In this document: piece by piece, positions 1 to 64,000 of the stretch
How positions within the stretch are numbered: the stretch's first letter is position 1
How the letters are laid out: every line of letters begins with the position of its first letter
NCBI RefSeq assembly: GCF_000742135.1
Contig: NZ_KN046818.1
Coordinates: 3,353,447 to 3,417,446, forward strand
DNA from: Klebsiella pneumoniae
Lineage (GTDB): Bacteria; Pseudomonadota; Gammaproteobacteria; Enterobacterales; Enterobacteriaceae
Length of the DNA: 64,000 bases
Direction: 5' to 3'
Translations under genes and position numbers: made by a program
Notes under the pieces: generated by a model
What the model was told of the DNA's origin: nothing
Seen by the model: the letters and a program-made list of their open reading frames with translations, nothing else
Databases searched by the model: none

Positions 1-461
1 TCGCGCCGGTAATCCCACTCCTGGCCGACGGCGATGCGGTAGCGGCCGTCGGCGGTGGTTAACCACAGGAAACGCCACTCGTCATCGTCGTCACGCAGAT
101 AGCCATCGCTGAATCCCTCGCGCTGCGAATTCCACTGAATATCCTCTCCGTTCTCGCCGTCATTAAGCACCATTTTGCCGTCGCGGGTGAAGATGGCGAA
201 CGCCAGCGCGTCGTCGTCGATGTGCCCGTGGCGTACCTTTTTCTTTTCCCCGAGCAAGGCGGGCGGGGCGCGCAGTTCATCGAAATGCATGACGCTCAGG
301 CGGCGAGCGAACAGCAGCTGCTGGGTATCGAACAGCTTATCCAGCTTTTTGCTGGTCTGCTGCCAGGCGATAACGCTGGCCATCCCCCAGGCGGCGGTGG
401 TCAGTACGGCAAACAGCAGCGTCAGGCGCAGGCGTAGGCTCAGGCGGGCAAGTCGTTTCAT
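1..461 (-). CDS. qseC: Sensor histidine kinase QseC, N-terminal part (runs off window)
   Basis: This is the inner-membrane sensor kinase of the QseBC two-component system. Only the first 153 or so codons are inside the window. The visible part starts [13 protein letters not shown], followed by a hydrophobic first membrane segment at about residues 12-32 and the start of the periplasmic sensor region. The catalytic HisKA/HATPase domains lie outside. The ATG at 461 overlaps the qseB stop by four bases (ATGA), so the two genes are translationally coupled with qseB first. The assignment rests on the N-terminal sequence and the pairing with qseB. In E. coli QseC phosphorylates and dephosphorylates QseB. 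Confidence 0.9.
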
Positions 462-1117
462 GCGTCACCCAGGGTATAGCCGATGCCGTGGACGGTACGG
501 ATAAAGTCGCTGCCGAGCTTGCGGCGCAGATGATGGACGTGAACTTCCACGGCGTTGCTGGAGACCTCGTCGTCCCAGGTGTAGAGCTTTTCCTCGATAA
601 GCTTACGCGGCAATACGCGCCCGGCGTTGCGCATAAGCAGTTCCAGCAGGGCGAACTCCTTCGGCTTCAGCGCCAGGCTTTCGCCGTCGAGGCTGGCGGT
701 TAAGCGGTTCGGATCGAGGATCACCTTGCCGTGGCGCAGTTCGCTGCTGCTCTGGCCGTGCGCGCGGCGGATCAACGCTTCGAGGCGCGCTGCCACCTCA
801 ATCAGGGCGAAAGGTTTGCACAGGTAGTCATCGGCGCCCAGGCGCAGGCCCTCCACCCGCTGGCTGAGGGCATCGCGGGCGGTGAGGATCAACACCGGCT
901 CATGGCGGCCTTTATCGCGCCATTCGCGCAGAATATCGAGGCCATCGATGCCGGGTAGGGTGAGGTCAAGGATTGCGGCGTCGTAGGGGGCGCTGTATAA
1001 GGCATTTTTGCCCTCCAGCCCGGCGGTAAACCAGTCAATGCTAAAGCCCATTTTGCTCAGCCCGGCTTTGATGCCGTCGCCGATAAGCTTGTCATCTTCC
1101 ACCAGTAATATGCGCAT
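458..1117 (-). CDS. qseB: Response regulator QseB (OmpR family)
   Basis: A 219-residue OmpR-type response regulator. The receiver domain (about 1-115) has the acidic pair ED at residues 7-8, the phospho-acceptor aspartate in AILDLTLPG (about 51) and the switch lysine in LCKPF (about 101). The C-terminal winged-helix DNA-binding domain (about 125-217) ends with the usual [22 protein letters not shown]. Length matches E. coli QseB. It is the first gene of the qseBC operon and is divergent from ygiW across a 150-base gap that probably holds both promoters; QseB is known to act on that shared region in E. coli and Salmonella. Confidence 0.95.
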
Positions 1118-1267
1118 GTTTCCCTCCGACGATCCCGTTTCTTTGCGCAGTAAACCGCGTTGAAGCGGGTGATGTACAGCATTAAAATTTCTTTTTTCCG
1201 CTTAAGAAGTCGTTAAGTTTTGTCGGGCGTAATAGGAGCCATACCAACACAAAAGGGAGAATATAAG

Positions 1268-1663
1268 ATGAAAAAAATTGCTGCGATGACCGCGATTATT
1301 GCTTTGGTTTCCATGCCGGTACTGGCCGCCGGGCAGGGAGGATTCACCGGACCGTCTACTACCACTACCACCCAGGCTGGCGGCTTCACCGGGCCGAGCG
1401 GCGCGGTGACCACCGTGGCGAACGCCAAGTCGCTGCGTGATGACACCTGGGTGACCCTGCGCGGTAAAATCGTCGAGCGCATCTCTGATGACCTGTATAA
1501 ATTCCAGGATGCTTCCGGGGTGATCAATGTCGATATCGACCACAAGCGCTGGAACGGCGTGACCGTCGGCCCGCAGGACACAGTAGAAATTCAGGGGGAA
1601 GTCGATAAGGACTGGAACTCGGTAGAAATCGACGTTAAACAGATCCGTAAAATCGCGCCATAA
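1268..1663 (+). CDS. ygiW: Periplasmic BOF/OB-fold protein YgiW (VisP)
   Basis: The 131-residue product has a clear Sec signal peptide (MKKIAAMTAIIALVSMPVLAA, cleavage after about residue 20-21). A low-complexity stretch with two GGFTGPS repeats and a run of threonines follows, then a BOF-type OB-fold domain from about residue 55 to the end. The ATG at 1268 follows a GGGAG ribosome-binding site; a longer upstream frame would put the signal peptide inside the protein and is not used. The family (YgiW/VisP, YdeI) is periplasmic and linked to stress resistance and virulence in Salmonella. It is divergent from qseB. Confidence 0.9.
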   Translation: MKKIAAMTAIIALVSMPVLAAGQGGFTGPSTTTTTQAGGFTGPSGAVTTVANAKSLRDDTWVTLRGKIVERISDDLYKFQDASGVINVDIDHKRWNGVTVGPQDTVEIQGEVDKDWNSVEIDVKQIRKIAP

Positions 1664-1740
1664 GTCTCCGTCGGATAAGCGCAAGATCGGTCAGGAATCG
1701 CGATCCTCGCTCTGTCAGAGTATGTCGCGAGGAGGAGACG

Positions 1741-2610
1741 ATGAACGATATTAAGGCCAGCCCGGCGTATGTCGGGCGCTTCCAGCGCGTCTGTAGGTAC
1801 ATTGCGCGCCATCTTGATGAGCCGCTGTCGCTGGAGACGCTGAGCGCGATAGCGCACAGTTCGCCTTACCATTTTCACCGGCAATTTAGCGCCTATACCG
1901 GCATTCCATTGTACCGGTATATTCAGTGGTTGCGTCTGCGACGCGCCTGTTGGCGCCTGGCGTTCAACCCCCGCGATAAAGTCATCGATATTGCCCTTGA
2001 TGCCGGATTTCAGAATGCGGAGTCGTTCAGTCGTGCCTTCCGTACCGCGTTTGACCAAAGCCCGACCCAATTCCGTCAACAACCGGACTGGGCCGAGTGG
2101 CATCGACGCGTACCGAAACATACGCTACAGGAGCAAACGTCGATGGACGTCAACATTATTTCGTGCCCCTCCACCCGGATAGCCGTACTGCAACATCGCG
2201 GTAGCCCGGACCTTGTCAACGCCACCGCCGCGCGTTTTATCGCCTGGCGTAAGACGAGCGGACTATCGCCCGTCGCCACCAGCGATACCTGGGGGATCGC
2301 CTGGGACGATCCGCAGACCACCCCGCAGGAGGCATTTCGTTTTGATATCTGCGGTACGGTCGATCGGCCGGTTGGTGAAAACGCCTTTGGCGTGATTAAC
2401 GGCGAAATCCCCGGCGGACGCTGCGCCGTCGTGCGCCATCACGGCTCGCTGGACACGCTGGCGAACAGCGTTTGGTTTCTCTATCGCGACTGGTTACCCG
2501 CTTCAGGCGAGACGTTACGGGATTTTCCGGTGTACTTCCGTTACCTCAATTTTGTCCATGAGGTGGCTGAGCATGAACTGCAAACCGATATTTATCTGCC
2601 GCTGGCCTGA
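1741..2610 (+). CDS. AraC-family regulator with C-terminal GyrI-like effector domain
   Basis: A 289-residue protein of the Rob/SoxS-like architecture. Two AraC helix-turn-helix motifs occupy about residues 10-115, including AHSSPYHFHRQFSAYTGIPLYRYIQWLRLRRA and a second helix around AGFQNAESFSRAFRTAFDQSPTQFR. A GyrI-like (SbmC) small-molecule-binding domain lies at about 135-289. A GGAGGAG site directly precedes the ATG. E. coli has ygiV, a GyrI-only protein, at this place; here the gene carries an added DNA-binding half. The ligand is not deducible. Such fusions are usually multidrug or stress regulators, but that role is inference. Confidence 0.85.
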   Translation: MNDIKASPAYVGRFQRVCRYIARHLDEPLSLETLSAIAHSSPYHFHRQFSAYTGIPLYRYIQWLRLRRACWRLAFNPRDKVIDIALDAGFQNAESFSRAFRTAFDQSPTQFRQQPDWAEWHRRVPKHTLQEQTSMDVNIISCPSTRIAVLQHRGSPDLVNATAARFIAWRKTSGLSPVATSDTWGIAWDDPQTTPQEAFRFDICGTVDRPVGENAFGVINGEIPGGRCAVVRHHGSLDTLANSVWFLYRDWLPASGETLRDFPVYFRYLNFVHEVAEHELQTDIYLPLA

Positions 2611-2731
2611 TTAAGCGTGACGGAATCCTCAGCCGATCTCACGGCCTGTGACTCAGGGCGTGAGATCGGGTATTATCGCGGGTAGTTTTGCCGTCCGAAC
2701 GGTCGGTACCCAGATTGAGGATCCACGATTA

Positions 2732-4990
2732 ATGAGCGATATGGCAGAGCGCCTTGCGCTGCATGAATTTACGGAAAATGCTTACCTGAACTACTCCATG
2801 TACGTGATCATGGACAGGGCATTACCGTTTATTGGCGATGGCTTAAAACCGGTCCAGCGTCGCATCGTCTATGCGATGTCCGAGCTGGGGCTGAACGCCA
2901 GCGCGAAATTCAAAAAGTCCGCCCGCACCGTCGGCGACGTGTTGGGTAAATATCACCCGCACGGCGACAGCGCCTGCTATGAAGCGATGGTGCTGATGGC
3001 GCAGCCGTTCTCTTACCGCTATCCGCTGGTGGATGGTCAGGGAAACTGGGGGGCGCCGGACGATCCCAAATCTTTCGCCGCCATGCGTTACACCGAATCC
3101 CGCCTGTCGAAGTATGCCGAGCTGCTGCTCAGCGAGCTGGGGCAGGGGACGGTCGACTGGGTGCCAAACTTTGACGGCACGCTGCAGGAGCCGAAAATGC
3201 TGCCAGCGCGTCTGCCGAACATCCTGCTGAACGGCACCACCGGCATCGCGGTAGGCATGGCGACCGATATTCCTCCGCACAACCTGCGGGAAGTGGCCAA
3301 AGCGGCGATTACGCTGATTGAGCAGCCGAAAACCACCCTCGACGAACTGCTGGATATCGTACAGGGGCCGGATTTCCCGACCGAGGCGGAGATCATCACC
3401 TCGCGGGCGGAAATTCGCAAAATCTACCAGAACGGGCGCGGCTCAGTGCGCATGCGCGCGGTGTGGAGTAAAGAGGACGGCGCGGTGGTGATCAGTGCGC
3501 TGCCGCATCAGGTCTCTGGCGCCAAAGTGCTGGAGCAGATTGCGGCGCAGATGCGCAATAAAAAGCTGCCGATGGTTGACGATCTGCGCGACGAATCGGA
3601 CCACGAAAACCCGACCCGTCTGGTGATTGTCCCGCGCTCCAACCGGGTGGATATGGAACAGGTGATGAACCACCTGTTCGCCACCACCGATCTGGAGAAG
3701 AGCTACCGCATCAACCTCAATATGATCGGCCTTGACGGCCGCCCGGCGGTGAAAAACCTGCTGGAGATCCTCAGCGAGTGGCTGGTGTTCCGTCGCGATA
3801 CCGTGCGTCGCCGTCTAAACCATCGGTTAGAGAAAGTGCTGAAGCGCCTGCATATCCTCGAAGGTTTGCTGGTGGCGTTTCTTAATATCGATGAAGTGAT
3901 TGAGATCATCCGCACTGAAGATGAACCGAAGCCGGCCCTGATGTCGCGCTTTGGCATCAGCGAAACCCAGGCGGAAGCGATTCTGGAATTAAAACTGCGC
4001 CACCTCGCCAAACTGGAAGAGATGAAGATCCGCGGCGAGCAGAGCGAGCTGGAAAAAGAGCGCGACCAGCTGCAGGCGATTCTGGCGTCTGAACGTAAGA
4101 TGAACAACCTGCTGAAAAAAGAGCTGCAGGCCGATGCCGATGCCTTCGGCGACGACCGTCGCTCGCCGCTTCACGAGCGTGAAGAAGCGAAAGCGATGAG
4201 CGAACATGACATGCTGCCGTCTGAGCCGGTGACTATCGTTCTGTCGCAGATGGGCTGGGTGCGCAGCGCCAAAGGACACGACATTGACGCCCAGGGCTTG
4301 AGCTATAAGGCGGGCGACAGCTGGAAAGCCTCGGCGAAGGGCAAGAGCAACCAGCCGGTGGTGTTTATCGATACCACCGGACGCAGCTATGCCATCGATC
4401 CGATTACTCTGCCTTCCGCACGTGGCCAGGGTGAACCGCTTACCGGCAAACTGACCCTGCCGCCGGGCGCGACCGTGGAGCATATGCTAATGGAAAGCGA
4501 CGATCAGAAACTGCTGATGGCTTCCGACGCGGGCTACGGTTTCGTCTGTACCTTCAACGATCTGGTGGCGCGCAACCGTGCCGGTAAAGCGCTAATCACC
4601 CTGCCTGACAACGCGCACGTGATGCCGCCGCTGGTGATTGAGGATGAGTCCGATATGCTGCTGGCCATCACCGCCGCCGGGCGGATGCTGATGTTCCCGG
4701 TCAGCGATCTGCCGCAGCTGTCGAAAGGCAAGGGCAACAAAATTATCAGCATTCCGGCGGCGGAAGCCGCAGCCGGCCAGGACGGTCTGGCACATCTGTT
4801 TGTTCTGCCGCCGCAGAGTACGCTGACCATTCACGTCGGCAAACGGAAGATCAAACTGCGTCCGGAAGAGCTGCAAAAAGTCACCGGCGAGCGCGGCCGC
4901 CGCGGTTCGCTGATGCGCGGGCTGCAGAAAATTGACCGCGTGGAAATTGACTCGCCGCGTCGTGCCGCGGCAGGCGATAGCGAAGAGTAA
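2732..4990 (+). CDS. parC: DNA topoisomerase IV subunit A
   Basis: ParC is the DNA-cleaving subunit of topoisomerase IV, which separates daughter chromosomes with ParE. The start chosen is the ATG at 2732 ([18 protein letters not shown]), giving 752 residues, the E. coli length; the open frame extends further upstream without family support. The catalytic tyrosine is Tyr120 (MRYTE). The quinolone-resistance region reads [12 protein letters not shown] with Ser80 and Glu84, the wild-type residues. The C-terminal beta-pinwheel DNA-wrapping domain covers about residues 490-740. It stands as a single gene between the AraC regulator and plsC. Confidence 0.97.
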
Positions 4991-4993
4991 GCG

Positions 4994-5024
4994 CGTCTCC
5001 TCCCCTCTTTGACGGGAGGAGACG
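4994..5024. other. Perfect hairpin downstream of parC
   Basis: An 11-base perfect inverted repeat (CGTCTCCTCCC and GGGAGGAGACG) with a 9-base loop starts four bases after the parC stop. It is followed by A residues, not T residues, on the plus strand, so it is not a canonical intrinsic terminator. It may protect the 3' end of the mRNA. Confidence 0.5.
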
Positions 5025-5181
5025 AAAAAATGCCGCAAAATCGTTGTTTATTCAGGCGTTGCGATTAACAATGTCCATCATCAGGGACCCAGGAAGAACG
5101 GTCCCGGCCTGCGCAGAACTTGTGAGCCTGCCTTCTGCCAGCAGCGAATAATTCTAAGCGGTTTGGGTTTTAGAGGTAGCT

Positions 5182-5919
5182 ATGCTATTCATTTTTCGAG
5201 TAATTTTCGTGGTCATTTATTGCATCGTAGTGTGCGTACTTGGCTGTCTGTACTGCTTGTTCAGCCCACGTAATCCAAAACACGTTGCCACTTTCGGCCA
5301 TCTGTTTGGCCGTTTATCTCCGGTATTTGGCCTCAAGGTAGAGCTACGCAAACCCGCCGACGCGGAAAGCTATGGTAACGCGATCTACATCGCTAACCAC
5401 CAGAACAACTATGATATGGTGACGGCGTCGAATATCGTGCAGGCTCCGACGGTCACCGTAGGTAAAAAGAGCCTGCTGTGGATCCCGTTCTTTGGCCAAC
5501 TGTACTGGCTGACGGGCAATTTGCTGATTGACCGTAATAACCGAACCAAAGCGCACGGCACTATTGCCGAAGTCGTCAACGCTTTTAAAAAGCGTAAAAT
5601 TTCGTTCTGGATGTTCCCGGAAGGGACCCGTAGCCGCGGCCGCGGCCTGCTGCCGTTTAAAACCGGGGCTTTTCACGCGGCTATTGCCGCTGGGGTGCCG
5701 ATTATTCCGGTGTGTGTCTCGAATACATCGAATAAAATAAAGCTCAATCGCTGGAACAACGGTCTGGTGATTGTGGAAATGCTGCCGCCGGTAGATACCA
5801 CGCAGTTTGGTAAAGACAACGTGCGCGCGCTGGCGACGCATTGCCGCGAGCTGATGGCCGCCAAAATCGCTGATCTGGACAACGAAGTGGCCGAGCGCGA
5901 AGCGGCTGGAAAGCAATAA
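5182..5919 (+). CDS. plsC: 1-acyl-sn-glycerol-3-phosphate acyltransferase
   Basis: PlsC acylates lysophosphatidic acid to phosphatidic acid at the inner membrane, the second step of phospholipid synthesis. The 245-residue protein has an N-terminal membrane segment (about 3-27), the NHX4D catalytic motif as NHQNNYD (about 72-78), and the substrate-binding FPEGTRSRG motif (about 143-151). An AGAGGT site precedes the ATG. The 190 bases upstream carry a hairpin next to parC and no recognisable gene. Confidence 0.95.
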   Translation: MLFIFRVIFVVIYCIVVCVLGCLYCLFSPRNPKHVATFGHLFGRLSPVFGLKVELRKPADAESYGNAIYIANHQNNYDMVTASNIVQAPTVTVGKKSLLWIPFFGQLYWLTGNLLIDRNNRTKAHGTIAEVVNAFKKRKISFWMFPEGTRSRGRGLLPFKTGAFHAAIAAGVPIIPVCVSNTSNKIKLNRWNNGLVIVEMLPPVDTTQFGKDNVRALATHCRELMAAKIADLDNEVAEREAAGKQ

Positions 5920-6002
5920 GACAGGAAACGCCGCCAACGCGCGCGTATTGCTGGCGGGAAACGAATTCCCTTTTTCATTTGTCAGTATGTCATGGAGTTA
6001 AT

Positions 6003-7415
6003 ATGTCACTCAGTCGGCGTCAGTTTATTAAGGCTTCCGGCGTAGCGCTGTGCGCTGGCGCCGCGCCGCTGAAGGCCCATGCCGCCGGCCAGCAGCCTGC
6101 GCTGCCGGTTCCGCCGCTGCTGGAATCTCGTCGCGGCCAGCCGCTGTTTCTGACGCTGCAGCGTTCCCACTGGTCGTTTACCCCCGGCACCCGCGCCCCC
6201 GTCTGGGGGATCAATGGCCGCTATATGGGGCCGACGATCCGCGTCTGGAACGGAGACGACGTCAAGCTTATCTACAGCAACCGCCTGACGGAGAACGTGG
6301 CGATGACCATCCGCGGTCTGCAGGTGCCTGGCCCGCTGATTGGCGGCGCGGCGCGCATGATGTCGCCGAACGCCGACTGGGCGCCGGTGCTGCCTATCCG
6401 CCAGAGCGCGGCGACGCTGTGGTATCAGGCCAACACGCCGAACCGGATGGCGAAACAGGTTTACAACGGTCTGGCGGGCATGTGGCTGGTGGAAGACGAG
6501 GTCAGCAAGAACCTGCCGATCCCTAACCACTATGGCGTCGATGACTTCCCGGTGATTATTCAGGATAAACGGCTGGATAACTTCGGCACGCCGGAATATA
6601 GCGAACCGGGCAGCGGCGGCTTTGTGGGCGACACGCTGCTGGTTAACGGCGTGCAGAGCCCGTATGTTGAAGTGTCGCGCGGCTGGGTGCGCCTGCGCCT
6701 GCTGAACGCTTCCAACTCCCGGCGCTATCAGCTGCAGATGAGCGATGGCCGACTGCTGCATGTGATTTCCGGCGATCAGGGATTCCTGCCGGCGCCGGTT
6801 TCGCTCAAGCAGCTATCGCTGGCCCCGGGGGAGCGGCGTGAAATTCTGGTCGATATGACTAACGGCGATGAAGTATCCATTACCTGCGGCGAAGCGGCGA
6901 GCATCGTCGACCGTATCCGCGGTTTTTTTGAACCGTCAAGCATCCTGGTCTCCACGCTGGTGCTGACGCTGCGTCCGACCGGGCTGCTGCCGCTGGTGAC
7001 CGACAGTCTGCCGGTGCGCCTGCTGCCGACCGAGCTGCTCTCCGGTACGCCGATCCGCAGCCGGGATATCACCCTTGGCGACGATCCGGGCATCAACGGC
7101 CAGCTGTGGGATCCGCAGCGTATCGATATCACGGCGCAGCAGGGGACCTGGGAGCGCTGGACGGTGCGCGCCGACCGCCCGCAGTCGTTCCATATTGAAG
7201 GGGTGATGTTCCAGATCCGTAATGTCAACGGCTCGTCTCCTTTCCCGGAAGATCGCGGCTGGAAGGACACCGTGTGGGTCGACGGGCAGGTTGAGCTGCT
7301 GGTCTATTACGCTCAACCGTCGTGGCCGCACTTCCCGTTCCAGTATCTGAGTCAGACGCTGGAGCTTGCCGATCGCGGCTCGATCGGCCAGATGCTGGTG
7401 AATCCCGCGCCGTAA
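6003..7415 (+). CDS. ftsP: Cell division protein FtsP (SufI), Tat-exported multicopper-oxidase fold
   Basis: A 470-residue periplasmic protein that stabilises the divisome under stress. The N-terminus MSLSRRQFIKASGVALCAGAA carries the twin-arginine SRRQFIK signal. The rest is three cupredoxin-like domains as in multicopper oxidases, but the usual copper-ligand HXH clusters are not evident, as known for SufI. The ATG at 6003 gives the E. coli length; an upstream start would bury the Tat signal. It follows plsC at 83 bases, the same order as in E. coli. Confidence 0.93.
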   Translation: MSLSRRQFIKASGVALCAGAAPLKAHAAGQQPALPVPPLLESRRGQPLFLTLQRSHWSFTPGTRAPVWGINGRYMGPTIRVWNGDDVKLIYSNRLTENVAMTIRGLQVPGPLIGGAARMMSPNADWAPVLPIRQSAATLWYQANTPNRMAKQVYNGLAGMWLVEDEVSKNLPIPNHYGVDDFPVIIQDKRLDNFGTPEYSEPGSGGFVGDTLLVNGVQSPYVEVSRGWVRLRLLNASNSRRYQLQMSDGRLLHVISGDQGFLPAPVSLKQLSLAPGERREILVDMTNGDEVSITCGEAASIVDRIRGFFEPSSILVSTLVLTLRPTGLLPLVTDSLPVRLLPTELLSGTPIRSRDITLGDDPGINGQLWDPQRIDITAQQGTWERWTVRADRPQSFHIEGVMFQIRNVNGSSPFPEDRGWKDTVWVDGQVELLVYYAQPSWPHFPFQYLSQTLELADRGSIGQMLVNPAP

Positions 7416-7538
7416 CCTCTTTGACCCTGGCCGGCGCACGGTCAGGGTTTGAGAAAATCCTCCTTCATTTCCACTATCATTCCGGCTTATAATCCACGCC
7501 CTTTTGGTTATTTTTTTATCATTTTCCCCGGAAGCAAT

Positions 7539-9722
7539 ATGAGCGCAATATCCCTGATCCAACCGGATCGTGACCTTTTTTCCTGGCCGCAATACTGGGC
7601 TGCCTGTTTTGGCCCTGCGCCTTTTTTACCGATGTCGCGTGAAGAGATGGATCAACTTGGCTGGGATAGCTGCGACATTATTCTGGTTACCGGCGACGCC
7701 TATGTCGACCACCCGAGCTTCGGGATGGCTATCTGCGGCCGCATGCTGGAAGCGCAGGGTTTCCGGGTTGGGATCATCTCCCAGCCGGACTGGAACAGCA
7801 AAGACGACTTTATGCGTCTGGGAAAACCGAACCTGTTCTTCGGCGTGACCGCCGGCAACATGGACTCAATGATCAACCGTTACACCGCCGACCGTAAACT
7901 ACGTCATGACGATGCCTATACGGCGGGTAACGTGGCGGGCAAACGTCCGGACCGCGCTACCCTCGTCTATACCCAGCGCTGTAAAGAGGCGTGGAAAGAT
8001 GTGCCGGTGATCCTCGGCGGCATCGAAGCCAGCCTGCGTCGTACCGCCCACTATGATTACTGGTCCGACACCGTGCGCCGTTCGGTGCTGGTGGACTCCA
8101 AGGCCGATATGCTGATGTTCGGCAACGGCGAGCGTCCGCTGGTGGAAGTGGCTCATCGCCTGGCGATGGGCGAAACCATCGACCAGATCCGCGATGTGCG
8201 CAATACCGCCATCATGGTGAAAGAGGCGCTGCCGGGCTGGAGCGGCGTGGACTCCACCCGTCTGGATACGCCCGGTAAAATTGACCCCATCCCGCATCCG
8301 TACGGTGAAGATCTGCCGTGCGCCGATAACAAACCGGTCGCGCCGAAAAAACAGGAAGCGAAAAGCATTACTGTGCAACCGCCGCGGCCCAAACCGTGGG
8401 AAAAAACCTATGTGCTGCTGCCTTCCTTCGAGAAGGTGAAAGGCGATAAGGTCCTGTACGCTCACGCCTCGCGCATTTTGCACCACGAAACCAACCCCGG
8501 CTGCGCCCGGGCGCTGATGCAAAAGCACGGCGAGCGCTACATCTGGATCAACCCGCCGGCAATCCCGCTCTCCACCGAAGAGATGGACAGCGTCTTCGCG
8601 CTGCCGTACAAGCGGGTGCCGCATCCTTCCTATGGCGATGCGCGTATTCCGGCGTATGAGATGATCCGCTTCTCAATCAACATCATGCGCGGCTGCTTCG
8701 GCGGCTGTTCGTTCTGCTCGATCACCGAGCACGAAGGACGCATAATCCAGAGCCGTTCTGAGGATTCGATCATTAATGAGATCGAAGCCATTCGCGACAC
8801 CGTGCCCGGCTTTACCGGGGTGATCTCCGATCTCGGCGGGCCAACGGCCAACATGTATATGCTGCGCTGTAAATCGCCGCGCGCTGAGCAGACCTGCCGC
8901 CGTCTCTCCTGCGTCTATCCGGATATTTGCCCGCACATGGATACCAACCATGAGCCGACGATCAATCTTTATCGCCGCGCTCGCGAGCTGAAGGGCATCA
9001 AGAAGATCCTTATCGCCTCCGGGGTACGCTATGACATCGCGGTCGAAGATCCGCGCTATATCAAAGAGCTGGCGACCCACCACGTCGGCGGCTATCTGAA
9101 GATCGCCCCGGAGCATACCGAAGAGGGACCGCTGTCGAAGATGATGAAGCCGGGAATGGGCAGCTACGACCGCTTTAAAGAGCTGTTCGACACCTATTCG
9201 AAGCAGGCGGGTAAAGAGCAGTATCTGATCCCGTACTTTATCTCCGCTCATCCGGGGACCCGTGATGAAGATATGGTTAACCTGGCGCTGTGGCTGAAGA
9301 AGCATCGCTTCCGTCTCGACCAGGTGCAGAACTTCTATCCGTCGCCGCTGGCGAACTCGACCACCATGTATTACACCGGCAAGAACCCGCTGGGTAAAAT
9401 TGGTTATAAGAGCGAAGAGGTGGTGGTGCCGAAGGGCGATAAACAGCGCCGTCTGCACAAAGCGCTGCTCCGCTACCACGATCCGGCAAACTGGCCGCTG
9501 ATCCGTCAGGCGCTGGAGGCGATGGGCAAGAAGCACCTGATTGGCTCCCGCCGCGACTGCCTGGTGCCAGCGCCAACCCTGGACGAAATGCGTGAAGCGC
9601 GTCGCCAGAACCGCCATACTCGTCCGGCGCTGACCAAGCACACGCCGATCGCCCATCAGCGCCAGACGCCTGCCGCTGCGGGCGCGAAAAAACGCGTTAA
9701 GCCGAAGGCCGTATCACGCTAA
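7539..9722 (+). CDS. ygiQ: YgiQ family radical SAM protein
   Basis: A 727-residue protein of the UPF0313 radical-SAM family. The N-terminal region (about 1-330) is family specific. The radical-SAM core follows with the CX3CX2C cluster motif as [11 protein letters not shown] at about residues 384-394. The tail after about 690 is lysine- and arginine-rich. The ATG at 7539 matches the family start ([31 protein letters not shown] in its first part); the longer frame upstream is not conserved. The reaction is not established. It sits downstream of ftsP as in E. coli. Confidence 0.93.
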
Positions 9723-9779
9723 GCGGCTGGCCCGGCGGGATCGCTCGCCGGGAACATCTGTGAAAAAAGGAGAGAGGTG

Positions 9780-10307
9780 ATGACGCCGGTCATCCTGTCG
9801 CGACAACAACTGGACCAGCTCTGGGAGATAGACCGCAGCGAAATTATCGATACGCTCTACCGTCTCGATAACGGTCAGCTGCGGGCTTATCGGGAATATT
9901 ATGACGTGCGTGGCTGGGACCCTCACGATCGTCAGGTTTATACTCCGATTCACGAGGCCTGTTACGATCGCGGCGGTATTTTTTTCGCCTTTTTTGACGA
10001 TGAGCAGATGATTGCCGCAGCGGCGCTGGATACGCTGCCTCGCGGCATGAATGGCGAGCTGCGCCAGCTATTATTCTTTTATGTAGGGGCGGGAAAGCGC
10101 GGCCAGGGCTGGGGGCGGCGACTGTTTCAGTATGCCCTGCACCAGCTGCCAGAAATGGGGGCGTCCGGCCTCTATATCTCGTCGATCCCCAACAAAAACA
10201 CCGTCGATTTTTATCTGGCTCAGGGATGTCGCTTAGCGGATAAGCCCGACCCGGCGCTGTTTGCGCTGGAGCCAGAGGATATTCATCTGGTCTGCGATCG
10301 CCTTTAA
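9780..10307 (+). CDS. GNAT family N-acetyltransferase, substrate unknown
   Basis: A 175-residue protein (176 if the GTG just upstream is used). The acetyl-CoA binding motif A is visible as [18 protein letters not shown] (about 98-115), followed by the motif B region [17 protein letters not shown] typical of GNAT enzymes. A GGAGAG site precedes GTG/ATG at 9777/9780; spacing fits ATG at 9780 slightly better. I do not recognise a specific family member, and the substrate cannot be read from the sequence. It lies between ygiQ and convergent dkgA. Confidence 0.8.
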
Positions 10308-10342
10308 CGCCGAGGCGCTAAAGGCGATGGCAAGAGAGAGCA

Positions 10343-11170
10343 TTATCCGCCGAACTGATCCGGGTCAGGACCGAGACGTTTACCCTGGTCCAGCTTCGCG
10401 ATCGCTCCCAGCTCATCTTTGTCGAGACGGAAGTCCCAGACGTCAAAGTTTTCCGCGATACGCGACGGCGTGACGGATTTCGGGATCACCACCAGACCGC
10501 TGTCGAGATGCCAGCGGATGACGATTTGCGCCGGCGTTTTGCCGTACTTATCGGCGAGCTGGTGGATGACTTTTTGATCGAAGACGCCTTCGCCGCCCTG
10601 GGCCAGCGGGCTCCAGGATTCGGTCTGGATCTTGTGGGTGGCGTTCCACGCGTGCAGCTGACGCTGCTGCATAAGTGGATGGAGTTCTATCTGATTGATC
10701 ACCGGGGCGACGCCGGTTTCATCAATCAGCTTCTGCAGATGCGGTACCTGGAAATTACACACGCCAATGCTTTTGGTCAGCCCCTGCTGCTGCAGCTCGA
10801 TCAGCGCCTGCCAGGCCTCGACGTAATGGCCGATAGCCGGTACCGGCCAGTGGATTAAATAGAGATCCACATAGTCCAGCTTCAGTTTGCTGAGGCTCTC
10901 TTTCAGCGCCTCGTGCGGCCGTTTTTGATCGTCGTTCCACAGCTTAGTGGTGATGAAGAGCTCATCGCGGTTGACGCCAGCGCTGTGCAGCGCATTGCCG
11001 ACGCCGGTCTCATTTTGGTACGCGGCGGCGGTGTCAAAAGAGCGATAACCGACTTCCAGCGCCTTATGAATGGCGGAGACGACTTCCTCGTTGCCAGCTT
11101 TCCACACGCCGAGACCCAGCTGCGGCATCAGGTTGCCGTCGTGCAGTTTTATAACGGTTGGATGTGTCAT
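10343..11170 (-). CDS. dkgA: 2,5-diketo-D-gluconate reductase A (aldo-keto reductase)
   Basis: A 275-residue NADPH-dependent aldo-keto reductase that reduces 2,5-diketo-gluconate and methylglyoxal in the cytosol. The (beta/alpha)8 family signatures are present: [14 protein letters not shown] with the catalytic Asp and Tyr (about 41-54), Lys in TTKLWNDD (about 74), His in LIHWPVP (about 107), and the C-terminal [10 protein letters not shown] cofactor site. It lies downstream of yqhD in the same direction, the known YqhC-activated pair, separated here by 145 bases holding a terminator-like hairpin. Confidence 0.95.
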
Positions 11171-11255
11171 GCCTTCCTCCTGTTAATGAACTCGGCGAAG
11201 CAGGATCCGCCGAGGGGTAGCATTAAGTCTGGACGAAATAGCTAAAAACGGTAGT

Positions 11256-11298
11256 AAAAACACCTCTCCCCGGCGTTTGTTTAACGTAAGGAGAGGTG
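11256..11298 (-). terminator. Intrinsic terminator between yqhD and dkgA
   Basis: On the minus strand a 9-base stem (CACCTCTCC and GGAGAGGTG, loop 20 bases) is followed directly by TTTTTA. It lies just after the yqhD stop, so it should reduce read-through into dkgA. Confidence 0.65.
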
Positions 11299-11315
11299 AA
11301 TCAGGCGGGGAGTGC

Positions 11316-12479
11316 TTAGCGTGCAGCCTCGTAGATACGGCGGCTGACGTCCAGGGTGATATCCTGATGTTCGCCCAGTTTAGTCATGCCGTGCTCTTCC
11401 AGTTTCGCCAGCAGCGCCGGGATGGAGCTACCGTCGAGACCGTAATCGGAAAGGCGGGTCGGCACGCCCATCTGCTCGAAGAACTGACGCGTTGCGGCGA
11501 TGGCGGCATCGATACGTTGGTCGTCAGAGCCTTCGGTAATATTCCACACGCGCTCGGCATACTGCAGCAGCTTCTCGCGCTTGGCATCGCGTTTCTCATT
11601 CCACAGCGCCGGCAGCACGATAGCCAGCGTCTGGGCGTGATCCAGGCCGTGCATCGCCGTCAGCTCGTGGCCGAGCATATGCGTCGCCCAGTCCTGTGGC
11701 ACGCCTGCGCCGATCAGGCCGTTCAGCGCCTGCGTCGCCGCCCACATAATGTTGGCGCGCACGTTATAGTTCTCCGGTTCCTGCAGGGCTTTCGGGCCAT
11801 CCTCGATCAGGGTCAAGAGAATGCCTTCGGCGAAACGGTCCTGGATTTTGCCGTCTACCGGGTAGGTCACGTACTGCTCGACGGTATGGACGAAGGCGTC
11901 AACCACGCCGTTCGCGACCTGGCGCGGCGGCAGGGTATAGGTATAAACCGGATCGAGGATCGCGAACTGCGGCTGGACGTGCGAAGACATAAACGCGCGT
12001 TTGTCGCCGGTGGTTTTCCGCGATATGACCGCGCCTTTGTTGGATTCAGAACCGGTCGCTGGCAGAGTCAGTACCGAGCCCATTGGAATGGCGCTGGCAA
12101 TTTTGCTGCCATAGGTTTCCAGAATTTCCCACGGATCGATATCCGCGTCGTAGTGGGCTGCTGCAGCGATAAACTTGGTGCCATCCAGCACCGAACCGCC
12201 GCCGACCGCCAGCAGGAAGGTCACTTTCTCTTCCCGGGCGAGTTTCACCGCATTCATCAGGGTTTCGTAAGACGGGTTCGGCTCGATGCCGCCAAATTCA
12301 AGGACATCCAGGCCATTCAGAGCGGTGAGGACCTGATCCAGGACGCCTGTTTTTTTGACGCTGCCGCCGCCGTAGGTGATCAGTACGCGGGCTTCCGCCG
12401 GGATCTGTTCACGCAGCTTTTCAATCGCGCCTTTGCCAAACAGAATGCGGGTTGGGGTATGCAGGTCGAAATTATTCAT
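11316..12479 (-). CDS. yqhD: NADPH-dependent aldehyde reductase YqhD (Fe-type alcohol dehydrogenase)
   Basis: A 387-residue iron/zinc group III alcohol dehydrogenase that reduces short aldehydes such as those from lipid peroxidation, methylglyoxal and glyoxal. The nucleotide-binding motif GGGSVLDGTKF is at about residues 93-103. The metal ligands lie in the segments containing DAFVHTVEQY and MLGHELTAMHGLDHAQTLA. Length equals E. coli YqhD. It is divergent from its activator gene yqhC across a 196-base gap and leads the yqhD-dkgA unit. Confidence 0.96.
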   Translation of the reverse strand: MNNFDLHTPTRILFGKGAIEKLREQIPAEARVLITYGGGSVKKTGVLDQVLTALNGLDVLEFGGIEPNPSYETLMNAVKLAREEKVTFLLAVGGGSVLDGTKFIAAAAHYDADIDPWEILETYGSKIASAIPMGSVLTLPATGSESNKGAVISRKTTGDKRAFMSSHVQPQFAILDPVYTYTLPPRQVANGVVDAFVHTVEQYVTYPVDGKIQDRFAEGILLTLIEDGPKALQEPENYNVRANIMWAATQALNGLIGAGVPQDWATHMLGHELTAMHGLDHAQTLAIVLPALWNEKRDAKREKLLQYAERVWNITEGSDDQRIDAAIAATRQFFEQMGVPTRLSDYGLDGSSIPALLAKLEEHGMTKLGEHQDITLDVSRRIYEAAR

Positions 12480-12675
12480 TGCTTAAGTCCTCCAAAGAGT
12501 AAAACCGTCGACAGGGACGATACCGCTGCCCGATGAAGGTTATTGTGGTCCTGGCGCCGTTGACCCTCAATGCACATTCCTGCCGATGTCTTGCCTATTT
12601 CTCCATATGGCTGGAGAATTTGTAGCGGCCTGCGCACAATGTACAGGTGAAGAAACATCGGGAGAGACGGTGGCA

Positions 12676-13575
12676 ATGCAACACGCAGAGATATGTCGGA
12701 CATTAACGGAGAAGATTAACCTGCTGAAAGATAAGCACGAAATGTTAAGTTCGTTGCTGCCTGACGTCCGTTTGCTGTACGGAACGCAACCGGGGCCCCG
12801 GACGCCGGTGATGTATCAGCCGGGGATCGTTTTTCTCTTTTCGGGCCATAAAATTGGTTATATCAATGAGCGGACTTTTCGCTACGATACAAACGAATAT
12901 TTACTGCTGACCGTGCCGCTACCTTTCGAGTGCGAAACCTTTGCCACCCCGGAGGTGCCCCTCGCCGGGATGCGCCTGAACGTCGATATCCTGCAACTGC
13001 AAGAGCTGCTGATGGATATTGGCGAAGATCCGCTGTTTCAGCCTGCGGTCGCCTCCAGCGGGATAAACTCCGCGGTACTCTCGGAGGATATTCTGTGCGC
13101 TGCCGAACGGCTGCTTGACGTGATGGAGCGGCCGCTGGACGCACGGATCCTGGGCAAGCAAATCGTCCGCGAAATTCTGTATTATGTGCTGACGGGGCCC
13201 TGCGGCGGCGCGCTGTTGGCGCTGGTCAGCCGGCAGACCCACTTCAGCCTGATAAGTCGCGTGCTCAAGCATATCGAAAGCCAGTACACCGAAAACCTCA
13301 GCGTCGATCGGCTGGCGGCGGAAGCGAATATGAGTGTGTCAGCGTTTCACCATAATTTTAAAGCGGTGACCAGCACTTCTCCTTTGCAGTATCTGAAAAA
13401 CTACCGTTTGCATAAAGCACGAATGCTGATGATCCATGACGGCATGAAGGCCAGCGCGGCGGCGATGCGCGTGGGATATGAAACCCCTTCGCAGTTCAGC
13501 CGCGAGTTTAAGCGCTACTTCGGTTTGACGCCGGGAGAAGACGCCGCGCGTATTCGCACGATGCAGGGGATGTAA
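12676..13575 (+). CDS. yqhC: AraC-family activator YqhC of yqhD-dkgA
   Basis: A 299-residue regulator. An N-terminal AraC-type ligand domain covers about 25-190, and two helix-turn-helix motifs lie at about 205-295 ([22 protein letters not shown] and [25 protein letters not shown]). The ATG at 12676 follows a GGAGAGACGGTGGCA region and gives the length typical of the family. An in-frame extension to 12586 is possible but would overlap the divergent promoter. In E. coli YqhC senses aldehydes and turns on yqhD and dkgA. Its position beside those genes supports the same role. Confidence 0.9.
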
Positions 13576-13624
13576 TACCGGGAAAGGGCGGCCGGGCGGG
13601 CGCAGGCCCCCCGGCAGGTAAGCG

Positions 13625-14284
13625 TCAGGCGCTGCAATATTTCTTTTTAATGACCACGAACAGCGTGCCGAGCAGGCCAGCCAGCAGCAGGGCAATCGGC
13701 AGGATCATCAGACAGGTCATCACCTGATCTTCATGGCGCTTCACAAACGGGATCATGCTCAGCGCATAGCCAAGACCCGTCACCACACAGACCCACAGCA
13801 GGGCGCTCAGCCAGTTGAAGAACTGGAAGCGGCGGTTCGGCAGGCCAGAAATCCCGGCCATGGTTGGCAGCAGGGTGCGGACAAACGCCAGAAAACGGCC
13901 CGCGAGCAGCGCCAGCAGGCCGTGGCGGTCAAACATGCAGGTGGCGCGCTGATGGTACTTATGCGGCAGATGCGCCAGCCAGCCTTTCACCGTTTGCGTA
14001 TTGCCCAGCCAGCGCCCTTGCACATAGCTCAGCCAGCAGCCGAGGCTGGCGGCGGCGGTCAGAATGGCGATAGTGGGCACAAAGTCCATGACGCCTTTAG
14101 CAATCAGCGCGCCGGCGAGCAGCAGCAGGCTGTCTCCCGGTAAAAAGGAGGCGGGCAGCAGCCCGTTTTCCAGAAACAGGGTCGCGAACATAACCAGATA
14201 TACAACGCCCACAACGTGAGGGTTCGCCAATGCGGCAAAATCATGTTGCCACAGCGCGGCGACAATCTCTTGAATGACAACCAT
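13625..14284 (-). CDS. yghB: DedA-family membrane protein YghB
   Basis: A 219-residue inner-membrane protein of the DedA superfamily, needed with YqjA for cell division, Tat export and proton-motive-force balance in E. coli. Several hydrophobic segments are seen (about 26-48, 56-76, 138-160, 172-190, 195-215). The family motif region [22 protein letters not shown] is at about 39-60, and the re-entrant part with [19 protein letters not shown] (here [12 protein letters not shown]) at about 127-145. It is convergent with yqhC and followed upstream by metC, the E. coli order. Confidence 0.94.
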
Positions 14285-14364
14285 GGACTTTCCTAAGTGG
14301 TACCGTATTGTTGACTAGTGTACTCCTGAAGAGGCCCGAGCACCTTGATCCCGGGCGCAACAAA

Positions 14365-14399
14365 AGCGGCCGCTTTGCTAAAAAGCGTCCGCTATTGTT
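14365..14399 (-). terminator. Intrinsic terminator after metC
   Basis: On the minus strand a near-perfect stem pairs the bases at 14382-14393 with 14365-14376 (AGCGGACGCTTT against AAAGCGGCCGCT). It is followed by TTTGTTG. It lies 16 bases or more past the metC stop and upstream of yghB. Confidence 0.65.
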
Positions 14400-14415
14400 G
14401 CCACTGACTGTCACT

Positions 14416-15693
<1,278 letters not shown>

Positions 15694-15771
15694 TTACCCG
15701 GCCCGCGGTTAGCCGCTTTTTTACTGCGTAAGCGCAAGGAAAATAAACGTGATTTGCTGCACAGTGTAAAT

Positions 15772-15790
15772 ACTAATGAGAACCACTATC
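15772..15790. promoter_or_regulatory. Fur box upstream of exbB
   Basis: The 19-mer ACTAATGAGAACCACTATC matches the Fur consensus at 14 of 19 positions. It lies 64 bases upstream of the exbB start, consistent with iron repression of exbBD. Confidence 0.65.
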
Positions 15791-15853
15791 AATTCGATGT
15801 CGTTTTGATATTATTGTGGGCAGATTTTGTGATTATCGTCGTGGAGATAGAGC

Positions 15854-16585
15854 GTGGGTAATAATTTGATGCAGGCGGATCTCTCCGTTTGGGGTATGTA
15901 TCATCATGCCGATATTGTCGTTAAGGTGGTGATGATTGGCCTGATTCTGGCGTCGGTCGTCACATGGGCCATTTTCTTCGGTAAAGGGGCGGAAATCCTC
16001 GCCAGCAAGCGTCGCCTCAAACGTGAACAGCAGCAGCTGGCAGAAGCCCGCTCTCTCGATCAGGCCAGCGATATCGCCAGCGCCTTTGAGGCGAAAAGCC
16101 TCACCACCCAGCTTATCAATGAAGCGCAGAACGAACTCGAACTCTCTGCCGGTGCCGAAGACAATGAAGGCATCAAGGAACGAACCGGTTTTCGCCTTGA
16201 GCGCCGCGTTGCGGCGGTCGGTCGCCATATGGGTCGCGGTAACGGCTACCTGGCGACCATCGGCGCCATTTCCCCGTTTGTGGGCCTGTTTGGTACCGTC
16301 TGGGGCATCATGAACAGCTTTATCGGCATCGCCCAGACCCAGACCACCAATCTTGCGGTGGTAGCGCCGGGCATCGCAGAAGCGCTGCTGGCGACGGCCA
16401 TCGGCCTGTTCGCCGCCATCCCGGCGGTGGTCATCTATAACATCTTCGCCCGCATGATCGGCAGCTACAAGGCCTCGCTCGGCGACGTCGCCGCTCAGGT
16501 ACTCCTGCTGCAAAGCCGCGATCTGGACCTCAGCGCCAGCGGCGTGAAGCCGGTGCGCAGCGCGCAGAAATTACGGGTAGGTTGA
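15854..16585 (+). CDS. exbB: TonB energy-transducing complex subunit ExbB
   Basis: A 243-residue inner-membrane proton-channel protein that with ExbD energises TonB. The translation starts at GTG (MGNNLMQADLSVWGMY), with GGAG seven bases upstream; the start and length match E. coli ExbB. Three membrane segments are at about 16-40, 130-152 and 173-195, the last two with the family signature ATIGAISPFVGLFGTVWGIM and APGIAEALLATAIGLFAAIPAV. It is followed by exbD after six bases. A Fur box and the divergent metC promoter lie upstream. Confidence 0.97.
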   Translation: MGNNLMQADLSVWGMYHHADIVVKVVMIGLILASVVTWAIFFGKGAEILASKRRLKREQQQLAEARSLDQASDIASAFEAKSLTTQLINEAQNELELSAGAEDNEGIKERTGFRLERRVAAVGRHMGRGNGYLATIGAISPFVGLFGTVWGIMNSFIGIAQTQTTNLAVVAPGIAEALLATAIGLFAAIPAVVIYNIFARMIGSYKASLGDVAAQVLLLQSRDLDLSASGVKPVRSAQKLRVG

Positions 16586-16591
16586 TCGGCT

Positions 16592-17017
16592 ATGGCGATG
16601 CGTCTTAATGAAAACCTGGACGATAACGGCGAAATGCATGAGATCAACGTGACGCCGTTTATCGACGTCATGCTGGTTCTGCTGATTATCTTCATGGTGG
16701 CCGCGCCGCTGGCGACGGTCGACGTGAAGGTCAATCTGCCGGCCTCCTCCAGCCAGCCGCAACCGCGACCGGAAAAACCCATCTACCTGTCGGTGAAGGC
16801 GGATAAGAGCATGTTCCTCGGCAACGACCCGGTTACCGAAGCGAATATGATTAACGCCCTGGATAGCCTGACCGCCGGCAAAAAAGATACCACCGTCTTC
16901 TTCCGCGCGGATAAAACCGTCGATTACGAGACGATGATGAAAGTGATGGATACCCTGCATCAGGCGGGCTATCTCAAGATCGGGCTGGTGGGCGAAGAGA
17001 CCGTCAAAGCGAAGTAA
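16592..17017 (+). CDS. exbD: TonB energy-transducing complex subunit ExbD
   Basis: A 141-residue partner of ExbB. It has one N-terminal membrane helix (about 23-43) with the proton-pathway aspartate Asp25 in INVTPFIDVMLVLLIIFMV, followed by a periplasmic domain. It forms an operon with exbB (6-base gap) and is followed by an intrinsic terminator. Confidence 0.97.
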   Translation: MAMRLNENLDDNGEMHEINVTPFIDVMLVLLIIFMVAAPLATVDVKVNLPASSSQPQPRPEKPIYLSVKADKSMFLGNDPVTEANMINALDSLTAGKKDTTVFFRADKTVDYETMMKVMDTLHQAGYLKIGLVGEETVKAK

Positions 17018-17044
17018 CCTCCCCCTTTCCACTTTTCTCCTCAG

Positions 17045-17066
17045 GCTGGCCTTGCGCCAGCTTTTT
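17045..17066 (+). terminator. Intrinsic terminator of exbBD
   Basis: A six-base stem (GCTGGC and GCCAGC, loop CTTGC) is followed by five T residues, 28 bases after the exbD stop. Confidence 0.75.
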
Positions 17067-17107
17067 AATAGGTGGCGCAATAACTTGTAAGACCAATCTT
17101 ATAGATG

Positions 17108-17123
17108 TGTGACAACTTTCTCA
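17108..17123. promoter_or_regulatory. Possible weak CRP site upstream of the xyloside operon
   Basis: TGTGA, six bases, TCTCA. The left half matches the CRP consensus and the right half only in part. It lies about 100 bases upstream of a sugar-uptake operon, where catabolite control would be expected. Speculative. Confidence 0.3.
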
Positions 17124-17221
17124 GTTAACAGAAAACATAAACCCGATGCGAAAAATGACAATAGGATAGTTTTTATCCTGCCTCTACAGTGAATACCACT
17201 TCATCTGAGAGGGATTATATT

Positions 17222-18640
17222 GTGAATCACGATAATAAACTGTCATTTGCGGAGAAGCTGGGATATGGCATGGGGGATGCAGCCTGCGGTATCGTTTACT
17301 CTTCGGTAACCATGTTTCTGACATGGTTTTATACGGATATTTACGGGCTTTCTGCTGCCGCAGTCGGAGTGATGTTCCTGGTGACGCGGGTTCTGGATGC
17401 GATTACCGATCCGCTAACCGGCATTGTTGCAGACCGTGTAAAGACCCGCTGGGGCCATTTTCGCCCGTGGCTTATCTGGTTTGCCGTACCTTATGCCGTG
17501 CTGGCGGTAATGACCTTCACGACTCCGGAATTTGGCGCATCGGGTAAACTGGTTTATGCCTACCTGACCTACACCTTACTCATGCTGTGTTACACCTTTA
17601 TCAATATTCCCTACTGCGCATTGGGCGGAGTCATTACGCGTGATGAGAAGGATCGCCTTTCAGCCCAGTCATATCGTTTTACGATCTCATCTCTGGCCGG
17701 TCTGATGGTTTCTGTCGCAACCCTGTTCCTGGTGGATTTTTTCGGTAAAGAAAATAAGCAGTTTGGTTTTCAGGCGACAATGGGAATCATGGGCGCGATC
17801 GCTATTGTAATGCTGGCTTTTTGCTTCTTCTCTACCAAAGAACGCGTGGCTCCAGCTGTTGAACAGCAGGGGAGCATACGCGAAGACCTCCGTCAGCTGC
17901 TGGCGAATGACCAGTGGCGTATTGTGGCGATAATTACTTTTTTCTCCAGTATGGCCGGGGTTATGCGCAGCGCCGCCACGCTCTATTATGCAACCTACCT
18001 GATGTTAGGCGGTGTGGAGTCAGCGGCGGGAACGGCCATGAAATCAGCATTTGTTTCCACCAGCGTCGTTGGCACGATTATCGGCAGCATCGCCGCCGGA
18101 TGGCTGGCCAAGCGCTATCGCGCGGTATCGCTGTTTAAAAATATCAACCTCCTGCTGGTCCTGGTTGGCGTCGTAATGTTCTTTGTGCCGCCGACCTGGC
18201 TGCCGGTGGTGTTCCCTTTATACTTCCTGGTCGGCTTCTTCCATCAGATGTACCAGCCGTTTAAATGGAACATGATGGCCAACGCTGCCGATTATGGCGA
18301 ATGGAAGTTTGGCCGTCGCATCACGGGATTATCCTATTCCGGTAATCTGTTTGCTTTGAAAATGGGCATGGCGGTTGCTGGCGCCGCCGTAGGTTTTTCG
18401 CTTGGGCTATTTGGCTATCAGGCGGGCGTAACGGCGCAGACTCCGCTGGCGACAATGGGAATTGTGGGGCTGTTAACCCTCGGTCCATCACTATCTTACC
18501 TGCTCCTGTGGTGGCTGGCGCGTTTCTATAAGCTGGATGACAAAATGATGCAGACAATTCAGCGCGAGCTGTCCATGCGTCAGCAGCAGGGGCATTCAGA
18601 GACGCATTTGCCGCTAAACGCCGTTCCGGAAAAGGCCTGA
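17222..18640 (+). CDS. Glycoside-pentoside-hexuronide symporter, XynP-like (xyloside permease)
   Basis: A 472-residue twelve-helix transporter of the GPH family (MelB, XynP, YicJ relatives). Family signatures include GYGMGDAACG at the N-terminus, DAITDPLTGIVADRVKTRWGHFRPWLIW after helix 2 and FKWNMMANAADYGEWKFGRRITGL in the C half. I prefer the GTG at 17222, eight bases after GAGAGGG, over the GTG at 17189. The next gene is a GH43 beta-xylosidase, so the likely cargo is xylobiose or other short beta-xylosides; this is inferred from the pairing. E. coli has yghA here instead. Confidence 0.85.
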   Translation: MNHDNKLSFAEKLGYGMGDAACGIVYSSVTMFLTWFYTDIYGLSAAAVGVMFLVTRVLDAITDPLTGIVADRVKTRWGHFRPWLIWFAVPYAVLAVMTFTTPEFGASGKLVYAYLTYTLLMLCYTFINIPYCALGGVITRDEKDRLSAQSYRFTISSLAGLMVSVATLFLVDFFGKENKQFGFQATMGIMGAIAIVMLAFCFFSTKERVAPAVEQQGSIREDLRQLLANDQWRIVAIITFFSSMAGVMRSAATLYYATYLMLGGVESAAGTAMKSAFVSTSVVGTIIGSIAAGWLAKRYRAVSLFKNINLLLVLVGVVMFFVPPTWLPVVFPLYFLVGFFHQMYQPFKWNMMANAADYGEWKFGRRITGLSYSGNLFALKMGMAVAGAAVGFSLGLFGYQAGVTAQTPLATMGIVGLLTLGPSLSYLLLWWLARFYKLDDKMMQTIQRELSMRQQQGHSETHLPLNAVPEKA

Positions 18641-18653
18641 GGAGATGCGAAAT

Positions 18654-20177
18654 ATGACCCCTTCTGAATACCAGAATCCTATCTTATGCGCCGATTATTC
18701 CGACCCGGATATCGTGCGCGTAGGCGATGATTTCTTTATGGTCTCTTCCAGTTTTAACCATGTGCCCGCTTTACCGATCCTGCATTCAACGGACCTGGTT
18801 AATTGGACTATCATCAACCACGTTATGGATGAACTGCCGCTACCTGGTTATGACCGGTATCAGCCGGGTAAGGGCGTATGGGCGCCGTCGATTCGCTGGC
18901 ACGATGGCAAGCTGTGGGTCTGCTTCAGCACGCCAGATGAAGGTATTTTTATCTGCCATACCGAGGATCCGTGGGGGGAATGGAGCGCTCCGCACTGCCT
19001 GCGCGAGGCCAGAGGTTGGATAGATCCCTGCCCGTTCTGGGACGACAATGGTCAGGCCTGGTTGGTACATGCCTTCGCCCATAGCCGCAGCGGCATCAAG
19101 CATAAACTGCAGTTGTTTGCGATGGCGCCGGACGCCAGCGAATTGCTGGGCGAAGGGCAGATTATCTATGACGGCTGCTGCGATTTACCTACCCTTGAGG
19201 GGCCAAAGGTTTATCAACGCGCCGGTTGGTACTACATCTTTGCTCCTGCGGGCGGGGTTGAAAATGGCTGGCAGACGGTACTGCGCGCGCGCCAGATGAC
19301 GGGGCCCTGGGAAGCCAAAAACGTGCTTTTCCAGGGAAACACCTCGATAAATGGACCACATCAGGGCGGCTGGGTGGAGGGTGAGGAGGGCGAATGCTGG
19401 TTTGTTCATTTCCAGGACTTACACCTCTATGGCCGCGTGGTTCACCTCCAGCCGATGTCCTGGGGTAACGATGGCTGGCCGCGTATCGGTGAGCAGATTG
19501 GCAACTGCGGCGTCGGACAGCCGGTTTTACGTTGGCAGCGTCCTAAAGGGTTAACGCCTTCACCGGCATTGGCGCCGCAAACCAGCGACTATTTTGCGCA
19601 AGGCCAACCGGGAATACAGTGGCAGTGGCAGGCTAACCCCAGCCCTGAGTGGCTGCTGCCGGCGAAAGGCGAACTTCGATTACGCTGCGTCCCATTATCC
19701 GAAGTCGATGGACAGAGAGCGTTATACTGGGCGCCGCAGCTGTTGCTGCAGAAATTCCCGGCGCTAACTTTTAGCGCGAAAACAAGCGTAACGTTATATG
19801 CCGCTCAGGACGGTGATGCCGGAGGCCTGATCGTATACGGCGAACGCTACGCCGCTTTGCTGGTGGAGTTTGGGCAAGGGGGTTACCGGCTCGTGTGGCG
19901 ACACGGTTGGATGAGCGATGCGGGCGTGGTGCGCGAAACTCGTCAGGTTCTTGCTGAGCTTAAGTGCGGCAAGTGTCAGCTGCAGGTGGTCGTAGGCGAA
20001 GGCGGCCTGTGTCCATTTTCCTGGCGAGCCGAGGAGGAGTGGCGGAAGGTTCCTCTTTGTTTTGCTGCCGGGAAGGGAAAATGGGTCGGCGCGAAATTTG
20101 GCCTGCTGGCTGCTTCAATGGTTGGCCTACAAAGCGAGGGCTACTCCGCTTTGCAGGACTTTGAGGTCATACTTTAA
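18654..20177 (+). CDS. Glycoside hydrolase family 43 beta-xylosidase
   Basis: A 507-residue cytosolic GH43 enzyme with no signal peptide. The five-blade propeller starts with NPILCADYSDPDIVRVGDDFFMVSSSF, where the catalytic base aspartate is in ADYSDPD. The pKa-modulating aspartate lies in RGWIDPCPFWDD, and the acid glutamate is in LPTLEGPKVYQR. A C-terminal beta-sandwich (about 310-507) is typical of the XynB subgroup. The ATG at 18654 is nine bases after GGAG; the ATG at 18645 is too close to that site. It follows the permease by 13 bases and so belongs to the same operon. Expected reaction: xylose release from imported xylo-oligosaccharides. Confidence 0.88.
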   Translation: MTPSEYQNPILCADYSDPDIVRVGDDFFMVSSSFNHVPALPILHSTDLVNWTIINHVMDELPLPGYDRYQPGKGVWAPSIRWHDGKLWVCFSTPDEGIFICHTEDPWGEWSAPHCLREARGWIDPCPFWDDNGQAWLVHAFAHSRSGIKHKLQLFAMAPDASELLGEGQIIYDGCCDLPTLEGPKVYQRAGWYYIFAPAGGVENGWQTVLRARQMTGPWEAKNVLFQGNTSINGPHQGGWVEGEEGECWFVHFQDLHLYGRVVHLQPMSWGNDGWPRIGEQIGNCGVGQPVLRWQRPKGLTPSPALAPQTSDYFAQGQPGIQWQWQANPSPEWLLPAKGELRLRCVPLSEVDGQRALYWAPQLLLQKFPALTFSAKTSVTLYAAQDGDAGGLIVYGERYAALLVEFGQGGYRLVWRHGWMSDAGVVRETRQVLAELKCGKCQLQVVVGEGGLCPFSWRAEEEWRKVPLCFAAGKGKWVGAKFGLLAASMVGLQSEGYSALQDFEVIL

Positions 20178-20283
20178 AGAAACCGTTTCTGGCCGCCTGC
20201 AGATGACGCGGGCGGCTGATGTTGCATAAGCGTTACCCTGTTGCGATATAATGGCGGCCGTTTATGTTAACTGACAGGATCTT

Positions 20284-20778
20284 ATGGAACGCTTTCTGGA
20301 AAATGCTATGTACGCCTCGCGCTGGCTGCTGGCGCCGGTTTATTTTGGCCTCTCGCTCGGTCTGATTGCGCTGACCATCAAATTTTTTCAGGAGATCTTC
20401 CACATACTGCCGCATATTTTTAGCGTCAGCGAGTCGGATATGATTCTGACCCTGCTGTCGCTGGTGGATATGACCCTGGTGGGCGGTTTGCTGGTGATGG
20501 TGATGTTCTCCGGGTATGAAAATTTTGTCTCGCAGCTGGATATTAACGAGGGTAAAGAAAAACTCAGCTGGCTGGGCAAAATGGACGCGACTTCGCTGAA
20601 AAATAAGGTTGCCGCCTCCATCGTGGCGATCTCCTCTATTCACCTGCTGCGGGTGTTTATGGATGCGAAAAACGTCCCGGACAATAAGCTGATGTGGTAC
20701 GTGATTATCCACCTGACCTTCGTGCTTTCGGCCTTTGTGATGGGCTACCTTGATCGTCTGACCAAAGTGAAACACTGA
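20284..20778 (+). CDS. yqhA: UPF0114 family membrane protein YqhA
   Basis: A 164-residue inner-membrane protein of unknown function with hydrophobic segments at about 13-35, 53-75, 110-127 and 137-155. N-terminal [20 protein letters not shown] is characteristic of the family. An ACAGGAT site precedes the ATG. It is a single gene, at the same position relative to exbBD as in E. coli except for the inserted xyloside operon. Confidence 0.9.
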
Positions 20779-20899
20779 TCCCTTCTCTCCCGGCGGTGTT
20801 AGCCGCTGGGCTGTTTCTCCCCGTTTCATGCTTTTCTGGGCTGGCGTATGTCCGGGCTTCTGCTTTGCTTAAAGAGCGCTTAACAACGGAGGCAGGGTG

Positions 20900-21787
20900 A
20901 TGACGCGATTAACGGCCAAAGATTTCCCGCAGCAGTTGCTCGAATATTATGACTACTATGCCCACGGCAAAATCAGTAAACGCGAGTTTCTCCAGCTGGC
21001 GGGGAAATATACTGTCGGCGGGATGACCGCGCTGGCGCTGTTTAATCTGCTGAAGCCCGACTATGCCCTGGCAGAGCAGGTACCGTTCACCGACCCGGAT
21101 ATCCGCCCGGAGTATATTCATTATCCCTCTCCTGACGGTCACGGCGAAGTGCGGGCTTACCTGGTGACGCCGACAAAAATAGCCGACAAAGCGCCCGCTG
21201 TGGTGGTGGTGCATGAGAACCGCGGCCTGAACCCCTATATTGAAGATGTAGCCCGGCGGGTAGCGAAAGCGGGGTATATCGCGCTGGCGCCGGATGGCCT
21301 GAGCGCCGTCGGCGGCTATCCGGGGAATGATGATGAAGGCCGCGCCCTACAGCAGAAAGTCGATCCCGTGAAGCTGATGAATGATTTTTTTGCGGCGGTC
21401 GCGTTTATGGCGAACTATCCACAGGCGACGGGGAAGGTCGGTATCACCGGTTTTTGCTACGGCGGCGGCGTCAGCAACGCGGCGGCGGTGGCGATCCCGG
21501 AGCTGGCCTGCGCGGTGCCGTTTTACGGTCGCCAGCCGCCGCTGAAGGAGGTTGATAAAATTAAAGCACCGCTGCTGCTGCACTATGCCGGCCTCGATAG
21601 CGGCATTAATGAAGGCTGGCCTGCCTATGAACAGGCGTTGAAGGAACACCATAAAGTCTACGAGGCCTATTTCTATCAGGGCGTGAATCACGGCTTTCAT
21701 AATGATTCCACACCGCGCTACGATCGGGCTGCGGCTGATCTTGCCTGGCAACGCACGCTGGCATGGTTTGAGAAGTATTTACGCTAG
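20900..21787 (+). CDS. yghX: Dienelactone hydrolase family protein YghX
   Basis: A 295-residue alpha/beta hydrolase. The nucleophile elbow is GFCYGGG (Cys about 191), with the catalytic aspartate in HYAGLDSGINEG and the histidine in GVNHGFHND, the triad of dienelactone hydrolases. The first 60 residues carry SKREFLQLAGKYTVGGMTALALF, a Tat-like signal with KR in place of RR, so export is possible. GGAGG is seven bases before the ATG at 20900. The E. coli K-12 copy is a pseudogene; here it is intact. The substrate is unknown. Confidence 0.87.
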   Translation: MTRLTAKDFPQQLLEYYDYYAHGKISKREFLQLAGKYTVGGMTALALFNLLKPDYALAEQVPFTDPDIRPEYIHYPSPDGHGEVRAYLVTPTKIADKAPAVVVVHENRGLNPYIEDVARRVAKAGYIALAPDGLSAVGGYPGNDDEGRALQQKVDPVKLMNDFFAAVAFMANYPQATGKVGITGFCYGGGVSNAAAVAIPELACAVPFYGRQPPLKEVDKIKAPLLLHYAGLDSGINEGWPAYEQALKEHHKVYEAYFYQGVNHGFHNDSTPRYDRAAADLAWQRTLAWFEKYLR

Positions 21788-21865
21788 CGCAACCGTCATA
21801 AATAGCGCTACCGCTCGCTCAAAAAAACGCTATATAATTTATTATATAACGATTGGGAGGACGCG

Positions 21866-22153
21866 ATGGAAAATCATTTTGGCAAAGGCTTAATGGCGGG
21901 GCTACAGGCATCCTATGCTGACACCGCCGCGCATGCGGCGAATTTTTGCGCCGACTATAAACGCGGGTTTGTGCTCGGCTACTCGCACCGCATGTTTGAA
22001 AAAACCGGCGACCGCCAGCTCAGCGCCTGGGAAGCGGGGATCCTCACCCGTCGCTATGGCCTGGACAGGGATATGGTGATGGATTTCTTCAAAGAAGGTG
22101 GTTCCGGTATGGCGATGCGCTATTTTCTGGCGGGCTATCGGCTGGAAAGCTAA
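21866..22153 (+). CDS. yghW: DUF2623 family small protein YghW
   Basis: A 95-residue soluble protein of unknown function, recognised by [40 protein letters not shown] and the end [22 protein letters not shown] lies upstream of the ATG. An AT-rich palindrome (TATATAATTTATTATATA) spans about 21828-21846, just before it. Same place as in E. coli, between yghX and yghU. Confidence 0.85.
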
Positions 22154-22218
22154 ACAGGACGGCTTCGCAGGCGGAACCGTCCTGTGGTGGGAACCCTTTC
22201 CCGTCAACGGGAAAGGGT
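22154..22218. terminator. Two hairpins between convergent yghW and yghU
   Basis: The first stem pairs ACAGGACGG with CCGTCCTGT (22154-22185). The second is a 12-base perfect stem ACCCTTTCCCGT with ACGGGAAAGGGT (22193-22218). Together they fill the gap between two converging genes and probably end transcription both ways. Confidence 0.55.
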
Positions 22219-22225
22219 GAAGACC

Positions 22226-23092
22226 TTACGCCTGGCGCTTATCTTCCGTTTGGGTGTCAAAGTCGCGGGCGTCATGGCGCTCATGCAGCTGCTCATTGAG
22301 CGGGCCGTTGGTGCGGTTGACGATGCGTCCGTGCTTGACGGCCGGGCGGTTGCCGACATCCTGCGCCCAGCGCAGCACGTTTTTATAGCTCCCGGCGTCG
22401 AGGAACTCCGCCGCGTTATAGACATTGCCCAGCACTACGTTGCCATACCACGGCCAGACAGCCATATCGGCGATGGTGTACTCCTCGCCGGCCACATAGC
22501 GACCGCGGGCGAGCTGTTTGTCCAGCACGTCGAGCTGGCGTTTAGCTTCCATCGTAAAGCGGTCGATCGCGTACTCGATCTTCACTGGCGCATAGTTATA
22601 GAAGTGGCCGAAGCCGCCGCCGAGGAACGGCGCCGCGCCCTGCAGCCAGAACAGCCAGTTGAGGGTTTCGGTGCGACCGGCAGGATCTTTCGGCAGGAAG
22701 AAACCAAATTTTTCCGCCAGATAGAGAAGAATGTTGCCGGACTCAAATACCCGGGTCGGCGGCGTGGTGGAATGGTCGCTGAGGGCCGGGATCTTCGAGT
22801 TCGGGTTGATCTCGACAAAGCCGCTGGAAAACTGATCCCCTTCGCCAATGCGTATCAGCCAGGCGTCGTACTCCGCGCCGCTGACGCCCAGCGCCAGCAG
22901 CTCCTCCAGCATGATCGTCACCTTCTGGCCGTTGGGTGTACCGAGTGAGTATAGCTGGAGCGGATGGGTTCCTACCGGCAGGACGCGTTCATGAGTCGCG
23001 CCGGAAACGGGACGGTTGATGTTGGCGAACGCGCCGCCGCTGTTTTGCTTCCATTCCCACACTTTTGGTGGCTGGTAGTTTTGCTCTGACAT
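22226..23092 (-). CDS. yghU: Glutathione-dependent disulfide-bond oxidoreductase YghU
   Basis: A 288-residue GST-family enzyme of the Nu class with disulfide reductase activity toward glutathione conjugates. Its thioredoxin-fold N-domain (about 45-130) has LYSLGTPNGQKVTIML with the threonine/asparagine active-site region; the helical C-domain follows. The start at 23092 (MSEQNYQPPKVWEWKQNSGG) gives the E. coli length. It lies next to a DsbA-like gene and gsp, a thiol-metabolism neighbourhood. Confidence 0.93.
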   Translation of the reverse strand: MSEQNYQPPKVWEWKQNSGGAFANINRPVSGATHERVLPVGTHPLQLYSLGTPNGQKVTIMLEELLALGVSGAEYDAWLIRIGEGDQFSSGFVEINPNSKIPALSDHSTTPPTRVFESGNILLYLAEKFGFFLPKDPAGRTETLNWLFWLQGAAPFLGGGFGHFYNYAPVKIEYAIDRFTMEAKRQLDVLDKQLARGRYVAGEEYTIADMAVWPWYGNVVLGNVYNAAEFLDAGSYKNVLRWAQDVGNRPAVKHGRIVNRTNGPLNEQLHERHDARDFDTQTEDKRQA

Positions 23093-23139
23093 GCTGGTTT
23101 GCCTTTCTCGTGGATGTACAAAAAGTGTAGCAGGTGACC

Positions 23140-23700
23140 TCAGGCCATAATCCGCGCGGCCCACACGCTGACATCATCGCCGCTGCCCAGATCCGGCTGC
23201 ACCAGGCCGTTGACCATAAAGGTCGGCGAGACATGGATGCCGTTCTGACGGGCGTATTTACTGTGCCACTTGATCACGTCCTGCAGCTCCGGGCGGGCAA
23301 AGGCGGCCCCCAGCAGCACGTGACTGTAGCGTTCAATGCGCTCAATGATTTGCTGCGGCGTGGCGTTCATATTCGGCCCGCTGCAGTGATCGGTAAACTC
23401 AAACTCTTCCCGATGGTCGGCCACGGCCTGCATCACCTTATGCGCCTGCTCTCTGCCGTGCGGCAGGGTGGACGCGGCGAGGATGCAGCGGACGATAACC
23501 CCGGAGAACAGATGCCACGGCTGCGACTGCAGGCGTATCTTGATGGTCACGTTATCGGCGCCAACCTCATCGAGCAGATCGTCGAGTTTATTAAACGCGC
23601 GGACAGAGTAGGGGCAGGTGGGCTCAAGGAACACCTCAAACGTCCGCGGGCCGTGTCCCCAGACCAGCGGTTGGGCATTCAGATGCGAGGGTGTGCTCAT
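23140..23700 (-). CDS. DsbA-family thioredoxin-fold protein with a single active-site cysteine
   Basis: A 186-residue cytosolic protein without a signal peptide. The active-site region reads LEPTCPYSVRAF (CPYS in place of CXXC, about 29-32), and the cis-proline loop is HVSPTFMVNG (about 155-164). This is the DsbA/GST-kappa-like arrangement of thiol peroxidases and isomerases that work with glutathione. It shares direction with yghU (47-base gap), suggesting co-expression. Its exact substrate is unknown. E. coli K-12 lacks it at this position, as far as I recall. Confidence 0.75.
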   Translation of the reverse strand: MSTPSHLNAQPLVWGHGPRTFEVFLEPTCPYSVRAFNKLDDLLDEVGADNVTIKIRLQSQPWHLFSGVIVRCILAASTLPHGREQAHKVMQAVADHREEFEFTDHCSGPNMNATPQQIIERIERYSHVLLGAAFARPELQDVIKWHSKYARQNGIHVSPTFMVNGLVQPDLGSGDDVSVWAARIMA

Positions 23701-23919
23701 TGTCGACTCCTGATGTTGCGTTGTTTTTTTGTTATATCACCGATAACGATATCACTTTTGTTTCCGGCTGCAGGGTTATTTTCCTTAACGGCACGATTAG
23801 CGAAACGAATGAGTGGTATCATCGTTACACCTCTGTCTGGTAAGTGCCTGCGGCAGGATAAGAAGAGGGAGTTTTGTTTCGCCAACTGCCCGGGCTGCAT
23901 TAATTTGAGGTCAGGCTAA

Positions 23920-25785
23920 ATGAGCAAAGGATCGACAAGCAGTGACGCCCCGTTTGGGACATTGTTAGGCTATGCACCCGGTGGCGTAGCGATTTATTCA
24001 TCGAATTACAGTAGCTTAAATCCGCAGGACTACCCGGATGACGCGACGTTTCGCAGCTACATCGGTAATGAGTATATGGGGCATAAATGGCAGTGCGTGG
24101 AGTTTGCGCGCCGCTTTCTGTTCCTGACCTATGGCTTTGTCTTCACCGATGTGGGGATGGCTTATGAAATCTTCTCCCTGCGTTTCCTGCGCGAAGTGGT
24201 CAATGACAATATTCTGCCGCTGCAGGCCTTCGCCAACGGCTCCCGCCGTCCGCCTATCGCTGGTTCGCTGCTGATCTGGCAGAAGGGGGGCGAGTTTAAG
24301 CACACCGGCCATGTGGCGGTGATCACCCAGCTTGTCGGCAATAAGGTGCGTATCGCCGAGCAGAACGTCATTCACTCGCCGCTGCCGCAGGGCCAGCAGT
24401 GGACCCGCGAGCTGACCCTCGAGGTCAACGACGGCCGGTACACCATCAAAGATACCTTTGCCGATACCGAAATTTTAGGCTGGATGATCCAGACCGCCGA
24501 TACCGAACACAGCCTGCCGCAGCCGGTGCTGCCGGGCGAGGCGATGGCCATCAAAGGCGCGCGGCTGCCAAACAACGGCCAGTTTCGCGGTAAATGGCTG
24601 AACGAGAAAGACCCGCTGCAGAAAGCCTACGTGGCAGCCAATGGTCATTTCATCAACCAGGATCCCTATCAGTATTTCACCATCAGCGAAAGTGCCGAAC
24701 AGGAGCTGATCAAAGCCACCAACGAGCTGCACCTGATGTATCTGCACGCCACCGATAAGGTGATGAAGGATGACAACCTGCTGGCGCTGTTCGATATTCC
24801 GAAAATTCTCTGGCCTCGTCTGCGCCTCTCGTGGCAGCGCCGCCGTCATCATATGATCACCGGGCGCATGGATTTTTGCATGGACGAGCGCGGGCTGAAG
24901 GTGTACGAGTACAATGCCGATTCCGCTTCCTGCCATACCGAAGGCGGGCTGATCCTCGAACAGTGGCTGAAGCAGGGCTACTACGGCACCGGCCACAATC
25001 CGGCGGAAGGTCTGCTCGATGAGCTGGCGGGGGCGTGGAAACACAGCCGGGCGCGGCCCTTCGTCCACATCATGCAGGACAAGGATCTGGAAGAGAACTA
25101 CCACGCGCAGTTTATTCAGCGTTCGCTGACCCAGGCCGGTTTTGAGAGCAAAATTCTCTTTGGCCTTGATGAGCTGCGCTGGGAGGCTGCCGGTCAGCTG
25201 ATCGACGCCGACGGGCGGCTGGTCAACTGCGTCTGGAAAACCTGGGCATGGGAAACCGCCATTGAGCAGGTGCGCGAAGTCAGCGCCGAGGAGTACGCGG
25301 CGGTACCGATTCGTACCGGACATCCGCAGAATGAGGTGCGGCTGATTGACGTCCTGCTGCGTCCTGAAGTATTGGTATTCGAACCCCTGTGGACGGTGAT
25401 CCCCGGCAACAAAGCCATTCTGCCGGTGCTGTGGTCGCTGTTCCCGCATCATCGCTATCTGCTGGATACCGATTTTGAGGTTAACGACGAGCTGGCGAAA
25501 ACCGGCTATGCGGTGAAGCCTATTTCCGGGCGCTGCGGTAACAATATCGACCTGATCGGCCCTCAGGATGAACTTCTGGATAAGACCAGCGGCCAGTTTG
25601 TCGATCGCAAGAATATCTACCAGCAGCTGTGGTGCCTGCCGAAAGTGGACGGTAAGTACATTCAGGTGTGCACATTTACCGTCGGCGGTAACTACGGCGG
25701 TACCTGCCTGCGCGGCGATTCGTCGCTGGTGGTGAAAAAAGAGAGCGATATCGAGCCGTTAATCGTTTTGAAAGACAAAGCATGA
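23920..25785 (+). CDS. gsp: Bifunctional glutathionylspermidine synthetase/amidase
   Basis: A 621-residue two-domain enzyme that joins glutathione to spermidine and also hydrolyses the product. The N-terminal CHAP amidase domain (about 1-200) has the nucleophile Cys59 in GHKWQCVEFARRF and the histidine in KHTGHVAV. The C-terminal ATP-grasp synthetase (about 205-615) shows MDFCMDERGLKVYEYNADS and GGNYGGTCLRGD. The length is within two residues of E. coli Gss. It is transcribed away from yghU and the DsbA-like gene across a 220-base gap. Confidence 0.95.
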   Translation: MSKGSTSSDAPFGTLLGYAPGGVAIYSSNYSSLNPQDYPDDATFRSYIGNEYMGHKWQCVEFARRFLFLTYGFVFTDVGMAYEIFSLRFLREVVNDNILPLQAFANGSRRPPIAGSLLIWQKGGEFKHTGHVAVITQLVGNKVRIAEQNVIHSPLPQGQQWTRELTLEVNDGRYTIKDTFADTEILGWMIQTADTEHSLPQPVLPGEAMAIKGARLPNNGQFRGKWLNEKDPLQKAYVAANGHFINQDPYQYFTISESAEQELIKATNELHLMYLHATDKVMKDDNLLALFDIPKILWPRLRLSWQRRRHHMITGRMDFCMDERGLKVYEYNADSASCHTEGGLILEQWLKQGYYGTGHNPAEGLLDELAGAWKHSRARPFVHIMQDKDLEENYHAQFIQRSLTQAGFESKILFGLDELRWEAAGQLIDADGRLVNCVWKTWAWETAIEQVREVSAEEYAAVPIRTGHPQNEVRLIDVLLRPEVLVFEPLWTVIPGNKAILPVLWSLFPHHRYLLDTDFEVNDELAKTGYAVKPISGRCGNNIDLIGPQDELLDKTSGQFVDRKNIYQQLWCLPKVDGKYIQVCTFTVGGNYGGTCLRGDSSLVVKKESDIEPLIVLKDKA

Positions 25786-25930
25786 CGTACGAAACCCGGG
25801 TAGCGGCATACCCCTGTCCGGGTGACAACGTACTGAAAAGGATAGCCCCGGCATGGTAAGCGCCGCCGGGGAGCACCTGCAACAAAGCCAAGATAATTAA
25901 CACAACAACAAGACAGAAAAGGAAAATAGT

Positions 25931-27112
25931 ATGCACGATCGGCGTCTCGCCGCCCGCGCGGGTGAACTCAAGCCCTCCGCCGTCCGCGAACTTCTCAAGC
26001 ACAGTAAACTGCCCGGCGTGATTTCGCTTGGCGGCGGCATTCCGGCCCCGGAACTGTTTGATACCGAAGGCCTGGAGCTGGCGGTGCAGAAGGTGATGAG
26101 CGAGCGTTTTAATGACGCATTCCAGTACGGTCTGACGGAAGGCTACCCGCCGCTGCGCCAGGCGGTGAGTGAAATTTGCCACTCCCGTGGCGTCGCCTGT
26201 TCAGCCGCCCAGGTCTATATCACCTCCGGCTCCCAGCAATCGCTGGATATCGTTGCCCGTACGCTGCTCGATCCGGGCGATACTATCGTCGTTGAGCGTC
26301 CCACCTATCTGGCGGCGCTGCAGGTATTTCAGCTGGCGCAGGCCAATATTCTCAGCGTTGACACCGACGATGACGGGATGCTGGTGGAGCAGCTGGCCGA
26401 CCTGCTGGAGACCACCCGCGTCAAAGCTGTTTACCTGGTGCCGACGTTCGGCAATCCCGGCGGCAAAACGCTGAGCGAGGCGCGTCGTCGCCGGTTGGTT
26501 GAGCTGGCGAAAAAATATGATTTCGTCATTCTGGAAGACGATCCCTACGGCGAAATTAGCTTTACAGACGCCGTTAGACGCCCGCTCTATCAGCATGCTG
26601 TCGAGCTGGGCTGTGAAGATCAGGTGGTTTACACCTCGACTTTTTCGAAAATCCTCGCGCCAGGGATGCGTATCGGCTGGATCGTCATGCCGGACTGGCT
26701 GGCGCAGCAGACGGTGATTGTGAAGCAGGCGGCGGATCTGCATACCAATATGCTGTCGCAGGTGATCACTGCGGAATACCTCAGTCTGAACCGGCTGGAT
26801 AACCAGATTGCGTTGATTCGCGAAGACTACCGCAAGAAGTGCGTGGCGCTGGCCGATGCGCTGGAAAGCCGCCTTGGCGAGCACCTGGAATTCAGCCGCC
26901 CGCAGGGGGGGATGTTCCTGTGGGCGCGTTTCCGCTATCCGTTCGATACCATGGAATGGATGAAGAAAACGCTGGAAAACGGCGTGGTGTACGTCCCGGG
27001 TGAAGCGTTCTATCACGATAAGCCGGATACCCGTACCCTGCGTCTTTCTTACTCCACGGTGTCAGAAGCCGGATTGCTGACGGCCGTTGAGCGGCTGGCG
27101 GCCTCCCTGTAA
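25931..27112 (+). CDS. PLP-dependent class I aminotransferase
   Basis: A 393-residue fold-type I aminotransferase without a MocR DNA-binding domain. The substrate loop reads GVISLGGGIPAPELFD (about 29-44), and the PLP-lysine motif is YTSTFSKILAPGMRIGW (Lys about 240). ITSGSQQSLDIVARTLL, VVERPTYLAAL and YLVPTFGNPGG are also diagnostic of the 2-aminoadipate/kynurenine aminotransferase II group. The substrate cannot be fixed from the sequence. It is a single gene; the next 300 bases lead to IS1. Confidence 0.85.
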   Translation: MHDRRLAARAGELKPSAVRELLKHSKLPGVISLGGGIPAPELFDTEGLELAVQKVMSERFNDAFQYGLTEGYPPLRQAVSEICHSRGVACSAAQVYITSGSQQSLDIVARTLLDPGDTIVVERPTYLAALQVFQLAQANILSVDTDDDGMLVEQLADLLETTRVKAVYLVPTFGNPGGKTLSEARRRRLVELAKKYDFVILEDDPYGEISFTDAVRRPLYQHAVELGCEDQVVYTSTFSKILAPGMRIGWIVMPDWLAQQTVIVKQAADLHTNMLSQVITAEYLSLNRLDNQIALIREDYRKKCVALADALESRLGEHLEFSRPQGGMFLWARFRYPFDTMEWMKKTLENGVVYVPGEAFYHDKPDTRTLRLSYSTVSEAGLLTAVERLAASL

Positions 27113-27120
27113 CGTCTCTG

Positions 27121-27148
27121 CTGTGCGCCGCTTTTCGGCGGCGCGCAG
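27121..27148. other. Hairpin after the aminotransferase gene
   Basis: CTGTGCGCCGC pairs with GCGGCGCGCAG (one G-U type mismatch) across a short T-rich loop, nine bases after the stop codon. There is no T tract, so it is only a possible terminator. Confidence 0.4.
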
Positions 27149-27178
27149 CCCTGCGTGACGTTAACGTCCAGCGCAGGG

Positions 27179-27268
27179 TCAATCCGTTTCGGCGATCCGG
27201 TCATCGAGCCAGACCAGCATCAGCGCGGCGAGAAAAGCCAGCGCAAAGGTTCCAATAAACAACCACAT
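27179..27268 (-). CDS. Possible 29-residue single-helix membrane protein
   Basis: The short frame reads MWLFIGTFALAFLAALMLV and then WLDDRIAETD. It is one membrane helix followed by an acidic tail. GAGGGA lies five bases before the ATG. The layout resembles small membrane subunits such as CydX, but there are no cyd genes nearby and I do not recognise it. It overlaps no other gene. Confidence 0.45.
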   Translation of the reverse strand: MWLFIGTFALAFLAALMLVWLDDRIAETD

Positions 27269-27437
27269 AGACGTCCCTCGCGGGTTAATTATTTTGCTGA
27301 TTCTACCGGAGAGCGATCGTTGCGGTCGGCGATGGAGATTTTAGTTCCGGCGGAATGGCTGGCGAGAGAGAAAAAGTCATCGGCATCAATATCGAAGTTA
27401 AGAATAATTTCCCTGTATTTTCGGTAATGACTCCAAC

Positions 27438-27941
27438 TTACTGATAGTGTTTTATGTTCAGATAATGCCCGATGACTTTATCATGCAGCTCCACCGATTT
27501 TGAGAACGACAGTGACTTCCGTCCCAGCCTTGCCAGATGTTGTCTCAGATTCAGGTTATGTCGCTCAATGCGCTGAGTGTAACGCTTGCTGATAACGTGC
27601 AGCTTTCCCTTCAGGCGTGATTCATACAGCGGCCAGCCATCCGTCATCCATACCACGACCTCAAAGGCCGACAGCAGGCTCAGAAGACGCTCCAGTGTGG
27701 CCAGAGTGCGTTCACCGAAGACGTGCGCCACAACCGTCCTCCGTATCCTGTCATACGCGTAAAACAGCCAGCGCTGACGTGATTTAGCACCGACGTAGCC
27801 CCACTGTTCGTCCATTTCAGCGCAGACAATCACATCACTGCCCGGTTGTATGCGCGAGGTTACCGACTGCGGCCTGAGTTTTTTAAGTGACGTAAAATCG
27901 TGTTGAGGCCAACGCCCATAATGCGTGCACTGGCGCGACAT
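27438..27941 (-). CDS. insB: IS1 transposase, InsB part (DDE domain)
   Basis: A 167-residue frame carrying the catalytic DDE region of IS1 ([38 protein letters not shown]). The active transposase is the InsAB' fusion made by a -1 frameshift at an A6C run at 27878-27884 (minus strand) in the overlap with insA. All parts look intact. Confidence 0.95.
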
Positions 27942-28135
27942 CCGACGCCATTCATGGCCATATCAATGATTTTCTGGTGCGTACCGGGCTGAGAGGCGGT
28001 GTAAGTGAACTGTAGTTGCCATGTTTTACGGCAGTGAGAGCAGAGATAGCGCTGATGTCCGGCAGTGCTTTTACCGTTACGCACGACGCCTTCGGTAGCT
28101 GAACAAGTGGGACATCTGATGGAAATGGAAGCCAC
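27860..28135 (-). CDS. insA: IS1 repressor / N-terminal protein InsA
   Basis: The 91-residue InsA has four zinc-ligand cysteines (CPTCSA and CSHCRKTW) and a helix-turn-helix ([23 protein letters not shown]). It binds the IS1 ends and represses transposition when not fused to InsB. It overlaps insB by 82 bases with the frameshift site inside. Confidence 0.95.
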
Positions 28136-28190
28136 GCAAGCACCTTAAAATCACCATCATACACTAAATCAGTAAGTTGGCAGCATTACC

Positions 28191-28770
28191 CGCAAAGCCT
28201 TTCCTTTTACAGTCGCGGGTTATTCCATGGCAGGCTGATGAACAGGATAACGTATCCGGTAATCAGAGTGGAGGGGTGCCATTTATTGTATTGCCTCCCT
28301 TACAGCGGCTGGAAGCATCAGATGCGCTGACGCTCCGTATCCGTTTAACGCGTAATACACTGCCTAAGGATCGTGAGTCGGTATTTATTCTGAGCCTGAA
28401 AACCATACCTGGTCAGGAGAAAAACACGGATTCAGCGTCATTGACGCTGGCTATGCAAAATAATCTGAAGCTGTTTTATCGCCCGGAGGGGATGCCTGAG
28501 TATGATGTGTCCGAATTTGCGCGGGAAATACGGTTTATATCGCAGAGTGGGGAACTGAAAGTGATAAACCCGACACCATATTATCTCACTTTTCGTTCAC
28601 TGTCTGTCGGGAAATATCCGGTCGAAAAAAACGCGCTTTCAAAAATGATACCGCCATTTGGGGAGCAGAGGTACCCATTATCATCCGGTGCGCGGGGGCA
28701 GGTGACCTGGAGTCTTATTGACGGTGAAGGACGGAATACTCCAGAGCAGGTCAGCGTACTGTCTGGGTAA
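28191..28770 (+). pseudogene. Periplasmic fimbrial chaperone, 5' end removed by IS1
   Basis: The frame enters from IS1 and begins inside the first domain of a PapD-like chaperone (KPFLLQSRVIPWQADEQ). The middle has SVFILSLKTIPGQ and NNLKLFYRP, which contains the conserved lysine that anchors the pilin C-terminus, and domain 2 follows to residue 193. The signal peptide, the first strands and the conserved Arg near residue 8 are missing (about 45 residues). Without a signal peptide the product cannot reach the periplasm, so I call it broken. It leads into the usher after 31 bases. Confidence 0.85.
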
Positions 28771-28801
28771 GTATTTTAATAAATACAATCTTTTCTGGTG
28801 A

Positions 28802-31411
28802 ATGGAAAAAAGCGACATGCATCTTATTTCTAATTTCGGGAAGCCTTCTTCCGGGAAGCTTTTCCGTTACTCCCCGGTGGCAGGTTTTTTATTGGTTTGT
28901 ATTAACCCAGCCTGGGCCGGTGATTATTTTGATCCGGGATTTCTTGGTAATTCCGGCGATAATACGGCTGTCGACCTTTCCGCATTTTCTGAGGCCGGGG
29001 GAGTTCAGCCGGGGAAATATACGGTATGGGTATTTGTTAACCAGCGCAATGCAGGGCAGTACACCCTGGATTTTCAGAAAAATACGCAGGGCAAAATTGC
29101 GCCGGTTCTCACGCCATCTGAACTGGAAACGTTTGGAGTGAATGTCAGGCAACTGCCGGACCTGAAAGATTTGCCTGCTACGGCTGAGATAGACAATATT
29201 GGCGCGCTTATCCCTCAGGCGACCACCATGCTGGATCTGGCGCGCCTGCGTCTGGATATCAGCGTACCTCAGGCCGCGATGCAGCCTGAAGTACGTGGTG
29301 CGGTTGACCCGTCGCAATGGGAAGAGGGAATTTCCGCCCTGATGGCGAACTATAGCCTCAGCGCCGGTCGTACCACGAATTCCGGCCAGAACCAGACCTC
29401 ACATAATAACAACCTCTTTGCAACCGTGCGCGCCGGGGCAAACACGGGGCCGTGGCGCCTGCGCAGCACCATGACCCATACCCGGGTGGAGAATAACGGC
29501 GGTAATAATGCCCTGACGACCACCCAGACACGCTTTTCGAATACCTACCTTGCCCGCGATATTCGGGGCTGGCGCTCGAACTTACTCATGGGTGAGAGTA
29601 GCACCGGAAGTGACGTTTTTGACGGTATCCCTTTCCGTGGGGTGAAGCTCAGCTCTAATGAACAGATGCTCCCGAGCCAGCTTCGTGGCTATGCGCCGGC
29701 CATCAGCGGCGTGGCGAACAGTAATGCCCGAGTGACTGTGCGTCAAAACGGCAATGTAGTGTACGAGACCTATGTGGCGCCAGGGCCGTTTTACATCAAT
29801 GATATCCAGCAGGCCGGCCTGTCAGGGGACTATGATGTCAAAGTCACGGAAGCGGACGGCACCGAGCGCCAGTTCATCGTGCCCTACTCTTCCCTGCCGG
29901 TCATGTTGCGTCCCGGTGGCTGGAAGTATGAGCTGACGGCGGGACAGTATGACGGCAATCTGACAGATGGTTCCCGCCGGGCTGATTTTATGCTGGGGAC
30001 CGTGGTATACGGACTGCCCGGTGATGTCACGCTGTTCGGCGGTATTCTCGCCGCAAAAGACTACCAGGCGTTCAACATCGGTACCGGGGTATCCCTGGGA
30101 TACGTCGGTGCGCTCTCGGCTGATATCACGAATTCATCGGCGAAGTTTGATAACGAATCCACCCTGATAGGCCAGTCTTATCGCGTTCGTTATTCCAAAA
30201 GTCTGCTGTCCACGGGCACCTCTGTTGATTTAACCGCGCTGCGGTATTCAACCGAGGATTATTACAGTTTCAGTGAATTCAACAGTCAGGGACACCAGTT
30301 GCAGGAGGGAGTCAGCCCGTGGTCCCTGCAGCGCCGTCGTAACAGCTTCCAGACGCAGCTCAGCCAGCAACTCGGGGACTGGGGAACCATGTATTTCCGG
30401 GCCAGCCGGGATGACTACTGGGGAGGCGAACGTACGCTGACCGGCATGTCGCTGGGTTACAGCAACAGCCTGAAAGGCGTCAGTTACGGTGTCAACTACA
30501 ACATTGATCGGACAAAGGATGCGAACGGTAACTGGCCGGAAAATCGCCAGATTTCGTTTAACGTCAGTGTGCCGTTCAGCATCTTTGGCTATTCACGTAA
30601 CCTGCAATCAATGTATGCCACCACGACGCTCACTCATGATAACACCGGGCGGACCCTGAGTCAGACCGGGCTCAGTGGTAACACTCTGGACGGGAAACTG
30701 TCCTACAGTGCTTCGCAAAGCTGGGGTAACCAGGGACAGATCAGTAACACCAACTTAAATACCGGTTACCAGGGAAGCAAGGGAAGTATCAGCGGCGGAT
30801 ACAGCTACAGCAGCGATATGCAGGCTATCAACATGAGCGCAAGTGGCGGGGTGATGGTGCATAGTGGCGGGATAACGCTGTCACGTGCCATGGGCGATTC
30901 GGTGGCGCTGGTGAGTGCCCCGGGGGCGGCTGGCGTGAGTGTCAACGGTGGTACGGCGGTCACCGACTGGCGCGGATATGCGGTAGTGCCTTACCTGACG
31001 GATTACACCCGCAACAGCGTGGGTGTTGACCCCAGCACCTTACCGGAAAATGTCGACCTCACACAGACCAACCTCAATGTATACCCGACCAAAGGCGCTG
31101 TCGTCAAAGCAAACTTTACGACCCGGGTGGGTTATCAGGTGCTGATGACGCTTAAACTCGACAATGGCGTGGTGCCGTTTGGAGCAGTTGCCACGTTACT
31201 GAATGCGGGGATGGCAGAGGTGAATAGCAGCATCGTGGGTGATGACGGACAGGTTTATCTGACCGGATTGCCGGAGCGGGGGGAGTTACTGGTTAAGTGG
31301 GGCGAGACAGCAGCACGTCAGTGCCGTGTCAGTTTTGACATCTCCGGTTTATCGACGTCGCCGGATAAACCGGTCCGTCAGGTGACCTATACCTGTCAGG
31401 GCGGGAAATGA
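28802..31411 (+). CDS. Outer-membrane fimbrial usher (FimD/PapC family)
   Basis: An 869-residue usher with every expected part. There is a long signal peptide (about 40 residues ending in NPAWA), an N-terminal chaperone-binding domain starting GDYFDPGFLGN, a 24-strand beta-barrel with the plug region around RGYAPAISGVANSNARVTVRQNGNVVYETYVAPGPF, and C-terminal domains with a late cysteine pair (ARQCRVSFD and YTCQGGK). The frame is intact. The chaperone upstream is truncated and no major pilin gene is present in the window. The stop overlaps the start of the RT-adhesin gene. I do not recognise a named fimbrial type. Confidence 0.93.
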   Translation: MEKSDMHLISNFGKPSSGKLFRYSPVAGFLLVCINPAWAGDYFDPGFLGNSGDNTAVDLSAFSEAGGVQPGKYTVWVFVNQRNAGQYTLDFQKNTQGKIAPVLTPSELETFGVNVRQLPDLKDLPATAEIDNIGALIPQATTMLDLARLRLDISVPQAAMQPEVRGAVDPSQWEEGISALMANYSLSAGRTTNSGQNQTSHNNNLFATVRAGANTGPWRLRSTMTHTRVENNGGNNALTTTQTRFSNTYLARDIRGWRSNLLMGESSTGSDVFDGIPFRGVKLSSNEQMLPSQLRGYAPAISGVANSNARVTVRQNGNVVYETYVAPGPFYINDIQQAGLSGDYDVKVTEADGTERQFIVPYSSLPVMLRPGGWKYELTAGQYDGNLTDGSRRADFMLGTVVYGLPGDVTLFGGILAAKDYQAFNIGTGVSLGYVGALSADITNSSAKFDNESTLIGQSYRVRYSKSLLSTGTSVDLTALRYSTEDYYSFSEFNSQGHQLQEGVSPWSLQRRRNSFQTQLSQQLGDWGTMYFRASRDDYWGGERTLTGMSLGYSNSLKGVSYGVNYNIDRTKDANGNWPENRQISFNVSVPFSIFGYSRNLQSMYATTTLTHDNTGRTLSQTGLSGNTLDGKLSYSASQSWGNQGQISNTNLNTGYQGSKGSISGGYSYSSDMQAINMSASGGVMVHSGGITLSRAMGDSVALVSAPGAAGVSVNGGTAVTDWRGYAVVPYLTDYTRNSVGVDPSTLPENVDLTQTNLNVYPTKGAVVKANFTTRVGYQVLMTLKLDNGVVPFGAVATLLNAGMAEVNSSIVGDDGQVYLTGLPERGELLVKWGETAARQCRVSFDISGLSTSPDKPVRQVTYTCQGGK

Positions 31412-33489
31412 TGAACATGAATCCCACACAGTGTAATGAGCTGAGTGCGGAGCACGATGAACGCACGAAGTGGCATAACGACGACCTGCGTGATGCGCAA
31501 CGTTTAGACGAGGCCTGGGCCTGGCTGTGTGAGTCGCGCAAAACGGCGCCAGCGAATGCGGATATCTGGCATTTGCGACAGCGCTGGCCTGCCTGCCGGG
31601 AAGCGTTTCTCAGAAAACTGCAGTCGGGAGAGCACCACCTGTCCCCCATGTTGGTGGTGGGGACACGCCGTCAGGTGATGTGGCCCGCGGAGGATGCGCT
31701 GGCCCTTAAGTGGGTGGCGCTGTCCATCACCCCATCCATCCCGGTACATGAGAAGTGTGAGCATGTGAAGGGGCATGGCGGTGGTAGATCGTCCGTACGT
31801 CGGATCTCGCAGAGCCTGACCGAAAACGGTTACCGCTGGGTTTGCCGCACCGACATTAAGGGGTATTACGGGGCTATCAATAAAGAGACTTTGCTGTTGC
31901 AGCTGAGAGAGCATATTACGCACCCGGCGTATCTGACTATTTTAACTCAGTATATTCACTACAGCGTGGAAGAGGGCGGCGAGTTTTACACGCCCGAAAA
32001 GGGTATCGCGCGTGGTTGCGCGTTAAGTCCGCTCATGGGGGCGTTGCATCTCTGGGCTGTGGATAATTATTTTGCTCATCAACATAAAATCTATTATGGA
32101 CGTTATATGGACGATTTTGTTATTTTAACTTACAGCCGCTGGCAGTTACGTAAGCAGGTGAAGCAACTCAATAAATATCTTGCGTCATTAGGGTTTGAGA
32201 AACACCCGGACAAGACGTTTATTGGCAAAGTGAGCCGGGGTTTTGACTGGCTGGGCGCGTGGCTCACGGATAAGGGTGTGGTCGGCATTGCCCCTCGCGC
32301 ACTGACCAACCACCGGGAGAAGGTCCGTCGGCTTTATGAGCAGACACGTCACTGGTCTAAAACGAAACAAGCCAGGCGTGTGTCGGATTACCGTGCACGG
32401 TGGAAAATTTGGGGGGCTATGGTAGGACTCCTGTCCTCCGCCCCCTCTTACGCCCTCATTGAGGTCATACGCCCAGGCGGGGCGGATGCTACCTGGCGCG
32501 TTCCGGTGAACCTCACCATCCCCGGTACCACCGCATCTGGTTCCAATTTGGATACAAATAATCTCGGGGCACCGGCTAGCGTCGTTCGAGCCGACGTAAT
32601 GCCGCCCGATGGATCCTGCATGCGCGTACCGTTTCACCAGGCCATGACCACGACCAGCGACGGGTTCTACGGCATACCACTAGGTCCGGACCTCGTGTTA
32701 GGGATCTCGGGCACGATGACTGGCTCGACCCAGTACACCTCGGGACGTGTGAATGGCTCTGCGACGCTTGCGGATAACGGTGTCACCGCGTCCCAAACCT
32801 ATCCGCTATCCAGGTGTCCTTGGGCGGCCCCAACCACCACCACGTCTGGGACCCAGACGTCCGTAACAATGTCGTATCCATCCTCGTTCACTGGTAGCGT
32901 CTTCATTCATGCAGGTCCGAACGCCGTTGCCGGGACGTACAACGTGGTACCGCTTGTGTTTGCAAAATTCAGTGCGAATACGTGGGGGAGTCCTCCCACA
33001 GTCTCCATTCCCTTGCCGTCTGCTGTACGTGTGGTGTTGCCCACTTCGTGCACCGTCAACATAGACACACCTACAGTCCAATTTGGCCAGATTGACGCGT
33101 CCGTCGCATCCGGGCAACTCATGCGGGTGCAGCAAAGCACTGTAACGACCTCGTGCACCTCTGTCGATGATGGTGGCAGTGGGACCAATCGCGTGTCAGT
33201 TACCCTATCCGCGCAAGGCACCGTTGGAGACGTTTCAAATTCTCTCGCTCTCCAGGATGCCTCGAATACTGTCAAGATGGCTAATATCTTTGGTCTAATA
33301 GGAAACCGCCCTGCCGGGCAGTGCACACCCGACGTCAACAACTTCGACTTCGTAGGAACCCCGTTTGACCTGGGAACCGTAGGGGTAGGGAGCACGGGTA
33401 CCATCCTTACCTGGTCCTTGTGCAGTAACGGAACGGGTGCCCTCGGCATAGGGCATGCTAGTGCGGTGCTCACCGTCTCGTGGCCTTGA
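31408..33489 (+). CDS. Reverse transcriptase fused in frame to a two-domain fimbrial adhesin
   Basis: One 693-codon open frame. Residues about 30-337 form a reverse transcriptase: RTDIKGYYGAI with catalytic Asp149, GIARGCALSPLMGALHL (199-215), YGRYMDDFVIL with Asp235-Asp236, HPDKTFIG and FDWLGAWL, ending in a conserved-looking YRARWKIWGAMVGL. Residues about 350-693 are an exported fimbrial protein: an N-terminal lectin-like half and a pilin-like half (SCTVNIDTPTVQFGQI, paired cysteines, end AVLTVSWP). The stretch RARWKIWGAMVGLLSSAPSYA at the join (about 329-349) looks like a signal peptide. A GTG at 32380 or the ATG at 32419 could start a separate adhesin. The ATG overlaps the usher stop (ATGATG), so the gene is co-translated with the usher. 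The catalytic residues are intact. Function of the RT is unknown. Confidence 0.85.
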   Translation: MMNMNPTQCNELSAEHDERTKWHNDDLRDAQRLDEAWAWLCESRKTAPANADIWHLRQRWPACREAFLRKLQSGEHHLSPMLVVGTRRQVMWPAEDALALKWVALSITPSIPVHEKCEHVKGHGGGRSSVRRISQSLTENGYRWVCRTDIKGYYGAINKETLLLQLREHITHPAYLTILTQYIHYSVEEGGEFYTPEKGIARGCALSPLMGALHLWAVDNYFAHQHKIYYGRYMDDFVILTYSRWQLRKQVKQLNKYLASLGFEKHPDKTFIGKVSRGFDWLGAWLTDKGVVGIAPRALTNHREKVRRLYEQTRHWSKTKQARRVSDYRARWKIWGAMVGLLSSAPSYALIEVIRPGGADATWRVPVNLTIPGTTASGSNLDTNNLGAPASVVRADVMPPDGSCMRVPFHQAMTTTSDGFYGIPLGPDLVLGISGTMTGSTQYTSGRVNGSATLADNGVTASQTYPLSRCPWAAPTTTTSGTQTSVTMSYPSSFTGSVFIHAGPNAVAGTYNVVPLVFAKFSANTWGSPPTVSIPLPSAVRVVLPTSCTVNIDTPTVQFGQIDASVASGQLMRVQQSTVTTSCTSVDDGGSGTNRVSVTLSAQGTVGDVSNSLALQDASNTVKMANIFGLIGNRPAGQCTPDVNNFDFVGTPFDLGTVGVGSTGTILTWSLCSNGTGALGIGHASAVLTVSWP

Positions 33490-33506
33490 CAACATTGAAC
33501 TCGTAG

Positions 33507-33939
33507 GAAGCGGTTCAGTGCTGTCAGTCACTGAAAACGTGGAAATTGGCGCTGGAGCGCGGCGAAATCCGGTTCACGGTGGTATTTGGTACCAAAGGCC
33601 ATCGTCCCCGTGAAACCATTCAGGACGCTGGCGCAGGGAAAAAAGTGCCGGAAAATGCCCTGGCTGTCGCAGAACAACGTGACGGCAGACTGATTGACAA
33701 GCCCAGTCTCCAGCAAGCGATGGATTACTGGCGCAAAGAAATCGCGAAGACCGGGCTGACGGGGTATTTATATCCTGCAGTCATTCCGTTATGCATGGAC
33801 GCAGGATGCGCTCCGCCGATATCTGGCGCAGGGATTCAGTCACAGGGAAGCGCTGGCGCTGACCTCGATGGATTTGGGCCACGGCGACGGGCGCGGGCGG
33901 TATGTGGTGCGGGTTTACGGGCGACGGGAAGAGGAATAA
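33507..33939 (+). pseudogene. Frameshifted remnant of a phage/island integrase (C-terminal part)
   Basis: Two frames together give the end of an integrase-domain protein. The first frame reads EAVQCCQSLKTWKLALERGEIR, FTVVFGTKGHRPRET and GRLIDKPSLQQAMDYWRKE. After a frameshift near 33770-33795 it continues in the next frame as RYAWTQDALRRYLAQGFS, HREALALTSMDLGHGDGRGR and YVVRVYGRREEE to a stop at 33937. The N-terminal part is absent. It begins 17 bases after the adhesin stop. The family is recognised from its conserved C-terminal end; it marks an old mobile element. Confidence 0.75.
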
Positions 33940-34110
33940 TTTCCTGTTCTGGTGCAATCATGAAAAGCAAAAGGCCGAAGGGGTAAAGGAGCGCTAACGG
34001 TAACAGCGCCAGGCCAGAACAGACCAAAGGGCTGAAAGGGCTGGCACTGGCGCAGATTGGTGTTTATCCGGGGAGATCTGGCGCCGAGAAATGGATTACG
34101 AAGCTGGTAC
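33940..34110. other. Island stretch without a recognisable gene
   Basis: Between the integrase remnant and the terminator there is only a short unrecognised frame of about 45 codons ending at 34132 (IGVYPGRSGAEKWITKLVQI). No ribosome-binding site or family match is evident. It is probably debris of a mobile element. Confidence 0.4.
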
Positions 34111-34141
34111 AAATAAAAAAGCAGATCCGCTGAGATCTGCT
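34111..34141 (-). terminator. Intrinsic terminator downstream of the tRNA-Phe integrase
   Basis: On the minus strand an eight-base stem (AGCAGATC and GATCTGCT, six-base loop) is followed by TTTTTTATTT. It lies 25 bases past the original end of the integrase frame. Confidence 0.8.
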
Positions 34142-34165
34142 TTCCTACGTGATCCACTGAATGGC

Positions 34166-35437
34166 TCAGGCCACCTGAACCTGCCTGTCATACCGATATG
34201 GCGCAACAAAATTCTGCCGACAGGCGTCGAGATAGTCCGACCACCACTACATCATCTGCGTGCGCTCATCGAGGTGCTCCGCCTTGTGGATATAGGCGGC
34301 GCGCACGTTGTTACGTTCCTGATGGCTCATCTGCCGCTCCACGGCATCTTTCGACCAGCGCCCGGACTCGATCAGCGCGCTACAGGCCATCGTGCGGAAG
34401 CCGTGACCGCATACGTCCACTTTCGTATCGTAGCCCATCACCCGCAGCGCCTTGTTGATGGTGTTTTCGCTCATTGGCTTGCGCGGATCGTGATCGCCGG
34501 GAAACAGCAACTCGCTGTTACCGGACAGCAGCTTTAACTGTTTCAGCACCGTGACCGCCTGTTTTGACAGCGGCACCAGATGCGGCGTTTTCATCTTTGC
34601 GCCACGCTCTGAATAGCGCACACCCGGAATCGGCTCACGCTCGGCGGGGATGGTCCACATTGCGCCATCCAGATCGATCTCCGTCCAGCGGGCAAAGCGC
34701 AGTTCGCTGGAGTGAATAAAGATCAGCAGGTTAAGCTGCACCGCCAGACGGGTTAACAGCCTGCCGGAATAGCCCTCGAAGCACTCCAGTAATTCCGGCA
34801 TTTTCTCCAGCGGCAGAGCGGGGTAGTGGTTTTTCGGCGGCGGTGCGATGGCTCCGGTAAGATCGTTTGCCGGATTGCTGGCGATCAGGCTCTCCTGTAC
34901 CGCGTAGCGCATGATCGCCGTGATGCGCTGTTGGAGCCGCGCGGCGGTCTCCAGATTGCCCTTTCTCTCCGCCACCCGCAGCGGGATCAGCAGATCGGCG
35001 GTTTTCAGGTCGGCAACGGGGATTTTGCCAATCAGTGGAAATACGTGCAGCTCCAGCGAGCGCAGGGCTTTAGCGGCGTGTGCCTCCGTCCAGCGGATAT
35101 TGCCTGCCACCCATTTACGGGCGATTTCTTCAAAGGTGTTGCCGCTTTTCTTTGCCTGCTTCTCCTGCTGCTTTTTTACCCCCGGATCGTCACCCGCGCT
35201 GAGTACGGCGCGGGCTTCCTCACGCAGCTTACGCGCATTCGCCAGCGTAACGGTTGGGTAAGCGCCAAACGCCAGCTTCTTCTCCTTCCCGCCAAAGCGG
35301 TACTTGAGCTGCCAGAGCTTAGAGCCGTTGGGTTTAATCAGCAGGTCCAGACACTGCGCGTCGCTGGGCTTGTAAGGCGTATTGCCAGACTTGGTATTCC
35401 GGATGGTGGTATCGGTATTTGAGTGCCCGGACTCGGA
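34166..35437 (-). pseudogene. P4-type tyrosine integrase, start lost and late amber codon
   Basis: The reading frame is open from 35437 to an amber codon at 34249-34247 and shows a nearly whole P4-family integrase. The N-domain has KPNGSKLWQLKYRFGGKEKK, and the catalytic residues are all present: Arg in SSELRFARW, HGFR in VCGHGFRTMA, His in MSHQERN and Tyr in RAAYIHKAE. There is no ATG, GTG or TTG at the proper start; the first five codons are the 15-base tRNA-like att core. After the amber codon the frame continues WWSDYLDACRQ to a stop at 34168-34166, so the natural C-terminus is cut off by 26 residues. An internal GTG at 35110 would drop the arm-binding domain. I judge it inactive. Confidence 0.85.
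35423..35437. repeat. Second copy of the tRNA-Phe 3' end (attachment core)
   Basis: GTGCCCGGACTCGGA is identical to bases 35586-35600 inside the tRNA-Phe gene. It marks a site-specific recombination core 163 bases from the tRNA copy, directly at the 5' end of the integrase. Confidence 0.8.
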
Positions 35438-35439
35438 CT

Positions 35440-35525
35440 AACGCCGCAGGCGTTGAACAGCGCGCGTGTCGCGCTGGCCCCGAAGGGGTGAGCCGCTGTG
35501 CGGCGAATAATCGAACGCAGTTCGA
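35440..35525. repeat. Array of five perfect short hairpins
   Basis: Five inverted repeats follow one another in 86 bases: AACGCC-gca-GGCGTT (35440-35454), CAGCGCG-cgtgt-CGCGCTG (35458-35476), CCCC-gaa-GGGG (35478-35488), GCCGC-tgt-GCGGC (35492-35504) and TCGAAC-gca-GTTCGA (35511-35525). Loops are 3-5 bases. It lies between the att repeat and the tRNA-Phe terminator. No protein frame is supported. Its role is unknown; it could be a structured RNA or a single-strand DNA element of an old mobile unit. Confidence 0.6.
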
Positions 35526-35548
35526 TGGAGAGTCCGGCTACAGAAAAG

Positions 35549-35573
35549 CAAAAACCCGCCTTTTGGGCGGGTT
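35549..35573 (-). terminator. Intrinsic terminator of tRNA-Phe
   Basis: On the minus strand AACCCGCC and GGCGGGTT pair around a five-base loop and are followed by TTTGCTTTT, ten bases after the tRNA 3' end. Confidence 0.8.
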
Positions 35574-35583
35574 CTTTAAATAG

Positions 35584-35659
35584 TGGTGCCCGGACTCGGA
35601 ATCGAACCAAGGACACGGGGATTTTCAATCCCCTGCTCTACCGACTGAGCTATCCGGGC
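35584..35659 (-). tRNA. tRNA-Phe (GAA)
   Basis: A 76-base tRNA beginning GCCCGGATAGCTCAGTCGG and ending in an encoded CCA. The anticodon GAA is at plus-strand bases 35624-35626, and the T-loop GGTTCGATTCC is present. All stems pair. It is the E. coli pheV-type locus beside yqgA and the integration site of the adjacent island; its sequence is intact. Confidence 0.97.
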
Positions 35660-35764
35660 AACGGGGCGCATTAAACCGTAATCGCCGCGCCTCGTCAACG
35701 AAATTTATCTGTTTTGCAGCAGACTGAACAATCTATCACCACATTGCGCTAAAAGCACGCGTTT

Positions 35765-36478
35765 TCAGGCAAAAAACAGCGTCCAGGCCGCGGAAATTGG
35801 CATCGCCAGCACCAGCGCAGGCAGCATATTCACTACGGCAAACATTTTTATCCCGCAGATGCGCAGCCCGGTGGCCACCAGCAGCATGCCGCCGACGGCG
35901 CTGAAATCCGCCAGCATCATCGGCGTGGTAAGCGGCATAATGATCGCCGCGCAGGCTGCAAGAGTCAGCTGGATAAGCAGCATCGGTACGCTGATGGCGG
36001 CGACGGCAATGCCCAGGGTGCAGGCGAAGATGGTAGCGGTGAAAAAGTCGAGAAACGCTTTGGCAATCAGAATGCTGGCGTCGCCGGTCATCCCTTCGCG
36101 CATGGCGCCGAAGACGCCGGTGCCGCTGGCGCAGAACAGGACGATAATCGCCACATAGCTCTGAATATAAGACTCATGAGCCGAAGCCTTTTTCTTGCCT
36201 TTCGCTGACATCAACTGCTGGAGTTTACTGACCAGCGTATTGATGCCTTTTTCCATATTGCATATTTCGCCGAGCAGCGTCCCCACCAGGGTCGACAGCA
36301 CCATCACCGGCAGATTGGCGCACTTAATGACCAGTAAAATGCCGATGCCCAATGACGCCAGGCCAAAAATAGAGGTCATTGCGGTGCGGATCCGTTCCGG
36401 CAACCGTTGGCTGAGTAAGGCGCCCAGCACACCGCCGACCAGCACCGCGCTGGCGTTAATAAAAGGTCCTGTAACCAC
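35765..36478 (-). CDS. yqgA: DUF554 family membrane protein YqgA
   Basis: A 237-residue inner-membrane protein with seven or so hydrophobic segments, of unknown function, recognised by its N-terminus MVTGPFINASAVLVGGVLGALLSQRLPERIRTAM and by AGFQ-free glycine-rich helices typical of DUF554. The gene lies next to tRNA-Phe and divergent from the speC region, as in E. coli. Confidence 0.9.
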   Translation of the reverse strand: MVTGPFINASAVLVGGVLGALLSQRLPERIRTAMTSIFGLASLGIGILLVIKCANLPVMVLSTLVGTLLGEICNMEKGINTLVSKLQQLMSAKGKKKASAHESYIQSYVAIIVLFCASGTGVFGAMREGMTGDASILIAKAFLDFFTATIFACTLGIAVAAISVPMLLIQLTLAACAAIIMPLTTPMMLADFSAVGGMLLVATGLRICGIKMFAVVNMLPALVLAMPISAAWTLFFA

Positions 36479-36642
36479 GCTGACTCCTGTTAAAAATCCC
36501 TGATAACCGCATTATTATGGCGTTAACTTACCGGGAAAGCTTGTGTATCCGTGATATAAGTGCATACGGTTTTCATCTTGCGCCTGTTCGGGAAAGGTGC
36601 CATGATTGCGCGAATTTTCTCCTCCCTGATATGAGGCCGCCG

Positions 36643-36738
36643 ATGACGACACAGCCATTATCTCGCCAGCGACGCCGCGCCCAGATGCGCGGGCTGCCTC
36701 ATCTTGCTACGCTTACCCCTCTGTTCACCATGCGGTGA
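36643..36738 (+). CDS. Possible 31-residue arginine-rich leader peptide upstream of speC
   Basis: The frame MTTQPLSRQRRRAQMRGLP continues to PLFTMR and has six arginines and no lysine. GAGG is six bases before the ATG. It ends 159 bases before speC. It is unlike the SpeFL leader of speF. An upstream-peptide role in polyamine or arginine sensing is only a guess; no annotation in E. coli is known to me. Confidence 0.35.
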   Translation: MTTQPLSRQRRRAQMRGLPHLATLTPLFTMR

Positions 36739-36897
36739 AGGACACGTATGCTCACTGTAGGGCAACAGTAAGATCGGACGCGTCTGCTTTTACTGATGTC
36801 CGGCGGTCGGAGCTGAATCCGTCAGACCCGGACACATCGTTGGGCAAGGTCTCCCTTGTCTGAGGTTTTTACACTCCCGATACGGGCATTTGCGCTT

Positions 36898-39036
36898 ATG
36901 AAATCCATGCACATTGCCGCCAGCTGCGAGCTGGTCACCCGCTTGTCCACCCACCGTCGCGTTGTGGCGCTGGACAGTACCGATTTTACCGATGTGGCGG
37001 CAGTCGTCATCTCCGCGGCCGACAGTCGCAGCGGCATCCTTACTCTCCTCAGGCGTAGCGGATTTAACCTGCCGGTCTACCTGCTGAGTGAGACGGCGGT
37101 CGACAAGCCGGAGGGGGTGCAGGCGGTGATCGCCGGTAAAGATCAGGAGTGGCTGGAGCTGGAGGCGGCGGCCTGTGATTATGAAGCGCGTCTGCTGCCG
37201 CCGTTTTTCAATACCCTGACCCAGTACGTCGAGATGGATAACAGCACCTTTGCCTGTCCGGGGCATCAGCACGGGGCGTTTTTCAAAAAGCACCCTGCAG
37301 GCCGTCAGTTCTATGACTTTTTTGGCGAAAATGTCTTTCGCGCCGACATGTGCAACGCCGATGTGAAATTAGGCGATCTGCTGATCCACGAAGGATCGGC
37401 CAAGCACGCGCAGAAGTTCGCTGCGAAGGTGTTCAACGCGGATAAAACCTACTTCGTCCTCAACGGCACCTCGGCGGCCAACAAAGTCGTGACCAACGCG
37501 CTATTGACCCGCGGCGATCTGGTGCTGTTCGATCGTAACAACCACAAGTCAAACCATCACGGGGCGCTGATCCAGGCGGGAGCGACGCCTGTCTATCTGG
37601 AAGCTGCGCGCAATCCGTTCGGCTTTATCGGCGGCATTGACGAGCGCTGCTTTGATGAGCATTACCTGCGGGATCTCATCCGCGAAGCGGCGCCAGAGAA
37701 AGCCACGGCCTCTCGCCCGTTTCGTCTGGCGGTGATCCAGCTCGGAACCTATGACGGCACGGTCTATAACGCCCGCCAGGTGGTGGATAAGATCGGCCAC
37801 CTCTGCGATTACATCTTGTTCGACTCGGCGTGGGTGGGCTATGAGCAGTTTATCCCAATGATGGCCGACTGCTCGCCGCTGCTGCTGGAGCTGACCCCCG
37901 ACGATCCGGGTATTTTTGTCACCCAGTCCGTGCACAAGCAGCAGGCCGGCTTCTCACAGACGTCGCAGATCCATAAAAAGGATAACCATCTGCGCGGCCA
38001 GGCGCGCTTCTGTCCGCACAAGCGGCTGAATAACGCCTTTATGCTGCATGCTTCCACCAGCCCGTTCTATCCGCTGTTCGCCGCACTGGACGTCAACGCT
38101 AAAATCCATGAAGGTGAGAGCGGCCGTCGCCTGTGGGCCGAGTGCGTGGCGCTGGGCATTGAGGCGCGCAAAGCGATCATCGCCAACTGCAAGATGATCC
38201 AGCCCTTTATTCCGCCGATGGTGGCGGGGCGCCCGTGGCAGGATCACCCGACCGAGGCGATCGCCCGGGAGCGCCGCTTCTTCAGCTTCGAACCCGACGC
38301 GCGCTGGCATGGTTTTGAAGGCTACGCGGACGACCAGTATTTTGTCGACCCGTGCAAGCTGCTGCTGACCACCCCGGGCATTGACGCTGAAAGTGGGGAG
38401 TACAGTGAGTTTGGCATCCCGGCAACCATTCTGGCGCATTATCTGCGTGAAAACGGCATCGTGCCGGAGAAGTGCGATCTCAACTCGATTCTGTTCCTGC
38501 TGACGCCGGCGGAAAGTGCCGAAAAAATGGCGCAGCTGGTAGCGATGCTCGGGCAGTTTGAACAGCATATTGAAGCGGATACGCCGCTGGCCGATGTGTT
38601 GCCGACCATCTATAACAAATATCCGGTGCGTTATCGCGACTATACCCTGCGCGAGCTGTGCCAGGAGATGCACGATCTGTACGTTAGCTTTGACGTGAAG
38701 AGCCTGCAAAAAGAGATGTTCCGTAAACGGAGCTTCCCAAGGGTGGTGATGAATCCCCAGGATGCCAACCACGAGTTTATTCGCGGCAACGTTGAGCTGG
38801 TGCGTCTGAGCGAGGCGGAAGGCCGCGTCGCGGCGGAGGGGGCGCTGCCGTATCCGCCGGGCGTGCTGTGCGTGGTGCCCGGCGAGGTCTGGGGCGGCGC
38901 CGTGCTGCGCTATTTCCTCGCGCTGGAGGAGGGGGTCAATATGCTGCCTGGCTTCTCGCCGGAGCTGCAGGGGGTTTACAGCGAGACGGATCCGGACGGC
39001 ATTAAGCGGCTGTATGGCTACGTGCTGAAGGGATAA
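36898..39036 (+). CDS. speC: Ornithine decarboxylase, biosynthetic
   Basis: A 712-residue PLP enzyme that turns ornithine into putrescine in the cytosol. It has the N-terminal wing domain, the PLP-binding region and the Schiff-base lysine motif SVHKQQAGFSQTSQIHKK. DSAWVGYEQF and the C-terminal PYPPGVLCVVPGE are also typical. The ATG at 36898 gives the E. coli start MKSMNIAAS-like (here MKSMHIAAS). The ribosome-binding site is weak. It is followed by a bidirectional terminator against nupG. With speA and speB it makes the two routes to putrescine in this window. Confidence 0.97.
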   Translation: MKSMHIAASCELVTRLSTHRRVVALDSTDFTDVAAVVISAADSRSGILTLLRRSGFNLPVYLLSETAVDKPEGVQAVIAGKDQEWLELEAAACDYEARLLPPFFNTLTQYVEMDNSTFACPGHQHGAFFKKHPAGRQFYDFFGENVFRADMCNADVKLGDLLIHEGSAKHAQKFAAKVFNADKTYFVLNGTSAANKVVTNALLTRGDLVLFDRNNHKSNHHGALIQAGATPVYLEAARNPFGFIGGIDERCFDEHYLRDLIREAAPEKATASRPFRLAVIQLGTYDGTVYNARQVVDKIGHLCDYILFDSAWVGYEQFIPMMADCSPLLLELTPDDPGIFVTQSVHKQQAGFSQTSQIHKKDNHLRGQARFCPHKRLNNAFMLHASTSPFYPLFAALDVNAKIHEGESGRRLWAECVALGIEARKAIIANCKMIQPFIPPMVAGRPWQDHPTEAIARERRFFSFEPDARWHGFEGYADDQYFVDPCKLLLTTPGIDAESGEYSEFGIPATILAHYLRENGIVPEKCDLNSILFLLTPAESAEKMAQLVAMLGQFEQHIEADTPLADVLPTIYNKYPVRYRDYTLRELCQEMHDLYVSFDVKSLQKEMFRKRSFPRVVMNPQDANHEFIRGNVELVRLSEAEGRVAAEGALPYPPGVLCVVPGEVWGGAVLRYFLALEEGVNMLPGFSPELQGVYSETDPDGIKRLYGYVLKG

Positions 39037-39040
39037 AAAA

Positions 39041-39070
39041 ACGCCCCGCCGAACAGGCGGGGCGTTTTAC
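39041..39070. terminator. Bidirectional terminator between speC and nupG
   Basis: A ten-base perfect stem (ACGCCCCGCC and GGCGGGGCGT) has A residues before it and TTTT after it. It serves both converging genes. Confidence 0.85.
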
Positions 39071-39079
39071 TTTTGCCGA

Positions 39080-40333
39080 TCACACGCTCTGCTGGGCGGC
39101 GGTCGGTTGTCTGACGTGTTTGTATTTGAACAGCGCCACGAAGGCAAAGGCCAGCACCAGCGAATAGCCGGCGAAAATCAGCCACACGCTCTGCCAGTCA
39201 GTGATCCCCTCGACGGTAAAGTGTTCGACGACTTTGCCGCTCACCATCCCGCCGAGAATACAGCCGAAGCCGTTGGTCATCATCAGGAACATCCCCTGAG
39301 CGCTGGCGCGGATTTCCGGGCGCACCTCTTTCTCAACGAACACCGAACCGGAGATGTTAAAGAAGTCGAAGGCGCAGCCGTAGACGATCATCGACAGCAC
39401 CAGCAGTACAGTGCCGAACGGCGTCGGGTCGCCAAAGGCGAACAGGCCGAAGCGCAGCATCCACGCCACAATACTGATAAGCATCACGTTCTTAATGCCG
39501 TAGCGGCTAAGGAAGAATGGGATGGTCAGGATAAACAGCGTTTCGGAAATCTGCGAAATCGACATCAGCACTGACGCGTGCTCGACGATAAAGCTGCCGG
39601 CAAACAGCGGATCTTTATCGAAGCTGTGCAGAAAGGTGTTACCGAACATGTTAGTGATTTGCAGCTCGGCGCCGAGCATCATCGAGAAGATAAAGAAGAT
39701 AGCCATACGCTTGTTTTTAAACAGCGCAAAAGCGTTCAGGCCGAGCATCTCCGTCCAGCTTTGATTGCGCTGGGCGTTGGCGACCGGAATATGCGGCAGC
39801 GTCAGGGTGAACAGAGTCAGCAGGACCGACAGCGTCGCGCCAATGTACAGCTGCATATGGCTCAGTTCAAAGCCGGAGAAGCTCACGCCCCACATGGCGA
39901 GGATAAAGCCGATGGTGCCCCAGATACGAATTGGCGGGAAATCGGTGACAATATCCAGCCCCGCCGACTGCAGGCGGTAGTAGGAGATGGTATTGATCAA
40001 GCCAAGCGTCGGCATATAGGCCAGCGAGTTAAGCAGGATCACGAGGAACATCTCGCCCGGCGTGGTGACCTGCGCCGCGAGGTACAGCGTTAACGCGCCG
40101 ACCAGGTGGCAGATGGCGTATACCCATTTGGCGCTGATCCACTTATCGGCGACGATGCCGAGCAGCGTCGGCATCAACACCGCGGCGATACCGAGCGAGC
40201 TATACACTGCTCCGATTGCCGCGCCGTCAAACTTCAGCGTGACAAACATGTACGAGCCAAGCGTGGTGAGCCAGCTCCCCCAAAGGCAGAACTGCAGGAA
40301 CGACAGTATTTTGAGCTGCAGCTTAAGATTCAT
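39080..40333 (-). CDS. nupG: Nucleoside/proton symporter NupG
   Basis: A 417-residue, twelve-helix major-facilitator transporter of the nucleoside:H+ symporter family that imports purine and pyrimidine nucleosides. The N-terminus MNLKLQLKILSFLQFCLWGSWLTTLGSYM is diagnostic. Conserved cytosolic loop 2-3 shows GIVADKWISAKWVYA. Length is that of the E. coli protein. It is convergent with speC. Confidence 0.96.
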   Translation of the reverse strand: MNLKLQLKILSFLQFCLWGSWLTTLGSYMFVTLKFDGAAIGAVYSSLGIAAVLMPTLLGIVADKWISAKWVYAICHLVGALTLYLAAQVTTPGEMFLVILLNSLAYMPTLGLINTISYYRLQSAGLDIVTDFPPIRIWGTIGFILAMWGVSFSGFELSHMQLYIGATLSVLLTLFTLTLPHIPVANAQRNQSWTEMLGLNAFALFKNKRMAIFFIFSMMLGAELQITNMFGNTFLHSFDKDPLFAGSFIVEHASVLMSISQISETLFILTIPFFLSRYGIKNVMLISIVAWMLRFGLFAFGDPTPFGTVLLVLSMIVYGCAFDFFNISGSVFVEKEVRPEIRASAQGMFLMMTNGFGCILGGMVSGKVVEHFTVEGITDWQSVWLIFAGYSLVLAFAFVALFKYKHVRQPTAAQQSV

Positions 40334-40524
40334 GTAGTTATCCTCACGAATGTGGGCTTGTTATGTTTTTAAAATAACATTAATCCCGTTATTTTGATGC
40401 GATTCTATCATTCACCAGCTTAATGCTTCTGTTAACTGCCGCAGAAAACCGAAAGATATTACAGAGTATGGCGGAGAATAAGCGCGGCCTCAGCGCGGGG
40501 CTGAGGCCGGAGTCGGGAGGAGGG

Positions 40525-41607
40525 CTATTTACGGCGGTAGCTTTTCTGCGCCGTATTAACTTTGTACAGATAGCGGCGCGATTCCGCCGACGGATGGCGG
40601 GTGGTCAGCGTCTGGTAGACGTCCCCTGGCGCCATGCTGTTGATAATATTGGCCGCCTGCACTTTATCGCTGGAGAAGACCCGCAGTACGCTGCCGGCGC
40701 CGCCGTTATAGGCAGTGATCACCGCGTAGCGACGCGAGGTGGGGTTATCGATGCCGGCGAGGTAAACATTGTTCAGCATCGCCAGGTAGGCGGTACCGGT
40801 GTCGATGTTATTCGCCGGGTCAAACAGATAACTGCGGCTTGGCAGGCCGGATTTACCCTGGGAGCGGAAGACGTCTCTGCCGGCGCTGTGCTGGACCACC
40901 TGCATCAGCCCCATGGCGTCGGCATGGCTGACCGCATAGGGGTTAAAGGAGGATTCGGTCTGCATAATCGCGAGGATCAGCGACTCATCAACCCCATACT
41001 TACGCGAGGCCTGACGCACCATGCCGAGGTATTTATGCGCACGTTTGTCGAGGTGGTTCGGCACCAGGTTAATGGTGATGCTGTAGACCACGCGCAGGCC
41101 GTTGTTGCGGCTCTTCAGACGGGTTTGCAGCAGATAGTCGGCAAAGCGCGCGGCGCGCCACTCCCAGCGAATCGACGCCCCGGTGTTATCCACCACCTGA
41201 CCATAGAGGAACGGCTCTTTGGAGATCTGGATGTCATCGACATCGGAATAGAGGTCAATGGAGTTGGGGTCATCGCCCATCAACAGGGTTTTGACGATCG
41301 CCTGGCGCAGACGTCCGCGAGGGTCGGTGCCGGCAATGGTCTCGACGGTGATCGTCCCTTCATCGAAGTTGATGTGGCTGCGGGTTTGATACTGGTCGGT
41401 GTACTTGACGTAGTCCTTTGGCCCGGCGAGCAGGACTTCGTTGTACCCCCAAATGTTCTCGATGTTGTGGGCGAACTGGCCCATCAAAATATCGAATCCG
41501 TTCGTGTCCTTGACCCAGGCCTCGTTGTATTCGGCGCCTTTTTTATTGGAGCTGGAACACGAAACGAGCAACGGCGCAATCAGCGCGAGCGCTAAGTATT
41601 TTTTCAT
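40525..41607 (-). CDS. mltC: Membrane-bound lytic murein transglycosylase C
   Basis: A 360-residue outer-membrane lipoprotein that cleaves peptidoglycan with formation of 1,6-anhydromuramyl ends. The lipoprotein signal is [20 protein letters not shown] (lipobox LVSC). The SLT catalytic domain has the glutamate in [16 protein letters not shown] and the motifs GLMQVV and [16 protein letters not shown] at 41607 chosen; another ATG is directly before it, and a longer frame would bury the signal. The order mltC-yggX-mutY matches E. coli. Confidence 0.95.
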
Positions 41608-41656
41608 CATTCCGGGCGTGCGTGTTGTGTTTGTTTTTTTAAAGGCCGCAGGGCCC

Positions 41657-43019
<1,363 letters not shown>

Positions 43020-43154
43020 AGCTACGGCTCCGGGATCGCGATTACAGGGGGGAGATTGCAGCATAAGGGCGAGTGGCTGTAAACCCTTGCATCCGCCGGG
43101 TAACTTTGGATAATGCCCGTTTTCCGAACACATTCACAAGCAGACCAAACTTTT

Positions 43155-43874
43155 ATGAAAAACGACGTCATCTCTCCGGAATTCGATGAAAACGGTCGCC
43201 CGCTGCGCCGTATTCGTAGCTTCGTCCGTCGCCAGGGCCGCCTGACGAAAGGGCAGCAGCATGCGCTGGATAACATTTGGCCGGTGATGGGCGTTGAATT
43301 CAACGATGCGCCGCTCGATTTCGCCGCCCTGTTTGGCCGTGACGCGCCGGTCACCTTAGAAATTGGCTTCGGGATGGGCGCCTCGCTGGTGGCGATGGCG
43401 AAAGCCAAACCGGAACAGAATTTCCTCGGCATTGAAGTACACTCCCCGGGCGTTGGCGCTTGTCTGGCTTCTGCGGAAGAAGAAGGCGTACAAAACCTGC
43501 GCGTAATGTGTCACGATGCAGTGGAAGTGCTACATACCATGATCCCGGATAACTCGCTGAATATGGTGCAACTGTTTTTCCCTGATCCGTGGCATAAAGC
43601 GCGTCATAATAAACGTCGTATCGTGCAGCCGCCTTTCGCTGAGCTGGTGAAAAGCAAGCTGAAGCTCGGCGGCGTCTTCCATATGGCGACCGACTGGGAA
43701 GCTTATGCCGTGCATATGCTGGAAGTCATGTCCTCGCTGGAAGGCTATCGTAACCAGTCGGCAAGCAACGATTACGTACCGCGTCCGGAATCGCGCCCGG
43801 TAACCAAATTTGAACAGCGTGGCCATCGTCTCGGCCACGGCGTATGGGACTTAATGTTCGAGAGGGTGAAATAA
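43155..43874 (+). CDS. trmB: tRNA (guanine-N7-)-methyltransferase
   Basis: A 239-residue SAM-dependent enzyme that makes m7G46 in tRNA. The SAM motif is [15 protein letters not shown], and the catalytic region is [19 protein letters not shown]. The ATG at 43155 gives the E. coli start [17 protein letters not shown] and length. Divergent from mutY. Its stop shares a base with the ATG of yggL (TAATG). Confidence 0.96.
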
Positions 43875-44200
43875 TGGCCAAGAATCGTAGCCGTCGTCTG
43901 CGTAAAAAAATGCATATCGATGAGTTTCAGGAGTTAGGCTTCTCCGTCGCCTGGCGTTTCCCGGAAGGGACCAGCGAAGAGCAGATCGACCAGACGGTCA
44001 ACGATCTGATCGAAGAGGTGATAGAGCCGAACAAGCTGGCCTTCGACGGCAGCGGTTATCTCTCCTGGGAAGGGCTCATCTGCATGCAGGAGATTGGTAA
44101 GTGCACTGAAGAGCATCAGGCTATCGTACGCAAATGGCTGGAAGCGCGTAAGTTAGAGGATGTGCGCACCAGCGAACTTTTTGACGTCTGGTGGGACTAA
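43874..44200 (+). CDS. yggL: YggL family 50S ribosome-binding protein
   Basis: A 108-residue basic/acidic protein ([25 protein letters not shown] at the start). The DUF469 family binds the 50S subunit in E. coli. The ATG overlaps the trmB stop by one base, so the two are coupled. A terminator follows. Confidence 0.94.
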   Translation: MAKNRSRRLRKKMHIDEFQELGFSVAWRFPEGTSEEQIDQTVNDLIEEVIEPNKLAFDGSGYLSWEGLICMQEIGKCTEEHQAIVRKWLEARKLEDVRTSELFDVWWD

Positions 44201-44209
44201 GTTTGACAA

Positions 44210-44235
44210 GGGTCGGCAATTGCCGGCCCGTTTTG
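44210..44235 (+). terminator. Intrinsic terminator of trmB-yggL
   Basis: GGGTCGGCAA pairs with TTGCCGGCCC, followed by GTTTTG, ten bases after the yggL stop. Confidence 0.75.
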
Positions 44236-44250
44236 TCTTAAGGGAGTTTT

Positions 44251-44970
44251 ATGATGCGTAAAACGCTGCTGGCGGTGGCGCTCTCCATCACCGCTTTGTC
44301 TGCCCATGCGGACTACCAGTGTAGCGTCACGCCGCGTGACGATGTGATCCTCAGCCCGCAGCAGGTGCAGGTGAAAGGGGAAAACGGCGATCTGGTGATA
44401 AAGCCGGACGGCAATCTGACCTTTAACGGCAAGGCCTATGCGCTCAGCGCCGCCCAGCGCGAACAGGCGCAGGATTATCAGGCCAGCCTGCGCAGCAGCC
44501 TGCCGTGGATTGACGAAGGCGCGCGTTCGCGAGTCGAAAAAAGCCGCAAGGCGCTGGATAAAATCATTACCGAACAGGTTGGCGCCAACAGCAGCATGCA
44601 CGGTCGCCTGACCAAACTGGACGCGCAGCTGAAAGAACAGATGAACCGCATTATCGAACGTCGCAGCGATGGCCTGACTTTCCACTATAAAGCTATCGAC
44701 CAGGTACGCGCCGATGGCCAGCAGCTGGTGAATCAGGCGATGGGCGGCATTCTGCAGGACAGCATTAACGAGATGGGGGCGAAAGCGGTGCTCAAAGGCG
44801 GCGGTAATCCGCTACAGGGCATTCTCGGCAGCCTCGGCGGCCTGCAAACGGCGATTCAGGAGGAATGGAAAAACCAGGAGGCCGATTTCCAGCAGTTCGG
44901 CAAAGATGTTTGCAGCCGGGTGGTATCGCTGGAGGACAGCCGCAAAGCGCTGGTTGGCTCGTTAAAGTAA
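44251..44970 (+). CDS. yggN: DUF2884 family periplasmic protein YggN
   Basis: A 239-residue protein with a signal peptide (MMRKTLLAVALSITALSAHA, cleavage before DYQCSV). The mature part is helical with charged heptad-like stretches at about 75-150. Function unknown. Same position after yggL as in E. coli, where ansB and yggM would follow; here the TRAP operon follows in the opposite direction. Confidence 0.9.
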   Translation: MMRKTLLAVALSITALSAHADYQCSVTPRDDVILSPQQVQVKGENGDLVIKPDGNLTFNGKAYALSAAQREQAQDYQASLRSSLPWIDEGARSRVEKSRKALDKIITEQVGANSSMHGRLTKLDAQLKEQMNRIIERRSDGLTFHYKAIDQVRADGQQLVNQAMGGILQDSINEMGAKAVLKGGGNPLQGILGSLGGLQTAIQEEWKNQEADFQQFGKDVCSRVVSLEDSRKALVGSLK

Positions 44971-44978
44971 GTTGATTT

Positions 44979-45002
44979 CGCTACCTGCGCCTGCAGGTAG
45001 CG
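44979..45002. terminator. Hairpin between convergent yggN and the TRAP operon
   Basis: A ten-base perfect stem (CGCTACCTGC and GCAGGTAGCG) with a four-base loop sits midway in the 47-base gap. There is no T tract, but its place suggests a two-way terminator. Confidence 0.5.
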
Positions 45003-45017
45003 GTTAGGCTCAGTCGA

Positions 45018-46319
45018 TCACATCAGCCCCAGCAGCTGTGGAATAAACAGTGAGATCTGCGGGATATAAACAATCATCATCAGCGCGATCAGCAGGGCGG
45101 CGTAGAACGGCAGCAGCGGTTTGATGAGCTGCTGAATTTTAACCCCTGAAATGGAGCAGCCGACAAACAGCGCGCTGCCTACCGGCGGGGTCAGCAGGCC
45201 GATGCACAGATTGGCGACCATCATGATGCCAAAATGGACCGGGTTCATGCCTAAATCCTCAGCGATGGGGAGAAATATTGGCGTAAAAATCAGTACTGCT
45301 GGGGTCATATCCATAAAGATACCGACGATTAACAGCACGATGTTAATCAGCAGCAGGATCACCAGCGGATTTTCAGAAAACCCCATGAGCGCATCGCTTA
45401 TCATGTAGGGAATATCGGCATTGGTCATTGCCCACGACATGCCGACGGAAAAACCGATCAGCAGAAGGACGATAGACGTCATCACCACCGATTCAAGGAT
45501 CAGCTTTGGCAGGTCGCGCCATTTGACTTCCCGATAAATCAGCACTGAGAGGATAAAGGTGTAGACCACGGCGATGGCGGAAGCTTCAGTGGCGGTGAAA
45601 ATACCGCCGAGGATCCCGCCCATGACAATAATGACCAGCAGCAGGCTGGGCAGGGCGTCGAAAAAAGCCTTTGCCGCCTGGGCGCAGGTCGGGCGGTCGG
45701 AAACCGGATATCCGCGGTGTTTAGCGATACCAGCGCAGACCAGCATGATGGACAGACCCATCAGAATGCCCGGCAAATAACCGGCCATAAACAGCGAGGC
45801 GACCGAGACGCCGCCGGCCGTCAGAGAAAAGACGATCAGCACGTTTGATGGCGGAATGAGCAGGCCCGTGATGCAGGATGAAACGTTTACCGCCGTGGAG
45901 AATGCCGGATCGTAGCCTTTCTGCGTCTGAATGGGATTGAGCGTCCCCCCTACCGCAGCGGCGGCAGCGACTGCCGAACCGGAGATCGAGCCGAACATCA
46001 TATTGGCCAGCACGTTGACGTGTCCCAACGATCCGGGTACCCGCCCAACCATCACCTGCGCCAGATTGATGAGGCGTATAGCAATTCCCCCGCTGTTCAT
46101 CAGGGTACCGGCAAAGATAAAGAAGGGGATAGCCAGCAGCGCGAAGTTATCGAGTCCGTTCGCCAGGCGCTGAGCAACGGTAATCACCGCGATATCCCAG
46201 GGAAACATCAGCAGCATTGAGCCGACGGTAGCAAGACCGATGGAAAAAGAGATAGGTACGCCAATAAAGACCAGAATAAAGAACGAGCCAAACAGCGTCA
46301 GTGCAATATAGCTATCCAT
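45018..46319 (-). CDS. TRAP transporter large permease (DctM family)
   Basis: A 433-residue inner-membrane permease with about twelve helices. The family signature AGTLMNSGGIAIRLINLAQVMVGRVPGSLGHVNVLANMMFGSISGSAVAAAAAVG is complete (about 70-125). The start at 46319 (MDSYIALTLFGSFF) follows the small-subunit stop by a one-base overlap; an upstream start would overlap that gene by 58 bases. It forms the transport channel of a sodium-dependent TRAP system with the two genes upstream. Confidence 0.93.
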   Translation of the reverse strand: MDSYIALTLFGSFFILVFIGVPISFSIGLATVGSMLLMFPWDIAVITVAQRLANGLDNFALLAIPFFIFAGTLMNSGGIAIRLINLAQVMVGRVPGSLGHVNVLANMMFGSISGSAVAAAAAVGGTLNPIQTQKGYDPAFSTAVNVSSCITGLLIPPSNVLIVFSLTAGGVSVASLFMAGYLPGILMGLSIMLVCAGIAKHRGYPVSDRPTCAQAAKAFFDALPSLLLVIIVMGGILGGIFTATEASAIAVVYTFILSVLIYREVKWRDLPKLILESVVMTSIVLLLIGFSVGMSWAMTNADIPYMISDALMGFSENPLVILLLINIVLLIVGIFMDMTPAVLIFTPIFLPIAEDLGMNPVHFGIMMVANLCIGLLTPPVGSALFVGCSISGVKIQQLIKPLLPFYAALLIALMMIVYIPQISLFIPQLLGLM

Positions 46320-46825
46320 TAATTTGCTCCTGCTTCTGAATGTTTCATGTTTTTTAGTCCGTTGCTGATAAAACACAACGCGTAAAACATCATCATGATG
46401 CCGGTGAGCGGCAGGATCAGATACACATAGCCCATCGGGATCTGCATTGCGGCTGAGACCTGGGCGGTCGACAGCGTTTTTTCAATCAGTTTTACGCCGC
46501 CGGTAACAATCACTGAGCCAGCAAACAGAAAGATAAGCAGATTGATAATGACGCTGAGCAGTGCCTGCTTGCGGGAAGAGAGCATCAGCGTAAGTAAATC
46601 GATCGCCAGATGACGCTGGGCGCCGACGGTATAGGCCGCACCCAGTAGCCCGACCCAGATCATTAAGAAACGCGCCAGTTCATCGGTCAGGGTGCTAGGC
46701 TGGTTGAGCACGTAGCGGCTGAACACCTGCCAGACGACGCAGACAACCAGCGCAATCATTACGACGACAGAGAATGCGGCGATGGTGCGGTCCACCGCCA
46801 GCTTTATGCGGTTAAGTATCATCAT
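46319..46825 (-). CDS. TRAP transporter small permease (DctQ family)
   Basis: A 168-residue protein with four membrane segments (about 14-36, 51-70, 88-110, 130-153) and the family motif RYVLNQPSTLTDELARFLMIWVGLLGAAY. It is the second gene of the TRAP operon, 43 bases after the binding-protein gene. Confidence 0.92.
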   Translation of the reverse strand: MMILNRIKLAVDRTIAAFSVVVMIALVVCVVWQVFSRYVLNQPSTLTDELARFLMIWVGLLGAAYTVGAQRHLAIDLLTLMLSSRKQALLSVIINLLIFLFAGSVIVTGGVKLIEKTLSTAQVSAAMQIPMGYVYLILPLTGIMMMFYALCFISNGLKNMKHSEAGAN

Positions 46826-46868
46826 TGATTTCCTGGTGAAAGCGGGCCAGCGGCTGGCCCGTTAAAGG

Positions 46869-47855
46869 TTATTCAGCGGCAGCGTCAAATTTGGCCAGCA
46901 GGGCGGCCTGTTTTGGATCTTTCTTAAAGTCATCAAATAGCGGCTGCACGGCGGCACGGAACGGTGCTTTATCCACTTTGATAATTTCGCCCCCCAGGAC
47001 TTTGGCCTGCGCGCGGGTATCGGCGTCGATCTTCTGCCACAGCTGTTGCTGATATACCTCTGAGGCTTTGGCCGCTTTGACCAGAATTTGCTGCTGCCCC
47101 GGCGTCAGTTTGTCCCAGGTTTTGCTGGAGATCACGAGGAAGTCAGGAATGGAGGCATGCTCATCTTCAGAGAACACTTTCGCGATTTCGATATGGCGAG
47201 TCTGCACCCAGGAGGGAACGTTATTTTCCGCACCGTCCACCACCCCTTGCTGCATGGCGGTGTAAACTTCACCAAAGGAGATTGGCGTCGGGGAGCCCCC
47301 CATTAATTCAATCATTTTTAAGGTTGTCGGGCTGGCCTGCACGCGGATCTTCAGTCCTTTTAAATCCTCCGGTTTGGTGATGGGCTTTTTGGCATAAAAA
47401 CTTCGGGTTCCGGCGACATAAGCGGAAAGGGCAAAGAATCCTTTCTCTTTCGTCGAATCCATTATTTCCTTGCCCACTTTCCCGAATACCACCTTATTGA
47501 AATGATTTTGATCGTTAAACAGGAACGGTAAATTATATATCGCGTAGATATTATCAAATGACTCCAGATCGCTGGCGGAACCTTTGGTCAAATCCAGCGC
47601 GCCATTTTGTAATAACTCCATCGTTTCGCGTGCGCTGCCCATCTGGCTACTGGGGTAAATACGAATCTTCATATTACCGTCAGAAAGTTGGTTTACCTCT
47701 TTGGCCATCTCTTCAAACGCCTGATGCACCACGTGACTGCGTTCAAGGTTATGTGCCAGTTTTAACGTGATTTTTTCAGCTGCGCTGGCTCCTGAAGAGA
47801 ATAGAGCAAGCAAAGATATTGCTATTAGAGAACGAGAAAAAGCGTATTTTTTCAT
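46869..47855 (-). CDS. TRAP transporter substrate-binding protein (DctP family)
   Basis: A 328-residue periplasmic protein with signal peptide MKKYAFSRSLIAISLLALFSSGASA. The ligand-carboxylate arginine is expected in KGLKIRVQASPTTLKMIELMGGSPTPISFGEVYTAMQ (Arg about 172), and PISFGEVYTAMQQGVVDGAENN is a family hallmark. The ligand is an organic acid by family rule, but which one (C4-dicarboxylate, sugar acid or keto acid) is not readable. It leads the operon. E. coli has ansB-yggM at this junction. Confidence 0.93.
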   Translation of the reverse strand: MKKYAFSRSLIAISLLALFSSGASAAEKITLKLAHNLERSHVVHQAFEEMAKEVNQLSDGNMKIRIYPSSQMGSARETMELLQNGALDLTKGSASDLESFDNIYAIYNLPFLFNDQNHFNKVVFGKVGKEIMDSTKEKGFFALSAYVAGTRSFYAKKPITKPEDLKGLKIRVQASPTTLKMIELMGGSPTPISFGEVYTAMQQGVVDGAENNVPSWVQTRHIEIAKVFSEDEHASIPDFLVISSKTWDKLTPGQQQILVKAAKASEVYQQQLWQKIDADTRAQAKVLGGEIIKVDKAPFRAAVQPLFDDFKKDPKQAALLAKFDAAAE

Positions 47856-48160
47856 GAGTTGGCTCCATGCACTTGTGGTAATTGGTCAATATCTTAAGCG
47901 TCATGTTTTGTTTCTGTATGACATATTATCCTTGTTGTCGTACATCTTTAAGCTGCCTGACTCACACTTTTTCTCAATGAGGTACTGAAATAATGGATTT
48001 TATGGGTTTAATTATATTTTGTTTCTATAAATAAAAGAGAATTAATTAGAGGATGGAATATTTTAAAAGAATGAATCGGGAATGGTGAGGTTGATATGTC
48101 GATAAATTCGAACTATTGTCCTTCCCGTTAAAACGATAAAGGGAAGGACAAGGGTGATAT
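47856..48160. promoter_or_regulatory. Upstream region of the TRAP operon with an inverted repeat
   Basis: This 305-base AT-rich gap has no gene. TGTATGACA (47915-47923) and TGTCGTACA (47936-47944) form an inverted repeat with one mismatch and a 12-base spacer, 60-90 bases before the dctP start. This is the layout of a dimeric-repressor operator. No regulator gene lies beside the operon, so the factor is encoded elsewhere. The part near hemW (48000-48160) shows nothing further. Confidence 0.45.
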
Positions 48161-49297
48161 TTATTCGTTAAGGAAGAGTTCGAGCAGGGAATTCAGGAAC
48201 AGCTTACCGTGCTCGGTAATCTGCCAGTTCTGCTCGTCTTCCTGCAGGTAGCCCTGGGCTATCGCCGCGTCCAGCTGCGGGCGGATCGCCGCTTCCTCAA
48301 GTCCGGTATAGCGGCTAAATTCAGCGCGCGGCGCGGCCTCCAGCAGGCGAAAACGGTTCATAAAGAACTCAAACGGTTTATCCGCTTCTTCCACATCATG
48401 CTGACGCTCAAGGTAACGGCCTTCCATATACCCGCGCGGGTGGCGTGTTTTGGCGGTCCGCAGAATGCGTCCGTCAGGGAAGGTGATCTTGCCGTGCGCG
48501 CCGCAGCCGATGCCGAGGTAGTCGCCAAAGCGCCAGTAGTTGAGATTATGCTGACACTGGAAGCCTGGCTTAGCATAGGCGGACGTCTCGTACTGCTGAT
48601 AGCCGGCGGCGCTCAGCAGCTGATGCCCCTGCTCGAAAATATCCCATAGCGCGTCGTCATCCGGCAGCACCGGCGGCCGGGAGCCGAACAAAGTGTTCGG
48701 CTCAATGGTCAGCTGGTACCACGACAGGTGCGGCGGGTTGAGGGCAATCGCCTGACGCAGATCGTCCAGCGCCTCCTCCAGCGACTGGTCCGGCAGACCG
48801 TGCATCAGGTCGAGGTTGAAGCTGCGCAAGCCGAGGCCGCTGGCGAGACGTGCTGCGCGCTTGGCCTCCTCCGGGCCGTGGATCCGCCCCAGGCGCTGCA
48901 GCTTCGGTTCGCTAAAGCTTTGTACGCCGATGGAGATGCGGTTCACCCCGGCGCGCTGATAATCAACGAAGCGATCGGCCTCCACGGTACCCGGGTTGGC
49001 TTCCATGGTGATTTCCGCCCCGGCGGCCAGCGGCAGGCAGGCGCGGACGCCATCGAGCAGGGTTTGCATGGCCGGGCCGGACAGCAGGCTCGGCGTACCG
49101 CCGCCGATAAAAATAGTGCCTATTTCCCGTCCCTGGGCATAGTGCGCATCAGCCTGCAGATCGTTCAGCAGATGCTGGACGTAGTCATCATGCGGCACCT
49201 CGCCTTTCAGCGCATGCGAATTAAAATCGCAGTACGGGCATTTCTGCACGCACCAGGGAATATGGATATAGAGACTCAGCGGCGGCAAATTAGCCAT
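48161..49297 (-). CDS. hemW: Heme chaperone HemW (radical SAM)
   Basis: A 378-residue protein of the HemN-like radical-SAM family that carries heme, rather than oxidising coproporphyrinogen. The cluster motif is [18 protein letters not shown] (CX3CX2C, about 10-27); [10 protein letters not shown] and the C-terminal wing domain follow. Its ATG overlaps the rdgB 3' end by eight bases. Length as in E. coli. Confidence 0.95.
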
Positions 49298-49883
49298 TAC
49301 GTAATGCTTCCAGTAACAGTTTCAGCGCCTGCCCGCGATGGGAAATGGCGCTCTTTTCTTCACGGCTCAGTTCGGCCGCGGTTTTCCCTTCTGACGGGAC
49401 GAAGAAGATCGGGTCGTAACCGAAGCCGCCATGACCGGCGGCTTGTCGGGTGATTACCCCAGGCCAGCTGCCGTGGCACACCAGCGGCGTGGGATCCTCG
49501 GCATGGCGCAGATAGACCAGCACGCAGTGGAACTGGGCCTGACGCTGGTCGTCCGGCACGTCTTTTAACGCGTCGAGCAGCTTCTCAAGATTCTGCTGGT
49601 CGCTGGCATCGACGCCGGAATAGCGTGCGGAGTAAATACCCGGCGCGCCGCCAAGAGCATCGACGGCCAGACCGGAATCGTCGGCGATGGCCGGCAGGCC
49701 GGTGATCTGCGCCGCGTGGCGCGCTTTCAGAATCGCGTTTTCAATGAAGGTCAGGCCGGTCTCTTCCGCAGAGTCCACGCCCAGCTCGGTCTGAGCGACG
49801 ATATCGAGACCAAAATCTTCCAGCAGCGAGGCCAGTTCGCGCACTTTGCCGGCGTTGCCGGTAGCGAGGACGACTTTTTGCAT
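49290..49883 (-). CDS. rdgB: dITP/XTP pyrophosphatase RdgB
   Basis: A 197-residue nucleotide-pool cleaner that hydrolyses dITP, ITP and XTP to monophosphates. Family motifs: [17 protein letters not shown] (N-terminus), [28 protein letters not shown] and [18 protein letters not shown], then SHRGQAL near the end. It sits between yggU and hemW in the conserved operon order. Confidence 0.96.
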
Positions 49884-49895
49884 GATGAATCCTGT

Positions 49896-50187
49896 TTATT
49901 CAGTTAGCGCCGCGACCGCAGTCGGGATCTGTTGTGGGGCGATGATTTTAACTTGCTTATGGCGGCCCAGCTCGCCTTTTTCAATCAGTACCTGGCTTTT
50001 GGCGACGCGGAACTGTTTTGGCGAGAAATTTCACCAGGTGAGCATTGGCCTGGCCATCAACGGGCGGGGCGGTAATGGCGACTTTAAGCTCGTCGCCATG
50101 TACGCCCACGATGCTATCGCGGCTGGCCTTAGGCTGAATGTACAGCCTCAGCACCAGCCCGTCAGCGCAGGTTTCAACGGCACTCAT
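49896..50187 (-). pseudogene. yggU: YggU (UPF0235) with a +1 frameshift
   Basis: The frame starts at 50187 ([22 protein letters not shown]) and follows the 96-residue YggU family to LVKFLAK, about 57 codons. There a run of four A (minus strand, plus bases 50016-50019) where three are expected shifts the frame and gives a stop after [11 protein letters not shown]. In the shifted frame the rest continues as [20 protein letters not shown] to a stop at 49896. So the gene is one inserted base away from intact. The ATG overlaps the yggT stop. This may be a real mutation or a sequencing error. Confidence 0.85.
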
Positions 50188-50750
50188 AGCGCCATCCACA
50201 GCCCCGGCAGCAGTACATTACCGGTGGCCTGCAGCACTTCGGCGATGCCCATATTGATTACGTACAACAGCAATACCAGCACCATCGGCGAGAAATCGAT
50301 ACCGCCCATCGACGGCAGCAGGTTGCGGATAGGGCGCAGCAGCGGGTCCGCCAGCTGCATCAGCACATACTCCACCGGGCTACGGCCCTGGCTGACCCAG
50401 CTCATGATCGCCATCAACAGCAGTACCCAGAAGATCAACGAGCCGATGGTTTTCAGCAGAATAAGCAGAGCGGAGATCCAGATGATCGGCTGGAAGGTGA
50501 TCACCATAAACAGCACGATCGCTTTGATGACGCAGAGAATAAATGCCACCAGCAGCGAGGCGCTGTCAATCGGCCCCATTGCCGGGATAATCCGGCGCAG
50601 CGGTCCGACAATCGGCTGCGTGGCTTTCACCACAAACTGCGAAAACGGGTTGTAAAAGTCGCAGCGCGCCCACTGCATCCAGACGCGTAACAACACGACC
50701 ATCGTGTAAAGCTCAATGACCGTTGAAAGCAGGAAAGTCAACGTCTTCAT
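50184..50750 (-). CDS. yggT: YggT family inner-membrane protein
   Basis: A 188-residue membrane protein made of two similar YggT repeats, each with two helices and the motif [28 protein letters not shown] or [23 protein letters not shown]. It is tied to osmotic and potassium tolerance in some bacteria. Length equals E. coli. Twenty bases separate it from yggS, and its stop overlaps yggU. Confidence 0.93.
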
Positions 50751-50770
50751 GGCGTTCCTCAGATTCCTTA

Positions 50771-51472
50771 TTATTTGCTGTAGTCGCGCGCACCAAAAAT
50801 GGCTGTACCGATGCGCACCATCGTGCTTCCCGCCGCGATTGCGGCTTCCATATCGTCCGACATTCCCAGAGACAACGTATCGACCGTGGGGTACCGCGTT
50901 TTTAATCGCGCAAATGCTACCGCCATTTGCCGGGCGACGGCAAACTGCCTTACATATTCTGACTCAGGCGCGGGAATGGCCATCAGGCCGCGCAGTTCCA
51001 GATGAGGTAACTCAGCGATCTCCGCCGCTAAGCCGTCGAGCGCTTCCAGCGGGATGCCGGATTTGCTCTGCTCATCGCTGATGTTAATTTGAATCAGCAC
51101 CTTCAGCGGCGGCAAATGCGCCGGGCGCTGCTCGTTCAGGCGGGTGGCGATTTTCAGCCGATCGACGGTGTGGCACCAGTCAAAATGCTCTGCCACCAAC
51201 CGGCTTTTGTTGGACTGCAGGGGGCCAATAAAGTGCCACTGCAGCCCGCTGACGCCAGCCTGCTGGAAATGGTTAATCTTCTCCACGCCCTCCTGGACGT
51301 AGTTTTCACCAAATGCCCGCTGGCCTGCCGCAATGGCTTCTTCGATCGCGCTCGCAGGTTTCGTTTTACTCACTGCAAGCAATGTCACTTCTTCTGGCGC
51401 ACGCCCGCATCGGGCGGCAGCACCGGAGATTTTGTCCCGGACCTGTGCCAGGTTATGCGCAATATCGTTCAT
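50771..51472 (-). CDS. yggS: PLP homeostasis protein YggS (PLPBP)
   Basis: A 233-residue PLP-binding protein that controls pyridoxal phosphate levels. The PLP lysine is in LLAVSKTKPASAIEEAI (Lys about 36), and the phosphate site is SLGMSDDMEAAIAAGSTMVRIGTAIFG. The start ATG at 51472 (MNDIAHNLAQVRDKI) matches the family; the long upstream frame overlaps divergent yggR and is rejected. First gene of the yggSTU-rdgB-hemW unit. Confidence 0.95.
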   Translation of the reverse strand: MNDIAHNLAQVRDKISGAAARCGRAPEEVTLLAVSKTKPASAIEEAIAAGQRAFGENYVQEGVEKINHFQQAGVSGLQWHFIGPLQSNKSRLVAEHFDWCHTVDRLKIATRLNEQRPAHLPPLKVLIQINISDEQSKSGIPLEALDGLAAEIAELPHLELRGLMAIPAPESEYVRQFAVARQMAVAFARLKTRYPTVDTLSLGMSDDMEAAIAAGSTMVRIGTAIFGARDYSK

Positions 51473-51488
51473 ATTCCGAGGATGAGTT

Positions 51489-52469
51489 ATGAAGCTGGAA
51501 GAAATCGTAGCCCTTAGTGTAAAGCATAATGTCTCCGATCTACACCTGTGCAATTCCGCCGCACCGCGCTGGCGGCGGCAGGGCAGGCTGGAGCCCGCGC
51601 CCTTTCCCGCGCCGGATATTGCGAATTTACTCAACGACTGGCTCGATGCCGCACAGTTACTGCACTGGCAGGAACACGGCCAGATTGACTTTGCGCTGAA
51701 CCTGGCCTGCGGTGCGCGGCTGCGCGCCAGCGCCTTCGCCCATACGCGTGGGATATCGCTGGTGCTGCGTCTCCTTCCTGAACAGTGCCCGCGTCTGGAT
51801 ATGCTCGGCGCCCCGCCTGCGCTGAGCGAACTGCTGGCGGAAGAGAGTGGTTTGCTGTTGGTCACCGGAGCGACGGGCAGCGGCAAGTCGACCACCCTGG
51901 CGGCAATGGTGGGGCACCTCAATCAGCATCTTGATGGCCATATTCTGACGCTTGAAGATCCGGTGGAATTTATTCATCACAGCGAGCGCTGTCTGATCCA
52001 GCAGCGGGAAGTTGGCCGTCACTGTCCTTCGTTCGCCGCGGCGCTCCGCGTGGCGCTGCGCCAGGATCCGGATGTGATCCTGCTCGGGGAGCTACGCGAC
52101 AGCGAAACCATTCGCCTGGCGTTAACCGCGGCGGAGACCGGGCACCTGGTAATGGCGACATTACATACCCGCGGCGCGGCGCCGGCGGTGGAGAGATTGA
52201 TCGATGTCTTTCCGGCGGAGGAGAAAGATCAGGTTCGTAGCCAGCTTGCCGGAAGCCTGTGCGCGGTGCTGGCGCAAAAATTGTTACCTGCACGTCAGGG
52301 CGGGAGAGTTGCGCTATACGAGCTTCTGGTCAACACGCCAGCGGTGGCGAATTTGATCCGTGAAGGAAAAGTACATCAATTGCCTGGTGTGATGCAGACC
52401 GGGATGCAGGCCGGAATGTTGACCTTTACCCAGAGTTTTCAGCAACGTGTCGCTGCAGGCGCGCTATAA
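51489..52469 (+). CDS. yggR: PilT-like ATPase YggR
   Basis: A 326-residue type II/IV secretion ATPase of the PilT group. The N-domain ends near 100. Walker A is GATGSGKSTTLAAM, the Asp box DPVEFIHH (LEDPVEFIH), Walker B ILLGELRDSETI and the His box TGHLVMATLHT. Length and order opposite yggS are as in E. coli. There are no pilus genes beside it, so its motor role is unproven. Confidence 0.93.
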   Translation: MKLEEIVALSVKHNVSDLHLCNSAAPRWRRQGRLEPAPFPAPDIANLLNDWLDAAQLLHWQEHGQIDFALNLACGARLRASAFAHTRGISLVLRLLPEQCPRLDMLGAPPALSELLAEESGLLLVTGATGSGKSTTLAAMVGHLNQHLDGHILTLEDPVEFIHHSERCLIQQREVGRHCPSFAAALRVALRQDPDVILLGELRDSETIRLALTAAETGHLVMATLHTRGAAPAVERLIDVFPAEEKDQVRSQLAGSLCAVLAQKLLPARQGGRVALYELLVNTPAVANLIREGKVHQLPGVMQTGMQAGMLTFTQSFQQRVAAGAL

Positions 52470-52817
52470 GATGAGAAAGAGATTGATATGACAGGTTAAA
52501 TGATATGTTAGATGAATGTTTATTTGTTGTTTATTAATATTATTTGGTAATACAAATAACTTTTGATTATAAATTCAAATAACACATTCAGATTAGATAT
52601 GTCGACAGTGAATACGCATTTCCAGGAAAAAAGTTTGATTATCTTTTGACAGCTTTGAGTCATTCGATTTATGCTGTTTGTGGGAATAGGATGATTCTCA
52701 TGGAATAACGTTTCAGTTTGTAAATTACCTTGGTGATTTATAAATTCACGACTGTTTGTATATTTTTTTATTCATTTAACCACCATGGCGGTGGGTAACA
52801 GCTAAGGAGAGTTTTAA
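52470..52817. other. AT-rich 348-base upstream region of the CsgD-type regulator
   Basis: No gene is seen. The stretch is far richer in A and T than its neighbours, with many ATATTT-type runs, as in H-NS-bound promoters of surface-structure regulators. A GGAG site at 52806-52809 serves the next gene. Confidence 0.5.
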
Positions 52818-53471
52818 GTGATTAATTTAAATGGAAATTCATCATCTTCTCGTCAGGTAACCTTTATTACCCACCCGTCTATTCAAAGCAAAGCCTTTGC
52901 CAGCTATCTGAGCGAAACCCTGATGGCACCGGTGGTTTTACAAAATATTAATAAACCGCTGGCGCAGCGTTTGGCAAAAGATTCTGTAATATTATTTGAT
53001 ATTGCAGTGTCAAATAAGAAATTAAACGGGGTGTGGCGGGATATTATTCGCCTGCAGGCAGATAATCCTCGTTTGTTGATTATTAATAGCGCACAAAAGT
53101 ATGAGCTATACGAAATGGCGCAGTGGCCGGCTTTATATGGCGTGTTCCGTCATGACGATGATGAATCGCGCTTAATTGAGGGCGTTAAGGCCGTGCTGAA
53201 CGGCGAGCAGACGGCTGAATTGAGCGTGATGCACCCGGCGATGTACGCTGCGGACCATGCATCGACTCCAGTAGAGAACTCGCCGCTGACCGAGCGGGAA
53301 TGCGAGATCCTCAACGAACTGCGCTGCGGCGCAACGAACCTGGATATCGCCCGCGCGCTGTTTATCAGCGAGAACACGGTGCGGACGCACCTGTACAATG
53401 TGTTTCGTAAACTGAGCGTGAAAAATCGCACCCAGGCGGTGAGCTGGGCTAACGAACATCTGCGCCACTAA
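52818..53471 (+). CDS. CsgD-family LuxR-type transcriptional regulator
   Basis: A 217-residue regulator closely resembling CsgD along its whole length. It has an atypical receiver domain (about 12-140) with LYGVFRHDDDESRLIEGVKAVLNGE where CsgD has a GVFY-type sequence. A GerE/LuxR helix-turn-helix (about 155-211) contains TERECEILNELRCGATNLDIARALFISENTVRTHLYNVFRKLSVKNRTQAVSWAN. The start is a GTG at 52818 after AAGGAGAG. CsgD in E. coli controls curli and cellulose; no csg genes are here. A link to biofilm or fimbriae is inference. Inserted between yggR and ruvX relative to E. coli. Confidence 0.85.
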   Translation: MINLNGNSSSSRQVTFITHPSIQSKAFASYLSETLMAPVVLQNINKPLAQRLAKDSVILFDIAVSNKKLNGVWRDIIRLQADNPRLLIINSAQKYELYEMAQWPALYGVFRHDDDESRLIEGVKAVLNGEQTAELSVMHPAMYAADHASTPVENSPLTERECEILNELRCGATNLDIARALFISENTVRTHLYNVFRKLSVKNRTQAVSWANEHLRH

Positions 53472-53523
53472 GCGGGTAAACGTGCGCCGTCAGCGGTCCG
53501 CCGGCGGCGCAGGAGGGCAGAGT

Positions 53524-53940
53524 TTAAAAGCTCTGCTCGAAGTAGCTTTCCAGTATGACTACGGCAGAGGCTGAATCGACGCTGCCTTTATTCAGCGCCC
53601 GGTAGCCGCCGTGTTCAAACAGGCCCGCGCGGGCCTCAACCGTACTCAGTCGTTCATCGTGGAGAAGGATCGCGACGCCAAAGCGGCCATGAATTTTATT
53701 GGCGAAATTACGCGCGCGCGCCGTCAGCGGTTGCTCGGTGCCGTCCATATTGAGCGGCAGGCCGACGATTACCGCCTCAGGCTGCCACTCTTTAAGCAGT
53801 TTTTCGATGACGTTCCAGTCCGGTTTACCGTCCTGCGCCTTCAGCGCCGGTAATGGTCGTGCGGTCGCGGTGATGCGTTGTCCCACCGCCACGCCGATGC
53901 TTTTGGTGCCAAAGTCAAAGCCGAGAAAGGTTCCGCTCAT
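53524..53940 (-). CDS. ruvX: Holliday junction resolvase-like / pre-16S rRNA nuclease YqgF (RuvX)
   Basis: A 138-residue RNase H-fold nuclease implicated in the final 5' maturation of 16S rRNA. It starts [21 protein letters not shown] with the first metal aspartate, has [11 protein letters not shown], and ends [11 protein letters not shown] through [14 protein letters not shown]. The ATG at 53940 overlaps the yqgE stop, so the pair is coupled. Confidence 0.95.
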
Positions 53941-54503
53941 CACGCATGCCCCGCGACGCCTGGCATCGTCACAATGTCGATACCAATCAGTTTAGCCGCC
54001 TCGCGCCAGCGATCGGCGATCGGCGTACGGAAAAGAATATTCTGATCCGCCGGGGCGGTGAGCCAGGCATTATCTAAAATCTCCTGCTCCAGCTGCCCTT
54101 TCTCCCACGAAGAGTAGCCCAACGCAACCAGCACGTTGCCCGGCTGCCGATCGGTACCTAAGGTTTCAAGAACATCCCGCGAGGTGGTAATCACCGTGTT
54201 ATCCGAGATGCGAATGCTCGAGGAAAAGTCAGAGGGCGGGGTATGCAAAATGAAGCCGCGGTCTTCCGCCAGCGGGCCTCCCAGCATCACCGGTTTATCC
54301 AGACGGATCTCTGGATTGCGCGGCTCCGGGACAATTTTGAGCTTCTCAAGGATCCCTTCCACCTGCAGATTTTCCAGCGGCTTATTGATAATAATGCCCA
54401 TGGCACCCTCGTCGTTGTACTCGCAGATATAGACTACGGAGCGGCGGAAAATGGGGTCCTGAAGCGCGGGCATGGCAATCAGAAAGTGATGCTGTAAATT
54501 CAT
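53940..54503 (-). CDS. yqgE: YqgE/AlgH family protein
   Basis: A 187-residue cytosolic protein of the UPF0301 family, start [19 protein letters not shown], with [19 protein letters not shown] and a [19 protein letters not shown] segment. Function is not settled. It forms a coupled pair with ruvX. Confidence 0.94.
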
Positions 54504-54620
54504 TGTCAGAGGTTCGTTCCTGGTTCAAAAAAGCAACACCCAGTATGCGGGCAAAGTAGAATGGTGTCGATGCACTTTATCTGGCTGGCGCCCGAGTGGC
54601 GTCAGGCTGGCAACGTTTCA

Positions 54621-54669
54621 CGAGCGCGGTAATCCGCGCTCGCTGCGCCAAAAGCGGACGTTGGTCCGC
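54621..54669. terminator. Two hairpins between gshB and yqgE
   Basis: CGAGCGCGG-TAAT-CCGCGCTCG (54621-54642) and GCGGAC-gttg-GTCCGC (54654-54669) lie just after the gshB stop (minus strand). They may end or attenuate gshB transcription before yqgE. Confidence 0.5.
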
Positions 54670-54677
54670 CGTCGTGC

Positions 54678-55628
54678 TTATTTATCGATACGTCTTTCGA
54701 TAGCGTCCATCAGCATACCGGTGATCGAAATATCCGGGAAGGCGGCTTCGATTTCGCGTACGCAGGTGGGGCTGGTGACGTTAATTTCCGTCAGACGGTC
54801 GCCGATGATATCCAGGCCGACGAAGATAAGGCCTTTGGCCTTCAGCGTCGGGCCGACGCGGCGGGCGATTTCCCAGTCGCTTTCGGTCAACGGGCGGGCT
54901 TCGCCGCGGCCGCCGGCGGCCAGATTGCCGCGGGTCTCGCCACCCTGCGGAATTCGCGCCAGGCAGTAAGGCACGGGCTCTCCATCCACTACCAACACGC
55001 GCTTGTCGCCATCTTTAATGGCCGGCAGATAGTTCTGCGCCATGCAGTAGCGGCTGCCCAGTTCGGTCAGCGTCTCGGCAATCACCCCAAGGTTTGGATC
55101 GCCGGCTTTAACACGGAAAATAGAGGCGCCGCCCATGCCGTCGAGCGGTTTCATGATGATATCGCCGTGCTTTTCCCAGAAGGCTTTCAGCTGGGCTTTA
55201 TTGCGGGTGACCAACGTTTCCGGAGTCAGTTCAGAGAACCAGGCGGTGAACAGCTTCTCGTTACAGTCGCGCAGACTCTGCGGCTTGTTGACGATAAGCG
55301 TGCCTTTCTCTTCCGCTCGCTCCAGGATGTAGGTGGCATAAATAAATTCGGTATCAAACGGCGGATCCTTACGCATCAGGATGACGTCAAGGTCCGCCAG
55401 CGGCAGATCCTGCTCGCCGGTGAAGTCATACCATTTATCGTAGTTCTGTTCGACGCTCAGCGTGCGCGTCCGGGCGCGGGCTTCGCCGTTGATCAAATAG
55501 AGGTCGTTCATCTCCATATAATGGAGTTCATAGCCGCGACGCTGCGCCTCCAGCAACATAGCGAAGCTGGTGTCTTTCTTGATGTTGATGGTTGCGATGG
55601 GATCCATCACGATGCCGAGCTTGATCAT
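54678..55628 (-). CDS. gshB: Glutathione synthetase
   Basis: A 316-residue ATP-grasp enzyme joining gamma-glutamylcysteine and glycine. Family start MIKLGIVMDPIATINIKKDTSFAMLLEAQ; ATP-grasp loop KPLDGMGGASIFRV; metal-site INVTSPTCVREIE near the C-terminus. Length equals E. coli. It follows rsmE by 20 bases, likely one operon, and feeds glutathione to yghU and gsp in this genome. Confidence 0.97.
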   Translation of the reverse strand: MIKLGIVMDPIATINIKKDTSFAMLLEAQRRGYELHYMEMNDLYLINGEARARTRTLSVEQNYDKWYDFTGEQDLPLADLDVILMRKDPPFDTEFIYATYILERAEEKGTLIVNKPQSLRDCNEKLFTAWFSELTPETLVTRNKAQLKAFWEKHGDIIMKPLDGMGGASIFRVKAGDPNLGVIAETLTELGSRYCMAQNYLPAIKDGDKRVLVVDGEPVPYCLARIPQGGETRGNLAAGGRGEARPLTESDWEIARRVGPTLKAKGLIFVGLDIIGDRLTEINVTSPTCVREIEAAFPDISITGMLMDAIERRIDK

Positions 55629-55648
55629 GGTTCTTCTCCGTTAACGCC

Positions 55649-56380
55649 TCAACCTAAGTCGCCAAAACGCACCTGTAGGGCGGTGATGGCGGTGAGCGCA
55701 GTAGTCTCTGTACGCAGAACGCGCGGTCCCAACAGGATATCAGTAAACTGGTATTGCGCGGTCATCGCTATCTCTTCAGCCGACAGCCCGCCTTCCGGGC
55801 CAATCAGCAGACGGACGCGTTCAACCGGCAGCGGCAGCGTGTTAATGCTGGCGCTGGCGCGCGGGTGCAGGTTGAGCTTCAGCCCGCTGTCCTGCTCGGC
55901 GCACCACGCCTCCAGCTGCATCGCCGGACGTATTTCCGGTACCACGTTACGACCGCTCTGTTCGCAGGCGGCAATAGCGATTTTCTGCCACTGCTGGATC
56001 TTTTTCTGCAAACGTTCGGCATCCAGTTTAACGCCGCAGCGCTCGGAAAACAGTGGCGTTATGAGGCTTACCCCGAGTTCGATCGATTTCTGGATGGTGA
56101 ATTCCATTTTTTCGCCGCGGGACATCACCTGGCCTAAATGGATATGCAGCGGCGATTCCCGATAGTCGGGTTCGCCACTGAGCACCTCAACCGTAACGTT
56201 TTTCTTAGCGGCCTCGGTGATGACCGCGTCAAACACCTGGTTACTGCCGTCAAAAAGCTGTAGGTGCTGACCGGCGGTCATGCGCAGGACGCGGCCGACG
56301 TGGTTGGCCGCGTCATCGCTCAGCGCGATCTGGCTGCCGACAATGAGGCGTTCTGGATGATGGATGCGAGGAATGCGCAT
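55649..56380 (-). CDS. rsmE: 16S rRNA (uracil1498-N3)-methyltransferase
   Basis: A 243-residue SPOUT-class methyltransferase. An N-terminal PUA-like domain (about 1-70) is followed by the knot, with [14 protein letters not shown] and [16 protein letters not shown] forming the SAM site. The start at 56380 ([15 protein letters not shown]) matches E. coli; the longer upstream frame is not conserved. Confidence 0.96.
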
Positions 56381-56471
56381 GCTTGATATTCCGTTCGTTG
56401 CGCAGATGCCAGCTTCCCGCCATCGGGCGGGAAGCACAGGGCTGCAAATTAACAATTGCCGCTAGTGTAGG

Positions 56472-57179
56472 TTAGCTCTTTTGCGCCTGGCAAGCCTGCT
56501 GGACATACGGATTATGGTTGCCCTGCACTTTCGCGATGCGCTCATCACGTTCACATTCCCAGGCGGTGACCGGGTACTGTTTATTCCAGGCGGTAAACAG
56601 CTGAGTTTGCTGGCGGGAAAGATTCAGCTGATAGCGGTCGCGCATATAGAAGTAGGTGCGGGCGATAGCGCCGCGAGCGCGGGCAGGGGGCTCGGCGATT
56701 TTATCTTTAAAATCGACCTTCATGGTGCACTGGCCGTACTGGCCTTCACCGCCGTTCCACTGGCTGTACATGAAGTTGCCGCGATCGCCATTCACTTCTC
56801 CCACCGCCGGCTGCAGGTTGTGCATGTCGCTTTCCATCTTGCGGTATTCCGGATCTTTGGCGCAGTTTTTACGTCCACCCTCCTGCCAGCACTGACGCTG
56901 ATGGCCGAACTGCCATGCCGGCACTACGTGCTCCCATTCAACCCGGCTGGCGCGGTTCTCATTTTTACGCACTTTATAGCCGCAGGATTCCAAATCGATA
57001 ACGCCTTTTTTCCCCTGCCAGTCGATTTTACAGCCGCAATAAAAATCGCCCGGAACGTCGGCATTCACTTTGACGCCAGCGGCTTTGGCCTGGGAAAAAC
57101 TATTAATACCAGCGGCCGCAAGCGGACCACTGACTGCCGCGCTCAATACCGCTACGGCTAAAACATGCATACGGGACAT
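56472..57179 (-). CDS. endA: Periplasmic DNA-specific endonuclease I
   Basis: A 235-residue secreted nuclease with a signal peptide ([24 protein letters not shown]). The beta-beta-alpha metal active site is in [19 protein letters not shown] with the metal asparagine in [11 protein letters not shown]. Eight cysteines form disulfides, matching the known disulfide-dependent enzyme. An upstream in-frame start would precede the signal peptide and is rejected. Confidence 0.95.
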
Positions 57180-57273
57180 CGTTAACTCCGTGTCAAAACG
57201 AGCCCGCAACGTAGCGAATGAGGGTGCCGGATGCAATCAGTCAGATCAGAAAGTTTCTAATTAATTCCGATGG

Positions 57274-57774
57274 TTATTTTTCAGCCACCAGCAGATCGCC
57301 GCAGCGAACGCAGCGGTAGGTGGCCTCGCCGCGAACCACCCGGTTATGGCGACGGACGGTGAGCTGGTGCTGCTGACAGCGACAGCGATAGGGGAAGGTG
57401 TTCTGGCGGACCGAAGCGAGTTCAAAGCGGTGGGTGCGACGCGCGGGAACGCCAAGGACGCTCTCCATCATCCATTTCCACTCTTTCCCGTGCGGCGCGA
57501 CGCGGCCGAAATGCTGCCAGACCAGCAGGTGCGCCAGCTCATGCGGCACCACTTCATCGATAAACTCCCGCTGATTTTCCAGCAGCAGCACCGGGTTTAA
57601 ACGAATTTCGTTTTTCTCCAGCCAGGCGGTGCCGGCGGAAGTACCACGCTGCTGGTAGACCAGCGTCGGTTCCGCATAGCGGCGTTCCAGCTTGCGATTC
57701 GCATTGGCGAGATGCTCCCGCAGGCTGCGCATGACGGCCTGCTGAATAGCGATGGGAATACGGGGCGTTTTCAT
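57274..57774 (-). CDS. sprT: SprT family zinc metalloprotease-like protein
   Basis: A 166-residue protein with the zincin motif [11 protein letters not shown] (HEXXH, about 69-73) and a C-terminal zinc ribbon formed by CRCQQH and RCVRCGDLL. Function in bacteria unclear; in eukaryotes SprT domains degrade DNA-protein crosslinks. Between endA and galP as in E. coli. Confidence 0.93.
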
Positions 57775-57816
57775 AGCGCCAGAGGATAGTGCGGCGGAGG
57801 GGGGAGAGCAAGAGGA

Positions 57817-57843
57817 AGCTTCCTCCCGGGATGGGAGGAAGCT
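57817..57843 (-). terminator. Hairpin after galP
   Basis: An 11-base perfect stem (AGCTTCCTCCC and GGGAGGAAGCT) with a five-base loop lies eight bases past the galP stop. It has only a short T stretch afterwards on the minus strand. Confidence 0.6.
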
Positions 57844-57851
57844 CAGGAAGG

Positions 57852-59246
57852 TTAATCGCGGGCACCGATCTCGCGCAGTGGACGACCCTGCATCAGGTTA
57901 CGTTCAATATGTTCCAGCGAGACGTTTTTGGTTTCCGGGATCAGCCACAGCGTCAGCAGGATAAACAGCACGTTCAGACCGCCGTACACCCAGAAGGTAT
58001 TGGCGCTGCCCAGCGAGTTGAGCATGGTCAGGAAGGTGGCGCCGACAATCATGTTGGCAATCCAGTTGGTCGCTGTGGAGCAGGTGATACCGAAGTCGCG
58101 GCCTTTCAGCGGCTGGATTTCGGAGCACAGTACCCAAATCAGTGGGCCGGCGCTCATGGCGAAACCGACGATGAACATCAGCAGCATCAGGACGGCGATG
58201 TACTGGGCGGTAGAGGAGTGAATGCCGATGTGCATCATGGTACCCAGGACGCCCATACCCGCGGCCATCACGATAAAGCCAAGGATCAGCGTCGGTTTAC
58301 GGCCCCAGCGGTCGACCAGACCGATGGCGATAAAGGTGGCCAGCACGTTAGTCAGACCGACGATCACTGTCCCCCACATTTGCTCAGTGGTGTTGGCATA
58401 ACCCGCCAGCTCAAAAATCTTCGGCGCGTAGTACATGATGACGTTCATCCCGGTGAACTGTTGCATCACCTGCAGCAGGATGCCGAGGAACACCGCGCGG
58501 CGGAAGTTGCTGTTGTCTTTAAACAGCGACCAGCCGGACTGTTTTACCTTCAGGCTTTCACGGATTTCATCGAGCTCGCGTTTCGCTTCGGCGCTGGTAT
58601 CGCGCAGGCGCAGCAGCACGCGTTCCGCATCGACAAAGCGACGTTTGGCGGCGAACCAGCGCGGGCTGTCCGGCAGGAAGATAACGCCGATCAGCAGCAA
58701 TACCGCCGGAATGATGATAACCCCGAGCATCCAGCGCCATGCGCCGCTGTAGCTGAAAGCGGTGTCAGAGAGATAGGCGCCAAGGATCCCGATGGTGATC
58801 ATCAGCTGGTACATGGAAATCATACTGCCGCGAATTTTTTCTGGGGCGATTTCCGACAGATACAGCGGAGCCGTATATGAGGCGACGCCCACCGCCAGGC
58901 CGAGCAGCACACGGGACACCAGCAGGATCTCGACGTTTGGCGCGGCGGCAGAGAACAGCGAACCGGCGACGAAGAGGATGGCGCCGATCATCAGGCTCTT
59001 TTTCCGGCCCAGTTTGAAAGAGAGCCAGCCGCTGCCGACCGCGCCGACGGCAGCTCCGAACATCATGGAGCTGACCACCCACTCCTGGGTGTGGGCGGAA
59101 ATCTGGAACTCATTGGCAATAAAGGGTAAGGCACCCGCAATAACACCGATATCAAGGCCGAACAGCAGGCCAGCCAGCGCGGCGAGGAAACAGACGAAGA
59201 ACGTCATAGTCTTGTTCGAACGCCCTTGTTTTTTGTTGTCAGGCAT
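57852..59246 (-). CDS. galP: Galactose/proton symporter GalP
   Basis: A 464-residue, twelve-helix sugar porter of the major-facilitator superfamily that imports galactose and glucose. Signatures: [14 protein letters not shown] (helix 1), [16 protein letters not shown] (loop 2-3 RXGRR/K type), [22 protein letters not shown] (helix 7 QQXSGXNXXXYY) and [12 protein letters not shown] (PESPR/PETKG type). CRP and Gal operators lie upstream. Confidence 0.97.
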
Positions 59247-59311
59247 AACGCCCTCCAGTTGAGTTATTGATTCTGTCGATGGTTAGGGTAGGACACTCGT
59301 CGGTAAAAAAA

Positions 59312-59327
59312 CGTGACTATAATCACG
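59312..59327. promoter_or_regulatory. CRP-binding site of galP
   Basis: CGTGA, six bases, TCACG is a near-perfect palindrome matching the CRP half-sites TGTGA/TCACA at four of five positions each. It lies 66-81 bases before the galP start. Confidence 0.65.
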
Positions 59328-59330
59328 GCT

Positions 59331-59346
59331 GTGTAATCGTTTCCAC
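59331..59346. promoter_or_regulatory. GalR/GalS operator (near galP promoter)
   Basis: GTGTAATCGTTTCCAC fits the Gal operator consensus GTGKAANCGNTTNCAC at every position. It directly follows the CRP site. Confidence 0.75.
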
Positions 59347-59513
59347 AAAGGTAAAGAAACGTAATCCATTAAATGCTTTTTAAATCAGCAATATAAACAA
59401 GGATAGACGACATTTTGAAAAACGGTAATCAGAGTTGACCGAAACAATATGTAACATTGTGAAAAATGGGTACAGGAGATAGCGTCTTTGGGCAGAAGGT
59501 GACAGTCTTTACT

Positions 59514-59529
59514 ATGTAATCGCTTTCAT
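59514..59529. promoter_or_regulatory. Second Gal-type operator upstream of galP
   Basis: ATGTAATCGCTTTCAT has the core TGTAAnCGnTTnCA of Gal/LacI-family operators. It lies 183 bases upstream of the first one, a spacing that would allow looping by GalR or GalS. The bases between the two hold no gene. Confidence 0.6.
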
Positions 59530-59585
59530 TTTTTGGCGGCCGCGCGTTGAAATGGGGGCGCAGAAAAGTGGGGGAGGCGTAAATA

Positions 59586-59611
59586 AAAAGGCCAGCGCGA
59601 GACTGGCCTTG
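59586..59611 (-). terminator. Intrinsic terminator of metK
   Basis: On the minus strand AAGGCCAG pairs with CTGGCCTT around a seven-base loop and is followed by TTTATTTA, 20 bases after the metK stop. Confidence 0.85.
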
Positions 59612-59630
59612 AAGAGAGGAAGCGCGGAGA

Positions 59631-60785
59631 TTATTTCAGACCGGCCGCTTCCCGCAGCAGCGCCGCTTTGTCGGTTTTTTCCCATGGGAAATGTTCGCGA
59701 CCAAAGTGACCGTAGGCTGCGGTTTCTTTGTAGATCGGGTGCAGCAGATCCAGCATCTGAATCAGACCGTATGGACGCAGGTCGAAGAACTCGCGCACCA
59801 GCAGGGTCAGCTGTTCAGAAGGCACTTTCTCGGTGCCAAAGGTTTCCACCATGATGGACGTCGGTTCTGCAACGCCGATAGCGTAGGAAACCTGAATTTC
59901 GCAACGATCGGCCAGGCCTGCGGCAACGATGTTCTTCGCCACATAGCGCGCCGCGTAGGCTGCGGAACGGTCAACTTTAGATGGATCTTTACCGGAGAAC
60001 GCGCCGCCGCCGTGGCGAGCCATGCCGCCGTAGGTATCAACGATGATCTTACGACCGGTCAGACCGCAGTCGCCCATCGGGCCGCCAATAACGAAACGGC
60101 CGGTCGGGTTGATGAAGAATTTGGTGGACGCGTTGAGCCATTCGGTCGGCAGAATCGGCTTGATGATCTCTTCCATCACTGCTTCCTGCAGGGATTTCTG
60201 ATCGATATCTTCCGCGTGCTGAGTCGACAGAACGACCGCGTCGATGCCGACGATTTTGCCGTCGTCATACTGGAAGGTCACCTGGCTTTTCGCATCCGGG
60301 CGCAGCCACGGCAGGGTGCCGTTTTTACGCACTTCAGCCTGACGCTGCACCAGACGGTGAGCGTAAGTCACCGGCGCCGGCATCAGCACGTCGGTTTCGT
60401 TAGTGGCGTAGCCAAACATCAGCCCCTGGTCGCCGGCGCCCTGTTCCAGCGGATCGGCACGGTCAACGCCCTGGTTAATGTCCGGAGACTGTTTACCAAT
60501 GGCGCTCAGTACGGCGCACGAGTTGGCGTCAAAGCCCATATCGGAATGCACGTAGCCAATTTCGCGGACGGTGTTGCGGGTGATCTCTTCGATATCAACC
60601 CATGCGCTGGTGGTGATTTCGCCGCCTACCAGCACCATGCCGGTTTTGACATAGGTTTCACATGCGACACGCGCTTTCGGATCCTGCTCGAGGATCGCAT
60701 CCAGCACGGCATCGGAGATTTGGTCAGCAATTTTGTCAGGATGCCCTTCTGATACGGACTCAGACGTAAAAAGGTGTTTTGCCAT
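59631..60785 (-). CDS. metK: S-adenosylmethionine synthetase
   Basis: A 384-residue enzyme making SAM from methionine and ATP. Signatures: [21 protein letters not shown] (N-terminus), [12 protein letters not shown], and [20 protein letters not shown] (phosphate loop). The start and length equal E. coli. Weak Met boxes lie 121-144 bases upstream. SAM is the corepressor of MetJ and the aminopropyl source for polyamines. Confidence 0.98.
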
Positions 60786-60905
60786 ATTTTATTTCACCTG
60801 TGGACGATTCGGATAGCTCATACTGTTGTGTAATGTGGCTTTGGTGGATAATCAGCGCAAAGCCGCGCAGGTAGCGACACGAGCAGTCTGAGTGTTAATC
60901 AGTAT

Positions 60906-60929
60906 AGACGGATTAACTTCTGGACGGCC
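60906..60929. promoter_or_regulatory. Tandem Met boxes upstream of metK
   Basis: Three adjacent 8-mers, AGACGGAT, TAACTTCT and GGACGGCC, match AGACGTCT at 6, 5 and 5 positions. Such runs of weak boxes are how MetJ binds cooperatively. Confidence 0.55.
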
Positions 60930-61486
60930 ATTTTAGGTCAAATCTTGAGCCCATTTCCAGCCTTTTTTGATGGCGGTCGCATTTATGGGAAAACCCGCCT
61001 GGCAAAATTTCCTGACAACCGCGCAAACAGGCACATTTTTATTTTGCTTTTTACCCCGCTTCTCGGTATAAAACGCCGCGCGCGGCTCATTAAAAAAGCG
61101 CACGGGGCATGGCCCTGTGGTGCCACTTCCAGCCGGGTTAAGCAGTCTGTATTTACAGAATCTCGCAGCGGCGTAGCGCCTGTTGCCCGGTATGTATAGC
61201 TTTGGCTTGTCGCCGACCCTGTCGCAGGGCGGTGTGGAGGTGATACCAGATAATGAACCAATGTTTTTCGTTTGATTCGTCGCGTCGTTCTGTCGCGCGT
61301 CAGCACTCCGCAACCTGCATCTCTCTCATGCAAACCAGCCGATGTTCACCCCATCTCGGCGCTTCTCAGGATTCCAGGGCCGGTCGGCCGTCAGAAAACT
61401 GAACAAGGGCGCTCTTGCCTGGCAAGAGTTTTCTCGTGGTTTCTCCGGACTGTCATACTCTGTTCGGCTACGTGTTTTACGATGAT
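60930..61486. other. Long metK-speA intergenic region without a recognised gene
   Basis: About 560 bases between the Met boxes and yqgB hold only short unsupported frames. E. coli has the poorly supported yqgD here; I see no clear copy. The part close to yqgB should hold the speA promoter and the long speA leader. Confidence 0.5.
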
Positions 61487-61618
61487 ATGAATAAGAAACC
61501 GGTCGCGCAGTCGCAAAACCAGCAGATAGTGCTGGGCTTTAGGACTGTTCATGGGTTGTTATCGCATCTTTGGACTGCGATAGTAGTTAACTGTCTTACA
61601 CTTATTATTAAAAATTGA
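61487..61618 (+). CDS. yqgB: YqgB, 43-residue peptide upstream of speA
   Basis: The short frame [17 protein letters not shown] ends with [14 protein letters not shown], matching the E. coli YqgB pattern (KKPVAQ start, AIVVNC-TL near the end). It ends nine bases before the speA ATG, so it reads through the speA ribosome-binding site. It is an acid-response small protein candidate in E. coli; here its position suggests translational influence on speA. Confidence 0.8.
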
Positions 61619-61626
61619 GGTTCGCT

Positions 61627-63603
<1,977 letters not shown>

Positions 63604-63611
63604 CCGCTGAT

Positions 63612-63677
63612 GCCCGGTGGCGCTGCGCTGACCGGGCCTGCGTATGTCGGCCGGATAAGGCGAAGCCGTCATCCGGC
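63612..63677. repeat. Repetitive extragenic palindrome pair (REP/BIME-like)
   Basis: Two palindromes, GCCCGGTnnnACCGGGC type (63612-63637) and GGCCGGAT with ATCCGGC (63650-63677), lie just after speA. They have the GCCGGATAAGGCG core of enterobacterial REP units. Such elements stabilise the upstream mRNA end. Confidence 0.75.
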
Positions 63678-63749
63678 AGCATGCGATACTCACTTGAACC
63701 CGTATGCATTACCGGCGATAATTCACGCCAATAAGCGATTTATCTATCA

Positions 63750-63791
63750 AACCCTTCCTCGTCGGGCCTAACGACGCGGAGGGGTTTTTTT
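63750..63791 (+). terminator. Intrinsic terminator before speB
   Basis: A long stem (ACCCTTCCTCGTCG with CGACGCGGAGGGGT, two mismatches) is followed by seven T residues. It lies 46 bases before the speB ATG and should separate most speA transcripts from speB. Confidence 0.75.
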
Positions 63792-63836
63792 ATACTTATT
63801 TTTTACGTTCCACGACTGTCAAAAGAGGTCATATCC

Positions 63837-64000
63837 ATGAGCACTTTAGGTCATCAATACGATAACTCCCTGGTATCCAATGCCTTTGGCTTTCTGCGTT
63901 TGCCAATGAACTTTATGCCGTATGAAAGCGATGCGGACTGGGTCATCACCGGCGTGCCGTTCGATATGGCGACCTCCGGGCGCGCGGGCGGCCGTCATGG
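63837..64000 (+). CDS. speB: Agmatinase, N-terminal part (runs off window)
   Basis: The first 54 codons start [20 protein letters not shown] and include [20 protein letters not shown], the beginning of the ureohydrolase fold with substrate loop GRAGGRHG. AGAGGT precedes the ATG. Agmatinase turns the SpeA product agmatine into putrescine and urea, so the two genes act in sequence. The metal-ligand residues lie outside the window. Confidence 0.95.

What the first reader, a model, noticed from the sequence alone, without database searches (positions are those of the whole stretch)
31408..33489. Reverse transcriptase fused in frame to a fimbrial adhesin within a chaperone-usher operon
One 693-codon frame encodes a complete RT (RTDIKGYY with Asp149, GCALSPLM, YMDD at 233-236, HPDKTFIG) followed by a signal-peptide-like segment and a 344-residue two-domain fimbrial tip adhesin ending AVLTVSWP. 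It directly follows an intact usher. I know of no described system where the RT itself is joined to the adhesin of an usher operon. Known RT-driven surface-protein variation is the diversity-generating retroelement, but the motif GCALSP here lacks the DGR GxxxSQ, so this would be a different class. Idea: the RT copies or alters adhesin sequence, or has been captured as an expression partner. Both are inference.
Basis: partly seen in the sequence, partly recalled or inferred. Interest (0 to 1): 0.96.

Follow-up and report, generated by a model that had tools for sequence, protein, structure and literature searches.

The report
Adhesin gene rewritten by reverse transcriptase
This gene joins a reverse transcriptase to a pilus-tip adhesin; in related bacteria the DNA just after this enzyme's gene has changed far faster than most of its surroundings, so the enzyme likely copies the adhesin with errors to keep changing what the cell can stick to.

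Summary
The 693-codon frame is real: a UG4-class reverse transcriptase (RT) joined to a chaperone-usher tip adhesin. Of 45 loci with a UG4 RT or its 3' part, 5 are fused, 24 have a same-direction ORF right after the RT, 13 a convergent one (some inverse autotransporters), 3 neither. The RT-fimbria link is in print; my searches found no function.

New here: (1) DNA just 3' of the RT gene is a hypervariable island. Two E. albertii plasmids differ by 12 substitutions in 10.9 kb, all within 198 nt of the adhesin. Six E. coli plasmids have 3 substitution sites in about 10 kb, all in the ORF after the RT, one with three alleles. An E. marmotae pair: RT 99.3% identical, next 1.1 kb 78.6%, synonymous sites included. 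A related RT-less F18 operon is conserved, 35 of 35 records. (2) The end of the RT gene holds a covarying three-way RNA junction (window 32326-32385). (3) All four bases mutate; no template repeat was found. It works like a diversity-generating retroelement but fails that membership. That the RT causes the mutations is inferred.

The parts
31408..32418 (+). UG4 reverse transcriptase half (residues 1-337)
   Evidence: PADLOC RT_UG4 422.6 bits; RVT_1; YMDD at 233-236
32320..32391 (+). RNA element inside the RT gene, 72 nt matched by covariance model R1
   Evidence: 59.5 bits, E 6.7e-18; only strong match in the window; the window is one of the 26 sequences in the model
32326..32329 (+). stem P1, 5' side (CGTC); its partner is 32382-32385; one U-U mismatch in the window
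32331..32341 (+). hairpin P2, GCTT-TAT-GAGC; stem letters identical in 35 of 35 aligned sequences
32344..32347 (+). stem P3, 5' side (ACAC), pairs with 32378-32381 (GTGT)
32378..32381 (+). stem P3, 3' side
32382..32385 (+). stem P1, 3' side (GTCG)
32380..32454 (+). signal-peptide-like stretch (residues 325-349), possible internal GTG start at 32380
   Evidence: read from the sequence by eye; no signal-peptide program was run
32440..33489 (+). two-domain fimbrial tip adhesin half
   Evidence: model and Foldseek matches
32458..33057 (+). most variable part of the adhesin in the window's own protein family (residues 351-550)
   Evidence: P0001 against P0002: 68-83% per 50 residues, against 98-100% in the aligned RT
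33058..33486 (+). less variable pilin-like part (residues 551-693)
   Evidence: P0001 against P0002 96-100%; against P0006 35-53%
28802..31411 (+). usher
   Evidence: PF00577, PF13954, PF13953
28177..28770 (+). chaperone lacking its N-terminal part
   Evidence: PapD_N matched from profile position 28
27438..28135 (-). IS1-like transposase ORFs that abut the chaperone remnant
   Evidence: ORFs; the name IS1 is recalled

Best explanation
A UG4 reverse transcriptase likely copies the RNA that follows its own gene with errors at all four bases, and the altered copy likely replaces the original, so that the adjoining adhesin is hypermutated. Proposed steps: (1) the RT binds the three-way RNA junction at the 3' end of its own message (junction shown by covariation, binding inferred). 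(2) It reverse-transcribes the downstream RNA from variable start points towards the junction, where synthesis ends; this would give the sharp inner edge and the fading outer edge of the island (edges shown in part of the pairs, cause inferred). (3) The cDNA recombines with the locus; template and target would be the same gene (no second copy found in the records searched; recombination inferred). (4) The end of the adhesin next to the junction is hit hardest: the 5' end of fimbrial tip adhesins, the 3' end of convergent invasin-like adhesins, in each case the part presumed to touch the receptor (geometry shown, purpose inferred). Fusion of RT and adhesin in one frame would tie the enzyme to the message to be changed (inferred).
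For: Recent changes sit only there: L039/L040 12 of 12 substitutions at +160 to +357 in 10.9 kb (6 non-synonymous and 3 synonymous codons); six E. coli plasmids, 3 of 3 substitution sites in the ORF after the RT, one triallelic. Of 16 locus pairs with RTs at least 95% identical, 3 are near-identical downstream (98.8-99.9%), one is 78.6%, and 12 have at most partial blastn matches in the next 1.1 kb (pairs share loci). Synonymous sites are hit and show the gradient (pS .60 .72 .50 .25 .15; L041/L042 adhesin dS about 2 against RT .066). Spectrum: 99 transitions to 138 transversions against 202 to 103 in RTs (p 1.4e-8). RNA junction: 96.7% of cells paired, 53 both-side changes against 12.5 in shuffles, 0 of 500; raised synonymous conservation at the RT gene's end (p 0.00035). 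RT-less control conserved, 35 of 35. No second copy.
Against: No experiment links the RT to the changes. In the L046/L048 pair other stretches also differ: around -2.4 kb, and -3.2 to -4.0 kb, and the records part beyond +1.9 kb. 7 of 15 chosen pairs do not recover to 85% within the range compared. L042/L043 has one change in the adhesin but also one upstream and three farther downstream; CP074277/CP074282 do not differ at all. Chromosomes of most plasmid hosts were not searched for donor copies. Saturation lowers the transition share at high divergence. In the window's family only proteins, not DNA alleles, could be compared.
Confidence: 0.72

Rival explanations
1. Allele replacement: adhesins diverge in different lineages and are swapped by homologous recombination, with the conserved RT gene as one homology arm; the RT plays no mutagenic part.
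For: Large divergences with conserved flanks would look alike; second cassettes with the RT 3' end exist (L014, L029, L034), and two UG4 copies lie on some plasmids.
Against: Single-base changes in near-identical plasmids, one site triallelic; gradient instead of two sharp edges; no donor copy on the plasmids or in the window's genome and none in the E. coli genomes at megablast sensitivity; altered spectrum; does not explain the RNA junction or the conserved RT active site.
Confidence: 0.13
2. Selection alone: ordinary mutations, kept by strong diversifying selection on the receptor-binding end.
For: The adhesin end next to the RT is the presumed receptor-binding end; non-synonymous changes occur.
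Against: Synonymous sites are as strongly affected and show the same gradient; the F18 tip adhesin in a related RT-less operon is conserved.
Confidence: 0.03
3. Mutagenic DNA repair: the RT acts on DNA, like the G2L4 RT, and extends outwards from a break or nick near the junction, so that errors fade with distance.
Against: The invariant U-G pair and the frequent G-U pair of the junction pair in RT-sense RNA, not on the other strand; no nuclease is linked.
Confidence: 0.09
4. Anti-phage defence RT that sits by chance in adhesin operons.
For: PADLOC lists RT_UG4 under DRT; DRT structures are among the fold matches.
Against: 42 of 45 loci have an ORF of at least 180 aa fused to, after or facing the RT 3' end; the island and the gradient are not explained.
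Confidence: 0.03

Closest known systems
Diversity-generating retroelement (DGR, e.g. Bordetella phage BPP-1; abstract of PMC12875486)
   Different: No template repeat found, no adenine preference, GCALSP instead of GxxxSQ, a different RT class, an RNA junction inside the RT gene, island up to about 1.3 kb
UG4 RTs with fimbrial neighbours (PMC8934634, PMC4244168; passages)
   Same: Same RT class; fimbrial association, given there as 66% co-occurrence
   Different: The passages I saw give no function, RNA element, hypervariable island or invasin-like partners
G2L4 group II-like RT
   Different: Its described role is DNA break repair (start of abstract); here the RT is tied to adhesins and to an RNA junction
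Chaperone-usher tip adhesins (CfaE, FimH, PapG, FedF)
   Same: Two-domain adhesin after an usher; fold matches
   Different: I know of none of these joined to an RT (recalled); the F18 locus examined has no RT and its adhesin region is conserved

Membership tests
UG4 reverse transcriptases | Best match to the UG4 profile over the RT domain | tested here: met
   422.6 bits, next RT_UG17 102.4 bits
UG4 reverse transcriptases | Fimbrial genes fused or adjacent | tested here: met
   Usher, chaperone and adhesin
   GCALSP at 203-208; L206, S207 and P208 nearly invariant or better in 50 sequences
Diversity-generating retroelement | Template repeat similar to the variable region | tested here: not met
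   No second copy of the adhesin in the window's genome or on the plasmids searched
Diversity-generating retroelement | Changes confined to template adenines | tested here: not met
   A, C, G and T sites differ at .31-.38 each in L046/L048; recent changes include non-A pairs
Diversity-generating retroelement | Avd accessory protein | not tested
   No profile search for Avd was run; no such annotation was listed in the regions fetched
Chaperone-usher tip adhesin | Lectin-like plus pilin domain fold | tested here: met
   First Foldseek matches are tip adhesins, with low whole-model TM; pilin domain TMt up to 0.72
Defence-associated RT (DRT) | Protection from phages | not testable with these tools
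   PADLOC label only
G2L4 RT | Membership by sequence | tested here: inconclusive
   E 1.9e-9 to 9d4s in a PDB search, behind RT-Cas1 and GsI-IIC
Known RNA family (Rfam 15) | Match of the element to a curated family | tested here: not met
   No match at 32320-32391 up to E 1 in window 27000-36000

The most novel reading that the evidence does not exclude
A second, independent class of RT-driven protein diversifier: an RT that carries its RNA landing site in the end of its own gene and rewrites whatever lies beyond it at all four bases, without a template repeat and on either coding strand, and that bacteria have attached to the receptor-binding end of pili and invasin-like adhesins, in the extreme case as one polypeptide. 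Cassettes that keep the element but only an RT remnant would be served in trans by intact RTs elsewhere in the cell.
Probability: 0.6. Interest if true: 0.97.

Novelty: categorically new. Interest (0 to 1): 0.92.

Why it matters
Targeted hypermutation by reverse transcription is known to me only from DGRs, which change adenines and need a template repeat. A system without that repeat and with a near-flat spectrum would be a new principle of programmed mutation. It would give the unassigned UG4 RTs a function, would explain the extreme diversity of some pilus and invasin-like tips in gut bacteria, and offers a direct test: RNA junction plus RT plus a harmless reporter.

Tried and rejected
Rejected: one-off assembly fusion (114 of 120 listed relatives at least 600 aa). 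DGR membership (three features tested and not met). Codon usage as evidence: the adhesin is nearer to flat synonymous use than the RT in many loci but not in all (e.g. L008, L022 the other way), so it is not used. Viral contigs: no relative confirmed. E. coli genomes with the window DNA: none; with the L026 RT: 5 of 5,426 genomes. The genome-contig scan gave only 4 loci because its two patterns were narrow. Fold lists for the whole fusion are filled by RTs, so the adhesin was folded alone. The RT lines for L046/L048 and L044/L046 are out of frame because of gaps and are not used. Weak R1 matches (under 34 bits) are treated as chance and dropped.

Paper searches for a function of UG4 or an RT-adhesin hypermutation system. 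Only PMC8934634 and PMC4244168 among the listings deal with UG4; I saw passages of both. The library holds no bioRxiv collection and few subscription papers, so a report could be missed.

Full report
What is there. The window frame 31408-33489 codes a UG4-class RT (residues 1-337) followed without a stop by a signal-peptide-like stretch and a two-domain tip adhesin. It lies after an usher (4-nt overlap) and a chaperone whose N-terminal part is missing beside IS1-like ORFs. Downstream are an integrase fragment, a tyrosine integrase and tRNA-Phe. The gene is single-copy in its genome.

How common it is. The protein search gave 256 relatives (only the 7,996 candidates sharing most words were scored); 114 of the 120 listed are at least 600 aa. 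Where named they come from Klebsiella, Serratia, Enterobacter, Yersinia, Providencia, Salmonella, Raoultella and Rahnella. In whole genomes 11 of 392 of the family sample and 5 of 394 of the order sample have the RT at E 1e-40. I then took 45 loci with a UG4 RT or its 3' part, after setting aside near-identical repeats and duplicates: 5 have the RT frame running on for at least 180 codons (one of them, L027, keeps only the RT end), 24 have a same-direction ORF of at least 180 aa, 13 a convergent ORF of at least 180 aa that ends there, 3 neither. Not every ORF was checked as an adhesin. On five Salmonella plasmids the convergent partner is annotated as an inverse autotransporter. The adhesin end next to the RT 3' end is thus the N-terminus of fimbrial tip adhesins and the C-terminus of inverse autotransporters; that these are the receptor-binding ends follows from established knowledge of FimH-like adhesins and of intimin and invasin.

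The hypervariable island. In the all-against-all comparison, 16 pairs have RTs at least 95% identical: 3 are near-identical downstream (98.8-99.9%), L046/L048 is 78.6%, and 12 have at most partial matches in the next 1.1 kb. Pairs share loci, so these are not 16 independent events. The closest cases are the most telling. E. albertii plasmids L039/L040 differ in 10.9 kb by 12 substitutions, all at +160 to +357 after the RT end, besides one-base indels at -4885 and +1055; nine codons change, six non-synonymous and three synonymous, with the frame kept. Six E. coli plasmids (L026, L036, L050-L053) have three substitution sites in about 10 kb, at +263, +328 and +336, all in the ORF after the RT; +328 carries T, A or G; there are four haplotypes; two one-base indels lie elsewhere. 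Neutral cases: L042/L043, with one change in the adhesin, one 1 kb upstream and three farther downstream before a rearrangement, and CP074277/CP074282, identical.

Gradient. In E. marmotae L046/L048 the RT is 99.3% and the upstream 2 kb 97.3% identical. Differences per 100 nt go from 0-3 in the RT to 44, 42 and 53 at +100 to +399, then 31, 25, 11, 15, 13, 7, 3, 7, 6 up to +1299 and about zero to +1899. Against a unique island: other stretches of this pair also differ, around -2.4 kb and from -3.2 to -4.0 kb, and the records part beyond +1.9 kb. Synonymous differences fade too (pS .60 .72 .50 .25 .15 per 60 codons); in L041/L042 adhesin dS is about 2 against .066 in the RT. In 15 chosen pairs identity drops sharply near the RT end; 8 of 15 recover to at least 85% in some 100-nt bin, 7 do not within the range compared. 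In 19 chosen pairs the inner change point lies between -74 and +158; the element ends at about -25. The outlier at -74 involves L033, whose element is damaged (24.3 bits).

The window's own family. P0001 has two differences from the window protein in 693 residues. Against P0002 it is 98-100% per 50 residues in the aligned RT, 68-83% at 351-550 and 96-100% beyond; against P0006 96-100% up to residue 300, 72% at 301-350 and 26-53% beyond. The fused loci L020/L021 show it in DNA: 90-96% in the RT, 31-61% for 1.2 kb, 86, 86 and 78% at +1200 to +1499, then lower again.

Spectrum and controls. L046/L048 downstream: 99 transitions and 138 transversions; RTs of seven clade pairs: 202 and 103 (Fisher p 1.4e-8; pairs share loci, and saturation lowers the transition share); the 17 recent changes: 7 and 10; each base differs at .31-.38 of sites. 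The related F18 fed operon has no RT, and in 35 of 35 E. coli records that cover most of chaperone, FedE and FedF adhesin identity is 98.8% or more. No second copy of the adhesin in the window's genome or on the plasmids tested; a megablast of the L026 region in 5,426 E. coli genomes found it in one record only. Other host chromosomes were not available.

The RNA element. In 33 RTs intact over the scored stretch (491 of 528 pairs under 75% protein identity), synonymous codon identity is raised in the last 57 codons (permutation p 0.00035). Codons CGG308, CTT309 and GAG311 agree in every compared pair that shares the residue, against .32.33 and .62 expected. Alignment A3 of 35 RT ends folds into a three-way junction: P1 and P3 with compensatory changes, and P2, a hairpin GCUU-NNN-GAGC with identical stem letters in 35 of 35 and a middle A in 34 of 35. 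Counted with controls: 96.7% of cells paired (82.8 shuffled), 53 both-side changes (12.5 shuffled, 0 of 500), and 31.9-54.5% paired when slid. The invariant U-G pair and the frequent G-U pair point to the RT-sense RNA strand. No Rfam match. Model R1 hits 46 of 48 sources, partly by construction; the misses are L027, with an eroded RT remnant, and the F18 control L056.

Cassettes without an intact RT. Of 392 family genomes 28 have R1 at E 1e-3; 29 places in 15 genomes reach 34 bits, among them all 11 genomes; the weaker ones I treat as chance. The four further genomes hold RT remnants or broken RTs at the element. L087 and L088, in a genome with three intact RTs, are remnants from about residue 200 to the end, directly before an ORF of 294 and 283 aa; L087 has a stop in the remnant yet the best element score of that search, 78.1 bits. 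Second cassettes with the element lie in L014, L029 and L034. This would fit an element that acts on its own, possibly in trans (inferred).

What is known. Passages of PMC8934634 and PMC4244168 name UG4, its restriction to Proteobacteria (with one similar Bacillus RT) and its fimbrial neighbours (66%). Six searches found no functional account. DGR properties: abstract of PMC12875486. G2L4: start of an abstract in a listing.

Verdict. The system behaves like a DGR but fails the three DGR features that I tested. I rate it as a new kind of RT-based diversifier, with causation still to be shown at the bench.

Noticed in passing
27438-28770: IS1-like ORFs abut a chaperone that lacks its N-terminal part, so the window's operon copy may be unable to export pili.
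   Followed up: partly
33546-35659: Integrase fragment, tyrosine integrase and tRNA-Phe beside the operon suggest the edge of an integrated island.
   Followed up: no
32378-32385: A possible internal GTG start (32380) for the adhesin with a signal-peptide-like N-terminus lies inside stem P3/P1 of the RNA junction.
   Followed up: no
L087, L088, L092, L097; L014:388-465, L029:8353-8430, L034:3392-3463: RT 3' remnants that keep the RNA element next to an adhesin-like ORF, some with stops in the RT remnant.
   Followed up: partly
L089-L091 (genome G180): One genome with eight R1 matches, several facing convergent ORFs that include adhesin-like ones.
   Followed up: partly
L041-L048: Escherichia plasmids carry DsbA-like and, in some, LuxR-like genes between FedE and the RT.
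   Followed up: no
L055 and L033: L055 has an RT with an internal stop beside a diverged adhesin, on a plasmid with a second RT (L044); L033 has an incomplete RT 3' end and a weak element of 24.3 bits.
   Followed up: partly
L032, L035 near 12200-13100; L033:7963-8250: Tyrosine-type invertase or recombinase genes near the invasin-like genes, possibly phase variation.
   Followed up: no
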